Shown piece by piece: positions 1 to 64,000 of a stretch of 64,000 nucleotides of DNA. A program made the translations under genes and the position numbers. Numbering within the stretch: the first letter of the stretch is position 1; the number at the start of each line of letters is the position of its first letter. Below the pieces are notes generated by a model. That model made no database searches, was not told where the DNA came from, and was given only the letters and a program-made list of their open reading frames with translations. This DNA comes from Planotetraspora kaengkrachanensis (GTDB lineage: Bacteria > Actinomycetota > Actinomycetes > Streptosporangiales > Streptosporangiaceae), in assembly GCF_016862895.1 (NCBI RefSeq), contig NZ_BONV01000002.1:124001-188000 (forward strand), given 5' to 3'.

Positions 1-1
1 T

Positions 2-919
2 CCCGAGATCATGACGGGGCTGCTCCGCGGCGAACTCGGCTACGACGGCGTCGTGGTCACCGACTCGCTGTCCATGCAGGGCGTGCGCGACAAGTACGGC
101 GACGACCGCGTCCCGGTGCTCGCGCTCAAGGCCGGAGTGGACATGCTGATGATCGTCGACGATCCGGCGAGCTCGCTCTCCCTCGACGTCGCCTACAACG
201 CCGTGCTGAACGCCGTCCGCTCGGGCGAGCTGACGGAAAAGCGCATCGACGAGTCCGTCTACCGGGTCCTGCGCCTCAAGAAGCAGCGCGGCTTCTTCCA
301 CGGCGACCAGCAGGTCAGCGAGCGCAAGGTGCTCGACCGCATCGGCACCCCCGCGCACGAGGCGCTCGCTCGCACGGTCGCCGGCCACAGCGTGACCCTC
401 GTGCGGAACGACGCCCGCGCGCTGCCGTTGCGCAGAACCGGCCAGCGGGTTCTGGTGACCGGCTACCGCAACGTCGCGCCGCCGTCCGTGAAGATCCCGC
501 CGGCCGAGCGGCTCGCCGCGGCGATCGGCGATCTCGGGCTCACCACCGAGTTGTTCGAGACGGGGACAGCCCCCGGCCAGGCCACCATCGACGCCGCGGT
601 CGCCAAGGCCGGCGCCAACGACCTCGTCGTGGTCACCACGGTGAACTCCACCGGCTCTGCCGCCCAGCGCAACCTGGTCAACGCGCTGCTCGCGACCGGC
701 AAGCCCGTCGTCATCGTCGCCGCCCGCAACCCGTACGACATCGTGGACTTCCCCGGCGCCCCCACGTACCTCGCGACGTACTCGTGGGAGAGGCCGGCGA
801 TGGAGGCCGCCGCACGGGTGCTGTTCGGCCTGACCCGCCCCACGGGCACGCTGCCGGTGACGATCCCGTCCGCCGACGGCTCGGTCCTCTACCCCTACGG
901 ACACGGCCTGAGCTACTGA
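2..919 (+). CDS. nagZ: Glycoside hydrolase family 3 (NagZ-like beta-N-acetylglucosaminidase), 5' end outside window
   Basis: Probably removes terminal GlcNAc from cell-wall muropeptides. The reading frame is open to the left edge, so only the last 305 or so residues are visible. They start just before the GH3 nucleophile motif GVVVTDSLSMQGV (Asp about visible residue 21), then the segment LKAGVDMLMI, then the C-terminal alpha/beta domain ending in PYGHGLSY, the usual end of GH3 C-terminal domains. Roughly the first 250-300 residues of a two-domain GH3 protein are missing. NamZ follows after 28 bases, and the gene order (nagZ, namZ, amidase, murQ) matches the known Bacillus subtilis muropeptide operon, which favours NagZ over a generic beta-glucosidase. 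Substrate specificity is inferred from context; the His/Asp dyad that defines NagZ would lie at or outside the visible part. Confidence 0.85.
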   Translation, partial: PEIMTGLLRGELGYDGVVVTDSLSMQGVRDKYGDDRVPVLALKAGVDMLMIVDDPASSLSLDVAYNAVLNAVRSGELTEKRIDESVYRVLRLKKQRGFFHGDQQVSERKVLDRIGTPAHEALARTVAGHSVTLVRNDARALPLRRTGQRVLVTGYRNVAPPSVKIPPAERLAAAIGDLGLTTELFETGTAPGQATIDAAVAKAGANDLVVVTTVNSTGSAAQRNLVNALLATGKPVVIVAARNPYDIVDFPGAPTYLATYSWERPAMEAAARVLFGLTRPTGTLPVTIPSADGSVLYPYGHGLSY

Positions 920-947
920 TCCTCCGGCAGAACGGAGCACCACCCTC

Positions 948-2231
948 ATGGGTCACCCCCTCTCACGGAGGGCCCTGCTGTCCACCGCGGCCGTCGCCGT
1001 GGCCGGGACGGGCATGGGTCTCCCCCGACTCGACCAACGTCCGTCACACAGCGACTTCCAGACCGGCGTCCAGGTCCTGATGTCCGACGGCTACCGGCTC
1101 GTCCGCGGCCAGAAGGTCGGCATCGTGACCAACCCGACCGGCATCCTGCCGGACCTCCGCCACGAGGTCGACGTGATGGCCGCCGACGACAGGATCGAAC
1201 TCGTCGCGGTGTTCGGCCCCGAGCACGGGTTCCGCGGCGCGGCGCAGGCCGGCGGCTCAGAAGGCTTCTACGTCGACGAGCAGACCGGGCTGCCGGTCTA
1301 CGACACGTACCTGAAGAGCGGCCAGGCCCTGGCCGACATCTTCACCAGGTCGGGCGTGGACACGATCATGTTCGACATCCAGGACGCCGGCGCCCGCTTC
1401 TACACCTACATCTGGACGATGTTCGACTCCATGCAGGCCGCGGCGTCGGCCGGCAAACGGTTCGTCGTCCTCGACCGGCCCAACCCGATCACCGGCCGCC
1501 GGGCCTACGGCCCCGTCATGACACCGGAGTTCTCCACCTTCATCGGCAGGGAGGCGATCTCCCAGGCGCACGGCATGACCGTCGGCGAGCTGGCCAGGCT
1601 GTTCAACGCCGAGTTCCTTGACCAGCCCGCGGATCTCACGGTCGTGGAGATGCGCGGCTGGAAACGCGACCTGGCGTACGAGGACACCGGCCTGCCCTGG
1701 GTCCTGCCGTCGCCGAACATGCCGACCGTGGACACCGCCTTCGTCTACTCGGGCACCGGCATGTTCGAGGGCACCAACCTGTCGGAGGGCCGCGGCACGA
1801 CCCGGCCCTTCGAGCTCATCGGCGCCCCCTACGCCGACCACCGGTGGGCGGACGCGCTCAACGCGCAGCGCCTGCCCGGCGCCGGGTTCCGCCTTGCCTA
1901 CTTCACGCCCACGTTCTCCAAGCACGCGAACCTGTTGTGCGGCGGCGTGCAGCTGTACGTCACCGACCGGAAGACGTTCGACCCGGTCAGAACGGCCATC
2001 GCGATGATCGTCACGGTGAGGCAGCTCTACCCGGGGAACTTCGCCTGGCGATACGACACCTCCGATCCGGCCAGGCCGTACTGGATCGACAAGCTGACCG
2101 GGTCGACCCGGGTCAGGACCGACATCGACGCGGGCAAGGGCCCGGCCGAGGTCGAGGCAGGCTGGGCCGTCGAGCTCAAGGCGTTCGCCAAGACGCGCGA
2201 CAAGCACCTGATCTACCGTGGAGGGCGCTAG
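948..2231 (+). CDS. namZ: Exo-beta-N-acetylmuramidase NamZ (DUF1343, GH171), Tat-exported
   Basis: Protein of 427 residues belonging to DUF1343, the family of B. subtilis NamZ/YbbC, which releases MurNAc from the non-reducing end of peptidoglycan fragments once NagZ has removed GlcNAc. The N-terminus has a twin-arginine signal (SRRALL followed by an Ala/Val-rich stretch), so the enzyme is probably exported folded. Family motifs are clear: FGPEHGFRG near residue 89 and FDIQDAGARFYTY near 142, plus SPNMPT and EGTNLSEGRGTTRPFE further on. Start ATG 948 lies 28 bases after the GH3 stop. The stop at 2229-2231 is only two bases before the next start, and the bases coding its last residues include that gene's ribosome binding site. 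Family assignment is firm; the exact substrate is inferred from the operon. Confidence 0.9.
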   Translation: MGHPLSRRALLSTAAVAVAGTGMGLPRLDQRPSHSDFQTGVQVLMSDGYRLVRGQKVGIVTNPTGILPDLRHEVDVMAADDRIELVAVFGPEHGFRGAAQAGGSEGFYVDEQTGLPVYDTYLKSGQALADIFTRSGVDTIMFDIQDAGARFYTYIWTMFDSMQAAASAGKRFVVLDRPNPITGRRAYGPVMTPEFSTFIGREAISQAHGMTVGELARLFNAEFLDQPADLTVVEMRGWKRDLAYEDTGLPWVLPSPNMPTVDTAFVYSGTGMFEGTNLSEGRGTTRPFELIGAPYADHRWADALNAQRLPGAGFRLAYFTPTFSKHANLLCGGVQLYVTDRKTFDPVRTAIAMIVTVRQLYPGNFAWRYDTSDPARPYWIDKLTGSTRVRTDIDAGKGPAEVEAGWAVELKAFAKTRDKHLIYRGGR

Positions 2232-2233
2232 TC

Positions 2234-3967
2234 GTGCGTGCACTGCCCGCTCTCCTCGCCGTGTCCATCGCAGGCGCGCTCGTCGTGGCGACCCCCCTGC
2301 CCGCGTCGGCGGCCGTCGAGGGCCCGCCGACCGTCACCATCGGCGACGTGCGTTTCGCCGACGACCGGCTGCGATACGGCGACGCCCGCACGGCGGACCT
2401 GGTCTCCGAGTACGTGGACCGGATCGCCCCCGACGCCGCGCAGTTCATGCGACCATCGCCGACGTGGCCCCTCTACGCGGGCGCGGTCGTGATCGCGGGC
2501 AGGAACGGCGTGATCGCCACCCACGAGGCGATGGGGAAGGCGGTGCGCTACGCCGACTCCACGCCCACCGAACTGCCGCCCGACCAGCAGATCCCGATGC
2601 GCAAGGACACGATCTTCGACCTGGCGTCGGTGTCCAAGCTCTTCACCTCGATCGTGGCCGTGCAGCAGATCGAGCGGGGAAGGATCGGGCTCGACACCCC
2701 GGTCACGGCGTACATCCCGGAGTTCGCGGCGAAAGGCAAGGACGGGATCACGGTCCGCGACCTGCTGACCCACACGTCGGGCCTGCCCGCCTGGATACCG
2801 CTGTACAACCAGCCGACCATCGAGGAACGGTACGCCGCGGTCTGGAACGTCGCGCCGTCGAACCCGCCGGGCAAGGTCTACCTCTACTCCGACCTCAACC
2901 TGATCACGCTCGGGGTCATCGTGGAGCGGGTGACCGGCAAGCCGCTCGACGCCGTCGTCGCGGAGAGCCTGACCCGGCCGCTCGGGATGCGCGACACGGG
3001 CTACAACCCGGACCCGGCGCTCAGGCCGCGGATCGCCGCCACCGAGTACCAGACCACGACGGAACCCGACCGCGGCATGATCTGGGGCCAGGTGCACGAC
3101 GAGAACGCCTGGTCACTCGGCGGGGTCGCGGGCCACGCGGGGGTCTTCTCCACGGCGTACGACATGGCGATCCTGGCCCAGACGCTCCTCAACGGCGGCC
3201 ACCACGGCCGGGCGCGCATCCTGTCGGAGGACTCGGTGCGGCTGCTGCTGACGAACTTCAACACCGCCTTCCCCGGCAACGCGCACGGTCTCGGCTTCGA
3301 GCTCGACCAGATGTGGTACATGGACGGGCTCTCCTCGCCGGTGACCGGCGGGCACACCGGCTACACCGGGACGTCGCTGGTCATCGACCCGTTGTCCCGC
3401 TCGTTCGTGATCCTGCTGACCAACCGGGTGCACCCCAGCCGGGACTGGGGCTCCAACAACCCGGCCCGCCGGGCGGTCGCCCGCGACCTGGCGCTCGCCG
3501 TTCCGGTGCGGCCGGCACAGGGACGGGACGCCTGGTTCTCCGGGGTCGCGGACGCCCGGACGGCGACGCTCACGCTGCCGGTCGGCGCGCCGCGGGGCGC
3601 CCGGCTCTCCTTCGCCCTCTGGTACGACACGGAGGCGGACTCCGACATCGGGTCACTCGAGGCCAGCACCGACGGCGGGGCCACCTGGAGCCCGGTGCCG
3701 ATGGAGCTGAGCGCGGGCCGGCACCGCTGGTCGTCGGACGGCACGTTCTCGGGATTCGAGGGACGGCAGTGGCTGCGCGCGCAGGCCCGCCTTCCCGCCG
3801 GAACGGCCGCGCTGCGGTGGCGTTACGTCAACGACCAGCTCTACCAGGGCCGCGGGGTGTACGTGGACCTGGTGCGGATCACCGGGCCCGGGGTGCACTT
3901 CGAGGACGGAAACCCGCACGACGCCGACCTGTTCGCCGCCGACGGCTGGAGCAGATCCATGTATTGA
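2234..3967 (+). CDS. Secreted serine hydrolase of the AmpC/beta-lactamase fold, AmiE-like, with C-terminal beta-sandwich
   Basis: 577 residues, starting at GTG 2234 behind a GGAGGGC ribosome site. A signal peptide (RALPALLAVSIAGALVVA, then ATPLPASAA) predicts secretion. The catalytic domain (about 40-430) has the SxxK nucleophile motif SVSK (Ser about 132, Lys about 135), a YSDLN second motif and GHTGYTG in place of the KTG box, the pattern of COG1680 serine hydrolases. In B. subtilis the corresponding gene of the muropeptide operon, AmiE, belongs to this fold and cuts the MurNAc-L-Ala bond, so an N-acetylmuramoyl-L-alanine amidase role is the best guess; esterase or DD-peptidase activity is the alternative. 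After the catalytic domain comes an extra region of about 140 residues (LSFALWYDTEADSD, STDGGATWSPV, LRWRYVNDQ) that looks like a jelly-roll/MAM-type beta-sandwich, perhaps for wall or glycan binding. Confidence 0.8.
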   Translation: MRALPALLAVSIAGALVVATPLPASAAVEGPPTVTIGDVRFADDRLRYGDARTADLVSEYVDRIAPDAAQFMRPSPTWPLYAGAVVIAGRNGVIATHEAMGKAVRYADSTPTELPPDQQIPMRKDTIFDLASVSKLFTSIVAVQQIERGRIGLDTPVTAYIPEFAAKGKDGITVRDLLTHTSGLPAWIPLYNQPTIEERYAAVWNVAPSNPPGKVYLYSDLNLITLGVIVERVTGKPLDAVVAESLTRPLGMRDTGYNPDPALRPRIAATEYQTTTEPDRGMIWGQVHDENAWSLGGVAGHAGVFSTAYDMAILAQTLLNGGHHGRARILSEDSVRLLLTNFNTAFPGNAHGLGFELDQMWYMDGLSSPVTGGHTGYTGTSLVIDPLSRSFVILLTNRVHPSRDWGSNNPARRAVARDLALAVPVRPAQGRDAWFSGVADARTATLTLPVGAPRGARLSFALWYDTEADSDIGSLEASTDGGATWSPVPMELSAGRHRWSSDGTFSGFEGRQWLRAQARLPAGTAALRWRYVNDQLYQGRGVYVDLVRITGPGVHFEDGNPHDADLFAADGWSRSMY

Positions 3968-4025
3968 CGCCCGGCTCACCGTGACACCCATGTCCACCGC
4001 GTACTCCACTAAGGCGGAAGGTTCC

Positions 4026-4961
4026 GTGACGGATAGCGAGCTTGAGGCGGTCAAGGTGGCGGCCCCCACAGAAGGGGCCAACCCGCGCACGCGGGACATC
4101 GACCTCCGCTCGACCCTCGACATGCTGCGGCTCATCAACGACGAGGACCGCCTGGTCGCCCCGGCGGTCCGCGCCGCCCTCCCCGAGCTGGCCAAGGCCG
4201 TCGACCTCGGGGTGAGCGCGCTGATGGCCGGCCGGTCGATCCACTACTTCGGCGCGGGCAGCTCCGGCCGCATCGCGGTGCTCGACGCGGCCGAGCTCCT
4301 GCCGACGTACACGATCGACCCGCGCCAGTTCGTCGCGCACCACGCGGGCGGCCTCGCCGCCTTCGAGCAGGCGATGGAGAACGTGGAGGACGACGAGGCG
4401 ACGGGCGCGGCCGAGGCTCTCGGCCTGGGCGCGGGCGACCTCGCGATCGGGCTGTCGGCCAGCGGGCGCACGCCGTACGTCGCGGGGGCGCTGCGCGCGG
4501 CGGGCGCCGCGGGCGCGGCCACCGTACTGGTGTCGTCGAACCCGCCTGCCCCGCTCGGCGAGCAGGTCGACGTCCACGTCGCGGTCGCCACCGGCCCCGA
4601 GGTCATCGCGGGATCGACGCGGATGAAGGCGGGAACCGCGCAGAAGCTCGTGCTGAACACGTTCTCCACCGCGGTCATGATCCGGCTCGGCCGGACGTAC
4701 TCGAACCTCATGACCGACGTGACCGCCACCAACGCCAAGCTTCGCGGCCGGCTGGTCACGATCCTCGAAGAGGCCACCGGCCGCACCGAGGAGCAGTGCG
4801 CGCGAACGCTCACCGCGGCAGAAGGGGACCTCAAGGTCGCCCTGGTCTGCCTCCTCGCCGATGCCCCCGTGGGAGAGGCGCGAATCGCACTACAGGCCGC
4901 CGGCGGCGGGGTGCGCGCAGCACTCGCCGACCTGGCCACGAGCCGAAAGGAAGTCTCATGA
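4026..4961 (+). CDS. murQ: N-acetylmuramic acid 6-phosphate etherase MurQ
   Basis: 311 residues. MurQ cleaves the lactyl ether of MurNAc-6-phosphate to give GlcNAc-6-phosphate and D-lactate in the cytoplasm. The sugar isomerase (SIS) fold signatures are plain: HYFGAGSSGRIAVLDAAEL (phosphosugar loop), DLAIGLSASGRTPYV and GSTRMKAGTAQKLVLN. I chose GTG 4026 because GGCGGAAGG lies just upstream; an in-frame ATG at 3981 would add 15 unconserved residues. The stop overlaps the start of the next gene in ATGA, implying coupled translation with the importer lipoprotein. MurQ needs a phosphorylated substrate, but the importer here is ABC type, which delivers unphosphorylated sugar, so a MurNAc kinase must act before it; none is visible in the window. 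Confidence 0.93.
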   Translation: MTDSELEAVKVAAPTEGANPRTRDIDLRSTLDMLRLINDEDRLVAPAVRAALPELAKAVDLGVSALMAGRSIHYFGAGSSGRIAVLDAAELLPTYTIDPRQFVAHHAGGLAAFEQAMENVEDDEATGAAEALGLGAGDLAIGLSASGRTPYVAGALRAAGAAGAATVLVSSNPPAPLGEQVDVHVAVATGPEVIAGSTRMKAGTAQKLVLNTFSTAVMIRLGRTYSNLMTDVTATNAKLRGRLVTILEEATGRTEEQCARTLTAAEGDLKVALVCLLADAPVGEARIALQAAGGGVRAALADLATSRKEVS

Positions 4962-6247
4962 AGAGAAGGTGGATCGCGGGGGCGATCGGGGCGCTCATGC
5001 TGGCGCTGGCGGCGTGCGCGCCCGGTGGCGGCGCGTCCGGCCGGCAGGAGGAGACCGCCGGCAAGGTCACGCTGAGTCTGTGGTCGTGGCGGGTGGAGGA
5101 CGTCAAGGCGTACGAGAAGATCCTCGCCAAGTTCGAGGATTCGCATCCGAACATCAACGTCGAGTTCAAGCCGTTCCAGGCCACCGAGTACAACAACATC
5201 CTGGCCACAGGCCTGTCCGGAACCGCCGGGCCTGACGTTGCCCAGCTGCGGGCGTACGGCGGACTGCAGCCGCTGGTCGAGGCGGGCCAGCTGCTCCCGC
5301 TCGACGACAAGGTGGAGGCACTGTCCGGCTTCGACGCCAAACTCCTTGAGGGCGCCAAGGGCCACACGGACGGCAAGGTCTACGGCGTGCCCTTCGCCTA
5401 CCAGACGCTCCAGGTGCTCTACAACAAGAAGCTGTTCGCGGACAACGGCATCCAGCCCCCCGCCACCTGGGACGACATGATCGCGGCGGCCCGGAAGCTG
5501 AAGGCGGCCGGGATCACCCCGTTCGCCGTCGCCGCCGGGCCGGACGCCACCTGGACGCTGCCGATCGTCCACGAGATCTTCGGCAACGCCCGCTACGGCA
5601 GCACCGCGTTCCGGGACGCGGTGGTCGGCGGCAAGAAGAAGTTCACCGACCCCGACTTCACGGCCTCCGTCAAGCTGATCAAGGACCTGGAGCCGTACTT
5701 CCCCGAGGACGTCGTGGCTGTCAAGATCCCCGACGTCCAGGCGTTGTTCGCCACGGGGAAGGCCGCGATGTACCCGACGGGCGCCTTCGACCTGGCGCCC
5801 GTGCTCAAGGCGAACCCGAGCCTGGAGGTCGGCCAGTTCCCCGTGCCGCCGCCGCCCGGCTCCCCCGTCACCACGCCGGTCACACCGGGCTGGGCCGACG
5901 GCTCGTTCGGCGTGAACGCCAAGTCCACCCACCAGGCCGAGGCGCTCGAACTGGTCAAGTGGATGGCGACCCCGGAGTTCGGGCAGCTCTACGCGACCGA
6001 GCTGAAGCAGCTGTCCGCGGTTCCGGGAGTCACGCCGTCGGACCCGCTGCTGGCCGAGATGGCCAAGAACTACGCCGGCAACGGCGCCCCGTACACACTG
6101 CTCGTCGACTTCCGGTACGGCCAGCCGAACGGTGACGCGGTCTTCCGGGACGAGGTGCAGAAGATGCTCGCGGGCCAGGCCGACCCTGAGTCGGTCTCCG
6201 AGAGCGTGCAGAAGGGCGTCGAGCAGTGGTTCAAGCCAGGCAACTGA
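4958..6247 (+). CDS. ABC transporter sugar-binding lipoprotein (family 1)
   Basis: 429 residues. The N-terminus KRRWIAGAIGALMLALAAC is a lipoprotein signal with lipobox LAAC (Cys20), so the protein is anchored outside the membrane. The mature part is a typical family-1 sugar-binding protein: VTLSLWSWRVEDVKAYEKI, the GPDVAQL segment, VYGVPFAYQTLQVLYNKKLF and late domain-closing helices. It overlaps murQ by four bases and precedes two permease genes; no ATPase gene is present, so a shared MsiK-type ATPase encoded elsewhere probably powers the system, as is common in actinomycetes. From its place in the operon the ligand is likely MurNAc or a small muropeptide, which is inference. Confidence 0.9.
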   Translation: MKRRWIAGAIGALMLALAACAPGGGASGRQEETAGKVTLSLWSWRVEDVKAYEKILAKFEDSHPNINVEFKPFQATEYNNILATGLSGTAGPDVAQLRAYGGLQPLVEAGQLLPLDDKVEALSGFDAKLLEGAKGHTDGKVYGVPFAYQTLQVLYNKKLFADNGIQPPATWDDMIAAARKLKAAGITPFAVAAGPDATWTLPIVHEIFGNARYGSTAFRDAVVGGKKKFTDPDFTASVKLIKDLEPYFPEDVVAVKIPDVQALFATGKAAMYPTGAFDLAPVLKANPSLEVGQFPVPPPPGSPVTTPVTPGWADGSFGVNAKSTHQAEALELVKWMATPEFGQLYATELKQLSAVPGVTPSDPLLAEMAKNYAGNGAPYTLLVDFRYGQPNGDAVFRDEVQKMLAGQADPESVSESVQKGVEQWFKPGN

Positions 6248-7194
6248 GCACGCCTCGGCGTCGCGCGGCACGTACCGGCACCGGGGGCCGGTACGTGCCG
6301 CGCTGGCGGGTGCTGGCCGTGTTCCTGCTCCCGGCCTTCCTGCTCTACTCGGTCTTCATCGTCTATCCGCTGGTCAGCGCGCTCGACTACAGCTTCTTCG
6401 AGTGGCGCGGGATCCGGCAGGCGGGGTTCGCCGGGCTCGACAACTACCGGGACCTGCTGTCCGTCTACCCGTACGACCAGCAGCTGTGGCGGGCGTTCGC
6501 GCACAACGCGCTGTTCTTCGCCGGGACCATGCTGATCCAGAACACGGTCGGGCTGCTCTTCGCCGTCCTGCTGTTCCGGTACGGCCGCGGCAAGCGGTTC
6601 CTGCAGGCCTCCTTCACCACGCCGTACCTGGTCGACCCGCTCGTCGTCGGCTACCTGTGGAGCCTGCTGCTCAACCCGACGTTCGGCCCGGTCAACGCGC
6701 TGCTCAAGGCCGCGGGCCTCGACTCGTGGGCGTTGCCGTGGCTGGGCGACACCAATACGGCGCTGCCGATCGTCATCCTGGTCAACGCGTGGCAGTGGGT
6801 GGGCTTCCCCATGCTGATGTTCTCCGCCGCGCTCGCCGGCATCCCGGCCGAGTACCACGAGGCGGCCCGGGTCGACGGGGCCTCGGCCTGGCAGGCGTTC
6901 CGCCGGGTGACGCTGCCGCTGCTCACTCCGGCGATCGGCGTGGTGAGCGTGCTGACGTTCATCGGCAACTTCAACGCCTTCGGGCTGGTCTATGCGATGG
7001 CCGGCTCGACCGGGTCCCCGGCAGGTTCGACGGACGTGCTCGGCCTGCTGTTCTACCGGGTCGCGTTCGTGGAGGGAGGCGTGGAGGCGATCGGGCGGTC
7101 GTCGGCGCTCGCCGTGCTGATGTTCGTGTTCATCTTCGGGGTGTCGCTGCTGGCCACCTCGTACTTCCGCCGCCGCGAACGGAGGCTGGTGTGA
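6226..7194 (+). CDS. ABC sugar importer permease 1 (MalF type)
   Basis: Inner-membrane permease of about 322 residues with six predicted helices (first VLAVFLLPAFLLYSVFIVY) and the cytoplasmic ATPase-docking EAA loop, seen as EAARVDGASAWQAF followed by TLPLLTPAIG. Start GTG 6226 lies inside the end of the binding-protein gene (22-base overlap) with GAAGGGC upstream; a start a little downstream cannot be ruled out because the first 25 residues are basic and unconserved. The stop overlaps the next permease in GTGA. Together with the neighbouring lipoprotein and second permease it forms a CUT1-type carbohydrate importer. Confidence 0.9.
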   Translation: MVQARQLSTPRRRAARTGTGGRYVPRWRVLAVFLLPAFLLYSVFIVYPLVSALDYSFFEWRGIRQAGFAGLDNYRDLLSVYPYDQQLWRAFAHNALFFAGTMLIQNTVGLLFAVLLFRYGRGKRFLQASFTTPYLVDPLVVGYLWSLLLNPTFGPVNALLKAAGLDSWALPWLGDTNTALPIVILVNAWQWVGFPMLMFSAALAGIPAEYHEAARVDGASAWQAFRRVTLPLLTPAIGVVSVLTFIGNFNAFGLVYAMAGSTGSPAGSTDVLGLLFYRVAFVEGGVEAIGRSSALAVLMFVFIFGVSLLATSYFRRRERRLV

Positions 7195-8021
7195 AGACCG
7201 CGCGCCGGGCGCCCGGGCGGGTCGCCGTCCACCTGCTGCTGTGGGGGTACGCGGTCGTCGCGCTACTGCCGCTGGTCGTCATGCTGCTCAACTCGCTGCG
7301 GCCGACGAGCGAGGTCTTCACCGCGCCGCTGGGGCTGCCGACGTCCCCCAGCCTGCGCAGTTACGGCCAGGTGTGGACGGAGGCGTCGTTCAGCACGTAC
7401 TTCATGAACTCGCTGATCGTCACCGGCGGCGCGGTACTGCTCGGCACGGCGGTCTCCGCGCTGGCGGCCTTCCCGCTGGCCCGTTACGACTTCTTCGGCA
7501 ACCGGGTGCTCGGGGCGTACTTCCTGGCGGGGCTGATGTTGCCGATCCGGCTGGGCCTGGTGCCGATCTTCTATCTCATGGACTCGATGGGGCTCATCGA
7601 CTCGCTGCTCGGGCTCACGCTGCTGTACGCCGCGTCCGGCGTGCCGTTCTGCATCTTCGTCCTGTCGGCGTTCTACCGTTCTCTGCCGGTCGAGCTGGAC
7701 GAGGCGGCCCGGCTCGACGGGGCCGGCGAGTTCCGGATCTTCGGGCAGATCATGTTGCCGCTCGTACGGCCGGCGCTGGCGTCGGTGATGCTGTTCCAGT
7801 TCGTACCGCTGTGGCATGAGTTCCTCTACCCGCTCGTGCTGCTGCGCTCCGACGAGAAGTTCACGATCCCGCGCGGGTTGTCGCAGTTCTTCGGCGAGTA
7901 CACGACCGACTGGTCGGCGCTGTTCGCCGGGCTGGTCCTCGCCACGGCGCCGCTGTTCGTGCTGTTCGTCCTGGCGACCAGGCAGATCATCGCCGGGCTG
8001 ACCGCCGGTATGAGCAAGTAG
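7191..8021 (+). CDS. ABC sugar importer permease 2 (MalG type)
   Basis: 276-residue membrane permease, partner of the preceding gene. GTG 7191 overlaps the upstream stop (GTGA) and is preceded by GGAGG. The N-terminal helix is VHLLLWGYAVVALLPLVVML, and the EAA loop reads DEAARLDGAGEFRIFGQI with LPLVRPAL after it, as in MalG-type subunits. Five to six membrane segments are visible. The two permeases probably form a heterodimer served by an ATPase encoded elsewhere. The operon continues 54 bases later into the regulator gene. Confidence 0.9.
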   Translation: MKTARRAPGRVAVHLLLWGYAVVALLPLVVMLLNSLRPTSEVFTAPLGLPTSPSLRSYGQVWTEASFSTYFMNSLIVTGGAVLLGTAVSALAAFPLARYDFFGNRVLGAYFLAGLMLPIRLGLVPIFYLMDSMGLIDSLLGLTLLYAASGVPFCIFVLSAFYRSLPVELDEAARLDGAGEFRIFGQIMLPLVRPALASVMLFQFVPLWHEFLYPLVLLRSDEKFTIPRGLSQFFGEYTTDWSALFAGLVLATAPLFVLFVLATRQIIAGLTAGMSK

Positions 8022-8075
8022 TCAAGGACTGGCACGCTTTACCCTGTACACGTCAGAAACTTGCGCGGAGGCGGC

Positions 8076-8975
8076 GTGGACCCCGGTGGCGACAACTCGA
8101 GCGGCATCCTGGTGCGGCTGCGCGGAACGATCCCGTCCCTGCGGCCCGCCGAGCAGAGGGTCGCGCAGGCGGTACTGGCAGACCCGCAGGGCGTCGCCGA
8201 CCGGCCGATCGGCGTGCTCGCCCGCGAATGCGGCACCTCGGAGACCACGGTGTTGCGGTTCTGCCGCGCCATCGGGTTGCGCGGCTACCCCGAGCTGCGG
8301 CTCGCGCTCGCCCGGGAGGCGACACGGGAGGCGTCGCGGGAGGCGTCGCGCGCCGGCGTGGCCCGGCCGCTCGACGGCGACATCAGCGCCGACGACCCGC
8401 TTGAGGAGATCGTCGCCAAGATCGGCTACAGCGACTCCCGTGCGGTGGCGGAGACGGCCGAGCATCTCGACGTCGCCGCTCTGGAACGCGCGGTCGGCGC
8501 GATCGTCGAGGCCCGCCGGGTGGATCTCTACGGCGCGGGGGCGAGCGGCTTCGTCGCTGCCGACCTGCATCAGAAGCTGCACAGGATCGGCCTCATGGCG
8601 TTCGCCTGGCAGGACTTCCACAGCGCCCTCACCTCGGCCGCGCTGCTGCGCAAGGGCGACGTCGCGATCGGCATCTCGCACACCGGCACCACGGTCGACG
8701 TGCTGGAGGCGCTGCGGCTCGCCGCCGACCACGGGGCGACCACGATCGCGATCACGAACTTCCACCCGTCTCCGATCACCGAGCTCGCCGACATCGTGCT
8801 GAAGACGGCCGCCCGCGAGACGCCGTTCCGCTCCGGCGCGATGGGCAGCAGGATCGCCCAGCTCACCGTCATCGACTGCCTCTTCGTCGGGGTCGCCGCC
8901 CGGCGCACCTACGACGAGACCCTCACCGCACTTGAGGACACCTACCGGGCGATCAGCAGCCGCCGGCGCAAATGA
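8076..8975 (+). CDS. RpiR/MurR-family transcriptional regulator with SIS domain
   Basis: 299 residues. An N-terminal RpiR-type helix-turn-helix (LRPAEQRVAQAVL, then GTSETTVLRFCRAIGLRGY) is followed by a SIS phosphosugar-binding domain (VDLYGAGASGFVA, DVAIGISHTGTTVDVLEAL, TTIAITNFHPSPI). GTG 8076 was chosen because GGAGG lies six bases upstream; a TTG at 8061 is also in frame. In B. subtilis and E. coli MurR is a regulator of this family that senses MurNAc-6-phosphate and controls murQ and muropeptide genes, so this protein probably regulates the operon it closes. Its operator should lie upstream of the GH3 gene, outside the window. Confidence 0.88.
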   Translation: MDPGGDNSSGILVRLRGTIPSLRPAEQRVAQAVLADPQGVADRPIGVLARECGTSETTVLRFCRAIGLRGYPELRLALAREATREASREASRAGVARPLDGDISADDPLEEIVAKIGYSDSRAVAETAEHLDVAALERAVGAIVEARRVDLYGAGASGFVAADLHQKLHRIGLMAFAWQDFHSALTSAALLRKGDVAIGISHTGTTVDVLEALRLAADHGATTIAITNFHPSPITELADIVLKTAARETPFRSGAMGSRIAQLTVIDCLFVGVAARRTYDETLTALEDTYRAISSRRRK

Positions 8976-9245
8976 AGACCGCGGTTCGAAATTCGGTCGC
9001 CGACGGCGCACTGTTCGCGGCACCATGGGCGTGATGTCCCGAGCGTAGAAGCACCTCGATCACCGGCGGGGAACGGTCCCCGGAGCCACGTGCCCGGCGT
9101 GACGACCGTCCGCCCGCTGCGGCCGCATGCCGTCAGCGGCGCCTCCATTGGCGCGCCGCTCCCCCATCTGGGACGACGAGGATCCGTCCGCGGATCCGAA
9201 TGTGATCGATGTGCAGGCGTCGAGTACGCCGAGAAACGGACTGAC

Positions 9246-10664
9246 ATGGAACTCCACGAGTACGCGCGGTATGACGCCGTCGGGCTTCGTGAGCTGATCG
9301 CGGCGGGCGAGGTCGCCGCCGCCGAGGTCGAGAGCGCCGCCCGGAACGCCCTGGCCGTGGCCGACACGGAGGTGAACGGCCTGGCGCTGCCGGTGTTCTC
9401 ACCCGCGCTCGACCACGCAGAGGACGGTCCCCTCACGGGGGTTCCGTTCCTGATCAAGGACCACGGGCCGGTGGCGAAGGGGGTCCCGTTCTTCCTCGGA
9501 AGCCGGAGCCTGCCGGGCATCGTTCCCGAGCACGACAGCGATCTCATGGCGCGCTTCCGCGCCGCCGGCCTGGTGACCCTGGGCCTGACCACCGTGCCGG
9601 AGATGGCCATCAACTTCTCCACCGAATCGGTCAAACACGGGCCGACCCGCAACCCCTGGGATCCGGAGCGCGGCGTGGGCGGGTCGAGCGGCGGCGCGGC
9701 CGCTCTCGTCGCGGCCGGCGCCGTGCCCGTGGCGCACGGCAGCGACGGAGCCGGATCCCTCCGGATCCCCGCCTCCTGCTGCGGGCTCGTCGGGCTCAAG
9801 CCGAGCCGGGGCCGCGTCCCCTGCGGACCCGACCAGGGGGAACTGATGCTCGGCATGGCGTACGAGTTCGCGCTGACGCGCACCGTCCGCGACACCGCAC
9901 ACCTTCTGGACGCCGTCCAGGGGCCCGGTGTCGGCGACAAGTACACTGCGCCGCCGCCGCACGGCAAGTACGCCGACGAACTGGGGGCCGACCCCGGACT
10001 CCTGCGGGTGGCCGTCACCACCGAGGCCTGGTCCGGCGCCGCGGTCGACGGCGAAGTGGCCGCGGCGGCGGTCGAGGTCGGTCGTCTGCTGGAGGAGATG
10101 GGCCACGCCGTCGCCGGCGCGAGCCCGGTCCTCGATTGGGACGACGTCATGCGAACCACCGTGGCCGAATCCGTCGCGATCGGCTCGCTGCTGCTCCTGG
10201 CCCCCAGGCGACCGGACCCGGCCGCGATGGAAGCCGTCTCCAGACGGCTCCTGCAGGTCGCCGGCGACTACAGCGCGCTCGACATGATGGCCGCCTTCGG
10301 CGCGCAGAACAGGGTCACCCGGTCGGTGGGGGCGTTCTTCACCGAGTACGACCTGCTCGTCACCCCGGTCCTGGGCCGCCTCCCCGCGCCCCATGGCACG
10401 CTGCGCTATGACGACCCCGGCCACACCCTGACGAGCTGGCTGAAGTCGCTGTTCGACTACGGCCCGTTCACCATGGTGTTCAACATCTCCGGCCAGCCCG
10501 CAGTCAGCCTGCCGCTGGGCACGAGCGAGGGCGGTCTGCCGATCGGGGTGCAGCTCGTCGCCGGCTACGGCCGCGAGGATCTGCTGCTCCGGGTCGCCGC
10601 CCGGCTGGAACAGGCCATGCCGTGGAAGGACCGGATCCCCCGGTTCTCCGTCGGACGACGCTGA
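9246..10664 (+). CDS. Amidase signature family hydrolase
   Basis: 472 residues of the amidase signature family (GatA/FAAH/nylon-oligomer hydrolase relatives). The whole Ser-cisSer-Lys triad can be placed: Lys71 in FLIKDHG, cis-Ser147 in GGSSGGAAA and nucleophile Ser171 in GSDGAGSLRIPA; the 24-residue Ser-Ser spacing equals that of the family. A second constant stretch, CCGLVGLKPSRGRVP, follows. It is not a GatA, because no gatB or gatC is near. Start ATG 9246 has only a weak ribosome site. The 270 bases upstream, after the RpiR gene, hold no other gene I can recognise. Substrate unknown; 6-aminohexanoate-type or other small amides are possible. A strong hairpin ends the gene. Confidence 0.88.
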   Translation: MELHEYARYDAVGLRELIAAGEVAAAEVESAARNALAVADTEVNGLALPVFSPALDHAEDGPLTGVPFLIKDHGPVAKGVPFFLGSRSLPGIVPEHDSDLMARFRAAGLVTLGLTTVPEMAINFSTESVKHGPTRNPWDPERGVGGSSGGAAALVAAGAVPVAHGSDGAGSLRIPASCCGLVGLKPSRGRVPCGPDQGELMLGMAYEFALTRTVRDTAHLLDAVQGPGVGDKYTAPPPHGKYADELGADPGLLRVAVTTEAWSGAAVDGEVAAAAVEVGRLLEEMGHAVAGASPVLDWDDVMRTTVAESVAIGSLLLLAPRRPDPAAMEAVSRRLLQVAGDYSALDMMAAFGAQNRVTRSVGAFFTEYDLLVTPVLGRLPAPHGTLRYDDPGHTLTSWLKSLFDYGPFTMVFNISGQPAVSLPLGTSEGGLPIGVQLVAGYGREDLLLRVAARLEQAMPWKDRIPRFSVGRR

Positions 10665-10675
10665 AAGGACGGCTT

Positions 10676-10709
10676 CGCGGGCCCGCCCTCTCAGCGGGGC
10701 GGGCCCGCG
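10676..10709. terminator. Bidirectional intrinsic terminator
   Basis: Perfect 12-base-pair GC stem (left arm 10676-10687, CGCGGGCCCGCC; right arm 10698-10709) with a ten-base loop, lying between the converging amidase and GntR genes. There is no clear U-run, which is normal for actinomycete terminators. Confidence 0.8.
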
Positions 10710-10713
10710 GGTC

Positions 10714-11082
10714 TCAGTGCCGCCGAAGGGCGGGCCTCAACGCCGCCTCGACGATGCCGAGCGCCTCGCGCACGTCGAGGCCGACGCTGGCGACGACGGC
10801 CGCGTATTCGGCGGCCGCCTGGACGGCCCGCTCGCGGGCACGCTCGCCGGCCGCAGACACGAACGACCCCGCCCTCCCCCGGGTCTCGATCAGCCCGGCC
10901 TCCTCCAGCTCCCGGTAGGCACGGCCCACCGTGTTGACGGCCAGGCCGAGGTCGGTCGCGAGCCGGCGGATGGTCGGCAGGCGGGAGCCCACCGGCAGCG
11001 TGCGGTCCTGGATCTGCCGGGCGAGCTGGGCCCGCAGTTGCTCGAACGGCGGCACCGGCGAGGCCGCGTTGATGACGATCAT
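10714..11082 (-). CDS. Short GntR-family transcriptional regulator (YtrA type)
   Basis: 122 residues, consisting of little more than a GntR winged helix: PPFEQLRAQLARQIQ, LPVGSRLPTIRRLATDLGL, VNTVGRAYRELEEAGLIETR and GRAGSFV, followed by a short C-terminal helical tail. This size and layout fit the YtrA subfamily, which usually controls an adjacent ABC exporter; no exporter is next to it here, so its target is unclear. It ends five bases from the bidirectional terminator and starts 14 bases from a divergent DHFR-like remnant, so whatever it once regulated may have been lost. Confidence 0.85.
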   Translation of the reverse strand: MIVINAASPVPPFEQLRAQLARQIQDRTLPVGSRLPTIRRLATDLGLAVNTVGRAYRELEEAGLIETRGRAGSFVSAAGERARERAVQAAAEYAAVVASVGLDVREALGIVEAALRPALRRH

Positions 11083-11096
11083 CGAACGCCCACCGT

Positions 11097-11333
11097 GTGC
11101 CGCGCCATGGCAGCCTGTCCCTGATCCAGACCCTCGTCAAGGCCGACCTCGTCGACGAGTTCCGGCTGCTGGTCTTCCCGGTCGTGCTCGGCACCGGCAA
11201 GCGGCTGTTCGGCGACATCGTCCCGACCGGTCTCAAGCTCGTCGACTCCAAGGCGACCAGCACCGGAGTGATGCTGCAGACCTATGAGACGACCGGCCGC
11301 CCGGCCTTCGCCACGGTCCCGCCGCTCGAGTAG
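11097..11333 (+). pseudogene. Remnant of dihydrofolate reductase/RibD-C family protein (C-terminal third)
   Basis: The encoded stretch HGSLSLIQTLVKADLVDEFR, then LLVFPVVLGTGKRLFGD, is the characteristic C-terminal part of the actinomycete DHFR-like (RibD C-terminal domain) proteins, which are normally about 180-200 residues. Here only about 78 residues remain and the NADPH-binding N-terminal two thirds are absent: the divergent GntR gene begins 14 bases upstream of the first possible start. Most likely a deletion joined the GntR gene to the tail of this gene. It still reaches its normal stop and a strong terminator follows. Confidence 0.75.
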
Positions 11334-11385
11334 AGCCGCTGGGGGGCCGTCCGATCCGGGCGGAGGACGGCGAGGTGAAACGGGG

Positions 11386-11417
11386 AAGCCGTGATCGCTC
11401 ATCCGCGATCACGGCTT
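11386..11417. terminator. Strong bidirectional intrinsic terminator
   Basis: Perfect 13-base-pair stem: left arm AAGCCGTGATCGC at 11386-11398, loop of six bases, right arm at 11405-11417. It sits between the DHFR-like remnant on the + strand and the YCII gene on the - strand, and the A/T ends of the stem give short U-runs in both directions. Confidence 0.85.
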
Positions 11418-11450
11418 CGTCCTGCCGGCGTCAGGGGCGTCCTGTGGTCC

Positions 11451-11999
11451 TCACCGCCGCCCGCCGAACTCCCAGTCGTGCACCTCGACTCCGGCGTACA
11501 GGTCCTGGGTCAGGACGGCGCGTGCCGCGGCGGGGTCCGGCGCCCGGACCAGCGCGGCCGTACCCAGCCAGGCGACGCCGTCGTCCGACAGCAGCGGCCC
11601 GTACGCGATCAGTTCGTCCCGGCCGGACGGCACGGCGAGGTCCACGGCCTGCCCCGAACCGAGGCCGAGCACCAGATACCGGTTGCCGCCGGTCCGGCCG
11701 CCGGGGAAGTCCCACATGGTGCGTCCCAGCAGGTTGCGCCAGCGGCGCAGCATGACGTCCCGGTACACGCCGGCCTGGTAGTTGGGCTCGTCGAACGCGA
11801 ACGCGCGTGCGGCGGCGGGGTCGGGCAGGTCGACGATGTGCACGCTGCCGGTGGCCGCGTCGTCGTGGGCGGTGAAGGTCGGGCCACGGGCGATCAGCTC
11901 CTTCGCGTACCGGTCCATGTACGACCAGTGCTCTTCCAGCAGCTCGTCGCGTAACGCCATCGAGCCGGGCCTGTCGCGGTGATAGCAGAAGAACTCCAT
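11451..11999 (-). CDS. Tandem YCII-related domain protein
   Basis: 182 residues. Two YCII-like (dimeric alpha/beta barrel) units can be seen: the first from MEFFCYHRDRPGS with the helix LRDELLEEHWSYMDRYAKEL and strand SVHIVDLPDP, the second from NRYLVLGLGSGQ with DELIAYGPLLSDDG and VRAPDPAAARAVL. YCII domains are small putative ligand-binding or enzymatic folds without a well-defined role. ATG 11999 was preferred over an ATG 12 codons earlier because the domain starts there, although the ribosome site is weak. It reads toward the strong terminator at 11386-11417. Function unknown. Confidence 0.75.
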   Translation of the reverse strand: MEFFCYHRDRPGSMALRDELLEEHWSYMDRYAKELIARGPTFTAHDDAATGSVHIVDLPDPAAARAFAFDEPNYQAGVYRDVMLRRWRNLLGRTMWDFPGGRTGGNRYLVLGLGSGQAVDLAVPSGRDELIAYGPLLSDDGVAWLGTAALVRAPDPAAARAVLTQDLYAGVEVHDWEFGGRR

Positions 12000-12069
12000 G
12001 CCCCATTGTCGATCACTCCGGGTCCGATGCTCCAAGCATCCGGCGCGGCCGGGGACGCCTTCCGCCGGT

Positions 12070-12657
12070 TCACGTTCTCGACGCCGGGGCTGTGGAGACG
12101 GCGGCGGCCCGGCTCTCCTTCGCCCCGGCGAACAGTGCGATGACGACGCCGAGCATCAGCAGGGTCGTCGCCAGATCGACGATGTTCGTCAGCAGGTCGT
12201 GGCGGTCGCTCTGGGCGAAGGTGAGCACGAAACCTCCGACGCCGTAGACGAGGGGCGCCCATCGGCGCCCGCCCGGCAGGTCGGCCCGGCGGGCGATGAG
12301 GATCCCCGCGACGAGCGCAACGAGCGTCGACCCGAGACCGCCGATCGGCAGGAGCACGTTGTCCTGCCCGGTCGTGAGCATGACGATCCCGCCGACGCTC
12401 AGCAGCGCCCAGCAGACCGGCCACAGAGCCAGCGTGATCCGGGACGGCAGGCCCGGCCCGGCCTCCTTCAACAGGGCGAGGCCCGCGGTGAAGACCGCCA
12501 TGGCGACACACGTGATGTCGCCGAGCGTGTTCCCGACGTACCAGGAGGTCGTCCGGTCCGCCGGGTCGCCGAGCATGAAGGGCCACCCGGCGAGGGAGAA
12601 CAGGGCGCCGGCGATGCCGACGGCGCCGAAGACACGGGCGCGGGAGGAGTGGTGCAT
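12070..12657 (-). CDS. Polytopic membrane protein of unknown function
   Basis: 195 residues with six likely membrane helices (for example FGAVGIAGALFSLAGWPFML, ITCVAMAVFTAGLALL, LALWPVCWALLSVGGIVML, TLLMLGVVIALFAGA). ATG 12657 has a good ribosome site, AAAGGATC, and the 37 codons that could be added upstream look non-coding. A second small membrane protein gene lies 58 bases upstream on the same strand, so the two probably form an operon. A two-component system is divergent from them and may regulate them. I do not recognise the family. Confidence 0.7.
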   Translation of the reverse strand: MHHSSRARVFGAVGIAGALFSLAGWPFMLGDPADRTTSWYVGNTLGDITCVAMAVFTAGLALLKEAGPGLPSRITLALWPVCWALLSVGGIVMLTTGQDNVLLPIGGLGSTLVALVAGILIARRADLPGGRRWAPLVYGVGGFVLTFAQSDRHDLLTNIVDLATTLLMLGVVIALFAGAKESRAAAVSTAPASRT

Positions 12658-12715
12658 GTCGATCCTTTCTGCGGCGGCCGGGACAGGCCCACCTGTGGGG
12701 GTGATGAAACGGGGG

Positions 12716-13081
12716 TCAGGTGATGGGTTGGGCGGTGAGCAGCAGCGCGGCGACGGCCACGGCGACACCGAGCCGCGCGGCGGAGATCACGACGTCGAGC
12801 GGGGGGACGGCAGGCAGCACGAACGCCGGCACGCCGGTAACCGCCGTCAGCGCCTGGGCGGACACGACCGTGTTGCGGGCCCAGACCGCCCCACGCCACG
12901 CCGCTGGAATCGCCGCGAGAGTGAGGACGGCGAGTCCGAGCACCACCGCCGGTGTCACGGATCCCGACGGCAGCCGATGGACGGACACGGCGATGTCCGA
13001 GCCGGCGCACATCGCCGCGATGACCAGCCCCCAACGTGCGGGGGCCGGGATCGGCGCCTTGCCCTGGCCGGCATCGCGCAT
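12716..13081 (-). CDS. Small membrane protein of unknown function
   Basis: 121 residues with about four hydrophobic segments (WGLVIAAMCAGSDIAVSV, TPAVVLGLAVLTLAAIPAAW, a VVSAQALTAVTGVPAFVLPA region and LGVAVAVAALLLTA). ATG 13081 is preceded by GGAAGGAC. It is the first gene of a two-gene - strand unit and is divergent from the response regulator gene 188 bases away, a common layout for genes controlled by a NarL-type system. No recognised family. Confidence 0.65.
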   Translation of the reverse strand: MRDAGQGKAPIPAPARWGLVIAAMCAGSDIAVSVHRLPSGSVTPAVVLGLAVLTLAAIPAAWRGAVWARNTVVSAQALTAVTGVPAFVLPAVPPLDVVISAARLGVAVAVAALLLTAQPIT

Positions 13082-13269
13082 CGCATGAGTCCTTCCGGTG
13101 GTGTGGGGACTTCAGTCTGCGAAGACGGACGGCATGCGCGGATGAGTCGGGCTTCCCGAGGGGCGCCGGCGGAGCGGGAGAGATTCCCGGCGGAATCGGG
13201 ACCGCTGCCCTACGACGACCGTGATCGTGTGCCTTACCCCGCCGCGCCGGTGATCGCCATACTGTGCGC

Positions 13270-13929
13270 ATGGACACGGATCGCGACGCTTCCGCCGCAA
13301 TACGGGTGCTCCTCGCCGACGATCATCCGGCGTTGCGGCGGGGACTCGCGCTCCTGCTCGAGACCCTTCCGGGCATCGACGTCGTGGCACAGGCCGGGGA
13401 CGGCGAGGCGACGCTGCGGGAGGTGGCGCTGCACCGCCCGGACGTGGTCGTCATGGACCTGCACATGCCCGTGATGGACGGCGTGGAGACGACCGCGCGG
13501 GTGGTGCGCGACCATCCGAGCACGGCGGTCCTGGTCCTGACGATGGTCAGTGAGGACACGATGGTGACCGAGGCGTTGCGGGCGGGCGCCCGCGGTTACC
13601 TGCTGAAGACGGCCGAGTCCGACGAGATCGAGCGCGCGATCCGGGCGGTGGCCGTAGGTGACGCGATCTTCTCGCAGGCGGTCGCGGGGCGGCTCATCGA
13701 CCGGCTGTCGACGCGGGAGCCGCCTCTCCCGCAGCTGTCCCCCCGTGAGCGTGAGGTGCTGGACGAGGTGGCCACGGGCGCGACCAACGGCGCCATAGCG
13801 CTGCGGTTGCACCTGTCGCACAAGACGGTCGCCAACCACGTATCGGCGATCTTGATGAAGCTCGGCGTCGCGACCCGCGGCCAGGCCATCGTGATCGCCA
13901 AGGATGCCGGGCTGGGCCGGCGTGGCTGA
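13270..13929 (+). CDS. NarL/LuxR-family response regulator
   Basis: 219 residues. The receiver domain has the acidic pocket VLLADDHPALRRGL and phospho-acceptor Asp about 63 in VVVMDLHMPVMDG; the conserved switch Lys lies in GYLLKTAES. A LuxR-type helix-turn-helix closes the protein: LSPREREVLDEVATGATNGA and HLSHKTVANHVSAIL. ATG 13270 was chosen; no ribosome site precedes it, so the mRNA may be leaderless (a CATACT hexamer ends seven bases before the ATG). The gene overlaps the histidine kinase that follows, so they form a cognate pair. The divergent membrane protein genes are candidate targets. Confidence 0.92.
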   Translation: MDTDRDASAAIRVLLADDHPALRRGLALLLETLPGIDVVAQAGDGEATLREVALHRPDVVVMDLHMPVMDGVETTARVVRDHPSTAVLVLTMVSEDTMVTEALRAGARGYLLKTAESDEIERAIRAVAVGDAIFSQAVAGRLIDRLSTREPPLPQLSPREREVLDEVATGATNGAIALRLHLSHKTVANHVSAILMKLGVATRGQAIVIAKDAGLGRRG

Positions 13930-15997
13930 CACGCGCACCCGTGCCCGCGTCCTCGTGACGGGAGTCGCCGGTCTCGTCCTGACCGCCGTCGCGATCGTCT
14001 TCGCCCGGCTCGCCGGCGTCACCTGGCGGGGCTGGGTGGACACCTACGCGATCACCAACATCGTCTTCGGCGTCGGATTCGTCCTGCCCGCCTCGATCAT
14101 CGGGTGGTACCGGCCGCGTCACCCGGTCGGCACCCTCTTCATGATCAGCGGTCTGGGGCACCTGGTCACCGCGGCCAGTGGCATGCTGCTGACGTACGGG
14201 CTCCAGCACGGCTGGCCGCTGCCGCTGGAGCGCACGCTGGTCACCTTCTACTTCGCGGGCTGGCAACTGGGGATCGGCTTCCTCGCCAACATCGCGTTGC
14301 TGCTCTTCCCTGACGGCCGGCTGCCGTCCCGCCGCTGGCTTCCCGTCCTGTGGCTGACGATGGCCGCCGGTCTGTACGAAACCGTGAGCAGCGTCCTGTC
14401 GACCGGCACGTTCTTCGGCCACCCCGGCGTGACGTCGATTCTCAACGTGGGCCTCGTCCAGCCCAACCTCGCCGACACGGTCTTCGAGCTCCTGTTCATC
14501 CCCCTGAACATCGCGTGGGTCACGGCGCTCGTCGTCCGGTACCGGCGCGGCGACGAGCGGACGAAGCGGCAGCTGCTGTGGCTCATCCTGGCGCTGATCG
14601 CCATGATCGTGCTCAACACCCAGCGTTGGATCACCGGCGACGGGCCGATCCTCCTGCTGCTGTCGTTCGTGATGATCCCGTTGGCCGTGGGTGTGGCGAT
14701 CGTGCGCCACCAGCTGTTCGACATCCGGCTGGTGTTGTCCCGCACGCTCCTGTACGGCCTGACCCTGACTGTGATCGTCGCCGTGTACGCCGGTCTCGTC
14801 GCCGCGTTCTCCCTGTTCGTTCCCCCCACCGCCGAACGGGGCGCCCAAACCGGCGCGGCGATCCTGGTGGCGATCGGATTCACGCCCGTACGGCTGCTGA
14901 TGCGGCGCCTCACCGATCGTGCCTTCTACGGCGGCCGGTCGGACCCCGCCCGCACCGCGCAGCAGATCGGGCAGACGCTGCATCACGAGGACGACCTCGG
15001 CGGCGTGCTCGACCGCACCCGCGTCGCCCTGCGCATCCCGTGGATCGCGTTGCACACGGCGGACGGCGCCCTCCTCGCCCAGGCCGGCACGTCACAGGAG
15101 GGCACGACCGAGGAGGTCGCCTTGCGGTACCGCGGCGACCAGGTCGGGACGGTCCGCGTCGAACTGCGCCGGGGTGAACGGCGCCTGCACACCGCCGACC
15201 GCGACACGCTCGGCCTGATAGGCACGCCGCTCGCGGTCGCGCTGCACGCGCTGCAGTTGACCGAGCAGGTGCGCCAGGCCCGCGTCGCCACCGTCGAGGC
15301 CGCCGGAGCGGAGCGCGTGCGCCTGCAGCGTGAGCTTCACGACGGCCTCGGCCCTTCACTGACCAGCGTGGCGTTCCGCGCCGACGCGGCGTCCAACCTG
15401 CTCAGGTCCGACGTCGAGGCCGCCGGTCGGCTGATCGGCGAGGTTCGCACAGACCTGCGAGCGGTCATCGACGACGTACGGAACATCGTTTACGGCCTGC
15501 GCCCCATGGAACTGGATCGGCTCGGCCTCGACGGCGCGCTGCGCGAACACGTGGCGGCCATCCCCACGGAGGCCGGGAAGGGCGTCGCGGTCGAAGTGGC
15601 GGCGCCCCGTCCGATGCCCTCCCTGTCCGCGGCGGTCGAACTCGCGGCCTACCGGATAGCGAAGGAGGCCCTCACGAACGTGCTTCGCCACTCCGACGCG
15701 CGCACCTGCCGCATAACCCTGCGCGTCGACGACGACCTGCACGTGGAGGTGAGCGACGACGGGAGCCTGCCCGCCACCTGGCGTCCCGGCGTCGGGCTCC
15801 AGTCGATCGCCGAACGCGCGGAGGAACTCGGCGGCGCGGCCTCCGCGGGGCCGACCGCGGATGGATGGCGTGTCACGGCCCGCATTCCGCTCCGGGCCAC
15901 GGCGGCCGGGCCGGCCGGCGAACAGGGCGGCTCACGCCGGCCCGATGTGCGGGAAGGACCCGCCGGCACGCCTTCCGGTCTCCGAACCGGCGCGTGA
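13922..15997 (+). CDS. NarL-type sensor histidine kinase with N-terminal membrane domain
   Basis: About 691 residues. The first 310 or so hold about eight membrane helices (VLVTGVAGLVLTAVAIVFA, VVRHQLFDI after the last block, then LTLTVIVAVYAGLVAAFSLF), followed by a GAF-like cytoplasmic region and a HisKA_3 domain whose phosphorylated His lies in LQRELHDGLGPSLTS (about residue 473). The ATP-binding HATPase_c domain shows AAYRIAKEALTNVLRHSDA and the G-box DDGSLPATWRPGVGLQSI. Start GTG 13922 overlaps the end of the response regulator; an alternative ATG at 13904 adds six residues. The signal sensed by the membrane part is unknown. It converges on the 95-residue gene with only seven bases between stops. 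Confidence 0.9.
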   Translation: MADTRTRARVLVTGVAGLVLTAVAIVFARLAGVTWRGWVDTYAITNIVFGVGFVLPASIIGWYRPRHPVGTLFMISGLGHLVTAASGMLLTYGLQHGWPLPLERTLVTFYFAGWQLGIGFLANIALLLFPDGRLPSRRWLPVLWLTMAAGLYETVSSVLSTGTFFGHPGVTSILNVGLVQPNLADTVFELLFIPLNIAWVTALVVRYRRGDERTKRQLLWLILALIAMIVLNTQRWITGDGPILLLLSFVMIPLAVGVAIVRHQLFDIRLVLSRTLLYGLTLTVIVAVYAGLVAAFSLFVPPTAERGAQTGAAILVAIGFTPVRLLMRRLTDRAFYGGRSDPARTAQQIGQTLHHEDDLGGVLDRTRVALRIPWIALHTADGALLAQAGTSQEGTTEEVALRYRGDQVGTVRVELRRGERRLHTADRDTLGLIGTPLAVALHALQLTEQVRQARVATVEAAGAERVRLQRELHDGLGPSLTSVAFRADAASNLLRSDVEAAGRLIGEVRTDLRAVIDDVRNIVYGLRPMELDRLGLDGALREHVAAIPTEAGKGVAVEVAAPRPMPSLSAAVELAAYRIAKEALTNVLRHSDARTCRITLRVDDDLHVEVSDDGSLPATWRPGVGLQSIAERAEELGGAASAGPTADGWRVTARIPLRATAAGPAGEQGGSRRPDVREGPAGTPSGLRTGA

Positions 15998-16004
15998 CGA
16001 GTCG

Positions 16005-16292
16005 TCAGCCCTCTCGCGGGCCGGCCGGCCGGGCGAGCAGCCGTTCCAGCTCGCGTCCGGCCTCGTCGCATCCCGCGTCCCACACCCGCTGCAGTTCACG
16101 CAGGTCGCCGGTCGCGACCGCGAGCCGGGTCAGCAGGTGCCCGGCCCGCATGGAGCCCTCGTCAAGCAGGTCCCTCAGCTCTTCGAGGTCGCCGCGGGCG
16201 TCGGCGAGGTCGGCCAGGCGGTCCAGGGCCATCTCGTTCCCCTCGTCGGCCAGCGCGCGGAGGGTGTCCAGGTCAGGGGTGATGTTCGTCAT
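16005..16292 (-). CDS. Small alpha-helical repeat protein, divergent from MerR regulator
   Basis: 95 residues. The sequence is built of three 28-residue helix-turn-helix repeats that align as LRALADEGNEMALDRLADLA, LRDLLDEGSMRAGHLLTRLA and LQRVWDAGCDEAGRELERLL, the pattern of TPR/Sel1-like solenoids. It is very acidic and lacks membrane segments. There is no ribosome site, and the predicted transcription start of the long-spacer promoter at 16299-16330 falls at or next to the ATG at 16292, so the mRNA is probably leaderless. The divergent MerR regulator should control it. Function unknown; a small protein-binding module is likely. Confidence 0.65.
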   Translation of the reverse strand: MTNITPDLDTLRALADEGNEMALDRLADLADARGDLEELRDLLDEGSMRAGHLLTRLAVATGDLRELQRVWDAGCDEAGRELERLLARPAGPREG

Positions 16293-16298
16293 GGCCAC

Positions 16299-16330
16299 AT
16301 GCTGCAACCCCGCCCCTGGGGCAGGGTCAA
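16299..16330 (-). promoter_or_regulatory. MerR-type overlong-spacer promoter with palindromic operator
   Basis: On the - strand a -35 TTGACC (16330-16325) is separated by 20 bases from a CAGCAT -10 (16304-16299), longer than the normal 17 and typical of promoters activated by MerR proteins through DNA untwisting. The spacer is filled by an inverted repeat, arms 16308-16316 and 16318-16326, nine bases each with one mismatch. It faces the 95-residue gene and lies between it and the MerR gene. Confidence 0.6.
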
Positions 16331-16349
16331 GCGGGAGAACAATGGAGGC

Positions 16350-17084
16350 GTGATAACCATCGGCCGGCTCGCCAGGTACGCCGGCGTCTCGATCAAGACG
16401 ATCCGGGTCTACCACGACAAGGGGCTGCTTCCCGAGCCCGGCTGTGACTCCTCCGGCTACCGGCGTTACACCGCGCGGCACGCCATCGACCTGATCAAGA
16501 TCCGCACCCTGGCCGAGGCAGGCGTCCCGCTGGCGCGCATCAGAGAGCTCCGCGCGGCCTCGGACGAGGACTTCCGGGAGGCTCTCCGCCAGGTGGACGC
16601 CGGCCTCACGGCCAGGATCCGGGACCTGCGGGCGACCCAGCGGCGGCTGAGACGGCTCGCGGCGGGAAGCCTGCAGGTCCTCTCCCCCGAAGTGGGCGAC
16701 CATCTCGAGCGGCTGCCCGGGCTCGGGTTCAGCCCGCGGTGGGTCGCCCTCGAGACCGACCTGTGGATCCTGGTGTTCGCCACCCATCCCGACACCGCGC
16801 TCGAGCTGTTCCGCGACCAGGCCCAGGCGCTGGCCGACCCCGCGCTGCGTCAGATCTACCTCGACTACGACCGCGCCCACGACCTCGACCCGCACGATCC
16901 CCGCATCGACGAGCTCGCCGAGCGCATCGCCCGCGCGACGGAGGAACGGTACGGTTCCGCCGACCTTCCCGGGCAGGACGTCGACGCCGACATGCCGGCA
17001 CTCATCCAGGGAGTGGTCAACGCCTCATCCCCGGCGTGGCGGCGGCTCGACGCCCTGATCCGAGCCCGGCTCCCGCGCACCTGA
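16350..17084 (+). CDS. MerR-family transcriptional activator
   Basis: 244 residues. The N-terminal winged helix is typical of MerR proteins: TIGRLARYAGVSIKTIRVYH, DKGLLPEPGCDSSGYRRY and IDLIKIRTLAEAGVPLARI, followed by a coiled coil about 80-115 (LTARIRDLRATQRRLRRLA). The C-terminal 130 residues form a helical effector domain with an FATHPDTALELFRDQAQAL segment, different from the metal-binding CueR type and lacking its cysteines, so it probably senses an organic ligand. GTG 16350 directly follows AATGGAGGC; the reading frame continues upstream without resemblance to the family. It is divergent from the small repeat protein and likely controls it through the operator at 16308-16326. Confidence 0.85.
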   Translation: MITIGRLARYAGVSIKTIRVYHDKGLLPEPGCDSSGYRRYTARHAIDLIKIRTLAEAGVPLARIRELRAASDEDFREALRQVDAGLTARIRDLRATQRRLRRLAAGSLQVLSPEVGDHLERLPGLGFSPRWVALETDLWILVFATHPDTALELFRDQAQALADPALRQIYLDYDRAHDLDPHDPRIDELAERIARATEERYGSADLPGQDVDADMPALIQGVVNASSPAWRRLDALIRARLPRT

Positions 17085-17380
17085 CCGTCCGTGATTGCCG
17101 CCGAGCCGCCGTGGGGACGAAGACACAGGTCACCACATCGTCGCCAGACGCCGTAAAGTGCCGTGGTGTTTGTGGCAGACCTTGCGTGAACCGGCGGCCG
17201 TAGGGCGTGGCCGGAACACTTTTTGTCGGGTCTCCACAAACCAGCAGCTCAGCTATGCGCGATGCGGGACCTTGGTTTACCCCGCCGCGAGCTAGCAGGG
17301 TAGCGAGAGGTGCAGACGGCGCTTCCGGGAAGTACCCGGACGCCGGTATCTGCGCTGCGGGTATTTGGGAGGCCCAACCG
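17085..17380 (+). other. Leader region of the acyl-CoA carboxylase gene
   Basis: 296 bases between the MerR stop and the carboxylase start. The region contains a run of T (17219-17224) and an AT-richer patch, then a split inverted repeat TACCCG (17334-17339) / CGGGTA (17359-17364) just before the ribosome site GGGAGG. Promoter elements must be here, but I cannot place them with confidence. I see no protein-coding sequence in it that resembles a real gene. Confidence 0.4.
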
Positions 17381-22888
<5,508 letters not shown>

Positions 22889-22901
22889 CAGACGCGTGCG
22901 G

Positions 22902-22932
22902 GAAGCCGTCCCCGGTCCGCCGGGGCGGCTTC
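22902..22932. terminator. Bidirectional terminator between carboxylase and LysR genes
   Basis: Left arm 22902-22915 (GAAGCCGTCCCCGG), four-base loop, right arm 22920-22932; 13 pairs with one bulged T. It directly follows the carboxylase gene and overlaps the stop codon region of the converging LysR gene. Confidence 0.8.
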
Positions 22933-23821
22933 AGCCGTCGGTCTCGGTCGCGGGCAACCCGCGTGCGTGCAGGTCCTCGACGAACCGCCGGGCGAGGCTG
23001 TCCGCCGGCGCCGCCATGATCGCGACCACGTCGCGCCGGACCTGCGGGTCCATGGAGCGGACCACGCCGTACGGGCAGGCGATCAGGGCGGAGGCCGGCA
23101 CGATGGTGACGCCCATCCCGGCTCCCGCGAGCTGGGCCGCCGTCCGCGGGCTGCGCGTGCGCAGCACCGGAGTGAACGTCACCTGGTGCGACGCGGCGAA
23201 CTGGTCGATCCATACGGCCATGCCGTTGCCCTGGTCGTAGTGCACGAAAGGCTCGCTGGCGAGGTCGGCGACGGGCACCGATGGCCGGGCCGCGAATGGG
23301 TGGTCCTCGGGTGCCACCACGACCATCTCCTCTTGGCCCAGGACCTCGACATGGGCGGAGGTGCCGGTGGGGCGCGGCCCGATCACGAGATCCGCCTCGC
23401 CCGCCATGAGGTGGTCCACCATGCGATCAGCGCTGGTGAACTCCATCAGGTCCAGCCGTACGGCGGGGCGCTCGGAACACCACTGGCGCAACACGGGAAC
23501 GAGCAGCCAGACGGTCATCGTCTCGGCGCAGGCGATTCTCAGCCGGCCGGCCACTCCCGCGCCGACCTCGTGACCCACCCGTACGGCTCGCGCCGCCGCC
23601 TGGAGCGCGACCCGGGCCTCGGCCGCCGTGGCGTGACCGGCGGCGGTGACCCGGACTCCGCGGGCCAGGCGTTCCACGACCCGGGTCCCCAGTTCCCGTT
23701 CCAGGGCCGCGATCTGGTGGGAGAGCGCGGGCTGGGACATGTACAGGGCGGCGGCGGCCTTGGTCACCGATCCGGTGTCCACCAAGGCCACGAGACACTC
23801 CAATGCGCGAAGTGTGGCCAT
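22931..23821 (-). CDS. LysR-family transcriptional regulator
   Basis: 296 residues. The helix-turn-helix is plain: LRALECLVALVDTGSVTKAA, AALYMSQPALSHQIAALERE and LGTRVVERLARGVRVTAAG, followed by a periplasmic-binding-protein-like effector domain (GRLRIACAETMTVWLLVPVL, ADLVIGPRPTG, VVVAPEDHPFA). ATG 23821 is used; a TTG two codons upstream is possible. It is divergent from the MOSC-reductase fusion with 144 AT-rich bases between, so it very likely regulates that gene and itself. No LysR box was pinned down with confidence. The inducer is unknown. Confidence 0.88.
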   Translation of the reverse strand: MATLRALECLVALVDTGSVTKAAAALYMSQPALSHQIAALERELGTRVVERLARGVRVTAAGHATAAEARVALQAAARAVRVGHEVGAGVAGRLRIACAETMTVWLLVPVLRQWCSERPAVRLDLMEFTSADRMVDHLMAGEADLVIGPRPTGTSAHVEVLGQEEMVVVAPEDHPFAARPSVPVADLASEPFVHYDQGNGMAVWIDQFAASHQVTFTPVLRTRSPRTAAQLAGAGMGVTIVPASALIACPYGVVRSMDPQVRRDVVAIMAAPADSLARRFVEDLHARGLPATETDG

Positions 23822-23965
23822 TCGCAAAAACTAACCTATACACCCACAAGTTTCATAATCCAACAGAAGCCATGTCAAAGGGCCTGCGGCTAGTGTCGGA
23901 GTCATGGGACGGGGGAAGGCCGAGCCCGTCGTCGTGACCGGCCGTGCGCTCCGATCGCGAGGATC

Positions 23966-25702
23966 ATGATGGCGACGCTCTTGTCGGTGAACATCGGGAT
24001 GCCGAAGGACGTGTCCTGGCAGGGCAGGACCGTGCACACCGGCGTCTGGAAGCACGCGGTCACCGGCCCGCGGACGGCCAGACGGCTCAACATCGACGGC
24101 GACGGCCAGGGCGACCTGCAGGGCCACGGCGGCGAGCAGCGAGCCGTGCTCGTCTACCAGATCCAGTCCTACGCCTACTGGCAGGACCACTTCGGCCGGT
24201 CCGACTTCCAGTACGGCCAGTTCGGGGAGAACTTCACCGTCGACGGACTGCCCGACGACGACGTGTGCATCGGCGACCGCTACCGCATCGGCGAGGCGGA
24301 GTTCGAAGTCACGCAACCCCGGGTCACCTGCTACCGGGTCGGCATGCGACTCGGCGAGCCGGAACTCCCCGCCCTCCTCGTCTCCCACCACCGCCCCGGC
24401 TTCTACCTCCGCGTCATCACCGAAGGCGAGGTGGAGGCGGGCGACGCCATCGTGAAGACCAGGACGGGCCCCGGAGCGCTCACCGTCGCCGACGCCGACG
24501 CGCTGCTCTACCTCCCCGGCGAGGACCCGGACAAGCTCACAAGAGCACTCGCGATTCCCGCCCTCAGCCCCGGATGGCGGCAGTCGTTCCAGGACATGGC
24601 CTCCGGTCGTACGGCGGCGCCGCGCGCAGAAGGGTGGCGCGGCTTCCGCCCGATGCGGGTGACCAGGATCGTGCACGAGACCCCGTCGGTGCTGTCCGTC
24701 CATCTCGAAGCCGGCGACGGGAGCGTGCTGCCGGTCGCGGAGGCCGGGCAGTACATAACGCTCCGGGTGGACGGAGCGGGCGACCCGGCGCCGGTGCGCA
24801 GCTACTCCCTCTCCTCGGCGCCCGGCGACCCCGCCTACCGGGTGAGCGTGAAACGGGAGGAACTCGGCCTGGTCAGCCGTTATCTGCACGCCGACCTGCG
24901 GCCCGGCGCCGTGCTTGAGGCGGCCGCACCACGAGGCGACTTCGTCCTGTCCCCCGGCACCGAGCCCGTGCTCCTCGTCTCGGCCGGCATCGGGGCGACC
25001 CCGGTCACGGCGATGCTGCACCGGCTCGCCGCCGAGCACACCCTCCGTCCCGTCTGGTGGATCCACGTCGCGCGCACACCCGCCGAGCATGCCTTCGCCC
25101 ACGAGGCGCACACGCTGCTCGCCGCGCTTCCCCACGCTCATGAGCACGTCTTCTACACAGCGGACACCGAAGGCTCCCCGGGCGAGTCCGGGGGCATCGG
25201 CCCGGCGATCCACCACGGCCGGCCCACCCTGGACGGCCTGGCGGCCCTCGGCCCGCCGGCCGACGCCACCGCCTACCTGTGCGGCCCCGTGTCCTTCATG
25301 GCCGCCATGCGCGACATGCTCACCACGATCGGCCTGGCCGGCGACCACATCCACACCGAGCTGTTCGGCGCGCTCGCCGCCATCACACCGGGCCTCACGC
25401 CCCGGCCCGCGGTGGCGCCGCACCCGCCGCCCGGCGAATCCGGCACCGGACCGCTGCTCACGTTCGCCCGCAGCGGCCTGTCGGTCCGCTGGTCTCCCCG
25501 GTACCGGTCGGTGCTCGACCTCGCCGACGCGTGCGACGTTCCCACCCGCTGGTCCTGCCGTACCGGCGTCTGCCACACCTGCGTCACGCCGCTCCTCGCC
25601 GGAGAGGTGGACTACTCCCCGGACCCGCTGGAACCTCCCGCCGGCGGAGAGGTCCTGATCTGCTGCGCCCGGCCGCGAGACGACGTGGTGCTGGACCTCT
25701 GA
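23966..25702 (+). CDS. MOSC domain - ferredoxin reductase - [2Fe-2S] ferredoxin fusion
   Basis: 578 residues in three modules. Residues about 1-215 are a YiiM-type MOSC domain (GDGQGDLQGHGGEQRAVLVY, FGENFTVDGL and the Cys-containing VTQPRVTCYRVGMRL), which binds molybdenum cofactor. Residues about 225-460 are an FAD/NAD reductase (EAGQYITLRV, RSYSLSSAP, VLLVSAGIGATPVTAML, TAYLCGPVSFMAAM). The last 95 carry a plant-type [2Fe-2S] ferredoxin with cysteines in WSCRTGVCHTC and ICCA. Electrons from NAD(P)H can thus reach the Mo site in one chain. MOSC proteins YiiM and YcbX reduce N-hydroxylated bases, so detoxification of N-hydroxy compounds is a reasonable guess. Start ATG 23966 (or 23969) follows GCGAGG. 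The divergent LysR gene probably controls it. Confidence 0.88.
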   Translation: MMATLLSVNIGMPKDVSWQGRTVHTGVWKHAVTGPRTARRLNIDGDGQGDLQGHGGEQRAVLVYQIQSYAYWQDHFGRSDFQYGQFGENFTVDGLPDDDVCIGDRYRIGEAEFEVTQPRVTCYRVGMRLGEPELPALLVSHHRPGFYLRVITEGEVEAGDAIVKTRTGPGALTVADADALLYLPGEDPDKLTRALAIPALSPGWRQSFQDMASGRTAAPRAEGWRGFRPMRVTRIVHETPSVLSVHLEAGDGSVLPVAEAGQYITLRVDGAGDPAPVRSYSLSSAPGDPAYRVSVKREELGLVSRYLHADLRPGAVLEAAAPRGDFVLSPGTEPVLLVSAGIGATPVTAMLHRLAAEHTLRPVWWIHVARTPAEHAFAHEAHTLLAALPHAHEHVFYTADTEGSPGESGGIGPAIHHGRPTLDGLAALGPPADATAYLCGPVSFMAAMRDMLTTIGLAGDHIHTELFGALAAITPGLTPRPAVAPHPPPGESGTGPLLTFARSGLSVRWSPRYRSVLDLADACDVPTRWSCRTGVCHTCVTPLLAGEVDYSPDPLEPPAGGEVLICCARPRDDVVLDL

Positions 25703-25757
25703 CACCCGGCAGGACGCCGCCTGGGCTCGCCCGCGTCCAACGGTCGCCAGCGTCGAT

Positions 25758-26189
25758 TCACGACGGGCGGAATCCCCGCTCCTGCAGCACCCAGGTGTTT
25801 CCATCGGGATCGGCGAAATCCGCGAAGCTCGCGTAATCGCCTCGCTGCGGATCGACGCCGTCCTGCCAATCCCCCTGCCAGTCATTCTTCGCGGCTTTGT
25901 GCCGTACCGCGCCGACCTCGACTCCGCGCCGGGTCAGCTCGCGCCTGGCGGCCTCGACATCACCGACCACCAGGTAGAGCCCGCGTACGGACCCGGGCAC
26001 GGCGTCGGTGAGGCCCACGCCGATCTGCACCGAGCAGGCGGAGCCCGGTGGGGTCAGCTGCACGACGCGGAAACCGTCGTTCGGCCGGTAGTCGACGTCG
26101 AGCGTGAAGCCGGCCTGCTCGGTGTAGAACGCCAGGGATCGGTCCACGTCGCTCACCGGCAGCGTCACGACTTCGAGTTCGTAGTTCAC
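25758..26189 (-). CDS. Glyoxalase/bleomycin-resistance (VOC) superfamily protein
   Basis: 143 residues. The VOC paired beta-alpha-beta-beta-beta pattern is seen in ELEVVTLPVSDVDRSLAFYT, GFRVVQLTPPGSACSVQIG, VRGLYLVVGDVEAARREL and SFADFADPDGNTWVLQERG; Glu and His positions for a metal are partly present. Proteins of this type range from dioxygenases to antibiotic-binding proteins and no substrate can be named. GTG 26189 fits the domain start; the frame runs 26 codons further upstream without similarity. It converges on the MOSC fusion gene 55 bases away. Confidence 0.8.
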   Translation of the reverse strand: MNYELEVVTLPVSDVDRSLAFYTEQAGFTLDVDYRPNDGFRVVQLTPPGSACSVQIGVGLTDAVPGSVRGLYLVVGDVEAARRELTRRGVEVGAVRHKAAKNDWQGDWQDGVDPQRGDYASFADFADPDGNTWVLQERGFRPS

Positions 26190-26475
26190 CCGCTCATCTT
26201 CTTGCCGCTTCACGTTTCGCCGCCACTCGATGTGGCACGCATCCGCATTCTTCTTTTCTATGGTCACATCACAAAAATCCGATCCCCCACGCCTCGCCGA
26301 AAACTCCTGAGATATTCGGCCTTTTTGTGTTCACGGCAGAAAACTCGCATCTCTCGTCGGCCCGCCCTGCTCGAATCCGCTTTTAGGCTTCGATTTCGAG
26401 GAGAACGTCAGCGAGAACGTCACGTCCTCATCGCTTACGCGGGCCGGTGGCCCGCACGGGGGAAGGAGCGGATCC
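26190..26475. other. AT-richer divergent intergenic region with a 10-base direct repeat
   Basis: Region between the glyoxalase (-) and DUF427 (+) genes. It is clearly lower in GC than its surroundings. It contains the direct repeat GAGAACGTCA at 26401-26410 and again at 26413-26422, a possible activator or repressor site 54-75 bases before the DUF427 start. The last 12 bases hold the strong ribosome site GGGGGAAGGAG. No further gene was seen. Confidence 0.45.
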
Positions 26476-27339
26476 ATGGGGTTGTCGTGGCAGCAGGGAC
26501 CTCTGTCGCCCAGGTCGGTCGGGCGGTTCCTCGTCGAACAACCGCTTCCCGAGCGCCTGCTGTTCGCGGAGCCGCTGCGCCGGCGCATGCGCGTCCGGTT
26601 CGCCGGTGAATGGATCGCGGACAGCGAGGACGTCGTCCTGCTCCACGAGCCCAGCCGATACCCCGTGGCCTACTTCCCGGCCGGGGACGTGCGGGCGGAC
26701 ACCCTGCGCACGACGGATCACGTCACGCGGCATCGCGACCTCGGAACCACGGCCTGGTTCACCGTCACGACCCCCGGCCGGACCACCGAGCGGGCGGCGT
26801 GGCAGCACGTCGAGTTGCCCGGCCACGCCGCCGAACTGCGGGATCGGGTGGCGTTCGCGTGGCGCGCGATGGACGCCTTCTACGAGGAGGACGAGCGCGT
26901 CGTCGGCCACGCCGCCGACCTCTACCACCGCAACGACATCCGGTCGACGTCGCGGCATCTCGTCGTCCGCGACGGCGACCGGGTGGTCGCCGACACGCAC
27001 CGGCCGGTGGTGCTCTACGAGTCGGGGTTCGCGCCTCGCTGGTACGTGCCGCGGGAGGACGTCGACGAGACCGCGCTGACACCGGTCGCAGGTCAGACCT
27101 TCTGCCCGTACAAGGGGCTCGCCAGCTACTACGACATCGGCGGCCGCACCCGCGCCGCCTGGTCCTATGTGGAGGCCTGGCCCGAGGTGGGCCGCGTGCG
27201 CGGGCTGATGTCCTTCGAACCGGACAAGGTCGAGGTGTACCTCGACGGGCGGCGCCTCGAGCTCGAGCCCGGCCAGACGGTCGTCGCGCACGGCATCGAC
27301 CGCGGCCTCGATCCCTCGGAGATCCTCCGGCGGTCCTGA
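26476..27339 (+). CDS. Tandem DUF427 domain protein
   Basis: 287 residues with two DUF427 (beta-tent) domains. The first runs about 40-125 (RMRVRFAGEWIADSEDVVLL, SRYPVAYFPAGDVR), the second about 155-275 (HLVVRDGDRVVADTHRPVVL, ESGFAPRWYVPREDVDETAL, TFCPYKGLASYYDI, then a PDKVEVYLDG end). The TFCPYKG motif is the hallmark of the family. Biochemical role unknown. ATG 26476 has the strong ribosome site GGAAGGAG. An SDR gene follows after 98 bases on the same strand, so they may be cotranscribed. Confidence 0.85.
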   Translation: MGLSWQQGPLSPRSVGRFLVEQPLPERLLFAEPLRRRMRVRFAGEWIADSEDVVLLHEPSRYPVAYFPAGDVRADTLRTTDHVTRHRDLGTTAWFTVTTPGRTTERAAWQHVELPGHAAELRDRVAFAWRAMDAFYEEDERVVGHAADLYHRNDIRSTSRHLVVRDGDRVVADTHRPVVLYESGFAPRWYVPREDVDETALTPVAGQTFCPYKGLASYYDIGGRTRAAWSYVEAWPEVGRVRGLMSFEPDKVEVYLDGRRLELEPGQTVVAHGIDRGLDPSEILRRS

Positions 27340-27437
27340 GACCGTCCTCGCGGCGGAGAGATCACGTCTGTCTCCGACCGGCCTGACCCGTGTCCGCTTT
27401 CCGGATTCGACTTCCGACAACGTCAAGGAGAACCGTC

Positions 27438-28154
27438 ATGTCCTCATCCCTGCAGGGGCGCAGGGTCCTCGTCATCGGCCGTGGAAGCGGCATCGCCCGT
27501 GCCGTCACACTCGCCGTACGCGCCGCGGGCGCGACGGTGGTCGCGGCCAGCAGGGACGCGGGAAAGCTGGCCGGATCGTACGAGGATCCCGGCATCGAGG
27601 CCGAGGCCGTCGACCTGACCGACGAGCCGAGCGTCGAGGCGCTCGCCGCCCGGCTCGGCCACGTCGACCACGTCGTGTCCACCGCGTCGGCGAGGGCCCG
27701 GGGACAGGTCGCGGACCTCGAGCACGACACGATGGCGCTGTCGTTCACCACCAAGGTGCTCGGTCCGATCCTGCTCGCGAAGCACCTGGCACCGCGCATG
27801 CCGCGAGACGGGTCGTTCGTGCTCTTCTCCGGATCGTCGGCGCGCAAGCCCGCGATCGGCATGCTCGCCGTCGCCGCCACCAACGGAGCCGTGGACGTCG
27901 TCACCCGCTCGCTGGCCGTGGAACTCGCGCCGATCCGGGTCAACGCGATCTCCCCGGGCACGGTCGACACCGGCGCCTACGACGCGCTCGGCGAGGAGAA
28001 GAAGAACGCCCTGTTCGAACAGCGCAGCCGGACCAACCCGGTGCGCCGTGTCGGCACCGCCGACGACATCGCGGAGGCCGTGCTCTTCGCACTGACCAAC
28101 ACCTTCCTGACCGGTGTGTCGCTCGCGGTCGACGGAGGCGAGCCGCTCGTCTGA
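27438..28154 (+). CDS. SDR-fold protein with non-canonical active site
   Basis: 238 residues with the short-chain dehydrogenase fold: nucleotide loop VLVIGRGSGIARAV, GSFVLFSGSSA at the catalytic Ser strand, LAPIRVNAISPGTVDT and the C-terminal LAVDGGEPLV. The normal YxxxK catalytic pair, expected in the stretch LAVAATNGAVDVVTRS, is replaced: Val stands at the Tyr position and Asn at the Lys position. The cofactor loop also has Ile instead of the usual Thr. It may be a non-catalytic or otherwise reacting SDR. ATG 27438 follows AAGGAG. It shares a strand with the DUF427 gene and ends at a hairpin before the converging Rrf2 gene. Confidence 0.82.
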   Translation: MSSSLQGRRVLVIGRGSGIARAVTLAVRAAGATVVAASRDAGKLAGSYEDPGIEAEAVDLTDEPSVEALAARLGHVDHVVSTASARARGQVADLEHDTMALSFTTKVLGPILLAKHLAPRMPRDGSFVLFSGSSARKPAIGMLAVAATNGAVDVVTRSLAVELAPIRVNAISPGTVDTGAYDALGEEKKNALFEQRSRTNPVRRVGTADDIAEAVLFALTNTFLTGVSLAVDGGEPLV

Positions 28155-28197
28155 GGATCGACGCCGGTCGGTCCATCAGACGCCACTCCCGGACGAC

Positions 28198-28222
28198 CGC
28201 CCCGGACAGGACGGCCGGGGCG
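28198..28222. terminator. Hairpin between converging SDR and Rrf2 genes
   Basis: Eight-base-pair stem CGCCCCGG (28198-28205) / CCGGGGCG (28215-28222) with a nine-base loop, positioned 44 bases after the SDR stop and just before the end of the Rrf2 gene. No U-run. Confidence 0.55.
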
Positions 28223-28228
28223 CCGGAA

Positions 28229-28705
28229 CTACGTGCCGGTGGAGCCGAGCCAGGCCGCGACGCCGTTCAGCGTGCCCGCACCGCTGCCGGCTTCGACCTG
28301 CTCGGCGAGGCCGGCGATGGTCACGGAGCGCAGCGCGTCCCTTCGCGCCGACTCGGAGGCGGCCATCGCGCGGGAGATCGGGCACGGCGTTGTGCAGTAT
28401 TCGGCCGGAGTCGCCATGGGGCCCCGCTGGCGGATCTCCGTGCAGACGAAGGCGGGCTCGGGCCCGTCGATGGCTTCGACGACGTCGAGCAGCGTGATCT
28501 CCGCCGGAGGGCGGCTCAGCACGTAACCGCCCGACTTGCCCTGCACTGAGAACACGAGACCGGCCCGCGCGAGTGCCTGGAGCTGCTTGGCCAGGTAGGT
28601 GGGCGACACCTGGTGCAACTCGGCCAGCCGGGCGGCCGGCACAGGCGCCGCCACGGACGTGAGCACGACGCAGCAGTGCACCGCCCACTCGACGCCCTCG
28701 GACAT
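28229..28705 (-). CDS. Rrf2-family transcriptional regulator
   Basis: 158 residues. The Rrf2 winged helix is clear: SEGVEWAVHCCVVLTSVAAP, AARLAELHQVSPTYLAKQLQ, ALARAGLVFSVQGKSGGYVL and SRPPAEITLLDVVEAIDG. Three cysteines follow in FVCTEIRQRGP and YCTTPCPIS. IscR and NsrR bind Fe-S clusters with three Cys in this region, but the spacing here (17 then 4) differs from theirs, so cluster binding or thiol sensing is possible but unproven. ATG 28705 has GGTGAAG upstream. A perfect inverted repeat lies between it and the divergent NAD(P)-binding gene, which it probably represses together with itself. Confidence 0.87.
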   Translation of the reverse strand: MSEGVEWAVHCCVVLTSVAAPVPAARLAELHQVSPTYLAKQLQALARAGLVFSVQGKSGGYVLSRPPAEITLLDVVEAIDGPEPAFVCTEIRQRGPMATPAEYCTTPCPISRAMAASESARRDALRSVTIAGLAEQVEAGSGAGTLNGVAAWLGSTGT

Positions 28706-28734
28706 CTTCACCGCGCCATGGTATCCGTACCCCC

Positions 28735-28761
28735 ATACTCGGACATGTTTTATCCGAGTAT
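28735..28761. promoter_or_regulatory. Perfect 9-9-9 inverted repeat, probable Rrf2 operator
   Basis: Arms ATACTCGGA (28735-28743) and TCCGAGTAT (28753-28761) are perfect inverted repeats with a nine-base AT-rich spacer, midway between the divergent Rrf2 and NAD(P)-binding genes. A TATAGT hexamer (28759-28764) overlaps the right arm and could be the -10 box of the + strand gene, so a bound regulator would block it. Confidence 0.75.
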
Positions 28762-28804
28762 AGTGACGCGAAGACCCAAGTGCTCCGGAGTTGAAAGGCT
28801 CACC

Positions 28805-29542
28805 ATGAAGATCGCAGTCATCGGCGGGACCGGCCTGATCGGCTCGCAGGTCGTCAGGAATCTCACCGCGGCCGGGCACGAGGCCGTGCCGTACTCGCTG
28901 TCCACGGGCGTGGACGTCATCACCGGCGCGGGCGTTGAGGACGCGGTGACGGGCGCGGACGTCGTCGTCAACCTCACCAATTCCCCGACCTTCGACGACG
29001 CCTCCCCCGCCTTCTTCCAGACCTCGATGGACAACCTCCTCGCCGCGAGCGCGAAGGCCGGCGTCGGGCACTTCGTCATCCTGTCCATCGTCGGCGTCGA
29101 CCTAGCGCCCGACCTCGTCTACTACCGGGCGAAGGTGCTTCAGGAGAACCTGCTGCGGGCGGGATCGGTCCCGTTCTCGATCGTCCGCGCCACGCAGTTC
29201 ATGGAGTTCATGGACGCGACCATGTCCTGGACCACCGAGGGCGACGTCGTGCGCCTGCCGCGGACGCCCATTCAGCCGATCGCCGCCGCTGACGTCGCCG
29301 CCGCGGTCTCGGAGGTCGCCGCCGGCGCGCCCCTGTACGGCGTCCGCGACATCGCCGGACCCGACGTCTTCACCCTCGACGAACTCGGCAGGATCACCCT
29401 GAAGGCCAGGGGCGACAGCCGGGTCGTCGTCATCGACGACACCGCGGGCCTGTTCAGCGCGATCAAGGGCGACGTCATCATCGCCCCGGCCGACGCCCTC
29501 ATCGCCCCCACCCACTACGCCGACTGGCTCGCGGCCAACTGA
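28805..29542 (+). CDS. NAD(P)-binding atypical SDR (NmrA-like)
   Basis: 245 residues. The N-terminus KIAVIGGTGLIGSQVVRNL is a GxxGxxG Rossmann dinucleotide-binding loop. The rest follows the short atypical SDR pattern (ADVVVNLTNSPTFDDA, VGHFVILSIVGVD, YYRAKVLQENLLRAGSVPFS, VRATQFMEF). It resembles the protein at 34303-35058 along its whole length, so the two are paralogues. ATG 28805 follows GAAAGG. Its expression is probably governed by the divergent Rrf2 regulator through the palindrome 44 bases upstream. Proteins of this kind act as NAD(P)H-dependent quinone reductases or redox sensors; the actual substrate is unknown. Confidence 0.87.
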   Translation: MKIAVIGGTGLIGSQVVRNLTAAGHEAVPYSLSTGVDVITGAGVEDAVTGADVVVNLTNSPTFDDASPAFFQTSMDNLLAASAKAGVGHFVILSIVGVDLAPDLVYYRAKVLQENLLRAGSVPFSIVRATQFMEFMDATMSWTTEGDVVRLPRTPIQPIAAADVAAAVSEVAAGAPLYGVRDIAGPDVFTLDELGRITLKARGDSRVVVIDDTAGLFSAIKGDVIIAPADALIAPTHYADWLAAN

Positions 29543-29627
29543 CCTCTCGGCCCGTCCTCGTCGAGGCTGACGGTGGCGAGGATGCCCTGGCGACGAGGCG
29601 GCGAGCAGTCCGTGGCGGGCGGGTCGG

Positions 29628-30349
29628 TCATGCGTGATGCCAGAGATGCAGCTTGTCGGGGTTCAGGACGATCCACACAGCGGTGACCTCGGCTCCCGCG
29701 ACGCTCAGGCTGACCACCGCCACCGCGTGGCCCGCCCGGCGCAGCACCAGACCTGTGCGGCCGTTGACGGACTCGACGCTCACCTGGGTGCCGGGCGGCC
29801 CGACCAGCAGGGTCACGACGAACCGGGCGGCCGCGTCCGCGCCGTATGTCGGGCGCACCGAGGCGCGCACCTTGCCGCCGCCGTCGCTCACGACCAGCGC
29901 GTCGGCGGCCAGGACCGTCTTCAGCGCCGCCACGTCTCCGGTTTCGCACGCTGCCGCGAACCGGCGCGCGACCCGGTCATGCCGGTCGAGCATCGCCTTC
30001 CGTGGCCCGGGCTGACCGGGGGCCGCCGCGTCGCGCCCGAGCGGGGAGCCCGGACGGCGGCCACGGGAGCCGGCGCCGGGTCCCGCTCAGGTGCGGCGCC
30101 GGAAGGCGGGAACGCGTCCGGAATGGCGAGCAGTTCCATGCAGATGCCCCCGGCGACCCTGGTCAGCCATGCTCGCGGCACCTCGATCGCGGCACGGTCC
30201 TCGTCGTCGAGTGCGTACCAGCGGCGGTAGGTCTCCTGGACGATCCGGTCGGCCGTGGCGGCCGAACCGAACATCCACAGGGCGATCTCGAGCAGGTGCT
30301 GCCGTTCGTCGAGCATCTCCGCCAGGGAACCGGCGCCCGCCTCGGTCAT
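29628..30349 (-). pseudogene. Decayed SigJ/ECF41-like sigma factor: sigma4 deleted and frame shifted
   Basis: Two halves of one gene lie in different frames. Read from ATG 30349 the first 85 residues are a sigma2-like region (LAEMLDERQHLLEIALWMFG, ADRIVQETYRRWYALDDEDR, VPRAWLTRVAGGICMELLAI). From about 29993 down to the stop at 29628 another frame gives a SnoaL-type C-terminal domain (VARRFAAACETGDVAALKTV, VVSDGGGKV, VNGRTGLVLR, VWIVLNPDKLHLW), the signature of fused ECF sigma factors. Between them only about 90 bases remain, where an intact member has a sigma4 region of roughly 60-90 codons, and the frame changes. A deletion plus frameshift is the simplest reading. It sits downstream of the intact ECF41 gene and retains an ECF41-type promoter at 30505-30531. 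Confidence 0.72.
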
Positions 30350-30504
30350 GTGGTGCCACCCGCACCGGCCGGGGGTCGCGGAAAGCGGCCGGCGGAGCGG
30401 GCAAGCCCGTCCCGTCTCCAGGCGGTGGTCAGGCCGGCATGGCCGGCGGCTGACGAGGTCGTCCGCACGATGTCCTCTGTTCTCTTTCGGTGTCGCCGGC
30501 TAAG

Positions 30505-30531
30505 ACCGGACAGGGCGTCCCGTTGTGACAG
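30505..30531 (-). promoter_or_regulatory. ECF41-type promoter upstream of decayed sigma gene
   Basis: On the - strand TGTCACA (30531-30525), a 16-base spacer, then GGTC (30508-30505) followed by TTAG. The known ECF41 promoter consensus is TGTCACA with a CGTC-like -10 about 16 bases on. The same spacing and flanking bases recur at 35111-35137, 36762-36788 and 36817-36843. Confidence 0.7.
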
Positions 30532-30549
30532 CCACGGGACGATCAGCGG

Positions 30550-30582
30550 CCGTGCCGGGCGTCCCGGCGGGACGCGGCACGG
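30550..30582 (-). terminator. Terminator after the ECF41 sigma gene
   Basis: Stem 30550-30565 / 30569-30582 (arms CCGTGCC and GGCACGG at the base, GGCGTCCC and GGGACGC at the top) with a three-base loop and a two-base bulge, ten bases after the sigma factor stop. Confidence 0.6.
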
Positions 30583-30592
30583 TTGGCCGCGG

Positions 30593-31510
30593 TCAGATGT
30601 CCCGGCGGAGCCGGGCGCGTGATCGCTCGAATGCGTCGAGTTTGGCCGGGTTGACGATCCACATGAGGTGGTGGATGCCTTTCGGCGAGGCTTCGACGGT
30701 GAGAAGCGTGACCCCGGTCCGGCCACGGGGGACCAGCAGTCCCGCGTGGCCGTTCGCTTCGACCCACGTGAGGTCGGCCCCGGTCCAGTGACGCGGCGCG
30801 AGCGCGGCGACGAACTTCGCCACGCGTGTGGCGCCCAGCAGCGGAAAACGGGCGGCCCCGCGGATGCCGCCTCCGTCGGAGGTGCTGACGACGTCCGCGG
30901 CGAACAGGGATTCGAGGGCTGCGACGTCCCCCGTCTGGGCGGCCGCGAGGAAGACCTCCAGCAGGCGTCGATGTTCGGTCCTGTCGATGGTCTCGTGCCG
31001 TCCGGCGTTCAGATGCCTGCGGGCGCGGCTCACGAACTGGCGGACGTTGACCGGGGTGAGCTGGAGGATCTCGGCGATCTGGGGGTAGGGGTAGTCGAAC
31101 GCCTCGCGCAGGACGTAGGCGGCCCGCTCCGTGGGGGTGAGCCTCTCGAGCAACAGCAGGAAGGCCAGCTCGAGCGCTTCGCCTCGTTCGGCTCCGAGGG
31201 TGGGGTCGAGGCTGGTGTCGACGGGTTCGGGAAGCCAGGGACCTAGGTAGGCCTCGCGCCGCGCGCGGGCGGACTGCGCGACGTTGATGGCCAGCCTGGT
31301 GGTGACCAGCGCCAGGAAGGCCGAGGGGTTCTCGATGGTCGCGCGGTCGGTCTGCTGCCAGCGCAACCAGACCTCCTGAAGAATGTCCTCGGCCTCCGCC
31401 GCGCTGCCGAGCATCCGGTAGGCGATGCCGAACAGGCGTGGGCGCATCTCGACGAAGGCGAGGGCGGCCTGTTCGAGAGCGCTTTCCTGGTCCACGGATT
31501 CTGCATGCAT
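30593..31510 (-). CDS. ECF41-group (SigJ-like) sigma factor with C-terminal SnoaL domain
   Basis: 305 residues. Sigma2 is MRPRLFGIAYRMLGSAAEAE and DILQEVWLRWQQ; sigma4 is LERLTPTERAAYVLREAF, YPQIAEILQLTPVNVRQFVS. The last 110 residues form a SnoaL-like domain with SDGGGIRGAARFPLLG and the terminal MWIVNPAKLDAF. ECF41 sigma factors use this fused domain instead of an anti-sigma factor, and DGGG and NPxKL are its regulatory motifs. ATG 31510 is preceded by a weak GGGTGACC. The group is usually linked to an oxidoreductase or epimerase gene; here NAD(P)-binding genes lie on both sides. It is 38 bases downstream of the iron protein gene, so it is probably cotranscribed from the ECF41-type promoter at 35111-35137, giving positive autoregulation. 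Confidence 0.92.
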   Translation of the reverse strand: MHAESVDQESALEQAALAFVEMRPRLFGIAYRMLGSAAEAEDILQEVWLRWQQTDRATIENPSAFLALVTTRLAINVAQSARARREAYLGPWLPEPVDTSLDPTLGAERGEALELAFLLLLERLTPTERAAYVLREAFDYPYPQIAEILQLTPVNVRQFVSRARRHLNAGRHETIDRTEHRRLLEVFLAAAQTGDVAALESLFAADVVSTSDGGGIRGAARFPLLGATRVAKFVAALAPRHWTGADLTWVEANGHAGLLVPRGRTGVTLLTVEASPKGIHHLMWIVNPAKLDAFERSRARLRRDI

Positions 31511-31548
31511 GGTCACCCGGCCTCGCGGCGTCGGCGTCGGCTTCTTCA

Positions 31549-33384
31549 TCAGGTTGCGGAGGTCGTCTCGTCGCGTGTCTCGCGGGCGGCGGCGGGCGCG
31601 GTGCCCTGCCGATGGTCGCCTGCGGGGGGCTCCTCGCGGAAGCCGATCTTTCTGTGGGTTCCGTCGCACAGCGGCTTGTTCGCGGAATGGCCGCAGCGGC
31701 ACAGGGTCATCCTGTTGCGGGCCTCCAGCGGCCTGCCGTCCGCCCGCAGGACCGGCACTCCCCCGGTGACCCACAGCGCACCGGCCAGCCCGTCCTCCTC
31801 CTCCAGGACGGAAACGGCCCGGGGCAGGTCGGCCTCGATCGTGTCGCCCCCACGTTGGAGGGCGTAGCTGTACGACCCCGAGGGGCAGTGATCGATGCGG
31901 CCCATGATGTCGGAGCGCACGTCGCTGTCGTCGGTGTCGGCGAGCATCTCGGCGATCGGCCTGGTGCGTCCGATGCAGAAGGCGGCGTGGACGCACAGCT
32001 CTCCCACCCGCTGGGCCGAGATCCCCACCCCGTCGTGGACGTGCTGCAGTTCCCTGTACGGCCGCTCGCCCGCCGTCTCCGTGCCGTCGAACCCGATCGC
32101 CGCGTGGGTCCCGTCGCAGAACGGCTTGGTGCCCGAGTGGCCGCAGCGGCACAGCGCGTACGTCTGCTCGGTCTCCAGGGCTTCACCGGTCTTCCACGTG
32201 AGCGCGTTGTTCTCCGCGGAGACGATCTTGGTTTTGCGGCGGAGCGGGACACCGCCGAACACGATGTAGGGGCCGTTGCTGAGCACGACGATCCTCTGCT
32301 CGTCGCCGGCGTCCCACCTCCGCGGATCGGATTCGACGTACTCGAAGGTGGGCCCGGCCGTGGTGCCGTCATCGTCGGGCAGCCGCATCAGTGCCTGGGC
32401 CTGCGCCTTGAGCTGGTACATGGTGGCGACGGCGACGCGCAGCAGCCTGGGATTGCCGTTGAAGGCCTGCTCGAGCAGGTGCAGGATGTCGCCGTAGGTC
32501 TGGTTGAACTCCTCCTGAGCCGTGCGGATCGCACTGCCCGGAGCATGGTCGGCCAGCCGTGGATTGCGCCGCATCGGACGGACACCGGCCCAGTCCACCG
32601 CGACGGCCTCACCCGTGGGACCCGACTGCGGAGTATCACCCCGCCGATACCGCCGCCCGATCCTCAGCTCCTGGAACCGGTAGTAATGCCCCACCTCATC
32701 CCGATCCGGATGGAACACATCCTGATCCCCGTCCCAGACCTCACCCCGCGACGTGCCCTCACCCTGCTCGACGATCTCCTCCAACGCCGCGAGCGCCGAC
32801 GCCAGATCCCTCACCACGACCAGCTTCCCCGCAGTGTGCCGGAAATGACCCGCACCCAGCTGACGAGCCGGATCACCGCTGAAGACCGCCTGCTCTCCGA
32901 GCCGGTCACACAGATGACGCAGCCCCTGTTCGACGGCGGCGTAGAACTGCCCGATCGTCTCGTACTGATCGCCCTCCGCCGCGGCACCGGGCGGAGCCGG
33001 ACGCTCGATCCGCAGGAACATCTCGAGCGCTTCGACGCCGAACGGGAGCAGCGACAACTCCAACGACCGGTCGCCGTGCGGCAGGGGCCGCGGATGCGGC
33101 GGCAACATCCGCGCCGGGTCCAGCCGCGGGCCGCCGCCGACCGCGTTCAGCAGGTTCGCCGCCAACGCCAGATGCAGCATCTCCTCGGAGAAGACACTGC
33201 TCACCACCTCGACGGCCTCGGGATTGCGCTCCGGATCGAGCGAGTACAACGCGCACAGATAGGGCGGCAGAGTCGCATGCTCCAACTCGATCGCCCACTG
33301 CAGATGTTCACGAAGGCCGTCGATCGTGTCGATCCGCGCCGCGGAGTGGGCGGCGGCCGGCTCCCGCGACTCAGTTTGTTTCAT
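31549..33384 (-). CDS. Multidomain iron protein: ferritin-like domain, divergent 4Fe-4S domain and two CDGSH domains
   Basis: 611 residues. The N-terminal 300 are a ferritin-like four-helix domain of the VioB/iminophenyl-pyruvate type (LQWAIELEHATLPPYLCALY, VSSVFSEEMLHLALAANLLN, FNQTYGDILHLLEQAFNG), with Glu/His metal ligands. After a beta-rich linker come a first CDGSH motif CRCGHSGTKPFCDGTH, then a Fer4_19-like region with Cys in ELCVHAAFC and HCPSGSYSY, then a second CDGSH motif CRCGHSANKPLCDGTH near the end. Each CDGSH site binds a [2Fe-2S] cluster by three Cys and one His. The protein can thus hold a di-iron centre and three Fe-S clusters. It lies between a 76-residue acidic protein and the ECF41 sigma gene. 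Role: probably iron storage or redox stress; inference. Confidence 0.85.
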   Translation of the reverse strand: MKQTESREPAAAHSAARIDTIDGLREHLQWAIELEHATLPPYLCALYSLDPERNPEAVEVVSSVFSEEMLHLALAANLLNAVGGGPRLDPARMLPPHPRPLPHGDRSLELSLLPFGVEALEMFLRIERPAPPGAAAEGDQYETIGQFYAAVEQGLRHLCDRLGEQAVFSGDPARQLGAGHFRHTAGKLVVVRDLASALAALEEIVEQGEGTSRGEVWDGDQDVFHPDRDEVGHYYRFQELRIGRRYRRGDTPQSGPTGEAVAVDWAGVRPMRRNPRLADHAPGSAIRTAQEEFNQTYGDILHLLEQAFNGNPRLLRVAVATMYQLKAQAQALMRLPDDDGTTAGPTFEYVESDPRRWDAGDEQRIVVLSNGPYIVFGGVPLRRKTKIVSAENNALTWKTGEALETEQTYALCRCGHSGTKPFCDGTHAAIGFDGTETAGERPYRELQHVHDGVGISAQRVGELCVHAAFCIGRTRPIAEMLADTDDSDVRSDIMGRIDHCPSGSYSYALQRGGDTIEADLPRAVSVLEEEDGLAGALWVTGGVPVLRADGRPLEARNRMTLCRCGHSANKPLCDGTHRKIGFREEPPAGDHRQGTAPAAARETRDETTSAT

Positions 33385-33460
33385 TGATGTCGTGCCTCTG
33401 ACTGTCTGATGGGGCGGATTTCACCGGCACCGGGTCGGTGCCGGCCGGGGGCGGCGGTCG

Positions 33461-33691
33461 TCACGCGCGCCGATCGTCCGGCCGATGGCCCTCTTCCAGC
33501 GCCTCGACCGCGCCGAGCAGACCACGCAAACCGATCTCCTCACGCTCGGCGTCCGCAGGATCGAACCGCCATTCGGAGACCGGCAGCTCGGCCGCCTCCT
33601 CCGGACGGCTCGACTCGGCCAAGATCACTTCCTCCTCGACCTCGATCTCGAGCTCGTACAGAAATCCGTTTTCGCCGTTCGCGGCGTTCAT
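33461..33691 (-). CDS. Small acidic protein upstream of the ferritin-like/CDGSH gene
   Basis: 76 residues, strongly acidic (FLYELEIEVEEEVILAESS near the start, DAEREEIGLRGLLGAVEALE near the end). No cysteines and no membrane segment. ATG 33691 directly follows an excellent ribosome site, GGAGGAGCG, which supports a real gene. It is 76 bases upstream of the iron protein gene on the same strand, so it may be a partner or chaperone of it. I do not recognise a family. Confidence 0.6.
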   Translation of the reverse strand: MNAANGENGFLYELEIEVEEEVILAESSRPEEAAELPVSEWRFDPADAEREEIGLRGLLGAVEALEEGHRPDDRRA

Positions 33692-33815
33692 CGCTCCTCC
33701 ATGCATGGCGTGGCTGGACGGCGGGCCGGGGGCCGGCCCGCGTGAATCACCTGGTCGATCTCTTCGCGGGCTCAGACCCGATGCCGTGGGGGCACCGCGG
33801 CGAGCCCGTCCGCGC

Positions 33816-34253
33816 TCAGGACGGCCGAGGGGCGCGGCGGTCCGTGCGCTGCGCGAGCTCCTGTTCGTCCACCAGGGTGAGCATCGGCTGGCCCGGTTCG
33901 CACAACATCGTGACGGTGAACCGGAGCGGGACGTCGTCGCGGTTGTTGCCGTCCTGGTAGTGGATGACGTCGCCGCCCGGCTCCCAGAACGCCTCACCGG
34001 CGCGCACGACCCGTTCCGGATCGCCCTCCACCTCGAGCAGCATCTCGCCCTCCACCACGAAGCCGAACGCCGGTCCCGAGTGCCGATGCGGCGGGGTGCC
34101 GGGGTCGCCGGGCGGATACTCGACGACCAGGGTCATGACGTGCGCACCCGCCGGGATGAACGGAGGCGCGGCCTCCTGCAGCACGGTGACCGCGGTCTGC
34201 CACGCGACCGATCTCGGCGTGGGCCCGTCGGTGGCGGGGTCGATGTCGGGCAT
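33816..34253 (-). CDS. Single-domain cupin
   Basis: 145 residues. A cupin barrel with the metal motif in TPPHRHSGPAFGFVVEGEML (two His and the distant Glu) and the second motif GGDVIHYQDGN. The metal site is therefore intact, so the protein could be an enzyme or a small-molecule sensor. ATG 34253 follows AAAGGCGGA. It is 49 bases after the NAD(P)-binding gene, so both are probably transcribed from the ECF41-type promoter. Substrate unknown. Confidence 0.85.
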   Translation of the reverse strand: MPDIDPATDGPTPRSVAWQTAVTVLQEAAPPFIPAGAHVMTLVVEYPPGDPGTPPHRHSGPAFGFVVEGEMLLEVEGDPERVVRAGEAFWEPGGDVIHYQDGNNRDDVPLRFTVTMLCEPGQPMLTLVDEQELAQRTDRRAPRPS

Positions 34254-34302
34254 GGCATCCGCCTTTCGTGGACTGAGGGCGATGACGTCCGGGTGCGGCG
34301 CG

Positions 34303-35058
34303 CTACTTGCCGGCAGCGGTCAGGCCGGGCCAGTCGCGGTACCGGATCCGGCCGAGGGTCGCGTCGTCCCCGGGGACCAGCGACCGGTCCTCAAGCTCGG
34401 CTCCGAAGTACCGCGCGTGCGGGTCGGTGACCACCACACGCGGGTCGCCCCAGGCGGCCAGAGCGTCGCGGAAGAACTCGTCCATGCGGACCTGCTCGGG
34501 TCCGGCGATCTCGACGCGGCCGTTCAACGGCCGCCCGACGGAGACCCTGCCGACCGCCTGCGCGACCTCCTCGCCCGCCATGGGCTGGAACCGCACGGGT
34601 GCGATCCGCACCTCGTTTCCTTCCGTGGCCGAGTCGGCGATCCCCCGGACGAACTCGAAGAACTGAGTGGCGTGCACGAGCGAGAACGGAATCGACGAGC
34701 CCTCGATCAGCTTCTCCTGGGCGACCTTCGCCCGGAAGTAGTCGCTCCCGGGCAGCCGCTCCGTTCCCACCACCGACAGCGCGACATGGTGACCGACGCC
34801 GGCCGCCGCCTCGGCGGCGAGCAGGTTGCCCGTCGCGGTCTCGAAGAACTCCTGCACCTCGGGGCCCACGAAGATCGGGGAGTTCGACACGTCGATCACC
34901 ACCTGGGCGCCCGCCAGGGCCTCCGCCAGCCCCTCCCCCGTGAGAGTGTTCACACCGGTGCTCGGCGCCGCCGCCAGCACCTCGTGACCATGTTCTCCCA
35001 GCTTGGCCACCAGCTTCGACCCGATCAGGCCGGTGCCGCCGACTACCACGATCTTCAT
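34303..35058 (-). CDS. NAD(P)-binding atypical SDR (NmrA-like), ECF41 partner type
   Basis: 251 residues. N-terminal Rossmann loop KIVVVGGTGLIGSKLVAKL; other motifs VVIDVSNSPIFVGPE, VGHHVALSVVGTERL, DYFRAKVAQEKLIEGSSIPF and VHATQFFEFV match the paralogue at 28805-29542. ECF41 sigma factors are typically linked to a gene for a carboxymuconolactone decarboxylase, oxidoreductase or epimerase, and this is the likely partner here. ATG 35058 follows AGGAAGG, and the predicted transcription start of the ECF41-type promoter lies about 45 bases upstream. It heads a unit running through the cupin toward the sigma gene. Confidence 0.88.
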   Translation of the reverse strand: MKIVVVGGTGLIGSKLVAKLGEHGHEVLAAAPSTGVNTLTGEGLAEALAGAQVVIDVSNSPIFVGPEVQEFFETATGNLLAAEAAAGVGHHVALSVVGTERLPGSDYFRAKVAQEKLIEGSSIPFSLVHATQFFEFVRGIADSATEGNEVRIAPVRFQPMAGEEVAQAVGRVSVGRPLNGRVEIAGPEQVRMDEFFRDALAAWGDPRVVVTDPHARYFGAELEDRSLVPGDDATLGRIRYRDWPGLTAAGK

Positions 35059-35110
35059 GACAAGCCTTCCTGTCGCCGGCGCGCCCTGTTGCCAACCGGT
35101 CGCCAGCTAA

Positions 35111-35137
35111 GACAGGACAGCCTCCGGGCCTGTGACA
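35111..35137 (-). promoter_or_regulatory. ECF41-type promoter of the NAD(P)-binding gene
   Basis: TGTCACA (35137-35131), exactly 16 bases, then TGTC (35114-35111) with TTAG after it, on the - strand, about 50 bases before the gene start at 35058. It matches the other three sites in this island and the ECF41 consensus. Confidence 0.78.
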
Positions 35138-35460
35138 GTTTTCGTTGAACTTTTCAGTAGATTCCCGACTTCACCGACACCCCGCGGGCCGAGCCGGAGC
35201 GGATCCTCCCGCCGCCGGAGCGACGTCCCCGCAGCGACGCGATCCACGGCAGGCCTCGCCGGTGGGGAGCCGCCTCTGCGAGAGCGGCCGTACACCTGAG
35301 AGAGAAATGTCATAAATCATGCCGCTATTAAGCGTCTTTCCCGAAATCACTCCTCGCCATGCGACCAAGAGGGGACACCATGAGCTCGCCCGAAGGAGCG
35401 ATGCCAGCGCAGGAGTGATCTCCGATTCCTCGACGGGGCAGCCGTTCGGCTTCGGCCCGG
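35138..35460. other. Non-coding gap between LtrA and the NAD(P)-binding gene
   Basis: About 320 bases downstream of the LtrA gene and upstream of the ECF41-type promoter. I see no reading frame resembling a protein family, no clear hairpin and no repeat. The only notable feature is an AT-richer stretch near 35310-35345. Confidence 0.4.
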
Positions 35461-36720
35461 CTACTCGACGCCGCTCCGGAGCTCGGAGATCGCGCGCCAC
35501 GTCGACGCGTTCCGGCGCCGGCTCCGATCCGCCCCGGCCGCGATCGTGACGGCGACCAGGAGGACGCAGATGGCCGCGATCCCCGCCACCACGGCGGCCA
35601 CGCCGACCTGGTGCGTCGCGAGTGGCAGCAGCAGAACGAGGGTGGCGCCGCCCAGAACCGCCCCGGGCCGCATGGCGGGTTCCGCGGCGACGTACGCGTG
35701 GACCGCCCACACCAGAACGAGGCACACGCCGACGGGGATGGCGACGGCGTAGCCGGACGCCGTGGGCGACACCCCCACGTGGTGCCCGCTCTGCTCCACC
35801 GCCACCTCGAGCCCCGCGCCGAGGGCCGCCAGGGCCGCGAAGATGCCGTAGTGGCCGTATCCCCACAGGTAGGACCGATCACGGCGGTCGCTGAGGCCCT
35901 CTCCGGCCTCCACGAGGAAGTACAGCCACCAAAGAGCGAACAACAGGACGAGGCCGGAGACGGCGACGACGATGAAGGGGCTGCTGATGTCGCCCGCCTC
36001 GAGCGCCCTGCCGACTCCTCTGCTCGCGGCCAGGACGCTCTCACCGAGCAGGATGATCGTGAACAGGCCGTAGCGCTCGGCGATGTGGTGCGGGTGCCAG
36101 TTGGTGGCCACGGCCTTCTCGGCCCACCAGGGCACCGCGAGCTCAGCGGCGGCCAGAACGATGAAGAACAGCAGTTCCAACGACGGGGGCAGGATCCCCA
36201 TGTCCGTGACGAGGAAGCGGAGGATCCACCAGAACTGCAGGAGGCCGATGCCGACGGCGTAGCGCAGCGCGGTGCGGCGCCGCTCCGGATCTTCGAGACC
36301 CGCCCGCACCCATTGGGCGACGAGCGCCACCCTCATGACGAAGTAGCCCAACGTGACGATCTTGAAGTCGCCCGTGCTCGCGGCGAGCGGCACGCCTGCC
36401 GCGAGCACCAGGACGCCGGCCATCTGCACCATGGTCAGCAGCCGGTACGCGACGTCGTCGGTGTCGTAGGACGAGGCGAACCAGGTGAAGTTCATCCACG
36501 CCCACCAGATCGCGAAGAACACCTGGAGGAACGGGATCAGCCCGGCGAGGCCGTGACCGTCGGCGATGTCGTGCGCGAGTTCGGCGGTGACGGCGGCGAC
36601 CGCCACCACGAAGGTGAGGTCGAACAGAAGCTCCAGCTGACTCGATACGCGGTGCGGCTCGTCGATGGGGCGAGCGCGCATCCGGACCCGGATCCGGCGC
36701 GTGGGGGTTGCTGGCGACAA
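35461..36720 (-). CDS. Low temperature requirement A (LtrA) family membrane protein
   Basis: About 419 residues. The N-terminus RVSSQLELLFDLTFVVAVA is the hallmark of LtrA proteins, followed by about ten membrane helices (FLQVFFAIWWAWMNFTWFAS, YGLFTIILLGESVLAASRGV, LVLLFALWWLYFLVE). LtrA is named from Listeria growth at low temperature; its molecular role is unknown. TTG 36720 was chosen because GGGAG precedes it and it lies about 34 bases after the predicted start of an ECF41-type promoter; ATG 36681 would remove 13 residues. It is probably part of the ECF41 regulon. Confidence 0.87.
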   Translation of the reverse strand: MSPATPTRRIRVRMRARPIDEPHRVSSQLELLFDLTFVVAVAAVTAELAHDIADGHGLAGLIPFLQVFFAIWWAWMNFTWFASSYDTDDVAYRLLTMVQMAGVLVLAAGVPLAASTGDFKIVTLGYFVMRVALVAQWVRAGLEDPERRRTALRYAVGIGLLQFWWILRFLVTDMGILPPSLELLFFIVLAAAELAVPWWAEKAVATNWHPHHIAERYGLFTIILLGESVLAASRGVGRALEAGDISSPFIVVAVSGLVLLFALWWLYFLVEAGEGLSDRRDRSYLWGYGHYGIFAALAALGAGLEVAVEQSGHHVGVSPTASGYAVAIPVGVCLVLVWAVHAYVAAEPAMRPGAVLGGATLVLLLPLATHQVGVAAVVAGIAAICVLLVAVTIAAGADRSRRRNASTWRAISELRSGVE

Positions 36721-36761
36721 GGTGGGTCTCCCGTCGTCTCTCACGAGTGCGTCCCGTCTAA

Positions 36762-36788
36762 GACAGGGCAGCCCGCCGATCTGTGACA
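36762..36788 (-). promoter_or_regulatory. ECF41-type promoter of the LtrA gene
   Basis: TGTCACA (36788-36782), 16 bases, TGTC (36765-36762) then TTAG, on the - strand, 42 bases before the TTG start of LtrA. It is back to back with a + strand copy at 36817-36843. Confidence 0.78.
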
Positions 36789-36816
36789 ACGCGCACAGGA
36801 AACTTCTCCGCCGGGC

Positions 36817-36843
36817 TGTCACAGGCCGCGAGGCCGGCTTGTC
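36817..36843 (+). promoter_or_regulatory. ECF41-type promoter in front of a gene remnant
   Basis: TGTCACA (36817-36823), 16 bases, TGTC (36840-36843) then GTAG, on the + strand. It points at a short remnant of an NAD(P)-binding gene starting at 36859. The orientation and spacing equal those of the three other sites, so this promoter has outlived its gene. Confidence 0.72.
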
Positions 36844-36858
36844 GTAGGTGGTGACCGC

Positions 36859-36932
36859 ATGACAGCGGAACGTCCCCCGACGAGCACGCAGATCGTGTTG
36901 ACCGGCGGACCGGCCTGATCGGGTCGAAACGG
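36859..36932 (+). pseudogene. N-terminal remnant of a third NAD(P)-binding (NmrA-like) gene
   Basis: ATG 36859 opens a 19-codon frame ending in QIVLTGGPA and a stop. Restoring one base after the second Gly of TGG gives IVLTGGTGLIGSKR, which matches the Rossmann loop of the two NAD(P)-binding paralogues in this island (VVVGGTGLIGSK in the copy at 34303-35058). Beyond about 36932 the resemblance stops. The fragment lies directly after an ECF41-type promoter, the context expected for an ECF41 partner gene. A deletion and a frameshift removed the rest. Confidence 0.65.
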
Positions 36933-37061
36933 TCGAGGAGCCGGGGACGCCCGGCCCCCGGCGAGGGCGCACGAAGACCGACGTCAGCCGCGCGGCATCC
37001 GCCCACGCGGTCCGTCAGGCGACATCTCCCATGAACGCATGCAACGGAAGGAGCATGTGCT

Positions 37062-37889
37062 GTGACGGCATTCCCGACGCCCCCCTACGACTTCGAGGCC
37101 TCCCAGCCGTCCCCCCACGGCCGGTCCGCGCCGGTGATCCAAAAGCCCGGCGACCGGACGTGCGAGTTGACCCGCGAGCTGGAGAACAAACGACGATTCG
37201 CCTCCGACGCCTCACATGAGCTGCGCACGGCGGTCGCGGGTCTGCGCACGGAGCTGGAGGAGGCCCGCCTGCATCCGGATGAGACCGATCTCGGCGATCT
37301 GCTCGCCCGGGCGCTCGGCGACGTCGCCCGGTTGGACGCGATCATCACCGACCTGCGCGTCCTCGCCGGGATGGACGCCGGCCCGCCGCTGAAGCCCCGG
37401 TGCGTCGACCTCGCGGAGATGGTCCGGGACGAGGTCGCCAGAAGGACCGACCGCTTCGACGTACGGCTCCGGCTGGAGACGGGCGTGACCGTCCAGGCCG
37501 TGCCGATCCGGATCGGCCGGCTGCTCACCAACCTGCTGGACAACGCCCAACGGCACGCCCGGCAGCTGGTCGAGGTCCGGGTGGGCACCGACGGCGACCA
37601 CGCGGTCCTGACCGTCACCGACGACGGAGACGGTGTCGCGGAGGGCGAGCGGGAACGGATCTTCCAGCGCTTCACCCGGCTGACGGCAGCGCGCCGCCTC
37701 GACCACACCGGCACCGGCCTGGGCCTGGCGATCGCCCGCGACATCGCCCACGCTCACATCGGCAGCCTGCACGCCGAAGAGTCGGAAACAGGCGGCGCAC
37801 GCTTCGTCCTGCGGCTTCCTCTCTCGGGCGCGGCCGCCCCTGCCGTTCGACGTACGGACCGGCACCGGCGCGGAGCGACGGATTCTTGA
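37062..37889 (+). CDS. Soluble histidine kinase core without sensor domain (copy 1)
   Basis: 275 residues. It begins almost at the dimerisation helix: RRFASDASHELRTAVAGLRT contains the phospho-accepting His. HATPase_c boxes follow: LLTNLLDNAQRHARQLVEVR (N box), VTDDGDGVAEGERERIFQRF (G1/F) and HTGTGLGLAIARDIAHAH (G2). There is no membrane helix, HAMP or other input domain; the first 45 residues look disordered. GTG 37062 follows GGAAGGAG. It is about as similar to the next gene as a duplicate would be, and no response regulator lies next to either. Confidence 0.85.
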   Translation: MTAFPTPPYDFEASQPSPHGRSAPVIQKPGDRTCELTRELENKRRFASDASHELRTAVAGLRTELEEARLHPDETDLGDLLARALGDVARLDAIITDLRVLAGMDAGPPLKPRCVDLAEMVRDEVARRTDRFDVRLRLETGVTVQAVPIRIGRLLTNLLDNAQRHARQLVEVRVGTDGDHAVLTVTDDGDGVAEGERERIFQRFTRLTAARRLDHTGTGLGLAIARDIAHAHIGSLHAEESETGGARFVLRLPLSGAAAPAVRRTDRHRRGATDS

Positions 37890-37930
37890 GCTCCGCCGAG
37901 GACCGGGAAGACAAGCCGAGGAGACCGGAC

Positions 37931-38584
37931 ATGGACCGGCAGCGCCAGTTCGCCGCGGACGCCTCGCACGAGTTGCGCACGCCGCTGGCGGCGCTGCGGT
38001 TGTGCGTGGAGGAGGCGCGACTGCACCCGGACGACGTCGATCTGCCGGATCTGCTCGGCCGCCTGACCGACGGCCTCCGCCGGCTGGAGAACATCGTCGA
38101 CGACCTGCTCGTGCTGGCCGCGCTCGAGGTCGACCTCGAAGGAAGGTCGGAGGAGGTGAACGTCACGAGCCTGGTCGAGACGGTGGCCGCCCGGTGCGCC
38201 GAGAGCTGTGACGTGCGTCTCGACCTCGAGCCCGCGGTGACGGTGGCGGGCGCCCCCTGGCAGATCACCCGGCTGCTCGTCAATCTGCTCGACAACGCCC
38301 GGCGTCACGCCCAGCGCAGGCTAGGAGTGAACCTGCGCCGCGACGGCGATCACGCCGAGCTGGCCGTGGCCGACGACGGGCAGGGTGTCCGCCAGGCCGA
38401 CCGCGACCGCGTCTTCCAGCCGTTCGCACGCGTGGACGCCGCCCGCGGCCGCGACCGCGGAGACGCCGGCCTGGGCCTGGCCGTCGCCCGGGACATCGCC
38501 TCGGCCCACCGCGGCACCCTGCACGTCGAGGACTCCGCCGACGGTGGCGCGCGGTTCGTGTTGCGCCTACCGCTCGTCTCTTGA
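37931..38584 (+). CDS. Soluble histidine kinase core without sensor domain (copy 2)
   Basis: 217 residues, a tandem paralogue of the preceding gene. The His box is RQFAADASHELRTPLAALRL; the ATP-binding boxes are LLVNLLDNARRHAQRRLGVN, VADDGQGVRQADRDRVFQPF and GDAGLGLAVARDIASAH. The shared segment EEARLHPD shows their common origin. ATG 37931 has GAGGAGA eight bases upstream; a TTG at 37886, overlapping the previous stop, is also in frame but adds unconserved residues. It ends with VLRLPLVS just before the kynurenine operon. No input domain and no regulator nearby. Confidence 0.83.
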   Translation: MDRQRQFAADASHELRTPLAALRLCVEEARLHPDDVDLPDLLGRLTDGLRRLENIVDDLLVLAALEVDLEGRSEEVNVTSLVETVAARCAESCDVRLDLEPAVTVAGAPWQITRLLVNLLDNARRHAQRRLGVNLRRDGDHAELAVADDGQGVRQADRDRVFQPFARVDAARGRDRGDAGLGLAVARDIASAHRGTLHVEDSADGGARFVLRLPLVS

Positions 38585-38749
38585 TCCACCTCATCCAGGG
38601 AGCTGCCTTGCTATATCGGGACAAAATCCCGCATCATTCCTGGTGGGTTCCCGGCTGTCCGAGATGGCCGGGCCCGAGGGGACCGGGGCTCCAGTGCCGA
38701 GAGGAAGGGAGCGGACCGCTACCCGGTAGCACGTCTCGAGGAGACCGCG
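38585..38749 (+). promoter_or_regulatory. Upstream region of the kynurenine operon with a small inverted repeat
   Basis: 165 bases between the second kinase gene and the tryptophan dioxygenase start. A short perfect inverted repeat CGGGA-caaaa-TCCCG lies at 38617-38631, next to the TATATC hexamer at 38613-38618, and may be an operator. Near the end GAGGAGA is the ribosome site of the dioxygenase gene. No leader peptide or attenuator was recognised. Confidence 0.35.
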
Positions 38750-39598
38750 ATGTCGCATCGCCCCCCGTCCCGAGAAGCCGGCATCGGTTCGGAGTCCCCG
38801 AACCTCGACTTCACGGGCACGACGCCGTACGAGGCCTACGTCCAGGCCGACGTCCTCACCCACCTGCAACACCCCCTCTCCGACGACCCCGGCGAGATGG
38901 TCTTCCTGGTCACCACCCAGGTCATGGAGTTGTGGTTCACCGTGATCGTGCACGAGTGGGAGACCGCCTGCCGCGCGCTGCGCGAGGACCGGCTGCCCGT
39001 CGCGATGGACGCGCTCAGGCGCAGCGTGCGCGAGTTGGAGGCGCTGAACGCCTCCTGGCGGCCGCTGTCACAGCTCACTCCCGCCGAGTTCAACGCGTAC
39101 CGGAGCGCGCTCGGCGAGGGCTCCGGCTTCCAGTCCGCGATGTACCGGCGGCTGGAGTTCCTGCTCGGCGAGAAGTCGCCGTCCATGCTGGTGCCGCACC
39201 GAGGCACGCCGCGCGTCCACGCGGAACTGGAGAAGGCGCTGCTCCAGCCGAGCCTGTACGACGAGGTGCTGCATCTGCTGGCGCGGCGTGGTCACGCCAT
39301 ACCGCGGGCCGTGCTGGACAGGGATCTGTCGCAGCGGTACGAGCCCTCGGCCGAGGTCGAGGCGGCATGGACGGAGATCTACTCCGGTGACCGGCTCGCC
39401 GACCTGGCACGGCTCGGCGAGGCGTTGACGGACGTCGGCGAACTGGTGTGGCGCTGGCGCAACGACCATCTCGTGGCGACCCGGCGCGCGATGGGCGCCA
39501 AGACCGGGACCGGCGGCTCCGCGGGCGTGGCCTGGCTCGAGAAACGGGCCGCGAAGAACGTGTTCCCCGAGTTGTGGACGGCGCGCAGCCATGTCTGA
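38750..39598 (+). CDS. kynA: Tryptophan 2,3-dioxygenase
   Basis: 282 residues of the haem-dependent TDO family. It opens L-tryptophan to N-formylkynurenine. Recognisable family segments: TPYEAYVQADVLTHLQHPLS, EMVFLVTTQVMELWFTVIVH, FNAYRSALGEGSGFQSAMYR and the C-terminal NDHLVATRRAMGAKTGTGGS around the substrate-binding loop; the haem-ligating His lies in one of these late helices. ATG 38750 has GAGGAGA upstream. The stop overlaps the start of kynureninase, and a formamidase-like gene follows, completing the route tryptophan to anthranilate. Confidence 0.95.
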   Translation: MSHRPPSREAGIGSESPNLDFTGTTPYEAYVQADVLTHLQHPLSDDPGEMVFLVTTQVMELWFTVIVHEWETACRALREDRLPVAMDALRRSVRELEALNASWRPLSQLTPAEFNAYRSALGEGSGFQSAMYRRLEFLLGEKSPSMLVPHRGTPRVHAELEKALLQPSLYDEVLHLLARRGHAIPRAVLDRDLSQRYEPSAEVEAAWTEIYSGDRLADLARLGEALTDVGELVWRWRNDHLVATRRAMGAKTGTGGSAGVAWLEKRAAKNVFPELWTARSHV

Positions 39599-40799
39599 TC
39601 ACGTACATCTCATGAACCTCCCGGAGAAGGCCCGCAAACTCGACGAAGCGGACGTGCTGCGTGCCAAGCGCGCAGACTTCGTCCTCGACGACACCGTCTA
39701 CCTGGACGGCAACTCGCTGGGCGCGCTGCCCGCCGCCGTGCCCGGCCGGATGGCCGACGTGGTGGCCAGGGAGTGGGGACGCCTGCGCATCAGGTCCTGG
39801 ACGGAGTCCGGATGGTGGACGTCGCCCGAACGCATCGGCGACCGCATCGCCCCGCTGGTGGGCGCGGCCCCCGGCCAGATCGTGGTCGGCGACTCCACCA
39901 GCGTGAACGTCTTCAAGGCCCTGGTGGGCGCGGCTCGGATGGCGCACGCGGAACGCGACGAGATCGTCGTCGACGCGACCACGTTCCCCACCGACGGCTA
40001 CATCGCGGAGTCCGCCGCGCGGATGACCGGCCGCCGCGTGGTCGCCGTCGACCCGAGCGAACTCCGGACGGCCTTCGGCCCCCGCACCGCCGCCGCCCTC
40101 GTCAACCACGTCGACTACCGCAGCGGACGGCTGCACGACCTGCCCGGTCTGACGGCCGCCGCGCATGCCGCCGGCGCCCTGGTGGTGTGGGACCTGTGCC
40201 ACAGCGCGGGCGCGCTGCCGGTGGGGCTCGACGCGCACGGCGTCGACCTCGCGGTCGGCTGCACCTACAAGTACCTCAACGGGGGCCCCGGCTCGCCGGC
40301 CTTCCTGTACGTGCGCGAGGACCTGCAGCCCCGCTTCGACTCGCCGCTTCCCGGCTGGAACTCGCATCGGGATCCCTTCGGCATGTCTCCCCGGTACGAG
40401 GCGGCGGACGGCGCGCCGCGCGGCCGGGTGGGCACCCCCGACATCCTCTCGATGCTCGCCCTGGAGGCGGCGCTCGAGGTGTGGGACGAGGTGCCGATCG
40501 AGGCCGTACGTGACAAGAGCCTCGCCCTGACCGACTTCTTCCTGGAGTGCGTCACGGCGTACCTGCCCGCGGGACGAGTCGAGTCGATCACGCCCGTCCC
40601 GCACGCGGAGCGGGGCAGCCAGGTCGCGCTGCGCTGCGCCGACGCGGGCGAGGTGATGGACGCGCTGATCGCGCGTGGGGTCGTCGGCGACTACCGGCGT
40701 CCCGACGTGCTGCGCTTCGGCTTCACGCCTCTGTACGTGTCGTTCGCGGACGCGGAGCGGGCGGCGCGGGTGCTGGCAGAGGTGATCTCAACCCGTTGA
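39591..40799 (+). CDS. kynU: Kynureninase
   Basis: 402 residues, fold type I PLP enzyme. It splits kynurenine into anthranilate and alanine. The PLP-binding Lys is in CTYKYLNGGPGSPAF (about residue 227). Other family marks: YLDGNSLGALPAAVPGRM at the start, SVNVFKALVGAA, LVVWDLCHSAGALPVGLDA with the PLP-holding Asp, and the VLRFGFTPLYVSF end. ATG 39591 overlaps the dioxygenase stop by eight bases. A 3-hydroxykynurenine preference cannot be excluded, but no kynurenine monooxygenase gene is near, so anthranilate is the expected product. Confidence 0.95.
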   Translation: MSDHVHLMNLPEKARKLDEADVLRAKRADFVLDDTVYLDGNSLGALPAAVPGRMADVVAREWGRLRIRSWTESGWWTSPERIGDRIAPLVGAAPGQIVVGDSTSVNVFKALVGAARMAHAERDEIVVDATTFPTDGYIAESAARMTGRRVVAVDPSELRTAFGPRTAAALVNHVDYRSGRLHDLPGLTAAAHAAGALVVWDLCHSAGALPVGLDAHGVDLAVGCTYKYLNGGPGSPAFLYVREDLQPRFDSPLPGWNSHRDPFGMSPRYEAADGAPRGRVGTPDILSMLALEAALEVWDEVPIEAVRDKSLALTDFFLECVTAYLPAGRVESITPVPHAERGSQVALRCADAGEVMDALIARGVVGDYRRPDVLRFGFTPLYVSFADAERAARVLAEVISTR

Positions 40800-40843
40800 C
40801 CGGCGTGTGGTTCGCACCCCCGGGCGAAGGAGGAATCTCGCAC

Positions 40844-41734
40844 ATGGCCATAGCGGGAACGCGAGCGGTGTCCCCGGACGCCGCGGCGCGAGACGCCGTC
40901 GAGCAGGAGTCGGCCTTCTCCCATCCCTTCGTGGAACCGGACGCCACCGCCTCCTACGGCGGCCACGCCGATCAGGTCGTCGACTTCTACGCGCCCCGCG
41001 AGGATCTCGGCGAGGTGAAGGCGCCCCTCGTCGTCGTCCTCCACGGAGGCGCGTGGCGTGCCGCCTACGACCGGCGGCACGTCGCGCCCTTCGCGGCCTA
41101 CCTCGCGGGTCGTGCCTTCGCGGTCGCCTCCGTCGAGTACCGGCGGGGTGGCGACGAGCCGGGCGCGGCGGGCCGCTGGCCGCAGACCCTCGACGACGTG
41201 GCCGCCGCCGTGGACGCGCTGCCCGGCCTCGTGGCGGACGCGCTCCCCCAGGCGGACCCCCGCCGTCCGATCCTGGTCGGCCATTCGGCCGGCGGGCACC
41301 TCGCACTGTGGGCGGCGGCCCGCCACAGGCTGCCGGAGGGCTCGCCCTGGCGGCTGCCGGAACCGTCCGCCGGCGGGGTCGTCGCGCTCGCGCCGATCGC
41401 CGACTTCGTCAAGGCCGGCGAACTGTCCGTGTGCTCCGGCGCCACGCTCCAGTTCCTCGGCGGGCCCGGGCGCTTCGAGGAACGGCGCCCGTCCGCGGAC
41501 CCCGCGGCGCTGCTTCCCACCGGCGTCCCCACCACCGTCGTCCAGGGCGACACCGACATCGTCGTCCCGGCCGACGTCGCCGCATCCTTCGTACGCGCGG
41601 CAGCCGAGGCCGGCGAGACGGTTCGCCTGATCGAGGTGGCCGGGGCCGGGCACTTCCCGTTGATCGATCCGGCGGCGGACGCCTGCGCCCTGGTCGCTGA
41701 GGAGATCAGGCGCCTGGTGACGGCCGCCCGCTGA
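40844..41734 (+). CDS. Alpha/beta hydrolase, probable kynurenine formamidase
   Basis: 296 residues of the alpha/beta hydrolase fold. The oxyanion motif is VLHGGAWRAAYDRRH and the nucleophile elbow is GHSAGGHLALWAA; an Asp in VVQGDTDIVVP and a His in GAGHFPLID complete the triad. Eukaryotic kynurenine formamidases and some bacterial ones have this fold with the HGGxW motif. Position after tdo and kynureninase makes hydrolysis of N-formylkynurenine the likely role; it is not the cyclase-like KynB of Pseudomonas. ATG 40844 follows AAGGAGG. Confidence 0.85.
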   Translation: MAIAGTRAVSPDAAARDAVEQESAFSHPFVEPDATASYGGHADQVVDFYAPREDLGEVKAPLVVVLHGGAWRAAYDRRHVAPFAAYLAGRAFAVASVEYRRGGDEPGAAGRWPQTLDDVAAAVDALPGLVADALPQADPRRPILVGHSAGGHLALWAAARHRLPEGSPWRLPEPSAGGVVALAPIADFVKAGELSVCSGATLQFLGGPGRFEERRPSADPAALLPTGVPTTVVQGDTDIVVPADVAASFVRAAAEAGETVRLIEVAGAGHFPLIDPAADACALVAEEIRRLVTAAR

Positions 41735-41784
41735 CCTGTCCGGCGCATAACCTTGCCGGTTTCACGACGGTCTCCAGGGCTGTC

Positions 41785-42306
41785 TCAAGCGGAGATCTGG
41801 CCATGCCGTGCCGCCGCGTGCGCGCTGACGGTCCCCCCTTCCCCATCGGCCGCCTGAGCGATCAGAAGAGCGAAGAAGGCCAGCGTCGCCATCGCGGTCC
41901 GAACCCCGTGCAGCGCCCACCAGCGCAGGCGGACGTCCGCCCAGTCGGTCGGCGGCTGATCGGCGTCCCAGGAGTTCGCGAGCTGATTGAGCGGATCCAA
42001 TCTGGTCAAGGTGAGCACGATCGTGGCCACCAACAGCAGCAGGGCGACGATGGTGAGCCAGAAGACGAGCCGGCCACGCGGGAAGGACATCGCACATGTC
42101 GCAAGGAGCAGGGCGAGGCAGGTGAGCAGCAACACCGGCATGGCACGGCCGTAATCCACGTTGAGCGCCTGCCAGTACCGCACGTAGGCGGGCGCGGGCA
42201 ACGCCCGCAGCGACGGAGCCAGCACGGTGAAGACGAGGCCTCCGGCGAAGAGGCCGAGCAGCGATACCGCGCCCGTCCGAGCGATCACCAACAGCACGGG
42301 GGACAT
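41785..42306 (-). CDS. DUF1772-like membrane protein
   Basis: 173 residues with four membrane helices (VSLLGLFAGGLVFTVLA, VLLLTCLALLLATCAM, LVFWLTIVALLLLVATIVLT, GVRTAMATLAFFALLIA) and the loop LPAPAYVRYWQALNVDYGRA. This pattern is that of DUF1772, which includes anthrone oxygenase-related proteins; a catalytic role is uncertain. ATG 42306 follows GGAGGTGC. It is divergent from a TetR regulator gene across an AT-rich promoter region, so it is probably the regulator's target. Confidence 0.75.
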   Translation of the reverse strand: MSPVLLVIARTGAVSLLGLFAGGLVFTVLAPSLRALPAPAYVRYWQALNVDYGRAMPVLLLTCLALLLATCAMSFPRGRLVFWLTIVALLLLVATIVLTLTRLDPLNQLANSWDADQPPTDWADVRLRWWALHGVRTAMATLAFFALLIAQAADGEGGTVSAHAAARHGQISA

Positions 42307-42329
42307 GCCGCACCTCCGGTGCGTCAAGA

Positions 42330-42373
42330 TTGACTGGATGCACAAAATTTCATTTGAATCGATTAAAGTCAAT
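42330..42373. promoter_or_regulatory. Facing promoters and palindrome between DUF1772 and TetR genes
   Basis: Inverted ATTGACT (42329-42335) and AGTCAAT (42367-42373) provide a TTGACT -35 box for each strand, pointing toward each other, so the two promoters overlap. In the middle lies the palindrome AATCGATT, suitable for a TetR dimer. The stretch is much richer in A/T than the surroundings. Confidence 0.5.
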
Positions 42374-42395
42374 ATGTCTGGCATGGTGATCGCTC

Positions 42396-43088
42396 ATGGA
42401 GCGGAAGCCCAAGCGCCGGTACGTCAGTGAGGTGCGGCGCGAGAACGCGGAGGCGACCCGGCTGCGAATCGCCGAGGCCGCACGGGCACTCATGCTGGAG
42501 CACGGCTACGCCTCCACGACGATGGCCGGCGTCGCGCGGGCCGCAGGTGTCGTCGTGCAGACCCTGTACACGTCCTGCCCCGGCGGCAAGCCGGGCTTGG
42601 CGAAGCTCGTCTGGGACGTGACCTTGGCCGGCGACGCGCAAGCCGTCCCGCAGAGCGCCCGGCCGCAGGTACAGGCGATCATCCTCGAGCCCGACCCCGC
42701 GCGTAAGCTGGTCGCCTTCGCGGAGATGGCACTGGCGATATACGAACGTGTCGGTCCGGTGCATCGCGTGCTCCGCGCCGCCGCGGCGACCGATGCCGGC
42801 CTGGCCGAACTGCTGGCCGACACGGAACGCCAGCGATTGGCAGGCAGCCGGGGACCTGCTGAACACCTGGCGGCCGTGGGTGCACTGCGCACAGGCCTGG
42901 GCGTCGAGCGGGCCGCCGATCAGATCTACGCCCTGACCTCGATCGAGTTGTTCGAGCGGCTGACCGATGTCTGCGGCTGGACCATGCGCGACTGCCGGGA
43001 CTGGCTGGCGCGGATCCTGAGCGAGACCCTGCTCGAACCGGCCGACCACGCACGCCGCACGTCAGGGTCGTCGCAGTCCGTCACGTAG
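42396..43088 (+). CDS. TetR-family transcriptional regulator
   Basis: 230 residues. The N-terminal helix-turn-helix is TRLRIAEAARALMLEHGYAS, TTMAGVARAAGVVVQTLYTS; the remaining 160 residues are the variable ligand-binding helices (LVAFAEMALAIYERVGPVHR, VLRAAAATDAGLAELL). ATG 42396 is preceded by GGTGATC. It is divergent from the DUF1772 gene, the probable target. Ligand unknown. Confidence 0.87.
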   Translation: MERKPKRRYVSEVRRENAEATRLRIAEAARALMLEHGYASTTMAGVARAAGVVVQTLYTSCPGGKPGLAKLVWDVTLAGDAQAVPQSARPQVQAIILEPDPARKLVAFAEMALAIYERVGPVHRVLRAAAATDAGLAELLADTERQRLAGSRGPAEHLAAVGALRTGLGVERAADQIYALTSIELFERLTDVCGWTMRDCRDWLARILSETLLEPADHARRTSGSSQSVT

Positions 43089-43140
43089 CTCGGCCGCCGC
43101 AGGGCCCGCGCGGCCGCCCTCCTCACGCTGGCGCTGCCCG

Positions 43141-43395
43141 GCTCGGGCACGGCCGTGGCCGCCCCAGCCCCCGGACTGGGGCGCCTCGACGGTCGAAGCC
43201 CAGGACGGCGACCCCGGCTCGATGCTCACGCTCTACCGGACGGCGCTCGCCCGCCGCCGAGCCGAGCTCACCGGGCTGACCGAGGAGATCGCCTGGCTGT
43301 CCCGCGGGCTGACGACCGTTCCCGAGCCGTGGTGGTGCGATGACGAGGCCGGCGGCGGCGGTCACCGGCCCTCGCGACCGGGCAAGACGGGATAA
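43141..43395 (+). pseudogene. Remnant of a GH13 alpha-glucosidase
   Basis: In one frame the DNA encodes RPWPPQPPDWGASTVEAQ, then DGDPGSMLTLYRTALARRRA, closely resembling the PWLPQPxDWxxxTVExQxxDPxSMLxLYRxALxxRR stretch near the C-terminus of actinomycete GH13 alpha-glucosidases (about residue 440 of 530). The frame runs 84 codons to a stop at 43393-43395 but has no start, and the catalytic barrel upstream is missing. The end degenerates after VPEPWWCDDEA. It is a leftover of a deleted gene between TetR and the antiporter. Confidence 0.65.
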
Positions 43396-43512
43396 TGAGG
43401 GTATTGCGCCACCAAGCAAGCTCGGCATGGGGTTCGGTCGCCCACGCGAGCGACCGGCCTGCGGATCCGCCCCGGACACCGCGTGGGTGAGGGCCGGGGC
43501 AGTGGAGGCCGT

Positions 43513-44649
43513 TTGAAGATCACGTCGGCTGCCGCGGCCGCCATCGGCTCGCCATCGGTCCTGGCCGCCAGGGTCGTTCCCGTGGTCGCGGTCCTCACCT
43601 TGGTCGGCGTGTGGAACCGCACATTGCCGATCATCGTGGAACTCGTGGTCGTGGTGCTGCTGGCCGCCTCGGTGCTGGCCGCGGTGCACCATGCCGACGT
43701 GGTCGCCCGGCGCGTGGGCGACCTGTTCGGCGCACTGATCCTGGCCGTGGCCGTCACCGTCATCGAGGTGGGTCTCATCATCACCTTGATGATCTCCGGT
43801 GGCGGCTCGACCTCCTCCCTGGCCCGCGACACCGTCTTCGCCGCCGTGATGATCACTTGTAACGGCATCCTCGGCCTGTCCCTGATGCTCGGCGCCCTCC
43901 GTACGCGGGTCGCGGAGTTCAATCCCGAAGGCACCGGCGCCGCCCTCGCCACAGTGATCACTCTGGCGACACTGAGCCTGGTGCTGCCCAGCTTCACCAC
44001 CAGCGCCCCAGGACCGAACTTCTCCACGCCGCAACTGGCCTTCGCCGCCGCAGCCTCCCTGATCTTGTACGCGCTGTTCGTGTTCGTCCAGAACGTGCGG
44101 CACCGGGACTCCTTCCTGGCCTCTCCCCCGCCCCGGCGAAATGCGGCCGACGGCCAGGACGACGGCGACGACGCACATGCGGAGATTCCGTCCGTCCGGG
44201 CCGCTCAGGTCAGCCTCGCGCTGCTCACGGCCGCGCTCGTCGCCGTCGTCGGCCTGGCCAAGGTGGAGTCCGGCACCATCGAGGAGACCGTCGCCGCGGC
44301 AAGGCTTCCGCAGTCCGTCGTCGGCGTCGTGATCGCCTTGCTGGTGCTGCTTCCCGAGGCTCTCGCCGCCGCACGCAACGCGCGGCGCGGCCGTACCCAG
44401 GTCAGCCTCAACCTCGCCCTCGGCTCGGCCATGGCCAGCATCGGGCTGACCATCCCCGCCATCGCGGTGGCCTCCATCTGGCTCGAGGGCCCGCTGCTGC
44501 TCGGTCTCGGCCCCACCCAGATGGTGCTGCTGGCCCTCACCGCGATCGTCGGCACCCTCACCGTCATGCCCGGTCGTGCCACCCTGCTCCAGGCGGGGAT
44601 ACACCTCGCCCTGTGCGCCGGCTACCTGTTCCTCGCCGCGAATCCTTAG
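43513..44649 (+). CDS. Calcium/cation:proton antiporter family protein (ChaA type)
   Basis: 378 residues with about eleven membrane helices. The two conserved repeats of the cation/Ca2+ exchanger family are visible: VAVTVIEVGLIITLMI (with Glu in the membrane) and the SASI-like VLLPEALAAARNARRG plus LNLALGSAMASIGLTIP, and MITCNGILGLSLMLGALR. Between the halves lies an acidic loop (DGQDDGDDAHAE). Such proteins export Ca2+, Na+ or K+ in exchange for protons. TTG 43513 follows GGAGG; a GTG ten codons earlier is in frame. Its stop overlaps the converging LLM gene by four bases. Confidence 0.85.
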   Translation: MKITSAAAAAIGSPSVLAARVVPVVAVLTLVGVWNRTLPIIVELVVVVLLAASVLAAVHHADVVARRVGDLFGALILAVAVTVIEVGLIITLMISGGGSTSSLARDTVFAAVMITCNGILGLSLMLGALRTRVAEFNPEGTGAALATVITLATLSLVLPSFTTSAPGPNFSTPQLAFAAAASLILYALFVFVQNVRHRDSFLASPPPRRNAADGQDDGDDAHAEIPSVRAAQVSLALLTAALVAVVGLAKVESGTIEETVAAARLPQSVVGVVIALLVLLPEALAAARNARRGRTQVSLNLALGSAMASIGLTIPAIAVASIWLEGPLLLGLGPTQMVLLALTAIVGTLTVMPGRATLLQAGIHLALCAGYLFLAANP

Positions 44650-45584
44650 ACGATCTTTTCGCCTCCTCCGCCCTGTGCGCCGCGGCGGAGTTCCGCGACG
44701 CGCCGCCGTACCTGGGGGACCACCTCGTCGGCGAACAGGCGGACCTGATCGATCGAGGGCGAGGCAGGCCAGAAGATCATGCTGTCGAACCCGAGATCGA
44801 CGGCCCACTCGGTGAGGGTGTCCACCCACGACTCGACCGGGCCGTTGAGACCGTGGCCGCCGGTGCGGGGCCCGATCGAGCCGAGGATGTTGTACAGGCG
44901 CCGGACGTCCTCAGGCCTGCGCCCGGCCCCGGCCGCGGCCTCGTCGATGATCCGCTGGGCATCGGGCACCGCCTCAGGCGGCAGGCCCGTGTTGATCGGG
45001 CAGATCCAGCCGTCGGCGTAGCGGCCGGTCAGGGCCAGCATCTTCGGGCGCAGCCCGCCGACCCAGACCGGGATGCGGTGCGCGGGCGCCGGCCCCGGAT
45101 GGAAACCGCGCACCTGGTGATGGTCACCGGAGAACGTAACGGTCACGCCCTCCAACGCGGCGTCCACGGTGTGGCGCAGGATCTGCACCGACTCGGCGGC
45201 CGCGGCGACCAGGGCGCCGCCCGTGAGGCCGGCTCCCCCCATCGCCTCGACCTGGGGCGCGTACCCGCCGGCTCCGACGGCGAGGTCGAATCGGCCGCCG
45301 CTGAGCACGTCGAGGGTGACGGCCGCCTTGGCGAGCATCGCCGGCGGGCGCAACGCCAGGTTGAGCACGTCCGGGATGAACCGGACGCGGCTGGTGCGGG
45401 CGGCCAGATGGGTGATGAGGGTCCAGGTGTCGAAGTAGGCGGGCTGGTAGGGGTGGTCCTGGATCGCGACGAGGTCGAGTCCGGCGGCCTCCGCGGCGTG
45501 GGTCAGCTCGGTGAGGCCGGGCAGATCTCCGGCGTCCGGCGTCACGGACAGTCCGAACCGCAGTGGGGCTCCGTAGTCAGCCAT
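44646..45584 (-). CDS. LLM-class, probably F420-dependent, oxidoreductase
   Basis: 312 residues with the luciferase-like TIM barrel: LRFGLSVTPDAGDLPGLTEL, AGLDLVAIQDHPYQPAYFD, RFDLAVGAGGYAPQVEAMGG and HRIPVWVGGLRPKMLALTGR. The pattern IQDHPYQ and the context (actinomycete) favour F420 over FMN as cofactor. It overlaps the hemerythrin gene by eight bases and so is cotranscribed with it under the MarR-controlled promoter. Substrate unknown. Confidence 0.87.
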   Translation of the reverse strand: MADYGAPLRFGLSVTPDAGDLPGLTELTHAAEAAGLDLVAIQDHPYQPAYFDTWTLITHLAARTSRVRFIPDVLNLALRPPAMLAKAAVTLDVLSGGRFDLAVGAGGYAPQVEAMGGAGLTGGALVAAAAESVQILRHTVDAALEGVTVTFSGDHHQVRGFHPGPAPAHRIPVWVGGLRPKMLALTGRYADGWICPINTGLPPEAVPDAQRIIDEAAAGAGRRPEDVRRLYNILGSIGPRTGGHGLNGPVESWVDTLTEWAVDLGFDSMIFWPASPSIDQVRLFADEVVPQVRRRVAELRRGAQGGGGEKIV

Positions 45585-46092
45585 AGAAGGGCCACCTCTT
45601 CCAGCGGTTGATCACCGGCGCCAGCATCTTCTCCTCGTAGGACAGATGGTCGAGCAGATGCCGGCTCAGGGATTCGAGCGCCTCGACAAGACGCCTTCTG
45701 CTCTTGTGGTCGTGCGCCGCGCCGGTCGCCGCGCCGGCGGCGTCCTCCACCTCGTCGAGCAGGTCGGAGACCACGCGGTGGTCGGCCTCCAGCTTGTCCA
45801 CCACGGCACTCAGCTCCGGCGCCGCCGCACGGACCGAGGGGAACAACATGGCGTCCTCACCACGGTGGTGCATGTGGACGAACCCGCATGCTTGCAGGCA
45901 ATTCACTCGTAACTGGAACAGCAGCCCGTTGCTGCGCAGCCGGTCCACTCCCGCGCGCAGAGCGGAAGCATCGGCCCCCGCGGCCGCGTCGGCGGCGAGC
46001 CGGCGGCACCGCGCGATGTCGCTCCGGATGCGATCGTGCACCGCCTTGAACTCCAGGAACAGCCGGCCGGCCACCTCGTCGGTATCGGTCAT
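45577..46092 (-). CDS. Hemerythrin HHE-domain protein
   Basis: 171 residues forming a four-helix HHE domain. Probable di-iron ligands are in HMHHRGEDAMLFP, KLEADHRVVSDL and HLLDHLSYEEKMLAP, so it can bind O2, NO or peroxide-type ligands. ATG 46092 follows GGAGGTGACC. It is the first gene of a two-gene unit with the LLM oxidoreductase. The promoter at 46115-46143 and the operator at 46146-46168 link it to the divergent MarR regulator. A role in oxygen/NO sensing or detoxification is plausible. Confidence 0.88.
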   Translation of the reverse strand: MTDTDEVAGRLFLEFKAVHDRIRSDIARCRRLAADAAAGADASALRAGVDRLRSNGLLFQLRVNCLQACGFVHMHHRGEDAMLFPSVRAAAPELSAVVDKLEADHRVVSDLLDEVEDAAGAATGAAHDHKSRRRLVEALESLSRHLLDHLSYEEKMLAPVINRWKRWPFYG

Positions 46093-46114
46093 CGTCTGGT
46101 CACCTCCGGCGCCA

Positions 46115-46143
46115 ATAATACGCAAAATGAACTATCCGTCGAA
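46115..46143 (-). promoter_or_regulatory. Sigma70-type promoter of the hemerythrin operon
   Basis: On the - strand TTCGAC (46143-46138), exactly 17 bases, TATTAT (46120-46115). The predicted start lies about 15-18 bases before the hemerythrin ATG. The MarR palindrome adjoins the -35 box. Confidence 0.7.
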
Positions 46144-46145
46144 TT

Positions 46146-46168
46146 GACCATCCAAATTTTGGATGGTC
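46146..46168. promoter_or_regulatory. Perfect palindrome, probable MarR operator
   Basis: Arms GACCATCCAAA (46146-46156) and TTTGGATGGTC (46158-46168) around one central T: 11 perfect pairs. It lies between the hemerythrin promoter and the MarR gene start, three bases from the hemerythrin -35 box, where a MarR dimer would block both genes. Confidence 0.82.
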
Positions 46169-46189
46169 TACAGGCAGTACACTGTTCGC

Positions 46190-46687
46190 ATGCCCCGAAC
46201 AGACGATCTCGGCCTCACATTGGGGCTCGTCTATCGCTGGTACGCCAAGGCCTCCACGGCGGTGCTCGAGGACGTGCCGGGCGGCACCCGCGGCTACCAC
46301 GTGATCTCCGACGCCGTGCACGAGCGGGCCGGGAGCCAGATCCAGCTCGCCCAGCGGCACGGCGTGAACAAGACCGTCATGACCTACCTGGTCGACGACC
46401 TCGAGGGGGCGGGCCTGGTCGAGCGGCGCGCCGATCCGTCCGACCGCCGCAACCGCGTCATCGTCGTGACCGAGCGTGGCCGCGAGCTGTGGGAGAGCGT
46501 GCAGAGCCGGCTCCGCGAGGTCGAGCGGCATGTGCTCTCCGACCTGACGGCAGAGGAGCAGGCCGTGTTCTGCCGTCTCCTGGGCCGCGTCGCGGACCGC
46601 GCCGACTCGATCGACCCCGTGAGTGACGCGTGCGCGGTCGGCAAGGAGATCGCGGAGATCGCTGAGCCCCGTCAGGCGGCCGGTTAG
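46190..46687 (+). CDS. MarR-family transcriptional regulator
   Basis: 165 residues with the MarR winged helix: VISDAVHERAGSQIQLAQRH, VNKTVMTYLVDDLEGAGLVE, RRADPSDRRNRVIVVTERGR. The helices at the ends form the dimer interface. ATG 46190 has no ribosome site; the hexamer TACACT at 46178-46183 would place transcription start at the ATG, so it may be a leaderless mRNA. It is divergent from the hemerythrin/LLM operon with the palindromic operator in between. Ligand unknown. Confidence 0.88.
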   Translation: MPRTDDLGLTLGLVYRWYAKASTAVLEDVPGGTRGYHVISDAVHERAGSQIQLAQRHGVNKTVMTYLVDDLEGAGLVERRADPSDRRNRVIVVTERGRELWESVQSRLREVERHVLSDLTAEEQAVFCRLLGRVADRADSIDPVSDACAVGKEIAEIAEPRQAAG

Positions 46688-46691
46688 GCAG

Positions 46692-46723
46692 GCGGGCGGG
46701 GCCGATCGGTCAAGGCCGCCCGC
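46692..46723. terminator. Hairpin between converging MarR and ABC permease genes
   Basis: GCGGGCGG..CC (46692-46703) pairs with GGCCGCCCGC (46714-46723), ten pairs with a two-base bulge and a ten-base loop. Located directly after the MarR stop. Confidence 0.55.
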
Positions 46724-46754
46724 GTTCCTGTGACATGTCGGCGAGGGCGCGGGG

Positions 46755-47477
46755 TCAGCGGGTGCCGGTGATGAGCCGCTCGCGGTCGAAGGCCGCCGAC
46801 ACGATCCGCCAGCCGAGTGCGTCAAGGAGCAGCAGGACCGCCGCGAGGCCGAGGGCACGTCCGAGCGTCGGGTGGATCACGTCGAGCGCCGTGAGGGACG
46901 TCAACGCGATCATCGGGATGCCCGCGAGCATGCCGAGTTGCTGAGCGACCCTGATGTCGCCGGCCTTCGCGGATATGGCCATGCCGACCCAGATCGACCA
47001 CGCGGCGATCAGTGGCGTGAAGAGCACCTGGGCGAGGATCTGCGGCCATCGCAGCAGCGCCGAGGCCACCGCCGGATCGGCGAAGAGCGCTACGAAGACG
47101 ATGCAGAGCGCATAGACCGTGTACGCCACCGCCGCCGACGGGACAAGCGCGGCCAGCGCCTTGCCCAGCAGGAACTCTTCGCGGAGGACCGGCGTCGCGA
47201 GCACGGGCTCGAGGGTGTCCTGCCGGCGCTCCCCCACCACCGCGTACGCGGCGATCAGCACGGGGGTGAGTGCCGGGATGCCCAGCAGATACAGCAGGAC
47301 GTGCGCGTGCGCCAGTTGGCCCGAGGAGGAGGCGGGCAGCCCGAAGACCACGACGAGCGGCTGCACGAGGAAGATCAGCGGGATGATCCCCATTGCCACG
47401 ACGATGGAGGGCGTCCGGCGGTATTCCCGCAGCTCTTTGCGGACGATGGCCCGGATGCGCCTGATGCTCACGCTCAT
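46755..47477 (-). CDS. ABC-2 type exporter permease
   Basis: 240 residues. An N-terminal KELREYRRTPSIVV segment is followed by six membrane helices (VVAMGIIPLIFLVQPLVVV, LLYLLGIPALTPVLIAAYAV, AAVAYTVYALCIVFVALFAD). Loop ERRQDTLEPVLATPVLREEF is characteristic of ABC-2 (NatB/YhaP-like) permeases. ATG 47477 overlaps the stop of the ATPase gene by four bases, so the pair is translated together. Substrate unknown. Confidence 0.87.
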   Translation of the reverse strand: MSVSIRRIRAIVRKELREYRRTPSIVVAMGIIPLIFLVQPLVVVFGLPASSSGQLAHAHVLLYLLGIPALTPVLIAAYAVVGERRQDTLEPVLATPVLREEFLLGKALAALVPSAAVAYTVYALCIVFVALFADPAVASALLRWPQILAQVLFTPLIAAWSIWVGMAISAKAGDIRVAQQLGMLAGIPMIALTSLTALDVIHPTLGRALGLAAVLLLLDALGWRIVSAAFDRERLITGTR

Positions 47478-48457
47478 CGCTCCCCCGCCTCCTCGCCGGC
47501 ACCGGCAGGAGCGTCGGCGCCGACGAGTCGGAGGTAGACGTCCTCCAGTGAGTGGTTCGACGGGCTGATCGACAGCACGTCGGCTCCCGCGGCCACCAGC
47601 GCGCGTGTGGCGGCGGGCGCGGCGACCGCCGGGTCGGTGACCGTCAGCCTGTAGGCGCAGCCGCCGTCCGGGTGCCAGCGTTCTACGGCCGGGAGGCCGG
47701 CGAAGACGCGACCCGGGTCGGGCAGCGGGGCACGGGTGGTGACCGCGAGTGTCTTGGCGAACAGCCGATCGCGCAACTCATCGGGTCGGCCGATCGTCCG
47801 CAGCGTGGTGTTCAAGATTGCGACGTGGTCGCAGAGCCGCTCGGCCTCCTCCAGGCGATGCGTGGTGAGGAAGACGGTCACGCCTCGCCGGCGGAGCCGG
47901 TCGATCAACTCGTGGACGTCTCGGGCGGCGACCGGATCGAGGCCCGCGGTCGGTTCGTCGAGGAAGAGGATCTGCGGGTCGCCGAGAAGCGCCCTGGCCA
48001 GCGCGACCCGCTGACGCATGCCCTTGGACAGGGACGCGCAGACATCCTGTGCCCGGTCGGCCAGGTTCACGGCCTTCAGCGCGCCCTCCATCCGCTCACG
48101 CGGGTTGGACACCTGGTACAGGTCGGCGAAACATTCGAGGTTTTCCGCCACGCTCAGGCGAAGGTAGAGCCCCGGCGACTCCGGCATGATCGATATTCGC
48201 CGCCGGATCCGCGCCGCGTTCTCCGGCGTCAGCGGAATACCGGCGACGACCGCCGACCCCGACGTCGGCGCGATGAGGGTGCCGAGAGTCCGTACCGTCG
48301 TCGTCTTCCCCGCACCGTTGGGCCCGAGGAAACCGAAGACCTCGCCGATGCCGACCTCGAACGAGATGTCTTCGAACGCGACACGGTCACCGAAGCGTTT
48401 GCTCAGACCGTGGACCGACAACGCCGGGGAACGCGTGCCGTGATCCTCATAGTCCAT
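47474..48457 (-). CDS. ABC exporter ATPase
   Basis: 327 residues. Walker A FLGPNGAGKTTTVRTLGTL, Q-loop region RRRISIMPESPGLYLRLSVA, signature ASLSKGMRQRVALARALLGD and Walker B QILFLDEPTAGLDPVAARDV are all intact, with switch His in VFLTTHRLEEAERL. A C-terminal 90-residue extension (SISPSNHSLEDVYLRLVG) is typical of DrrA/NatA-like exporters. ATG 48457 follows GGAAGGAC. It pairs with the ABC-2 permease. A TGATATCA palindrome at 48498-48505, in the promoter region, might be an operator. Confidence 0.92.
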   Translation of the reverse strand: MDYEDHGTRSPALSVHGLSKRFGDRVAFEDISFEVGIGEVFGFLGPNGAGKTTTVRTLGTLIAPTSGSAVVAGIPLTPENAARIRRRISIMPESPGLYLRLSVAENLECFADLYQVSNPRERMEGALKAVNLADRAQDVCASLSKGMRQRVALARALLGDPQILFLDEPTAGLDPVAARDVHELIDRLRRRGVTVFLTTHRLEEAERLCDHVAILNTTLRTIGRPDELRDRLFAKTLAVTTRAPLPDPGRVFAGLPAVERWHPDGGCAYRLTVTDPAVAAPAATRALVAAGADVLSISPSNHSLEDVYLRLVGADAPAGAGEEAGER

Positions 48458-48676
48458 CTGCGCCGTCCTTCCATCGACAGCCCAGCACCTAGAAATGTGA
48501 TATCAGAATGATAGATGACCGAGCCTCAGGAGAACAGACATCCGACCGGCTCACCGAGGGCGGATCCACCGACGGTCAAGACGAGCCGGCCGCAAGGAGC
48601 CGGGCAGCATGATCACCGGTCGCGGCCGTGGTGACTCCCCGTTGGCGGTTCCCGGCTTTGGTCGGCGGCCGGGGCA

Positions 48677-49909
48677 TTACCGCAGCTGGTCTCGGCGGCG
48701 TGTCAGGTACGCGGTCTCGGCGGTGTTGCCCGCAAGCTCGATGGCTTTGTCGTACGCCGCGCGCGACTTCTGACTGTGGCCCAGCCGGCGCAGCAGGTCG
48801 GCGCGGGTCGCATGGTAGGCGTGATAGCCGGCCAGCTTGTCCTCAAGACGGTCGACGGCCGCCAGTGCCACCTCCGGGCCGTCGAGCTCGGCGACCGCGA
48901 TGGCCCGGTTGAGGGCGATGATCGGCGAAGGATCGAGGCGGACGAGCTGGTCGTAGAGGGCGACGACCTGCGACCAGTCGGTGTCGCGTACGTCGCGGGC
49001 CGAGGTGTGCACGGCGTTGATCGCTGCGAGGAGCTGGTAGGGGCCGGGGGCCACCCCGGAGGCCAGGCGCCCGCGCACCAGTTGGTGTCCCTCGGCGATC
49101 AGCGCCGCGTCCCAGGCCCCACGGTCCTGCTCGTCGAGGGTGACCAGTTCGCCGCTGCCCGAGACCCGGGCGGTGCGGCGGGCCTCGATCATGAGCATCA
49201 GCGCCAGCAGCCCGGCCACCTCACCGTCCTGTGGCATGAGGGCACGGATCAGGCGAGTGAGCCGGATCGCCTCGGCGGTCAGGTCGTGGCGCACCGGATC
49301 GGTGCCGGGGCCGGTGGCCAGGTAGCCCTCGTTGAAGACGAGGTAGAGGACGGCGAGCACGCCGGAGACACGCGCCGGGAGATCCTCCCCGGACGGCACG
49401 CGATAAGGGATGCGCGCCGCTTTGATCTTGGCCTTCGCGCGGGTGATCCGCTGCCCCATGCTGCTCTCCTGCACCAGGAAGGCACGGGCGATCTCGGGCA
49501 TGGTCAGGCCGGCGACCATGCGCAGCGTCAGCGCCACGCGGGCCTCCATCGCCAGCGCCGGGTGACAGCAGGTGAAGATCAGCCGGAGCCGTTCGTCGTC
49601 GATGGCGCCGACAGGCCCGGGCGGGTCGTCGTCGTACAACAGCTGAGCCTCCCTGTGCTTGTCGTCGCGCTTGTTCTCGCGCCGGATCCGGTCGATGGCC
49701 CTGCGGTTGGCGGTGGTGGTCAGCCAGGCGCCGGGGTTGGGCGGTACGCCCTCGGCCGACCACCGCTCGACGGCGATCGCGAACGCTTCACCCGCCGCCT
49801 CCTCGGCGATGTCGAGATCACCGAAACGCCTGGTCAGGGCAGCGACCACCCGTGCCCACTCCTCGTGGTGGGCACGGGTGACCGCCTCGCGGACGTCGAT
49901 CCCGTTCAC
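48677..49909 (-). CDS. ECF42-group sigma factor with C-terminal TPR-like domain
   Basis: 410 residues. Sigma2 is HEEWARVVAALTRRFGDLDI, AEEAAGEAFAIAVERWSAEG; sigma4 is FTCCHPALAMEARVALTLRM, VAGLTMPEIARAFLVQESSM. The remaining 220 residues are a helical TPR-like domain (DUF6596), seen in LYLVFNEGYLATGPG, ALNRAIAVAELDGPEVALAA and HSQKSRAAYDKAIELAGNTA. The ECF42 group has no anti-sigma factor and is linked to DGPF proteins; here the DGPF gene overlaps the start in ATGA. Triggers are unknown, though antibiotic and redox stress are discussed for the group. Confidence 0.92.
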   Translation of the reverse strand: MNGIDVREAVTRAHHEEWARVVAALTRRFGDLDIAEEAAGEAFAIAVERWSAEGVPPNPGAWLTTTANRRAIDRIRRENKRDDKHREAQLLYDDDPPGPVGAIDDERLRLIFTCCHPALAMEARVALTLRMVAGLTMPEIARAFLVQESSMGQRITRAKAKIKAARIPYRVPSGEDLPARVSGVLAVLYLVFNEGYLATGPGTDPVRHDLTAEAIRLTRLIRALMPQDGEVAGLLALMLMIEARRTARVSGSGELVTLDEQDRGAWDAALIAEGHQLVRGRLASGVAPGPYQLLAAINAVHTSARDVRDTDWSQVVALYDQLVRLDPSPIIALNRAIAVAELDGPEVALAAVDRLEDKLAGYHAYHATRADLLRRLGHSQKSRAAYDKAIELAGNTAETAYLTRRRDQLR

Positions 49910-50229
49910 AGGAACGGCCGCACCTCGACCTTCCGATTGCAGGCCTTCGACCCCTCGGCGGCCAGCTTGAGCGCCACGTCGAGGTCCGCGGCCTCGATGA
50001 TCCAGAAGCCGGCGAGGAACTCCTTCGACTCCACGAAGGGCCCGTCGGTGAACATCGCCTCCCCACGCCGGTTGTCGATCACAGTGGCCGTGGCGGGTGC
50101 CCCGAGACCGCCGGCGAAGACCCAGTGGCCTTCGGCCACGAGCCGGTCGTTGAACACGTCGATCGCAGCGTCCTCTTCCGGGGTGGCCAAGCCGGGCCCG
50201 TCAAAGATCACGGAAACCATGTACTGCAT
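49906..50229 (-). CDS. DGPF/YCII-domain protein, partner of ECF42 sigma factor
   Basis: 107 residues. The DGPF motif is present in MFTDGPFVESKEFLAGFWII, the mark of this YCII subfamily (DUF899-like fold of dimeric alpha/beta barrel). ATG 50229 follows GGAG. Its stop overlaps the ECF42 start, so the two proteins are made together. DGPF proteins are the standard genomic neighbours and targets of ECF42 sigma factors; their biochemical role is not known. Confidence 0.9.
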   Translation of the reverse strand: MQYMVSVIFDGPGLATPEEDAAIDVFNDRLVAEGHWVFAGGLGAPATATVIDNRRGEAMFTDGPFVESKEFLAGFWIIEAADLDVALKLAAEGSKACNRKVEVRPFL

Positions 50230-50283
50230 CTCGGATCATCTCCTGTGTTTCGTGGCACCCCGCGTGGGCGGCCGCTCACCCCT

Positions 50284-50312
50284 ACTACGAACGCCTCTGC
50301 TCTGATCCGACA
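50284..50312 (-). promoter_or_regulatory. Candidate autoregulated ECF42 promoter
   Basis: On the - strand TGTCGG (50312-50307), 17 bases, CGTAGT (50289-50284), about 55 bases before the DGPF start. It resembles the TGTCGA-type promoters described for ECF42 sigma factors, but the match is partial and it is the only copy in the window. Confidence 0.45.
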
Positions 50313-50435
50313 CCGGCCCCCGGATTTCCTTCGAGAACTTTCCGCGGGTCGCCTTGCCCAAGCCCCGTCGTGCAATCCGGATCGTGTTCAGCACGCGCTG
50401 GAAGTACGGGGGACACGCCTTTAGGGAGACGCGCC

Positions 50436-50837
50436 TTAGGAGACGCGCATGGCGTTGGAGACGTAGCCGCCTCCGCCCGGGTAGACCCAGGCCCCGTTAA
50501 GGGTGCGGTCGTCGGGACTGAAGGTGCCCTGGTAATAGGCGGGGGAATCGCGATCACCCGCCCAGATGGTGAGGGTGTCGCCGTCGATCTCGTAGGTGTA
50601 ATCCAGAGTGCTGCCGTCCTGGCCGTAGTAGCGGGACTTGATGTCCGCGCTGGGTTCGGCCATCAGTTTGCGCTCCCGGCCGATGATCTCGATGCCGTGC
50701 TCGTCGCCCAGTTGGATGTCCTGCTGGATGAAGTGGTCGTTCATCCAGCGGTAGGTGACGGTGCCCTCGTGTCCACCGGTGATCGTCCAGGTGCCGATCA
50801 GCCGGGCCAGGGCCTGCATTGCGGGGTCGTTGCTCAT
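50436..50837 (-). CDS. Lipocalin-like/DUF1579-type protein
   Basis: 133 residues rich in beta strands: MQALARLIGTWTITGGHEGT, TYRWMNDHFIQQDIQL, YYGQDGSTLDYTYEIDGDTL and GAWVYPGGGGYVSNAM. The N-terminal LIGTWTITG motif and strand order resemble DUF1579/lipocalin-like small-ligand proteins. ATG 50837 has AAGGAG eight bases upstream; GTG 50840 is a possible alternative. The end of the gene shows a short duplication: CGCGTCTCC plus TAA occurs twice, with the gene ending at the first copy. Function unknown. Confidence 0.72.
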   Translation of the reverse strand: MSNDPAMQALARLIGTWTITGGHEGTVTYRWMNDHFIQQDIQLGDEHGIEIIGRERKLMAEPSADIKSRYYGQDGSTLDYTYEIDGDTLTIWAGDRDSPAYYQGTFSPDDRTLNGAWVYPGGGGYVSNAMRVS

Positions 50838-50931
50838 CACGGGTCTCCTTCAGGAAGAAGTGTCCACCATTGCCGACCGACACCGGAGCCGAAACTCATC
50901 GGTCCATGACCCCGGCACCCCCACGCCGTTT

Positions 50932-51066
50932 TCACTGCCGCATCAGCTTCCGCGACCCCACGCCTGAGGCGATATCGACGACCTCGGCGATCTCGACGGG
51001 GTCAGCGAGCGGCACATGCTTCGCAACCTGCTCGGGTGTCCGGCAGTACGCGACGTGATAACCCAC
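50932..51066 (-). CDS. Possible small protein downstream of the methyltransferase gene
   Basis: A 44-codon frame starting at GTG 51066, four bases after the methyltransferase stop, encoding VGYHVAYCRTPEQVAKHVPL, ADPVEIAEVVDIASGV and a basic end. Most third positions are G or C and the residues look protein-like. It lacks a convincing ribosome site and would depend on translational coupling. I do not recognise it; it could also be the tail of a decayed gene. Confidence 0.4.
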   Translation of the reverse strand: MGYHVAYCRTPEQVAKHVPLADPVEIAEVVDIASGVGSRKLMRQ

Positions 51067-51070
51067 CGTT

Positions 51071-51733
51071 CTAGATCCGTTCGATCGTCGCGAACCAGGC
51101 CGGCGCGCCGTCGTCGCCGTGGAATCTCGTGAGGACCCGGTCCGGTTCGATGGCGGCGATGTTCCATCCGCCTTCGGGAGTGAACGCCGCTCGCAGTTCT
51201 TCCCGACTCACGGGGTGCGGGCCGGTGCCGGGACCCTGGTCGCTGAAGCACAACACGTACACGGTTCCACCGCGCTCGGTCACCGACGCGAGACTCGCCA
51301 CGTATCCGGGTCGCTCGTCGGCGTCGAAGGTGTGGAGAAGCCCGCAGTCCAGCACGGTCTCGAACCGGCGTCCCAGACGCCCGAGCTGGAAGGCGTCGGC
51401 GATGGCGAACTCGGCCGCGATCCCACGGCCGGCGGCGTTCTCCCTGGCGATCGCCAGCGCGGTCTCGGCCACGTCGACGCCCAGAACCGAGAATCCATGC
51501 GACGCGACGTGAAGGGTGTTCTCGCCGGTCCCGCAGCCCGCGTCGAGCACCGCTCCGGCGAACCCGCCTTCTGCCGCCAGACGCACTATCGCCGGCTGCG
51601 GCCGTCCGATGTCCCAGGGCGCGGGACCGTCATGGTACGACGCGTCCCAGGACTGTCCCGTCATCCGTTCGTGACTGGTCGGGCGCCGACCACTGAACGG
51701 ATCGTCAGCGAGGGTCTCTGAACGCTCCGGCAT
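51071..51733 (-). CDS. Class I SAM-dependent methyltransferase
   Basis: 220 residues. The SAM-binding motif I is AVLDAGCGTGENTLHVA, followed by VLGVDVAETALAIARENA, FAIADAFQLGRLGRRFETVL and DCGLLHTFDADERPGYVASL. The N-terminal SWDASYHDGPAPWDIGRPQP matches thiopurine/tellurite-type methyltransferases, which act on small thiols or metalloids. ATG 51733 has GGAAGGGGA seven bases upstream; an ATG 23 codons further in is possible. Substrate unknown. Confidence 0.85.
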   Translation of the reverse strand: MPERSETLADDPFSGRRPTSHERMTGQSWDASYHDGPAPWDIGRPQPAIVRLAAEGGFAGAVLDAGCGTGENTLHVASHGFSVLGVDVAETALAIARENAAGRGIAAEFAIADAFQLGRLGRRFETVLDCGLLHTFDADERPGYVASLASVTERGGTVYVLCFSDQGPGTGPHPVSREELRAAFTPEGGWNIAAIEPDRVLTRFHGDDGAPAWFATIERI

Positions 51734-51867
51734 TTCCGTCCCCTTCCCGTCGATTGACCGTGCCACCTCATCGTGGCCTTCCGGCCCACAACTCGTGACT
51801 ATTCCTCAATTCGAAACCAGGGTTCCGCTACAACTGTGTGCATTCGCCACACGAACGGAGTCCCTTC

Positions 51868-52209
51868 ATGATCACGCTGGCTGATATCCGTGAGCACGCG
51901 ATGGCACTGCCGGACGTCGTGGAGAAGCCGCACTTCCGGTTGCCCGGCTTCCGAGTGGCGGACAAACTCCTCGCGCACCTGGAGAGGGGCGACGCGCACG
52001 CGATCGTGTGCGTCGGCCAGGCGGAGGCCGAGGAGGCGGCCGCGGATCAGCCGGACGTCTACGAGGAGGTGTGGCGGAACGGCCGCATCTTCGTCGGCCT
52101 CCGCGTCGACCTGGCCAAGGTCACAGAAGGGCGCATGCGGGAGCTGATCGAGCACGCCTGGCGCCACCGGGCGCCGAAGCGCCTGGTCGCGGAGTACGAC
52201 GCCCGCTGA
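51868..52209 (+). CDS. MmcQ/YjbR-family DNA-binding-like protein
   Basis: 113 residues. Family features: LADIREHAMALPDVVEKPHF, RLPGFRVADKLLAHLE, RIFVGLRVDLAKVTEGRM and the C-terminal ELIEHAWRHRAPKRLVAEYD. MmcQ/YjbR proteins have a CyaY-like fold; their role is unclear. ATG 51868 follows CGGAG. It is divergent from the methyltransferase gene. Confidence 0.82.
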   Translation: MITLADIREHAMALPDVVEKPHFRLPGFRVADKLLAHLERGDAHAIVCVGQAEAEEAAADQPDVYEEVWRNGRIFVGLRVDLAKVTEGRMRELIEHAWRHRAPKRLVAEYDAR

Positions 52210-52468
52210 AGCCCGGCAGCGGGGCGTCGGCAGCACGGGAGATTCCATGTTCACCGGCGGTCGCGTACCCGTCACTGGTCGTGGCCAGACACTGGTCGAC
52301 GTCGCCGGCATGGACGCGGCGCCCGGTTCTGCGTGGTGGCCGGAAGGTCAGGAAACAAAGGCGCATGCGGCGCGCACTCTGACCGTGATCGGACCGGTGC
52401 GATTGTTTTCGGGCGGCTTTTCAGGGCAGGTGACGGGCCCCGTGTCCCAGCGAGCGAGGAGGACCACG

Positions 52469-52885
52469 GTGTCCCTTGCCGAGGGTTCCACTCCCACGAT
52501 GCCGTCCGATGTCAGACGCCACTTGTCGGCATTCGACCGGTTCGCCAGCGCCGCCTCCAAGTACGCCTCCAGGGGCTCGTTCTTCGCGATGTGCGTGCTC
52601 CTGGTTCTGGTCTGGGCGCCTTCCTTCTTCCTCATCGGCGACATCGACACGTGGCAGCTGATCATCAACACGGCCACCACGATCGTCACCTTCCTTCTGG
52701 TGGCACTGTTGCAGAACACGCAGAGCCGAGCCGACGCCGCGATCCAGCACAAGCTCAACGCCATCGCCGACGGGCTGGCCGACCTGATGAAACAGGTCAG
52801 CGAGGATCACGACGAGAAGCCGCTCCACACCGACGTTCAGGAACTGCGAGATGCCGTCGGCCTCGAGAACAAAGAGAGTGCTTGA
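52469..52885 (+). CDS. Low-affinity iron permease family membrane protein
   Basis: 138 residues. Two membrane helices, SFFAMCVLLVLVWAPSFFLI and LIINTATTIVTFLLVALLQN, followed by QSRADAAIQHKLNAIADGLA, which is the signature of the bacterial low-affinity iron permease (Fet4-like) family. Actual iron transport has been shown for fungal Fet4; for the short bacterial forms the role is uncertain. GTG 52469 has GAGGAGGA seven bases upstream; the long upstream frame to 52247 is probably not translated. No Fur-type regulator or box was seen. Confidence 0.82.
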   Translation: MSLAEGSTPTMPSDVRRHLSAFDRFASAASKYASRGSFFAMCVLLVLVWAPSFFLIGDIDTWQLIINTATTIVTFLLVALLQNTQSRADAAIQHKLNAIADGLADLMKQVSEDHDEKPLHTDVQELRDAVGLENKESA

Positions 52886-52928
52886 CCGGCTCCGGCCGGG
52901 CCGCCTGCGCGCACCGCGACGGCGCCGC

Positions 52929-52967
52929 GACCCCGACCCCGACCCCGACGAAGACCCCGACGAAGAC
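52929..52967. repeat. Short tandem repeat between iron permease-like and PaaX genes
   Basis: GACCCC occurs three times in a row (52929-52946), followed by two copies of the 12-base unit GACGAAGACCCC (the second one incomplete). The repeat lies in the 140-base non-coding gap before the PaaX gene. Confidence 0.7.
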
Positions 52968-53026
52968 CTTCGCCGCGGACGACACCGGGCATGTCCGCGA
53001 CGACACCCGCCATTAGAGTTCTCCGC

Positions 53027-53836
53027 ATGCCGGAGATCGCCCCGCGCCAGTTGATCTTGACGCTCTACGGGCTGTACGCACGCGACGAGCACAACTGGCT
53101 GTCGGTCGCCTCGGTCGTCAAGCTCCTGAGCGACCTGGACGTCGACCCGGCCGGCGTGCGTTCGTCGATCTCGCGTCTCAAGCGGCGCGGCGTGCTCGAG
53201 TCGGTCAAGGTCGAGCGGACCGCCGGCTACTGCCTCTCCCCCGGCGCCCTCGAACTGCTACGTGAGGGCGACGTACGGATCTTCTCCCACCCGAGGGCTC
53301 GGCTGGCGGACGGGTTCGTCCTCGTGGTCTTCTCCATCCCGGAGTCCGAACGCGACCGTCGTCACGCCCTGCGCTCCACCCTCGCCGAGATGGGATTCGG
53401 TACGGCCTCGCCTGGAGTCTGGGTGGCACCAGGAACGCTCCACGAGCACACGGTCCGCACGATCGAGCGGATGGGGCTGACCGACTACGTCGACCTGTTC
53501 GTCGCGCACCACCGAGCCTTCGGCGACCTTCGCGAGCGGGTCGCCGAGTGGTGGGATCTCGATGCGATCGAGTCGGAGTACAACGAGTTCGTCGTCCATT
53601 TCCAGGACGCCCCGAAGCGGTTCGCCGCGGCCGCCGACGGCCCGAAGACGGCATTCGAGATCTACGTGCCGATGCTCACCGAATGGCGCCGCCTGCCGTA
53701 CCGGGATCCCGGCCTGCCGCTCGAACTGCTCCCCGAGGGCTGGATCGGCAGTCGCGCCGAGGACCTGTTCGCCGACCTCGACGCGCTGTTGCGCCGGCCC
53801 GCGCGGGAACACGCGCTCAGGACGATTCACTCCTGA
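53027..53836 (+). CDS. PaaX-family transcriptional regulator
   Basis: 269 residues. The N-terminal winged helix is QLILTLYGLYARDEHNWLSV, VVKLLSDLDVDPAGVRSSIS, RLKRRGVLESV, and the central and C-terminal PaaX domains follow (FVLVVFSIPESERDRRHALR, WWDLDAIESEYNEFV, WRRLPYRDPGLPLELLPEGW). PaaX is the phenylacetyl-CoA-responsive repressor; relatives control aryl-CoA pathways and bind the CoA thioester. ATG 53027 has no ribosome site and may be leaderless. It converges on the aryl-CoA operon, so it is the probable regulator, sensing its first CoA intermediate. Confidence 0.9.
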   Translation: MPEIAPRQLILTLYGLYARDEHNWLSVASVVKLLSDLDVDPAGVRSSISRLKRRGVLESVKVERTAGYCLSPGALELLREGDVRIFSHPRARLADGFVLVVFSIPESERDRRHALRSTLAEMGFGTASPGVWVAPGTLHEHTVRTIERMGLTDYVDLFVAHHRAFGDLRERVAEWWDLDAIESEYNEFVVHFQDAPKRFAAAADGPKTAFEIYVPMLTEWRRLPYRDPGLPLELLPEGWIGSRAEDLFADLDALLRRPAREHALRTIHS

Positions 53837-53863
53837 TCCGAGCCCGGAAACGACCGGGGCCCG

Positions 53864-54283
53864 TCACGCGGTGAGCGCCGCCCGCCAGCTGTCGGGCCAG
53901 CGTGAGCTCCTGTGACCCCTGTCCGCGACGTGCACGGTGACGTACGACCCGTGTGCCGCCAGGGTCCGCGGCCGTCCCTCGAACTCCTCACCCCAGACCT
54001 CGAACGAGAACGTCATCGAGGAAGCGCCGAGCCTGATCAGCTCGACGACCGCGGTGACCTGCTGGCCGAATCTCAGTGGAGCGTCGAACTCCACCTCGTA
54101 CCGCACGCGGGGGGCCTTCTGGAAGTAGTCGTGGAGCCCCCGTTCCCGCATCAGCGCAGCCTCGGCCGACTCGACGAACCGCACGACCGCGGTGTTGTGG
54201 TAGATGCCGGCCGCGTCGGTGTCGACCCACTCCACCCGGGTGTGGTGGACCCCGACCGTGCCCTGCTTGCGAGTGTCGGTCAC
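53864..54283 (-). CDS. 4-hydroxybenzoyl-CoA thioesterase-like hot-dog protein
   Basis: 139 residues of the hot-dog fold. The active-site region of the 4HBT family is visible in HHTRVEWVDTDAAGIYHNTA, with catalytic Asp in VDTDAAG, then VRFVESAEAALMRERGLHDY and TFSFEVWGEEFEGRPRTLA. GTG 54283 overlaps the hydroxylase stop (GTGA). It is the last gene of the aryl-CoA operon and probably hydrolyses the hydroxylated aryl-CoA thioester to the free acid. A different TesB-type thioesterase is also in the operon. Confidence 0.87.
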   Translation of the reverse strand: MTDTRKQGTVGVHHTRVEWVDTDAAGIYHNTAVVRFVESAEAALMRERGLHDYFQKAPRVRYEVEFDAPLRFGQQVTAVVELIRLGASSMTFSFEVWGEEFEGRPRTLAAHGSYVTVHVADRGHRSSRWPDSWRAALTA

Positions 54284-56655
54284 GCGGACACCGCGGCCCG
54301 GTCCGGCGTCCACCGCAGGTGCACCTGGTCGTCCTGGTCCGCCCGCAGGAGCGCCAGGCGCGGCGGGATCTTGTCCGTGCGCGAGGTCGGCGGCCTGCGA
54401 CGGCCGGCCCTGAACTGCACCGGCCAGTCGGCGCCGGGACCCCGGTACTCCTGCTCGGCCCCGGCGTGGAGCGTCCATTGCGGGTTGTACAGGTGGGTGC
54501 GGCCGAGGGCGCACAGGTCGGCCCGTCCGGCGAGCAGGATCGAGTTCACGTCGTCGTAAGAGCTGATCGCGCCGACCGCGATCACCTTCGCCCCCGCCGG
54601 CGCGGCCACCTCGTGGCGGATCCGGTCGGCGAACGGGGTCTGGTACGACCGGCCGAACGCGGGCTTCTCCTCCTTGGCGACCTGACCGGAGGAGACGTCG
54701 ATGGCGGCCGCGCCGTGCTCGATGAACGCGCGCGCGATCTCGACGGCGTCGTGTTCGGTGTTGCCGTCGGGGACCCAGTCCGTCGCCGAGATGCGGACCG
54801 TCACCGGGACGTGCCCCGGCACCACCGCGCGTACGGCGTCGAAGACCTCGAGCGGGAAGCGCAGCCGGTTCTCCAGCGATCCCCCGTACTCGTCGGCGCG
54901 CCTGTTGGCGATCGGAGACAGGAACGAGGAGAGCAGATAGCCGTGCGCGGCGTGCACCTCGACGAGGTCGAAGCCCGCCTCGACCGCCCGCCGCGCGGTG
55001 TGGACGAAGTCGGCGACCACCTTGTCGAGGTCGGCGCGCGTGGCCTCGCGGGGCACGTGGCAGCCCACGCCGTACGGCAGCGAGGTGGGGCCGATGACCT
55101 CCCAGTTGCCCTCGGGCAGCGGGTCGTCGATGCCCTCCCACATCAGCCTGGTCGAGCCCTTGCGGCCGGAGTGGCCGATCTGGGCGCCGATCTTGGCGGT
55201 GGTGCGGGTGTGCACGAAATCGGTGATCCTGCTGTACGCGTCGCGCTGCTCGTCGGTCCACAGGCCGGTGCAGCCCGGTGTGATCCGTCCCTCCGGCGAG
55301 ACGCACACCATCTCGGTCATGACCAGCCCGGCGCCACCGAGCGCCTTGGAGCCGAGGTGGACGAGGTGGAAGTCGTTGGCGACGCCGTCGACCGCCGAGT
55401 ACATGTCCATCGGCGAGACGATCACGCGGTTCTTCAGCTCCAGTCGGCCGATGCGGACCGGCTGGAACATCGCGGGGGCGGCCTGGTCGCCTCCGTTGGC
55501 CCGTGCGAAATCCGCCTCGACCAGTCCCGCGAACGCCGCGTCGCGGTCCTTGAGGTTCTCGAAGGTGATCCGCCGGCTGCGGGTGAGCAGGTTGAAGCAG
55601 AACTGGGCGGGCTCCTGGTCGGCGTACATGCCGATGTTCTCGAACCACTCCAGCGACGCCTGCGCGGCCCGCTGGGTCGACTCCACCACCGGCTTGCGCT
55701 CGGTCTGGTACGCCTCGAGCGCCGCCTCGACCGTGGGGTTCTCGTGCAGGCACGCGGCGAGCGCGAGCGCGTCCTCCATGGCGAGCTTCGTGCCCGAGCC
55801 GATCGAGAAGTGCGCGGTGTGGGCGGCGTCGCCGAGCAGCACGACGTTGCCGTGGTGCCAGCGGGCGTTCCTGACAGTGGTGAAGTTGAGCCACTTGGAG
55901 TTGTTGGTGAGGATCTCGTGCCCGTCGAGCTCCTCGGCCCAGATCTCCTTGATCCGGGCGACGGCGTACTCGTCGCTGGTTCCGGGCGGGAACTCCTCGC
56001 TCTCCGTCCGGTCGAACCCCGCGCGGCGCCAGACGTCCTCGTGCATCTCGACGATGAAGGTCGAGCCCTGGTCCGAGTAGGGGTAGCCGTGGATCTGCAT
56101 GGTGCCCCACTCCGTCTCCTTGACGAAGAACTGGAACGCCTCGAAGACCAGGTCGGTGCCGAGCCAGATGTACTTGTTCCGCCGGCGGTCCAGGGCGGGG
56201 CCGAAGACGTCGGCGTACTTCGTGCGGACCGTGGAGTTGAGACCGTCGGCCGCGGCGACGACGTCGTACGCCGATCTGAGCTCGTCCACGTCGGGCGCCG
56301 TCGTGCGGTAGTGGACGGTGACGCCGAGCTCGGCGACGCGCTCCTGCAGCAGCTGCAGCAACTCCTTGCGGCTCATCGCCGCGAAGCCCTGCCCGCCGAC
56401 GGTGAAGGGGTGGCCGTCGAACTCGATGTCGATGTCGGTCCAGCGGGCGAACCGGCTCTCCATCTTCCGGTAGACGACCTGGTCGGCGCTCTCGATGCCG
56501 CCCAGGGTCTCGTCGGAGAAGACGACGCCGAAGCCGAAGGTGTCCTCGGGCGCGTTGCGCTCCCAGACGGTGACCTCGTGCGTGGCGTCGAGGCCCTTCA
56601 TCAGGGCAGCGAGGTAGAGGCCCCCGGGGCCGCCGCCGACGATGGCGATCTTCAA
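54280..56655 (-). CDS. Bifunctional aryl-CoA 5-hydroxylase / old yellow enzyme-type reductase
   Basis: About 791 residues in two parts. Residues 1-385 are a flavin monooxygenase: KIAIVGGGPGGLYLAALMKG, DVVAAADGLNSTVRTKYADV and VVLLGDAAHTAHFSIGSGTK. Residues about 400-760 are an old yellow enzyme barrel: LKNRVIVSPMDMYSAVDGVA, VEAGFDLVEVHAAHGYLLSS and RRADEYGGSLENRLRFPLEV. This fusion occurs in 2-aminobenzoyl-CoA monooxygenase/reductase of Azoarcus and is named salicylyl-CoA 5-hydroxylase in Streptomyces (SdgC). It hydroxylates C5 of the aryl-CoA ring; the second part can reduce the ring. TTG 56655 (AAAGGGA upstream) gives the usual MKIAIV start; GTG 56670 is in frame and overlaps the ligase stop. 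The kynurenine operon in the window favours anthraniloyl-CoA as substrate, an inference. Confidence 0.88.
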   Translation of the reverse strand: MKIAIVGGGPGGLYLAALMKGLDATHEVTVWERNAPEDTFGFGVVFSDETLGGIESADQVVYRKMESRFARWTDIDIEFDGHPFTVGGQGFAAMSRKELLQLLQERVAELGVTVHYRTTAPDVDELRSAYDVVAAADGLNSTVRTKYADVFGPALDRRRNKYIWLGTDLVFEAFQFFVKETEWGTMQIHGYPYSDQGSTFIVEMHEDVWRRAGFDRTESEEFPPGTSDEYAVARIKEIWAEELDGHEILTNNSKWLNFTTVRNARWHHGNVVLLGDAAHTAHFSIGSGTKLAMEDALALAACLHENPTVEAALEAYQTERKPVVESTQRAAQASLEWFENIGMYADQEPAQFCFNLLTRSRRITFENLKDRDAAFAGLVEADFARANGGDQAAPAMFQPVRIGRLELKNRVIVSPMDMYSAVDGVANDFHLVHLGSKALGGAGLVMTEMVCVSPEGRITPGCTGLWTDEQRDAYSRITDFVHTRTTAKIGAQIGHSGRKGSTRLMWEGIDDPLPEGNWEVIGPTSLPYGVGCHVPREATRADLDKVVADFVHTARRAVEAGFDLVEVHAAHGYLLSSFLSPIANRRADEYGGSLENRLRFPLEVFDAVRAVVPGHVPVTVRISATDWVPDGNTEHDAVEIARAFIEHGAAAIDVSSGQVAKEEKPAFGRSYQTPFADRIRHEVAAPAGAKVIAVGAISSYDDVNSILLAGRADLCALGRTHLYNPQWTLHAGAEQEYRGPGADWPVQFRAGRRRPPTSRTDKIPPRLALLRADQDDQVHLRWTPDRAAVSA

Positions 56656-56666
56656 AGGAGTCCCTT

Positions 56667-58325
56667 TCACTGCGAGGCGGCAGGAACGTCGGCCTGCTCT
56701 TGTTCGACGATGCGGCGGAGCACGAAGTGCTGGAGCTTGCCGCTGCGGTTGCGCGGCAGCGAGTCGATGAACCGGACGTCGCGCGGGTACTTGTACGGCG
56801 CGATCTGGCCCTTGACGTAGTCCTGGAGCTCCCGGGCCTTGGCCGCATCTCCTGCGACGCCCTCGCGAAGCACCACGAAGGCGCAGACGATCGAGCCCCG
56901 CTCGGCGTGGGGCTCGGCCACGACCGCCGACTCGACGACGTCGGGATGGGTGTCGATCGCGGCCTCCACCTCGGGGCCGCCGATGTTGTAGCCGGAGGAG
57001 ACGATCATGTTGTCGGTGCGGGCCCGGTAGAAGAAGTAGCCGTCCTCGTCCCTGACGAAGGTGTCGCCGGTGACGTTCCAGCCGTTGACGACGTAGTTCC
57101 CCTGCCGTTCGTCGTCGAGGTACCGGCAGCCGACCGGGCCGATGACGGCGAGCATGCCTTCCTCACCTGGCCCGGCCTCCTCGCCGTCCGGGCCGATGAT
57201 GGTCGCCCGGTAGCCCGGCACCGGCTTGCCGGTCGCCCCGGGGCGGATGTCCGCCCCCGCCGCGGAGATGAAGATGTGCAGCAGTTCGGTCGCCCCGATG
57301 CCGTCGATGATCTCGAGGCCGAGCTCGTCACGGACCTGCTCCCAGACTCCCTGCGGGATGTGCTCGCCCGCGCTGACGGCCGCGCGGAGGCCGCGCAGCA
57401 GCTTGGCGTTGCCGGACCTGAGGATCTGCTTGTACGCCGTGGGCGCGGTCGCCAGCACGGTCACGCCGTGCTCGGCGACGAGTTCGGCCAGCTGGACCGG
57501 GGTGGCCGACTCGGTCAGGAACGCGCACGCGCCGGCCCGCGGCGGGAAGACGACGAGCATGCCGAGGCCGAAGGTGAACGCGAACGGCGCGGTGCACGAG
57601 ACCAGATCGTCGGCCTGGAGCCGCAGGACGTTGCCGCCGAAGGTGTTGTCGATGGACAGGATGTCGCGGTGGAAGTGCGTGGTGACCTTCGGGACGCCCG
57701 TGCTGCCGGAGGTCGGCCCGAAGAGCGCGACGTCGTCGGCGGCGGTCGCGACGTTCACGAACTCACCGGACTTCGCCGTGGCCCGCAGCGTCAGGTCGTC
57801 CGCCCCCTCGCCGCCGTACGCCATGATCGCCAGTCCCGGGCTCACGGTGTCGCGGACGGCCTCGACGTCTTCGGCGAACCGGTGGTCGACCAGCGCGATC
57901 GCCGGCCGGGTCTTCTCGACGATGGGGGCCAGTTCGCGGGCGCGGAGGGCGGCCATGGTGGTGACGACGATGCCGCCGGCCTTGAGGACGCCCAGCCAGG
58001 CGGCGACGGTCCAGGGGTTGTTGGGCGAGCGCAGCAGCACCCGGTTGCCGGGCACGAGGCCGAGATCCTCGGTGAGCACCTGCGCGACCTGGTTGGCGCG
58101 CCGCTGTAACTGGCCGTAGGTCCAGGTTTCGCCGGTCGGCGTCCGCAGAGCCGGGCGGCCGGCGCCGAACCGTTCCACCGGCACGTCGATGAGCTCGGTC
58201 GCGGCGTTGAGCCGCTCGGGGTAGCGCAGGGTCTCCGACGTGAACTCGAGGGTCGGCCACTGGTCGGCCGGCGGCAGGTGGTCTCGGGCGAAGGTGTCCG
58301 GATAGGCGGAGGGGCTGAGGTCCAT
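56667..58325 (-). CDS. Aryl-CoA ligase (benzoate-CoA ligase family)
   Basis: 552 residues of the adenylate-forming superfamily. A5/A3-type motifs: ALFGPTSGSTGVPKVTTHFH (phosphate loop), IIDGIGATELLHIFIS, DTFVRDEDGYFFYRARTDNM, IVSSGYNIGGPEVEAAI and the catalytic Lys in NRSGKLQHFVL. Closest in layout to benzoate- and 2-aminobenzoate-CoA ligases, with DRFAED-like N-terminal and FAFTFGLGMLVVFP. It activates the aromatic acid with ATP and CoA. ATG 58325 has AAGGACG. It overlaps the hydroxylase region and lies 12 bases after the TesB gene. Confidence 0.9.
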   Translation of the reverse strand: MDLSPSAYPDTFARDHLPPADQWPTLEFTSETLRYPERLNAATELIDVPVERFGAGRPALRTPTGETWTYGQLQRRANQVAQVLTEDLGLVPGNRVLLRSPNNPWTVAAWLGVLKAGGIVVTTMAALRARELAPIVEKTRPAIALVDHRFAEDVEAVRDTVSPGLAIMAYGGEGADDLTLRATAKSGEFVNVATAADDVALFGPTSGSTGVPKVTTHFHRDILSIDNTFGGNVLRLQADDLVSCTAPFAFTFGLGMLVVFPPRAGACAFLTESATPVQLAELVAEHGVTVLATAPTAYKQILRSGNAKLLRGLRAAVSAGEHIPQGVWEQVRDELGLEIIDGIGATELLHIFISAAGADIRPGATGKPVPGYRATIIGPDGEEAGPGEEGMLAVIGPVGCRYLDDERQGNYVVNGWNVTGDTFVRDEDGYFFYRARTDNMIVSSGYNIGGPEVEAAIDTHPDVVESAVVAEPHAERGSIVCAFVVLREGVAGDAAKARELQDYVKGQIAPYKYPRDVRFIDSLPRNRSGKLQHFVLRRIVEQEQADVPAASQ

Positions 58326-58336
58326 CGGTGTCGTCC

Positions 58337-59263
58337 TTAGGGGGTGCGGATCATGCCTTCTTGGGCGACGGTGGCCAGGTGGGTGTGATCCCGGGTGAAG
58401 AAGCGGCCGGCGGCCAGCCCGCGGCCGGACTCGGCGGATCCCGCCTCCTGCACGTAGAGCAGCCAGCCGTCGACGACGCCCGGGCCGGGGGCGCGGTGGA
58501 ACCACATCGCGTGGTCGAGGCTCGCCGTCACCAGGCCGGGATCGGCCCAGGCGAGGCCGAGCACCCGCAGCACCGGCTCGAGGATGGTGTAGTCGCAGAC
58601 GTAGGCGAGCGCGGCCATGTCCCGCTGCTCGTCGGTGAGGCCCTCGACGGGGCGCAGCGCGTCGAACGGCCTGACCCAGACGGCCTGGTGCGGGACCCGC
58701 TCCCCCTCGACGGCGAGATAGACGGGGCCGGGCACATGGCGCATGTCGAAGCCGCGGCCGCCCGCCCAGTAGGCCTGCGACTGAGCGGTCATCGTCCCCT
58801 CCAGCCCGAAGCCCGCGAGGTACGCGGCCGAGCCGGGCAGGTCCTCGGGGGCGGGAACGTCGAGCGGGGCCACGGGGGTGAAGCCGCCGCCCGGCTCACC
58901 GGCGGCGAAGTTGGCCAGGCAGACGTAGACCGGTTTGCCGTTCTGGTAGCCGCGCACGTGCCGGGTGGCGTAGCCGCGGCCGTCGCGCAGCAACTCCACC
59001 TCGTACTGCACCTCGGCGCCGATGTCGACCGGCCGGAGGAAGTAGGAGTGCATGGAGTGCAGGGTCTTGCCGCCCTCTCCCCCGGGCACCGACCGCATGG
59101 CCGCGGCCGCCGCCTGGGCGACCATGTCGCCGCCGTACGCCTTGGGCCAGGGGCAGGCCTGGGTGACGGCGGTGAAGGCGAGGTCGAGATGCTCGGGTTC
59201 CGCGGCCTTCAGGGTGACGGCCGCCGTGAAGATCTCGCTGGTGGGACGCGCCTGGTCGGTCAC
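58337..59263 (-). CDS. Acyl-CoA thioesterase II (TesB family)
   Basis: 308 residues with two fused hot-dog domains, as in TesB. Visible segments: FTAVTQACPWPKAYGGDMVA, GKTLHSMHSYFLRPVDIGAE, RHVRGYQNGKPVYVCLANFA, SLDHAMWFHRAPGPGVVDGW and YVQEAGSAESGRGLAAGRFF. The catalytic Asp/Gln/Ser-Thr set of TesB falls in the SLDHAMWFH and GRGLAAG parts. GTG 59263 overlaps the cupin stop (GTGA). In this operon it may release CoA from an intermediate or from a dead-end thioester. Confidence 0.9.
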   Translation of the reverse strand: MTDQARPTSEIFTAAVTLKAAEPEHLDLAFTAVTQACPWPKAYGGDMVAQAAAAAMRSVPGGEGGKTLHSMHSYFLRPVDIGAEVQYEVELLRDGRGYATRHVRGYQNGKPVYVCLANFAAGEPGGGFTPVAPLDVPAPEDLPGSAAYLAGFGLEGTMTAQSQAYWAGGRGFDMRHVPGPVYLAVEGERVPHQAVWVRPFDALRPVEGLTDEQRDMAALAYVCDYTILEPVLRVLGLAWADPGLVTASLDHAMWFHRAPGPGVVDGWLLYVQEAGSAESGRGLAAGRFFTRDHTHLATVAQEGMIRTP

Positions 59264-59745
59264 GGGCGGTCCAGCCAGTCACGCAGGTCGGCGTCGGGGA
59301 CGTCCGCGAGGTTGACGACGATGTTCTCGGGCGTGCGGGTCGTCATCCAGGTCAGCGGCTTGTTGCGGTCCAGGTTGCACTCGATGTGCGGCATGAAGGG
59401 CGGGACGAAGACCCAGTCGCTCTCCTCCATGTCGATGTAGTCCTCGAAGCGCTCGCCGAAGTAGATCCGCGCCCGGCCGGAGAGCACGTAGCCTCCGGTC
59501 TCGGCCTCTCCGTGGTGGTGCGTCACCGACCGGTAGCCCGGCTCGTTGCTGACCTTGCCGAACCACAGTTTGGTCGCGGGGGTGTGTTGGACGCTGACGC
59601 CGGAGACGCGCGTTGCGCCCGCGGACTGACCGGTGTCGCCCACCTCCAGTCCCCCTCGGGTCACCACGGGCACGACGAGACCGCTCGCGCCGGCGTACAT
59701 CGAGTTGTCGCCCTCGAGGACGTATTTGCTCGGATCGGGTTCCAT
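59260..59745 (-). CDS. Cupin, possible ring-cleavage dioxygenase of the aryl-CoA operon
   Basis: 161 residues forming a single cupin barrel. The metal motif reads VTHHHGEAETGGYVLSGRAR, with three adjacent His and the distant Glu, and the second motif is FVPPFMPHIECNLD with another His. The metal site is thus intact. Gentisate and related ring-cleavage dioxygenases are cupins, but normally two-domain and longer, so dioxygenase activity is a hypothesis. ATG 59745 follows GAGGAGC and the gene overlaps the TesB gene. It starts 11 bases after the FAH gene stop. Confidence 0.8.
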   Translation of the reverse strand: MEPDPSKYVLEGDNSMYAGASGLVVPVVTRGGLEVGDTGQSAGATRVSGVSVQHTPATKLWFGKVSNEPGYRSVTHHHGEAETGGYVLSGRARIYFGERFEDYIDMEESDWVFVPPFMPHIECNLDRNKPLTWMTTRTPENIVVNLADVPDADLRDWLDRP

Positions 59746-59756
59746 CGAGTTGCTCC

Positions 59757-60577
59757 TCAGCGGGTCGTGAAACGGTTCTGCAGGGTGCCGATGCCGGTGA
59801 TCTCGGTCTCGACGACGTCGCCGTCGGCCAGATAGAGGGGCGGTCGCATCCCCATCCCGACGCCGCCGGGTGTGCCGGTCAGGACGAGGTCGCCGGGACG
59901 CAGCCGGGTGAAGGCCGAGACGTAGGCCAGCAGTTCCGCCGGGCCGAAGACGAGGGTCCCGGTGTCGCCCCGCTGGCGCTGCACGCCGTTGACCCGGCAG
60001 ATCACGTCGACGCCGCCCGCCACGTCGAGCTCGTCGGGAGTGACGAGCACCGGGCCGATCGGGGTCGAGCGGTCCCAGGCCTTGCCCTGGAACCACTGGA
60101 GCGTGCGGCGCTGCCAGTCACGTACGGAGATGTCGTTGGCGACCGTGTACGCCGCGATCGAGCGCTCGGCGACGGCGACGTCCGCCCGCTCGAGGTCCGC
60201 TCCGACGACCACGGCGAGTTCCGCCTCCCAGTCGACGTCGACGTCCGCGGGAAGCACGATGTCTCGTCGGGGCCGAGGAGGGTGTCGGCGTACTTGGCGA
60301 ACAGCGTCGGATGCGCGGGAAGCTCCCTGCCCGTTTCCCGGATGTGGTCGGCGTAGTTGAGCCCGCAGCAGACGACCTTCGCCGGCCGAGGCAGCGGGCA
60401 GGCGAGACGCCAGCCGTCGAGGACCTCCCCGGCGAGGCCGGCGACCGCGCCGATCGCGCCGCCCGTGCGCGTCAGGAGGTCGTTCAGATCGGGGAACGGC
60501 AGGCGGCGCCAGTCGCCCTCCACCTGGACGGCGGCGGCGGTCACGCCGTGGCGGCCGGCAAGCGTCGCCAGCTTCAC
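59757..60577 (-). pseudogene. Fumarylacetoacetate hydrolase-family gene interrupted by a single-base deletion
   Basis: GTG 60577 (ribosome site GAGGAGGCC) opens the N-terminal part (VKLATLAGRHGVTAAAVQ, KVVCCGLNYADHIRETGREL, LFAKYADTLLGPDE). After DE at about 60263 the frame shifts: the C-terminal part (DIVLPADVDVDWEAELAVVV, AAYTVANDISVRDWQ, QWFQGKAWDRSTPIGPVLVT, VLTGTPGGVGMGMRPP) continues in another frame. The gene is 821 bases long and one extra base restores a 273-residue protein. FAH proteins hydrolyse acylpyruvates such as fumarylpyruvate made by ring cleavage. Either a true loss of function or a sequencing/assembly error; metal-binding residues of both halves are otherwise intact. Confidence 0.8.
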
Positions 60578-60710
60578 TGCCGGCCTCCTCGCAGCGTCGT
60601 ATCTGGGCCTGTACGGCCCCCTCATGTATGCCGTATTCTTCACGACCGTCAAGAAATGTCAATAGAATCTCGGATGACTCACACGACTCACAGCGCGAGG
60701 AGACCCGCCC
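60578..60710. promoter_or_regulatory. Divergent promoter region between FAH and RidA genes
   Basis: 133 bases separating the head of the aryl-CoA operon from RidA. On the - strand TTGACA and TTGACG hexamers near 60640-60660 can act as -35 boxes for the operon. The inverted repeat GGGCC-tgtac-GGCCC at 60606-60620 is a candidate site for the PaaX regulator. Assignments are tentative. Confidence 0.4.
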
Positions 60711-61130
60711 ATGCGACCAGTTGCCGTCAACCCCGACGCGCTGCCCACCCCCAGCGGCTTCTCCCACGGGACCCTCTCGGGTAACACGCTCTACCTGGCC
60801 GGCCAGACGGCCCTCGACGCGGAGATGCGGATCGTCCCCGGCGGCATCGTCGAACAGTTCCGCCAGGCGCTGTCGAACGTCCTCGTCACGCTCCGCGACG
60901 TCGGCGGCGAGCCGGAAGACCTCGTCAGCGTGACCATCTACCTCACCGACATCCCCGACTACCAGGCGCACGGCAAGGAGATCGGGAAGGTGTGGCGGGA
61001 ACTGGCCGGCCCGACCTACCCCGCGATGGCCGGCATCGGCTGCACCGCTCTGTGGCAGCCGGAGGCGATGGTCGAAATCGTCGGCGTGGCCGTCATTCCT
61101 CAATCGCGCCTCCGTCACCCCGGCCGGTGA
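60711..61130 (+). CDS. RidA/YjgF/2-aminomuconate deaminase-like protein
   Basis: 139 residues. RidA-family marks: HGTLSGNTLYLAGQTALDAE, IVEQFRQALSNVLVTLRDVG, VSVTIYLTDIPDYQ and the C-terminal GPTYPAMAGIGCTALWQPEA. RidA proteins hydrolyse reactive enamines/imines, and AmnD, the 2-aminomuconate deaminase of aromatic catabolism, belongs to the family. The usual RidA Arg that binds a carboxylate is not in its normal place, so a catabolic deaminase branch is likely. ATG 60711 follows GAGGAGA. Divergent from the aryl-CoA operon, fitting removal of an amino group from the ring-cleavage product. Confidence 0.87.
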   Translation: MRPVAVNPDALPTPSGFSHGTLSGNTLYLAGQTALDAEMRIVPGGIVEQFRQALSNVLVTLRDVGGEPEDLVSVTIYLTDIPDYQAHGKEIGKVWRELAGPTYPAMAGIGCTALWQPEAMVEIVGVAVIPQSRLRHPGR

Positions 61131-61291
61131 CCCGGCGACGGCCCGGACGCGTCATAACCGTTCTCGAATGAGGTCGCGCCGAAAACCTATGTATTGGTCT
61201 GTATACGGGGGTAACGGTGGCGCCATAAAATCCACCACCGGAGCGCACGCCTGCACGCACAGGCGGCCACGACCAGACCGGGGAGGATCCA

Positions 61292-61440
61292 GTGACGGCG
61301 GACCAGGCACCCGACCCGGTCGAGACGACCGGAGCCGCGGCACTGCCGGTCGCGATCGTCACCGGGTTCCTCGGCAGCGGTAAGACGACCTTCGTCAGAG
61401 GGCTGCTCGACGCGGGCGGCGGCGGCCGGATCGCCCGTAC
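61292..61440 (+). pseudogene. Truncated CobW-type GTPase (N-terminal fragment)
   Basis: GTG 61292 follows GGGAGGATCC and encodes LPVAIVTGFLGSGKTTFVRG and LLDAGGGGRIA, the P-loop start of COG0523 (CobW/YeiR/metallochaperone) GTPases, which are normally 300-400 residues. After about residue 48 all similarity ends and the next gene begins on the other strand 42 bases on. The promoter side looks intact, with an AT-rich stretch at 61190-61240. The 3' nine-tenths of the gene have been replaced. Confidence 0.7.
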
Positions 61441-61481
61441 GCCATCAGAGCGGCTAGCGACCGCCTGGCTCCGGCCGAGGC

Positions 61482-62333
61482 TCATCTCATGGTTTCGCGG
61501 AGCACGAACTTGTTCGCGCCGGTCTGCTCGAGATGCAGGATCGCGACCAGACCACCGCCGGCGACACCGTTATACGAATCCGCCACACAGTTGACGAACG
61601 GAATGAAGCTGCGCATCGCGGCGATGGCTCGCTGCGCGTTCCACACCTTCTTCAATTTCTTCGCGAACACGGCGACGCCCACAAAGTAGACGTAGGAGGC
61701 GGCGGCCGTGCTCCATTTGCTGCGAAGGACCTTGACGTTGCCCGCCGTCTCGGCGAAGTGGTCCACGACCGCCCGCGCCGAACCGTAACTCGCGGACAGC
61801 CAATGAGACGCGTCGCTCCGCCGTCCGAGGAGGAGGTAGACGACCCCTAGGTGCATTTCGACCACCGCGCGATCCTGGATGGACACAGCGAGTCCGTGCG
61901 CGTCGATGAACTTGTCGCGAGCCTGCTGAAGATGCCGGTCGTAGTCCGGATCCGCCGACGTCATCCGGCCGGCCTCGCTGAGATGGATCTGAGCGGCCCG
62001 GAACGGACCCTCGAGAATGAGAGTCACCTTCCGGTCGATCGAGGCCAGCATCGCGACCTGGGCTCCGCCCGTTCCCAGCAACGCCTCGAGGACGCGCATC
62101 CCGGAAGCGGCACCGGGAACCTGGGCGACCTCGAGCCCGAAGGCGGCCACCGCCCGGCTCAGCGTGAACCACTGGTCGAGCTCGGATCCGGCCTCCGGCG
62201 TGACGAACGGCAGCCGGGAACCGTCATCGGGGCCGGACTTCTGCTGAGCCCATTGCGCGAATCTCGCCATCCGTCCGTCGATCCAGTCTCCGGCGCCCTG
62301 ACGCGGGGCGCCGTCCGGCGGTTGCGCATTCAT
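61482..62333 (-). CDS. Protein of unknown function, lower GC than its surroundings
   Basis: 283 residues. No family recognised. Visible features: an N-terminal hydrophilic part (DWIDGRMARFAQWAQQKSG), a mostly helical middle (ALLGTGGAQVAMLASIDRKV, IQDRAVVEMHLGVVYLLLGR) and a C-terminal hydrophobic helix region (TAAASYVYFVGVAVFAKKLK, IAAMRSFIPFVNCVADSY). ATG 62333 follows AAGAGG. Codon use is less GC-biased than in neighbouring genes, and its 3' end lies against the truncated CobW gene, so it may have arrived by the event that truncated it. Confidence 0.65.
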   Translation of the reverse strand: MNAQPPDGAPRQGAGDWIDGRMARFAQWAQQKSGPDDGSRLPFVTPEAGSELDQWFTLSRAVAAFGLEVAQVPGAASGMRVLEALLGTGGAQVAMLASIDRKVTLILEGPFRAAQIHLSEAGRMTSADPDYDRHLQQARDKFIDAHGLAVSIQDRAVVEMHLGVVYLLLGRRSDASHWLSASYGSARAVVDHFAETAGNVKVLRSKWSTAAASYVYFVGVAVFAKKLKKVWNAQRAIAAMRSFIPFVNCVADSYNGVAGGGLVAILHLEQTGANKFVLRETMR

Positions 62334-62472
62334 GGGCCTCTTCTTTCCGCGCCGGCCCGGCGCAGAAGGGCGATCGGCGGCTCTGTCCCCCGATGATGAG
62401 CCGATCAGCATCATCCCGATATAGGGAGATCCCGAATATCGATTTCATGAAATGAAGAGCGACTGGTCGCCG

Positions 62473-62799
62473 TCACCCGTTCTCTTCGCGCGGCATGGAT
62501 GGGCGAGGCCACTTCTCCAGGTCCGCCACGAGGCGGGCCCGATTGCCCTCGTCGATCCGGCCGCCATGGATCTCCACCGAGACGACACCCTCGAGTTCGA
62601 GGAGAGCGGGCCGAACGGTCACCTCGGAGCAGACGGGACGGTAGGTGCACCCGGTGCACATGCCGGTGTACCTCACCTCGACGGTGCCCTGGTCGTCGAC
62701 GCCGGCGAGCTCGACGCCGCCGCGGTGGACGGACATCATCCGGCCAACGGATCGGACCCGACGCTCGACCGCCTCACGGTCGACGCCTTCGCCGCCCAT
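62473..62799 (-). CDS. NifU C-terminal-like protein
   Basis: 108 residues. The middle resembles the NifU C-terminal domain, with a cysteine cluster in VRYTGMCTGCTYRPVCSEVT (CxxC plus a third Cys); this domain holds a labile Fe-S cluster in scaffold proteins. The fold continues with RPALLELEGVVSVEI. ATG 62799 overlaps the amidohydrolase stop by one base (TGATG), so both are translated together. A role in supplying or carrying an Fe-S cluster for a neighbouring enzyme is possible; no other isc/suf gene is near. Confidence 0.8.
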   Translation of the reverse strand: MGGEGVDREAVERRVRSVGRMMSVHRGGVELAGVDDQGTVEVRYTGMCTGCTYRPVCSEVTVRPALLELEGVVSVEIHGGRIDEGNRARLVADLEKWPRPSMPREENG

Positions 62800-63842
62800 C
62801 AGTTCCCGCCGATCACCCGCGACGCCGGATCGCCGGACGCCGCGAGCTCGGCCTTCTTGGCCTCGACGTCGACGCCGAACAGGCGGGCCATGTTGAGACC
62901 GAGGATCTTCTCCTTGTCGGAGCGGGTGATCTGCGGGTAGCCGTACCCCTGGCGCAGGTCGTCCGGGATCTCCAGGCCGACGAAGTCCTCGAGGAACGGA
63001 GCGGGAGCGCCCGTCATCGCGGCCTCGGAGCCCCACATCAGCTTGTCGGGACCGACCTCCATGAGAAGCCGTCCCAACTGCTCCTGCACCCGGCGCGGCG
63101 CGACCTTGTAGAAGCTCAGGACACCGGACAGGGCGAGGTAGACGTTCGGGAACCGCGACGCGATCGAGACGACCTCGTCGAAGTACGGCAGCGCGAGGTG
63201 GTGGATCACGAACTTCGCGTCGGGAAAGTCCCGTGCCGGCCTCTGAAGGTCGACCGGCCGCAGGACGTCGACGTCCCACATGCCGAACGGGAGGCCCTTG
63301 TGGAACTGGAGCACGTCGACGCCCAGGTCGAGCGCCTGCTCGTAGAGCGGGTAGGCGAGTTCGCGGTCGTCGCAGCGCCACGACATGTCGATGTGACCGT
63401 TGTAGAACTTGAACGAGCGGGCGCCGAGTTCCTCCTTCTGGCGGATCATCTCGACCTTCGCTCCGTGCAGACCGTGATGGATCGGGTCCACGCCGCCCGA
63501 GAGCAGCACCCTCTCCGGGTACGCCGAGGCGAAGGCGTGCTGCGCCTCGATGGACGAGAACGAGTCCTGGAACCAGTCCCACACGGGGACCGCGCAGGCC
63601 ATCGCCATGTCGACCGGCGACTGGACGAACTCCATCTCGTACATCTGCTCGGTGGTGAACTTCGTCTCCCAGTCGAAGTCGCCGGCGAACTGCCCCATCT
63701 GCGGCTCGTACTTCATGGAGTCCATGGCGACGCGCCAGCCGTACAACATCGGCTCCATCTCCCGCAGTTCCCTGCGCTGGTTCGCGGGTGAGAAGTCGTA
63801 TGCGTGGCATACGCAGTCGAAGACGAACATGTCGCCGATCAT
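62799..63842 (-). CDS. Amidohydrolase-2 family protein (ACMSD-like fold) with altered metal site
   Basis: 347 residues of the amidohydrolase_2 superfamily, which includes the decarboxylase ACMSD and aromatic acid decarboxylases. TIM-barrel segments: AYPERVLLSGGVDPIHHGLH, GVDVLQFHKGLPFGMWDVDV, AKFVIHHLALPYFDEVVSIA and KLMWGSEAAMTGAPAPFLED. At the N-terminus, where the family has DxHxH, the sequence is VFDCVCHAYD, so the first His appears replaced by Val, and the usual final metal Asp (GSDxP) is Glu in WGSEAA. ATG 63842 follows AAGGGAG. It is cotranscribed with the NifU-like gene. Substrate unknown. Confidence 0.85.
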   Translation of the reverse strand: MIGDMFVFDCVCHAYDFSPANQRRELREMEPMLYGWRVAMDSMKYEPQMGQFAGDFDWETKFTTEQMYEMEFVQSPVDMAMACAVPVWDWFQDSFSSIEAQHAFASAYPERVLLSGGVDPIHHGLHGAKVEMIRQKEELGARSFKFYNGHIDMSWRCDDRELAYPLYEQALDLGVDVLQFHKGLPFGMWDVDVLRPVDLQRPARDFPDAKFVIHHLALPYFDEVVSIASRFPNVYLALSGVLSFYKVAPRRVQEQLGRLLMEVGPDKLMWGSEAAMTGAPAPFLEDFVGLEIPDDLRQGYGYPQITRSDKEKILGLNMARLFGVDVEAKKAELAASGDPASRVIGGN

Positions 63843-64000
63843 TGGGGGACTCCCTTTCGTGCTGAGGCGGATCGCCTCACGGGACGGGCTGCTTTTCCAA
63901 CGTAGGAGTCCGGATATCGGGGCATCCAATAGCGATTCCGCGCGGCCCGACTGACTTTCGTTATGACCGGCGCCCTCGGGTACCGACGAGCAGGGCATGA
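63843..64000 (-). other. Upstream region of the amidohydrolase gene
   Basis: 158 bases to the window edge. It contains the ribosome site AAGGGAG of the amidohydrolase gene and presumably its promoter; no regulatory motif could be placed with confidence. No further gene begins on either strand inside the window. Confidence 0.35.

Follow-up and report, generated by a model that had tools for sequence, protein, structure and literature searches.

Four ECF41-type promoters in Planotetraspora kaengkrachanensis probably belong to a conserved regulon that includes a sigma4-less relative of the sigma factor

A 64,000-nucleotide stretch of Planotetraspora kaengkrachanensis contig NZ_BONV01000002.1 (the window) carries an ECF41-type sigma factor gene among several copies of one promoter-like motif. 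This arrangement raises the question of which genes the motif serves, which sigma factor reads it, and what role is played by one of these genes, a companion that resembles the sigma gene itself. The preliminary description of this DNA had reported four copies of the motif with an identical 16-base spacer, and all four were found: P1 (30504..30530, minus strand, TGTCACA-N16-GGTC(TTAG)), P2 (35111..35137, minus strand) and P3 (36762..36788, minus strand), both TGTCACA-N16-TGTC(TTAG), and P4 (36817..36843, plus strand, TGTCACA-N16-TGTC(GTAG)). Three of the reported positions were exact, but the first was one base off and is truly 30530-30504 on the minus strand. The pattern TGTCACA-N15..17-NGTC matched the window four times, compared with a mean of 0.20 in dinucleotide shuffles, none of which (0/100) reached at least four. 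The whole-genome scan proposed at the outset gave a mixed answer with this loose pattern, since 26 matches against 11 in the reversed control are too noisy to define a regulon, and the extended motif TGTCACA-N16-KGTCWTAG was used instead. With at most one mismatch, it occurred six times in the 8.77 Mb genome and never in the reversed control. These six matches are the four sites of the window (three exact, P4 with one mismatch), one site at a distant operon and one without a recognised gene.

The genes behind P2 are all on the minus strand, in the order NmrA, cupin, small ORF, ferritin/CDGSH and sigma. They encode an NmrA-like NAD(P)-binding protein of 251 aa (34303..35058), which falls in the epimerase class of ECF41 target genes described in the available part of PMC3426412, a Cupin_2 protein of 145 aa (33816..34253), a conserved small acidic ORF of 76 aa (33461..33691) for which Pfam and NCBIfam gave no match, a 611-aa protein with ferritin-like (PF12902) and CDGSH iron-sulfur domains in two stretches (31549..33384), and the sigma factor SIG-A (30593..31510). 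Transcription from P2 had been suggested to run through to the sigma gene and activate it; the layout permits this, with the same-strand gene order and no terminator-like site found on the operon strand by a simple consensus scan. P3 precedes the gene of an LtrA membrane protein (35461..36681, minus strand, with the start codon chosen in this analysis; PF06772, E 1.9e-95). P4 precedes a relic of an NmrA gene start (36890..36928, plus strand; blastn 87.5% over 40 columns, E 2e-9) and, behind it, a gene for a HisKA and HATPase_c protein (37062..37889, plus strand) in which other Pfam domain types were not found. A stretch resembling the relic also stands behind the corresponding site in the sister species of locus L157. 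The idea that P4 serves only a remnant is not supported as stated, because the open HisKA/HATPase gene behind the relic keeps the promoter in relatives. In addition, a homologue of this kinase-like protein (58% over 214 aa) is encoded on contig C36, with the same promoter type on one side and the ECF41 paralogue SIG-B on the other. Finally, P1 precedes the companion gene (29628..30349, minus strand), which consists of sigma2, a linker and a SnoaL-like domain without sigma4; it is frameshifted in the linker here and open in relatives.

Conservation was assessed in 33 loci of relatives (630,203 bases; the own-genome locus L190 was excluded from the count). The two locus sets of the analysis overlap and, having been picked through sigma or companion matches, do not form a random sample; the weak matches L109-L125 were left out of the analysis, and L105-L108 were scanned but uncounted. 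The 33 loci contained 76 sites and none for the reversed motif; 59 precede a gene of the set and 17 were unassigned to a set gene. A site was found for 26 of 27 NmrA matches, at 62-85 bases before the match start, for 11 of 16 LtrA matches, and, 68-249 bases upstream, for all four kinase matches extending into the first 25 residues. Companion matches had a strict site of their own in 8 of 31 cases, and in the sister-species loci L158, L159 and L160 the site lies 179-180 bases ahead of the companion. In L159 the kinase-side site faces only a second kinase copy, about 740 bases off; the kinase match of L185 comes in two pieces. The spacer is 16 bases long in 73 of the 76 sites, and the first base of the -10 element in the 73 distinct N16 sites is T in 49, G in 21, C in 2 and A in 1. 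This supports the T/G variant of the ECF41 motif proposed for the window. The four promoters of the window are real and probably are part of a conserved ECF41 regulon.

The assignment of the gene at 30593-31510 to the ECF41 sigma factors was upheld, with 333.7 bits against NCBIfam SigX4 (cut-off 323.25); the score against SigJ PRK09636, 267.7 bits, is slightly below the cut-off of 271. Sigma2 (PF04542) and sigma4 (PF08281) both score over their cut-offs in SIG-A. The SnoaL-like C-terminal extension of about 100 residues is present, as the SigX4 match covers residues 18-294; PF12680 gives only 19.8 bits (cut-off 27), and the C-terminus is alpha-beta in the predicted structure. The linker between sigma2 and sigma4 contains the WLPEP motif, a pattern of this type occurs in 63/63 SIG sequences, and the E/DAED motif of sigma2.2 occurs in 29/29. 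Near the C-terminus SIG-A has NPAKL at the position of NPDKL, a motif linked to WLPEP in ECF41 according to the available part of PMC7730460; the D is found in 9 of the 56 SIG sequences (of 63) in which the motif is readable. Like SigJ of M. tuberculosis and Ecf41 of B. licheniformis and R. sphaeroides, as the accessible text of PMC3426412 presents them, SIG-A combines a sigma2-WLPEP-sigma4-SnoaL-like architecture with TGTCACA-N16 promoters and a neighbouring epimerase/NmrA-type gene (34303-35058). ECF41 is a widely distributed group of sigma factors; the same source describes it as lacking an obvious anti-sigma factor and reports control of just one linked gene or operon. P1-P4 match the ECF41 -35 element and spacing, but their -10 element is TGTC or GGTC where that text gives CGTC. 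Several operons carry the promoter here instead of a single target, and the set adds LtrA, the kinase-like gene, ferritin/CDGSH and the sigma4-less companion to what PMC3426412 describes in the part available.

The local sigma factor had been taken as the regulator of these genes, and as sole regulator it is weakened. A SIG-B-like gene (59-65% to SIG-A) is present in 5/5 genus members and an intact SIG-A in only 2/5, and the promoter sites persist in all five. SIG-A is probably not alone, since both the promoters and SIG-B are retained in the three sister species that have no intact copy of it. The SIG-B operon on contig C36 carries a one-mismatch site of the extended motif, and the regulon would, as far as sequence can tell, reach beyond the window to this operon. 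Among 26 loci around one-mismatch matches in the genus, a subset since not every match became a locus, five had no match to a query protein (L196, L223, L228, L229, L231), and in some others the site points to a more distant ECF41 gene. The distribution within the genus could also mean that the distant SIG-B or another ECF41 paralogue is the main or sole reader of P1-P4, with SIG-A in a minor or redundant role. This is possible but doubtful: SIG-A is itself in the operon behind P2, and in many relatives a SIG-A-type gene follows an NmrA site. Probably SIG-A and SIG-B, which belong to the same clade, share these promoters.

The companion had been described as a decayed sigma paralogue. This fits the copy in the window, whose frameshift means that this species may lack the product, but not as a general description. 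In relatives the architecture is sigma2-linker-SnoaL, without sigma4 or WLPEP: sigma4 gave no match at E <= 1 in 4/4 relatives scanned and is absent in the alignment of 17, WLPEP is absent from 17/17 companions, and a receiver domain is absent among the Pfam matches of companions in four relatives. In these four, sigma2 (PF04542) scored 22.9, 23.6, 12.8 and 24.5 bits (cut-off 24, one above) and SnoaL_2 (PF12680) scored 28.1, 20.6, 30.3 and 22.4 bits (cut-off 27, two above). A phmmer comparison with SigJ 5xe7 gave E 1.5e-11, with the best stretch at residues 9-89. The companion piece in the window corresponds to SigX4 positions 165-278 (E 7.4e-27, below the whole-protein cut-off of the model). 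These matches point to a SnoaL-like domain in the companion. The last Asp of the sigma2.2 acidic motif is missing in 17/17 companions, SDGGG is found in 17/17 and NPDKL in 16/17. A takeover of the NPDKL function from SIG by the companion was considered and rejected, the D being present in 1/17 SIG sequences with a sigma2-SnoaL companion and 8/39 without (Fisher p 0.25). The dN/dS ratio was 0.105-0.229 for the sigma2 part, the lowest of the companion within the genus, and 0.475-1.057 for the linker. Alignment A1 used 16 of the 17 companions, the L103 companion with its long linker being excluded.

Thirty companion SnoaL domains form one clade (99/91) across several families in a tree of 130 columns that is midpoint-rooted and has long branches, with 2/10 sigma-less SnoaL rows outside the clade. 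The companion is present in 32/297 genomes of the order, and a close SIG (E <= 1e-110) in 28/32 of these genomes as against 76/297 overall (Fisher p 5.5e-15, relatedness ignored). In several loci the companion closely follows SIG. Because it is retained in three sister species that have no intact SIG-A, it cannot have SIG-A as its only partner. Its predicted structure has a low mean pLDDT (64.5), with the sigma2 part modelled as helices.

Three readings of the companion compete with a role in sigma factor control. It could be an ordinary target of the regulon, a SnoaL/NTF2-like protein that binds a small molecule or acts as an enzyme and has only its ancestry in common with the sigma factor. 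Foldseek retrieved SigJ and SigG1 first and then only weak NTF2-like matches, limonene epoxide hydrolases at E-values of 0.005 and above. We regard this reading as unlikely, as it would leave the sigma2 part pointless despite its low dN/dS, and an ECF41 gene lies close to the companion in most of the loci examined, a set selected in part through the sigma gene. Retention of the sigma2 part, modelled as helices, would suit a decoy whose sigma2 competes for core RNA polymerase and dampens the ECF41 response. However, the acidic motif of sigma2.2 contacts the polymerase core according to the available part of PMC8999054, and the change of its last acid in 17/17 companions disfavours a decoy; moreover, sigma2-less relatives fall within the same clade, and sigma2 is thus dispensable in the lineage. 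A decoy is therefore quite improbable. A functionless, decaying duplicate of the sigma gene, as the frameshift in the window and the lack of sigma4 might suggest, is the least probable and for the companion family largely refuted by its open frame at 17 loci from 15 named species and in 4/4 sister species, by the low sigma2 dN/dS, and by the single clade across several families.

The likely explanation, in our view, is a conserved ECF41 regulon of Streptosporangiales and other actinomycetes that is read by SIG-A and SIG-B and includes a former sigma factor acting in trans. An ECF41 holoenzyme would read promoters of the type TGTCACA-N9-GCTGNCC-(T/G)GTCTTA. They would drive the NmrA-cupin-ORF-ferritin/CDGSH-sigma operon, resulting in positive autoregulation, and also LtrA, the HisKA/HATPase protein and the companion gene. 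The companion would be a former sigma factor that lost sigma4, WLPEP and the last sigma2.2 acid and kept a SnoaL domain that includes DGGG and an NPDKL-type motif. Its most likely role is an action in trans on the ECF41 sigma factor: its NPDKL/SnoaL face may dock on the WLPEP linker of the sigma factor, or the SnoaL domains may pair, and the companion, behaving like a partner in feedback, would then set or damp the response. We infer both promoter recognition by SIG-A and SIG-B and this action in trans from the site and gene comparisons above. More tentatively, and with somewhat less confidence than would make it probable, the companions may represent an old actinomycete lineage of former ECF41 sigma factors demoted to trans regulators of a neighbouring ECF41 sigma factor. 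Related companions within the clade appear to have lost sigma4 and sigma2 stepwise and to have retained SnoaL: sigma4 would be lost in Streptosporangiales, most of sigma2 in a Streptomyces copy, and both in Kribbella, Micromonospora and Frankia.

Known systems offer partial parallels. The ECF56 pair SigG1-RsfG of Streptomyces tsukubaensis also joins a SnoaL_2 sigma factor to an adjacent regulator gene, but RsfG has no conserved Pfam domain in the available account of PMC7730460, whereas the companion descends from a sigma factor. In PhyR sigma-factor mimicry, too, a sigma-like protein serves as a regulator and not as a sigma factor; the excerpted descriptions give PhyR a response-regulator domain and an action on the anti-sigma factor NepR, whereas the companion has SnoaL and no known anti-sigma factor. 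In the split sigma factor SigO-RsoA of B. subtilis, a sigma2-like partner encoded beside the other sigma gene completes a sigma factor that lacks sigma2. In contrast, SIG-A contains sigma4 and also a sigma2 of its own that scores above cut-off, and the companion carries SnoaL and a changed core-contact motif. Among the open-licence literature matches listed, there was no report of a sigma4-less or sigma-less ECF41 companion, or of LtrA or CDGSH under ECF41 control.

An ECF41 promoter type thus stands before several operons, strongly conserved, with a conserved former sigma protein among the genes it precedes. Should the companion prove to bind the sigma factor, ECF41 signalling would gain a concrete partner open to testing, and the companion would clearly exemplify a sigma factor turned regulator of sigma factors.

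Four ECF41-type promoter sites (P1 to P4) had been claimed for the window, and all are present, at 30530-30504 (-), 35137-35111 (-), 36788-36762 (-) and 36817-36843 (+), one coordinate having been off by one. The pattern TGTCACA-N15..17-NGTC has no further match in the window; shuffles gave a mean of 0.20 matches and at least four in 0 of 100. The whole-genome scan that had been called for, carried out on the 8.77 Mb (96 contigs) of P. kaengkrachanensis, where the window occupies C2:124001-188000, gave 26 matches to this loose pattern against 11 to the reversed control and, for this reason, the loose pattern by itself is a poor regulon marker. The extended motif TGTCACA-N16-KGTCWTAG, allowing at most one mismatch, produced six genome matches against none for its reversed control, four of them being P1 to P4. 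Another, on contig C36 (37816-37786, -), leads into a homologue of the window HisKA/HATPase proteins followed downstream by SIG-B, a second ECF41 sigma gene, and the sixth, on contig C37, is without a recognised gene. PMC3426412 gives the ECF41 consensus as TGTCACA-N16-CGTC, B. licheniformis having TGTT. Near the more distant paralogues inspected in the same genome the first base of the -10 is C (contigs C5, C6, C44 and C47) or G (C31).

The first gene behind P2 encodes an NmrA-type protein (34303-35058, -), and the row continues with a cupin (33816-34253, -), a small acidic ORF (33461-33691, -), a ferritin-like/CDGSH protein (31549-33384, -) and, last, the ECF41 sigma gene SIG-A (30593-31510, -). 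Since this row from NmrA through the sigma gene lies on one strand, on which a simple scan turned up nothing resembling a terminator, the layout permits the autoactivation from P2 that had been suggested. The small acidic ORF is kept across genera (44-73% identity in 17 loci), frequently directly upstream of the ferritin/CDGSH gene, to which it is fused in L096. LtrA lies behind P3, and behind P1 is a gene referred to here as the companion. The remnant reported behind P4 is a relic of NmrA (40 columns), but a HisKA/HATPase gene (37062-37889, +) comes next; in a sister species (L157), the matching site likewise leads into an NmrA relic and then the kinase. Two HisKA/HATPase proteins, without any other Pfam domain type, are encoded in succession at 37062-38584 (+). 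A second NmrA-type gene (28676-29542, +), at which the window has no ECF41-type site, adjoins a divergent ORF in 28229-29071 (-), which we take to be a possible Rrf2-like regulator; the P. thailandica homologue of this NmrA-type gene (L053:3571, -) has such a site.

Conservation was assessed in two overlapping sets of relatives, 59 loci found by the sigma protein (L046-L104) and 33 loci around companion genes. The latter (630,203 bases) contained 76 sites against none for the reversed motif, with about one expected by chance from the genome control of 11 in 8.77 Mb. A gene of the set could be assigned to 59 of the 76. Sites precede NmrA in 26 of 27 cases, LtrA in 11 of 16 and the kinase in all four matches extending into the first 25 residues, one of them in two pieces (L185). 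Lower counts were obtained for the companion (8/31), the sigma genes (6/38, distant paralogues counted in), the cupin (3/20), the small ORF (1/24) and ferritin/CDGSH (0/18), and the scarcity at low-count genes agrees with an operon-internal position. The spacer is 16 bases in 73 of the 76 sites, and the first -10 base among 73 distinct sites is T in 49, G in 21, C in two and A in one. GCTGNCC just 5' and TTAGCTG just 3' of the -10 are likewise conserved; these elements exceed the published -35/-10 consensus and may represent an extended -10 together with the region of the transcription start. Site conservation is inflated by the kinship of the loci, yet the sites at NmrA, at LtrA, at the kinase and at the companion are promoters distinct from one another.

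SIG-A itself is an ordinary ECF41/SigJ-type protein. The genome holds a large set of ECF41-type genes: 19 matches to SIG-A were found at E <= 1e-10, two of them at the window locus (SIG-A itself and the companion's SnoaL piece) and several of them partial. SIG-B is 62% identical to SIG-A. An intact SIG-A-type gene occurs in two of five members of the genus; of the other three, two have no copy at the locus (L158, L159), and in the third (L157 and L213), which retains companion, sites and target genes, the gene is in pieces. All three keep the sites, the target genes and a SIG-B-like gene (59-65% identical to SIG-A). The SIG-B-like genes are probably one orthologue because of their identity and, in three genomes, an adjoining kinase homologue and site (L195, L222, L225). 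Either SIG-B alone would read the regulon in the members lacking intact SIG-A, or SIG-A and SIG-B would share it.

The window companion (29628-30349, -) is broken into two frames, one with sigma2 and one with SnoaL, and the preliminary description called it a decayed sigma paralogue. For the family this is not supported: in 17 loci of 15 species the gene is a single open frame of 218-358 residues, with sigma2, a variable proline-rich linker and a SnoaL-like domain, lacking sigma4 and WLPEP. It is open in all four other genus members (P. thailandica belongs to both counts), one copy being identical to that of P. thailandica over 239 residues. What sets the window copy apart from these is a linker one base different in length, a change that could be genuine or could stem from misassembly. 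Within the genus, dN/dS was 0.105-0.229 for sigma2 and 0.189-0.484 for SnoaL, window copy included, and 0.475-1.057 for the linker, window copy left out. Pfam support is modest: among four relatives' companions, sigma2 passed the cut-off in one, SnoaL_2 in two and sigma4 in none. The top PDB match, by sequence and by fold, was SigJ (5xe7), with a structure model of low to moderate confidence (pLDDT 64.5). Within the order, 32 of 297 genomes have a member of the family (own genome counted), and these fall in 9 of 62 genera; in a class sample the figure is 6 of 345. A close sigma relative (E <= 1e-110) is found in 28 of the 32 companion genomes versus 76 of 297 overall (Fisher p 5.5e-15, relatedness ignored); three of the remaining four have a 61-63% identical sigma at the same locus (L169, L179, L186), and the fourth has SIG-B.

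Related genes were sought in the 10 kb covered around each ECF41 gene, the domains of reduced forms being read by eye. Kribbella, Micromonospora, Frankia and others have SnoaL domains free of sigma domains. In Streptomyces (L059) and Actinacidiphila (L100) sigma2 is joined by a degenerate sigma4-like stretch, a further Streptomyces locus (L060) has a form without sigma4, and in L067 a sigma4-like stretch remains with sigma2 mostly gone. When 98 SnoaL domains were placed in a tree, one clade (support 99/91) holds 18 sigma2-SnoaL, 8 of 10 sigma-less and four degenerate rows, and no full-length sigma row. This is good evidence that the companion forms would share one origin, not final because the tree was built on 130 columns, is rooted at its midpoint and contains long branches. 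Companions of this clade occur in 29 of the 59 loci. SnoaL companions also share one open frame with a preceding stretch that looks oxidoreductase-like by eye in Frankia (L074, ~11822-12157) and with a following stretch that looks methyltransferase-like by eye in Hamadaea (L091, ~10885-11271), as fusions or chance open frames.

PMC7730460 describes the C-terminal NPDKL motif of ECF41 proteins as connecting WLPEP, in the linker, with the SnoaL domain, and PMC8999054 describes their C-terminal extension as inhibiting through contact with the linker. The companions keep SDGGG (17/17) and NPDKL (16/17), WLPEP is absent from all 17, and the last acid of E/DAED, kept in 29 of 29 sigma rows, is changed in all 17. 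These retained and altered motifs and the loss of sigma4 fit a companion that would act on a sigma factor instead of serving as one, a reading we hold at slightly below an even chance; the main rival is that it is a ligand-binding or enzymatic protein. A takeover of NPDKL from the sigma factor was rejected, as its D is not significantly rarer in sigma rows with a companion (1/17) than in those without (8/39; p 0.25).

Among the literature matches listed, all of them open-licence papers, there were no reports of an ECF41 set that spans several operons and takes in LtrA, kinase-like and iron-sulfur genes, of a clade-specific -10 or of an ex-sigma companion, and all three are new relative to the accessible literature. 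Going by family names, we would guess that the NAD(P)-binding, cupin and iron-sulfur targets point to redox or electrophile stress.
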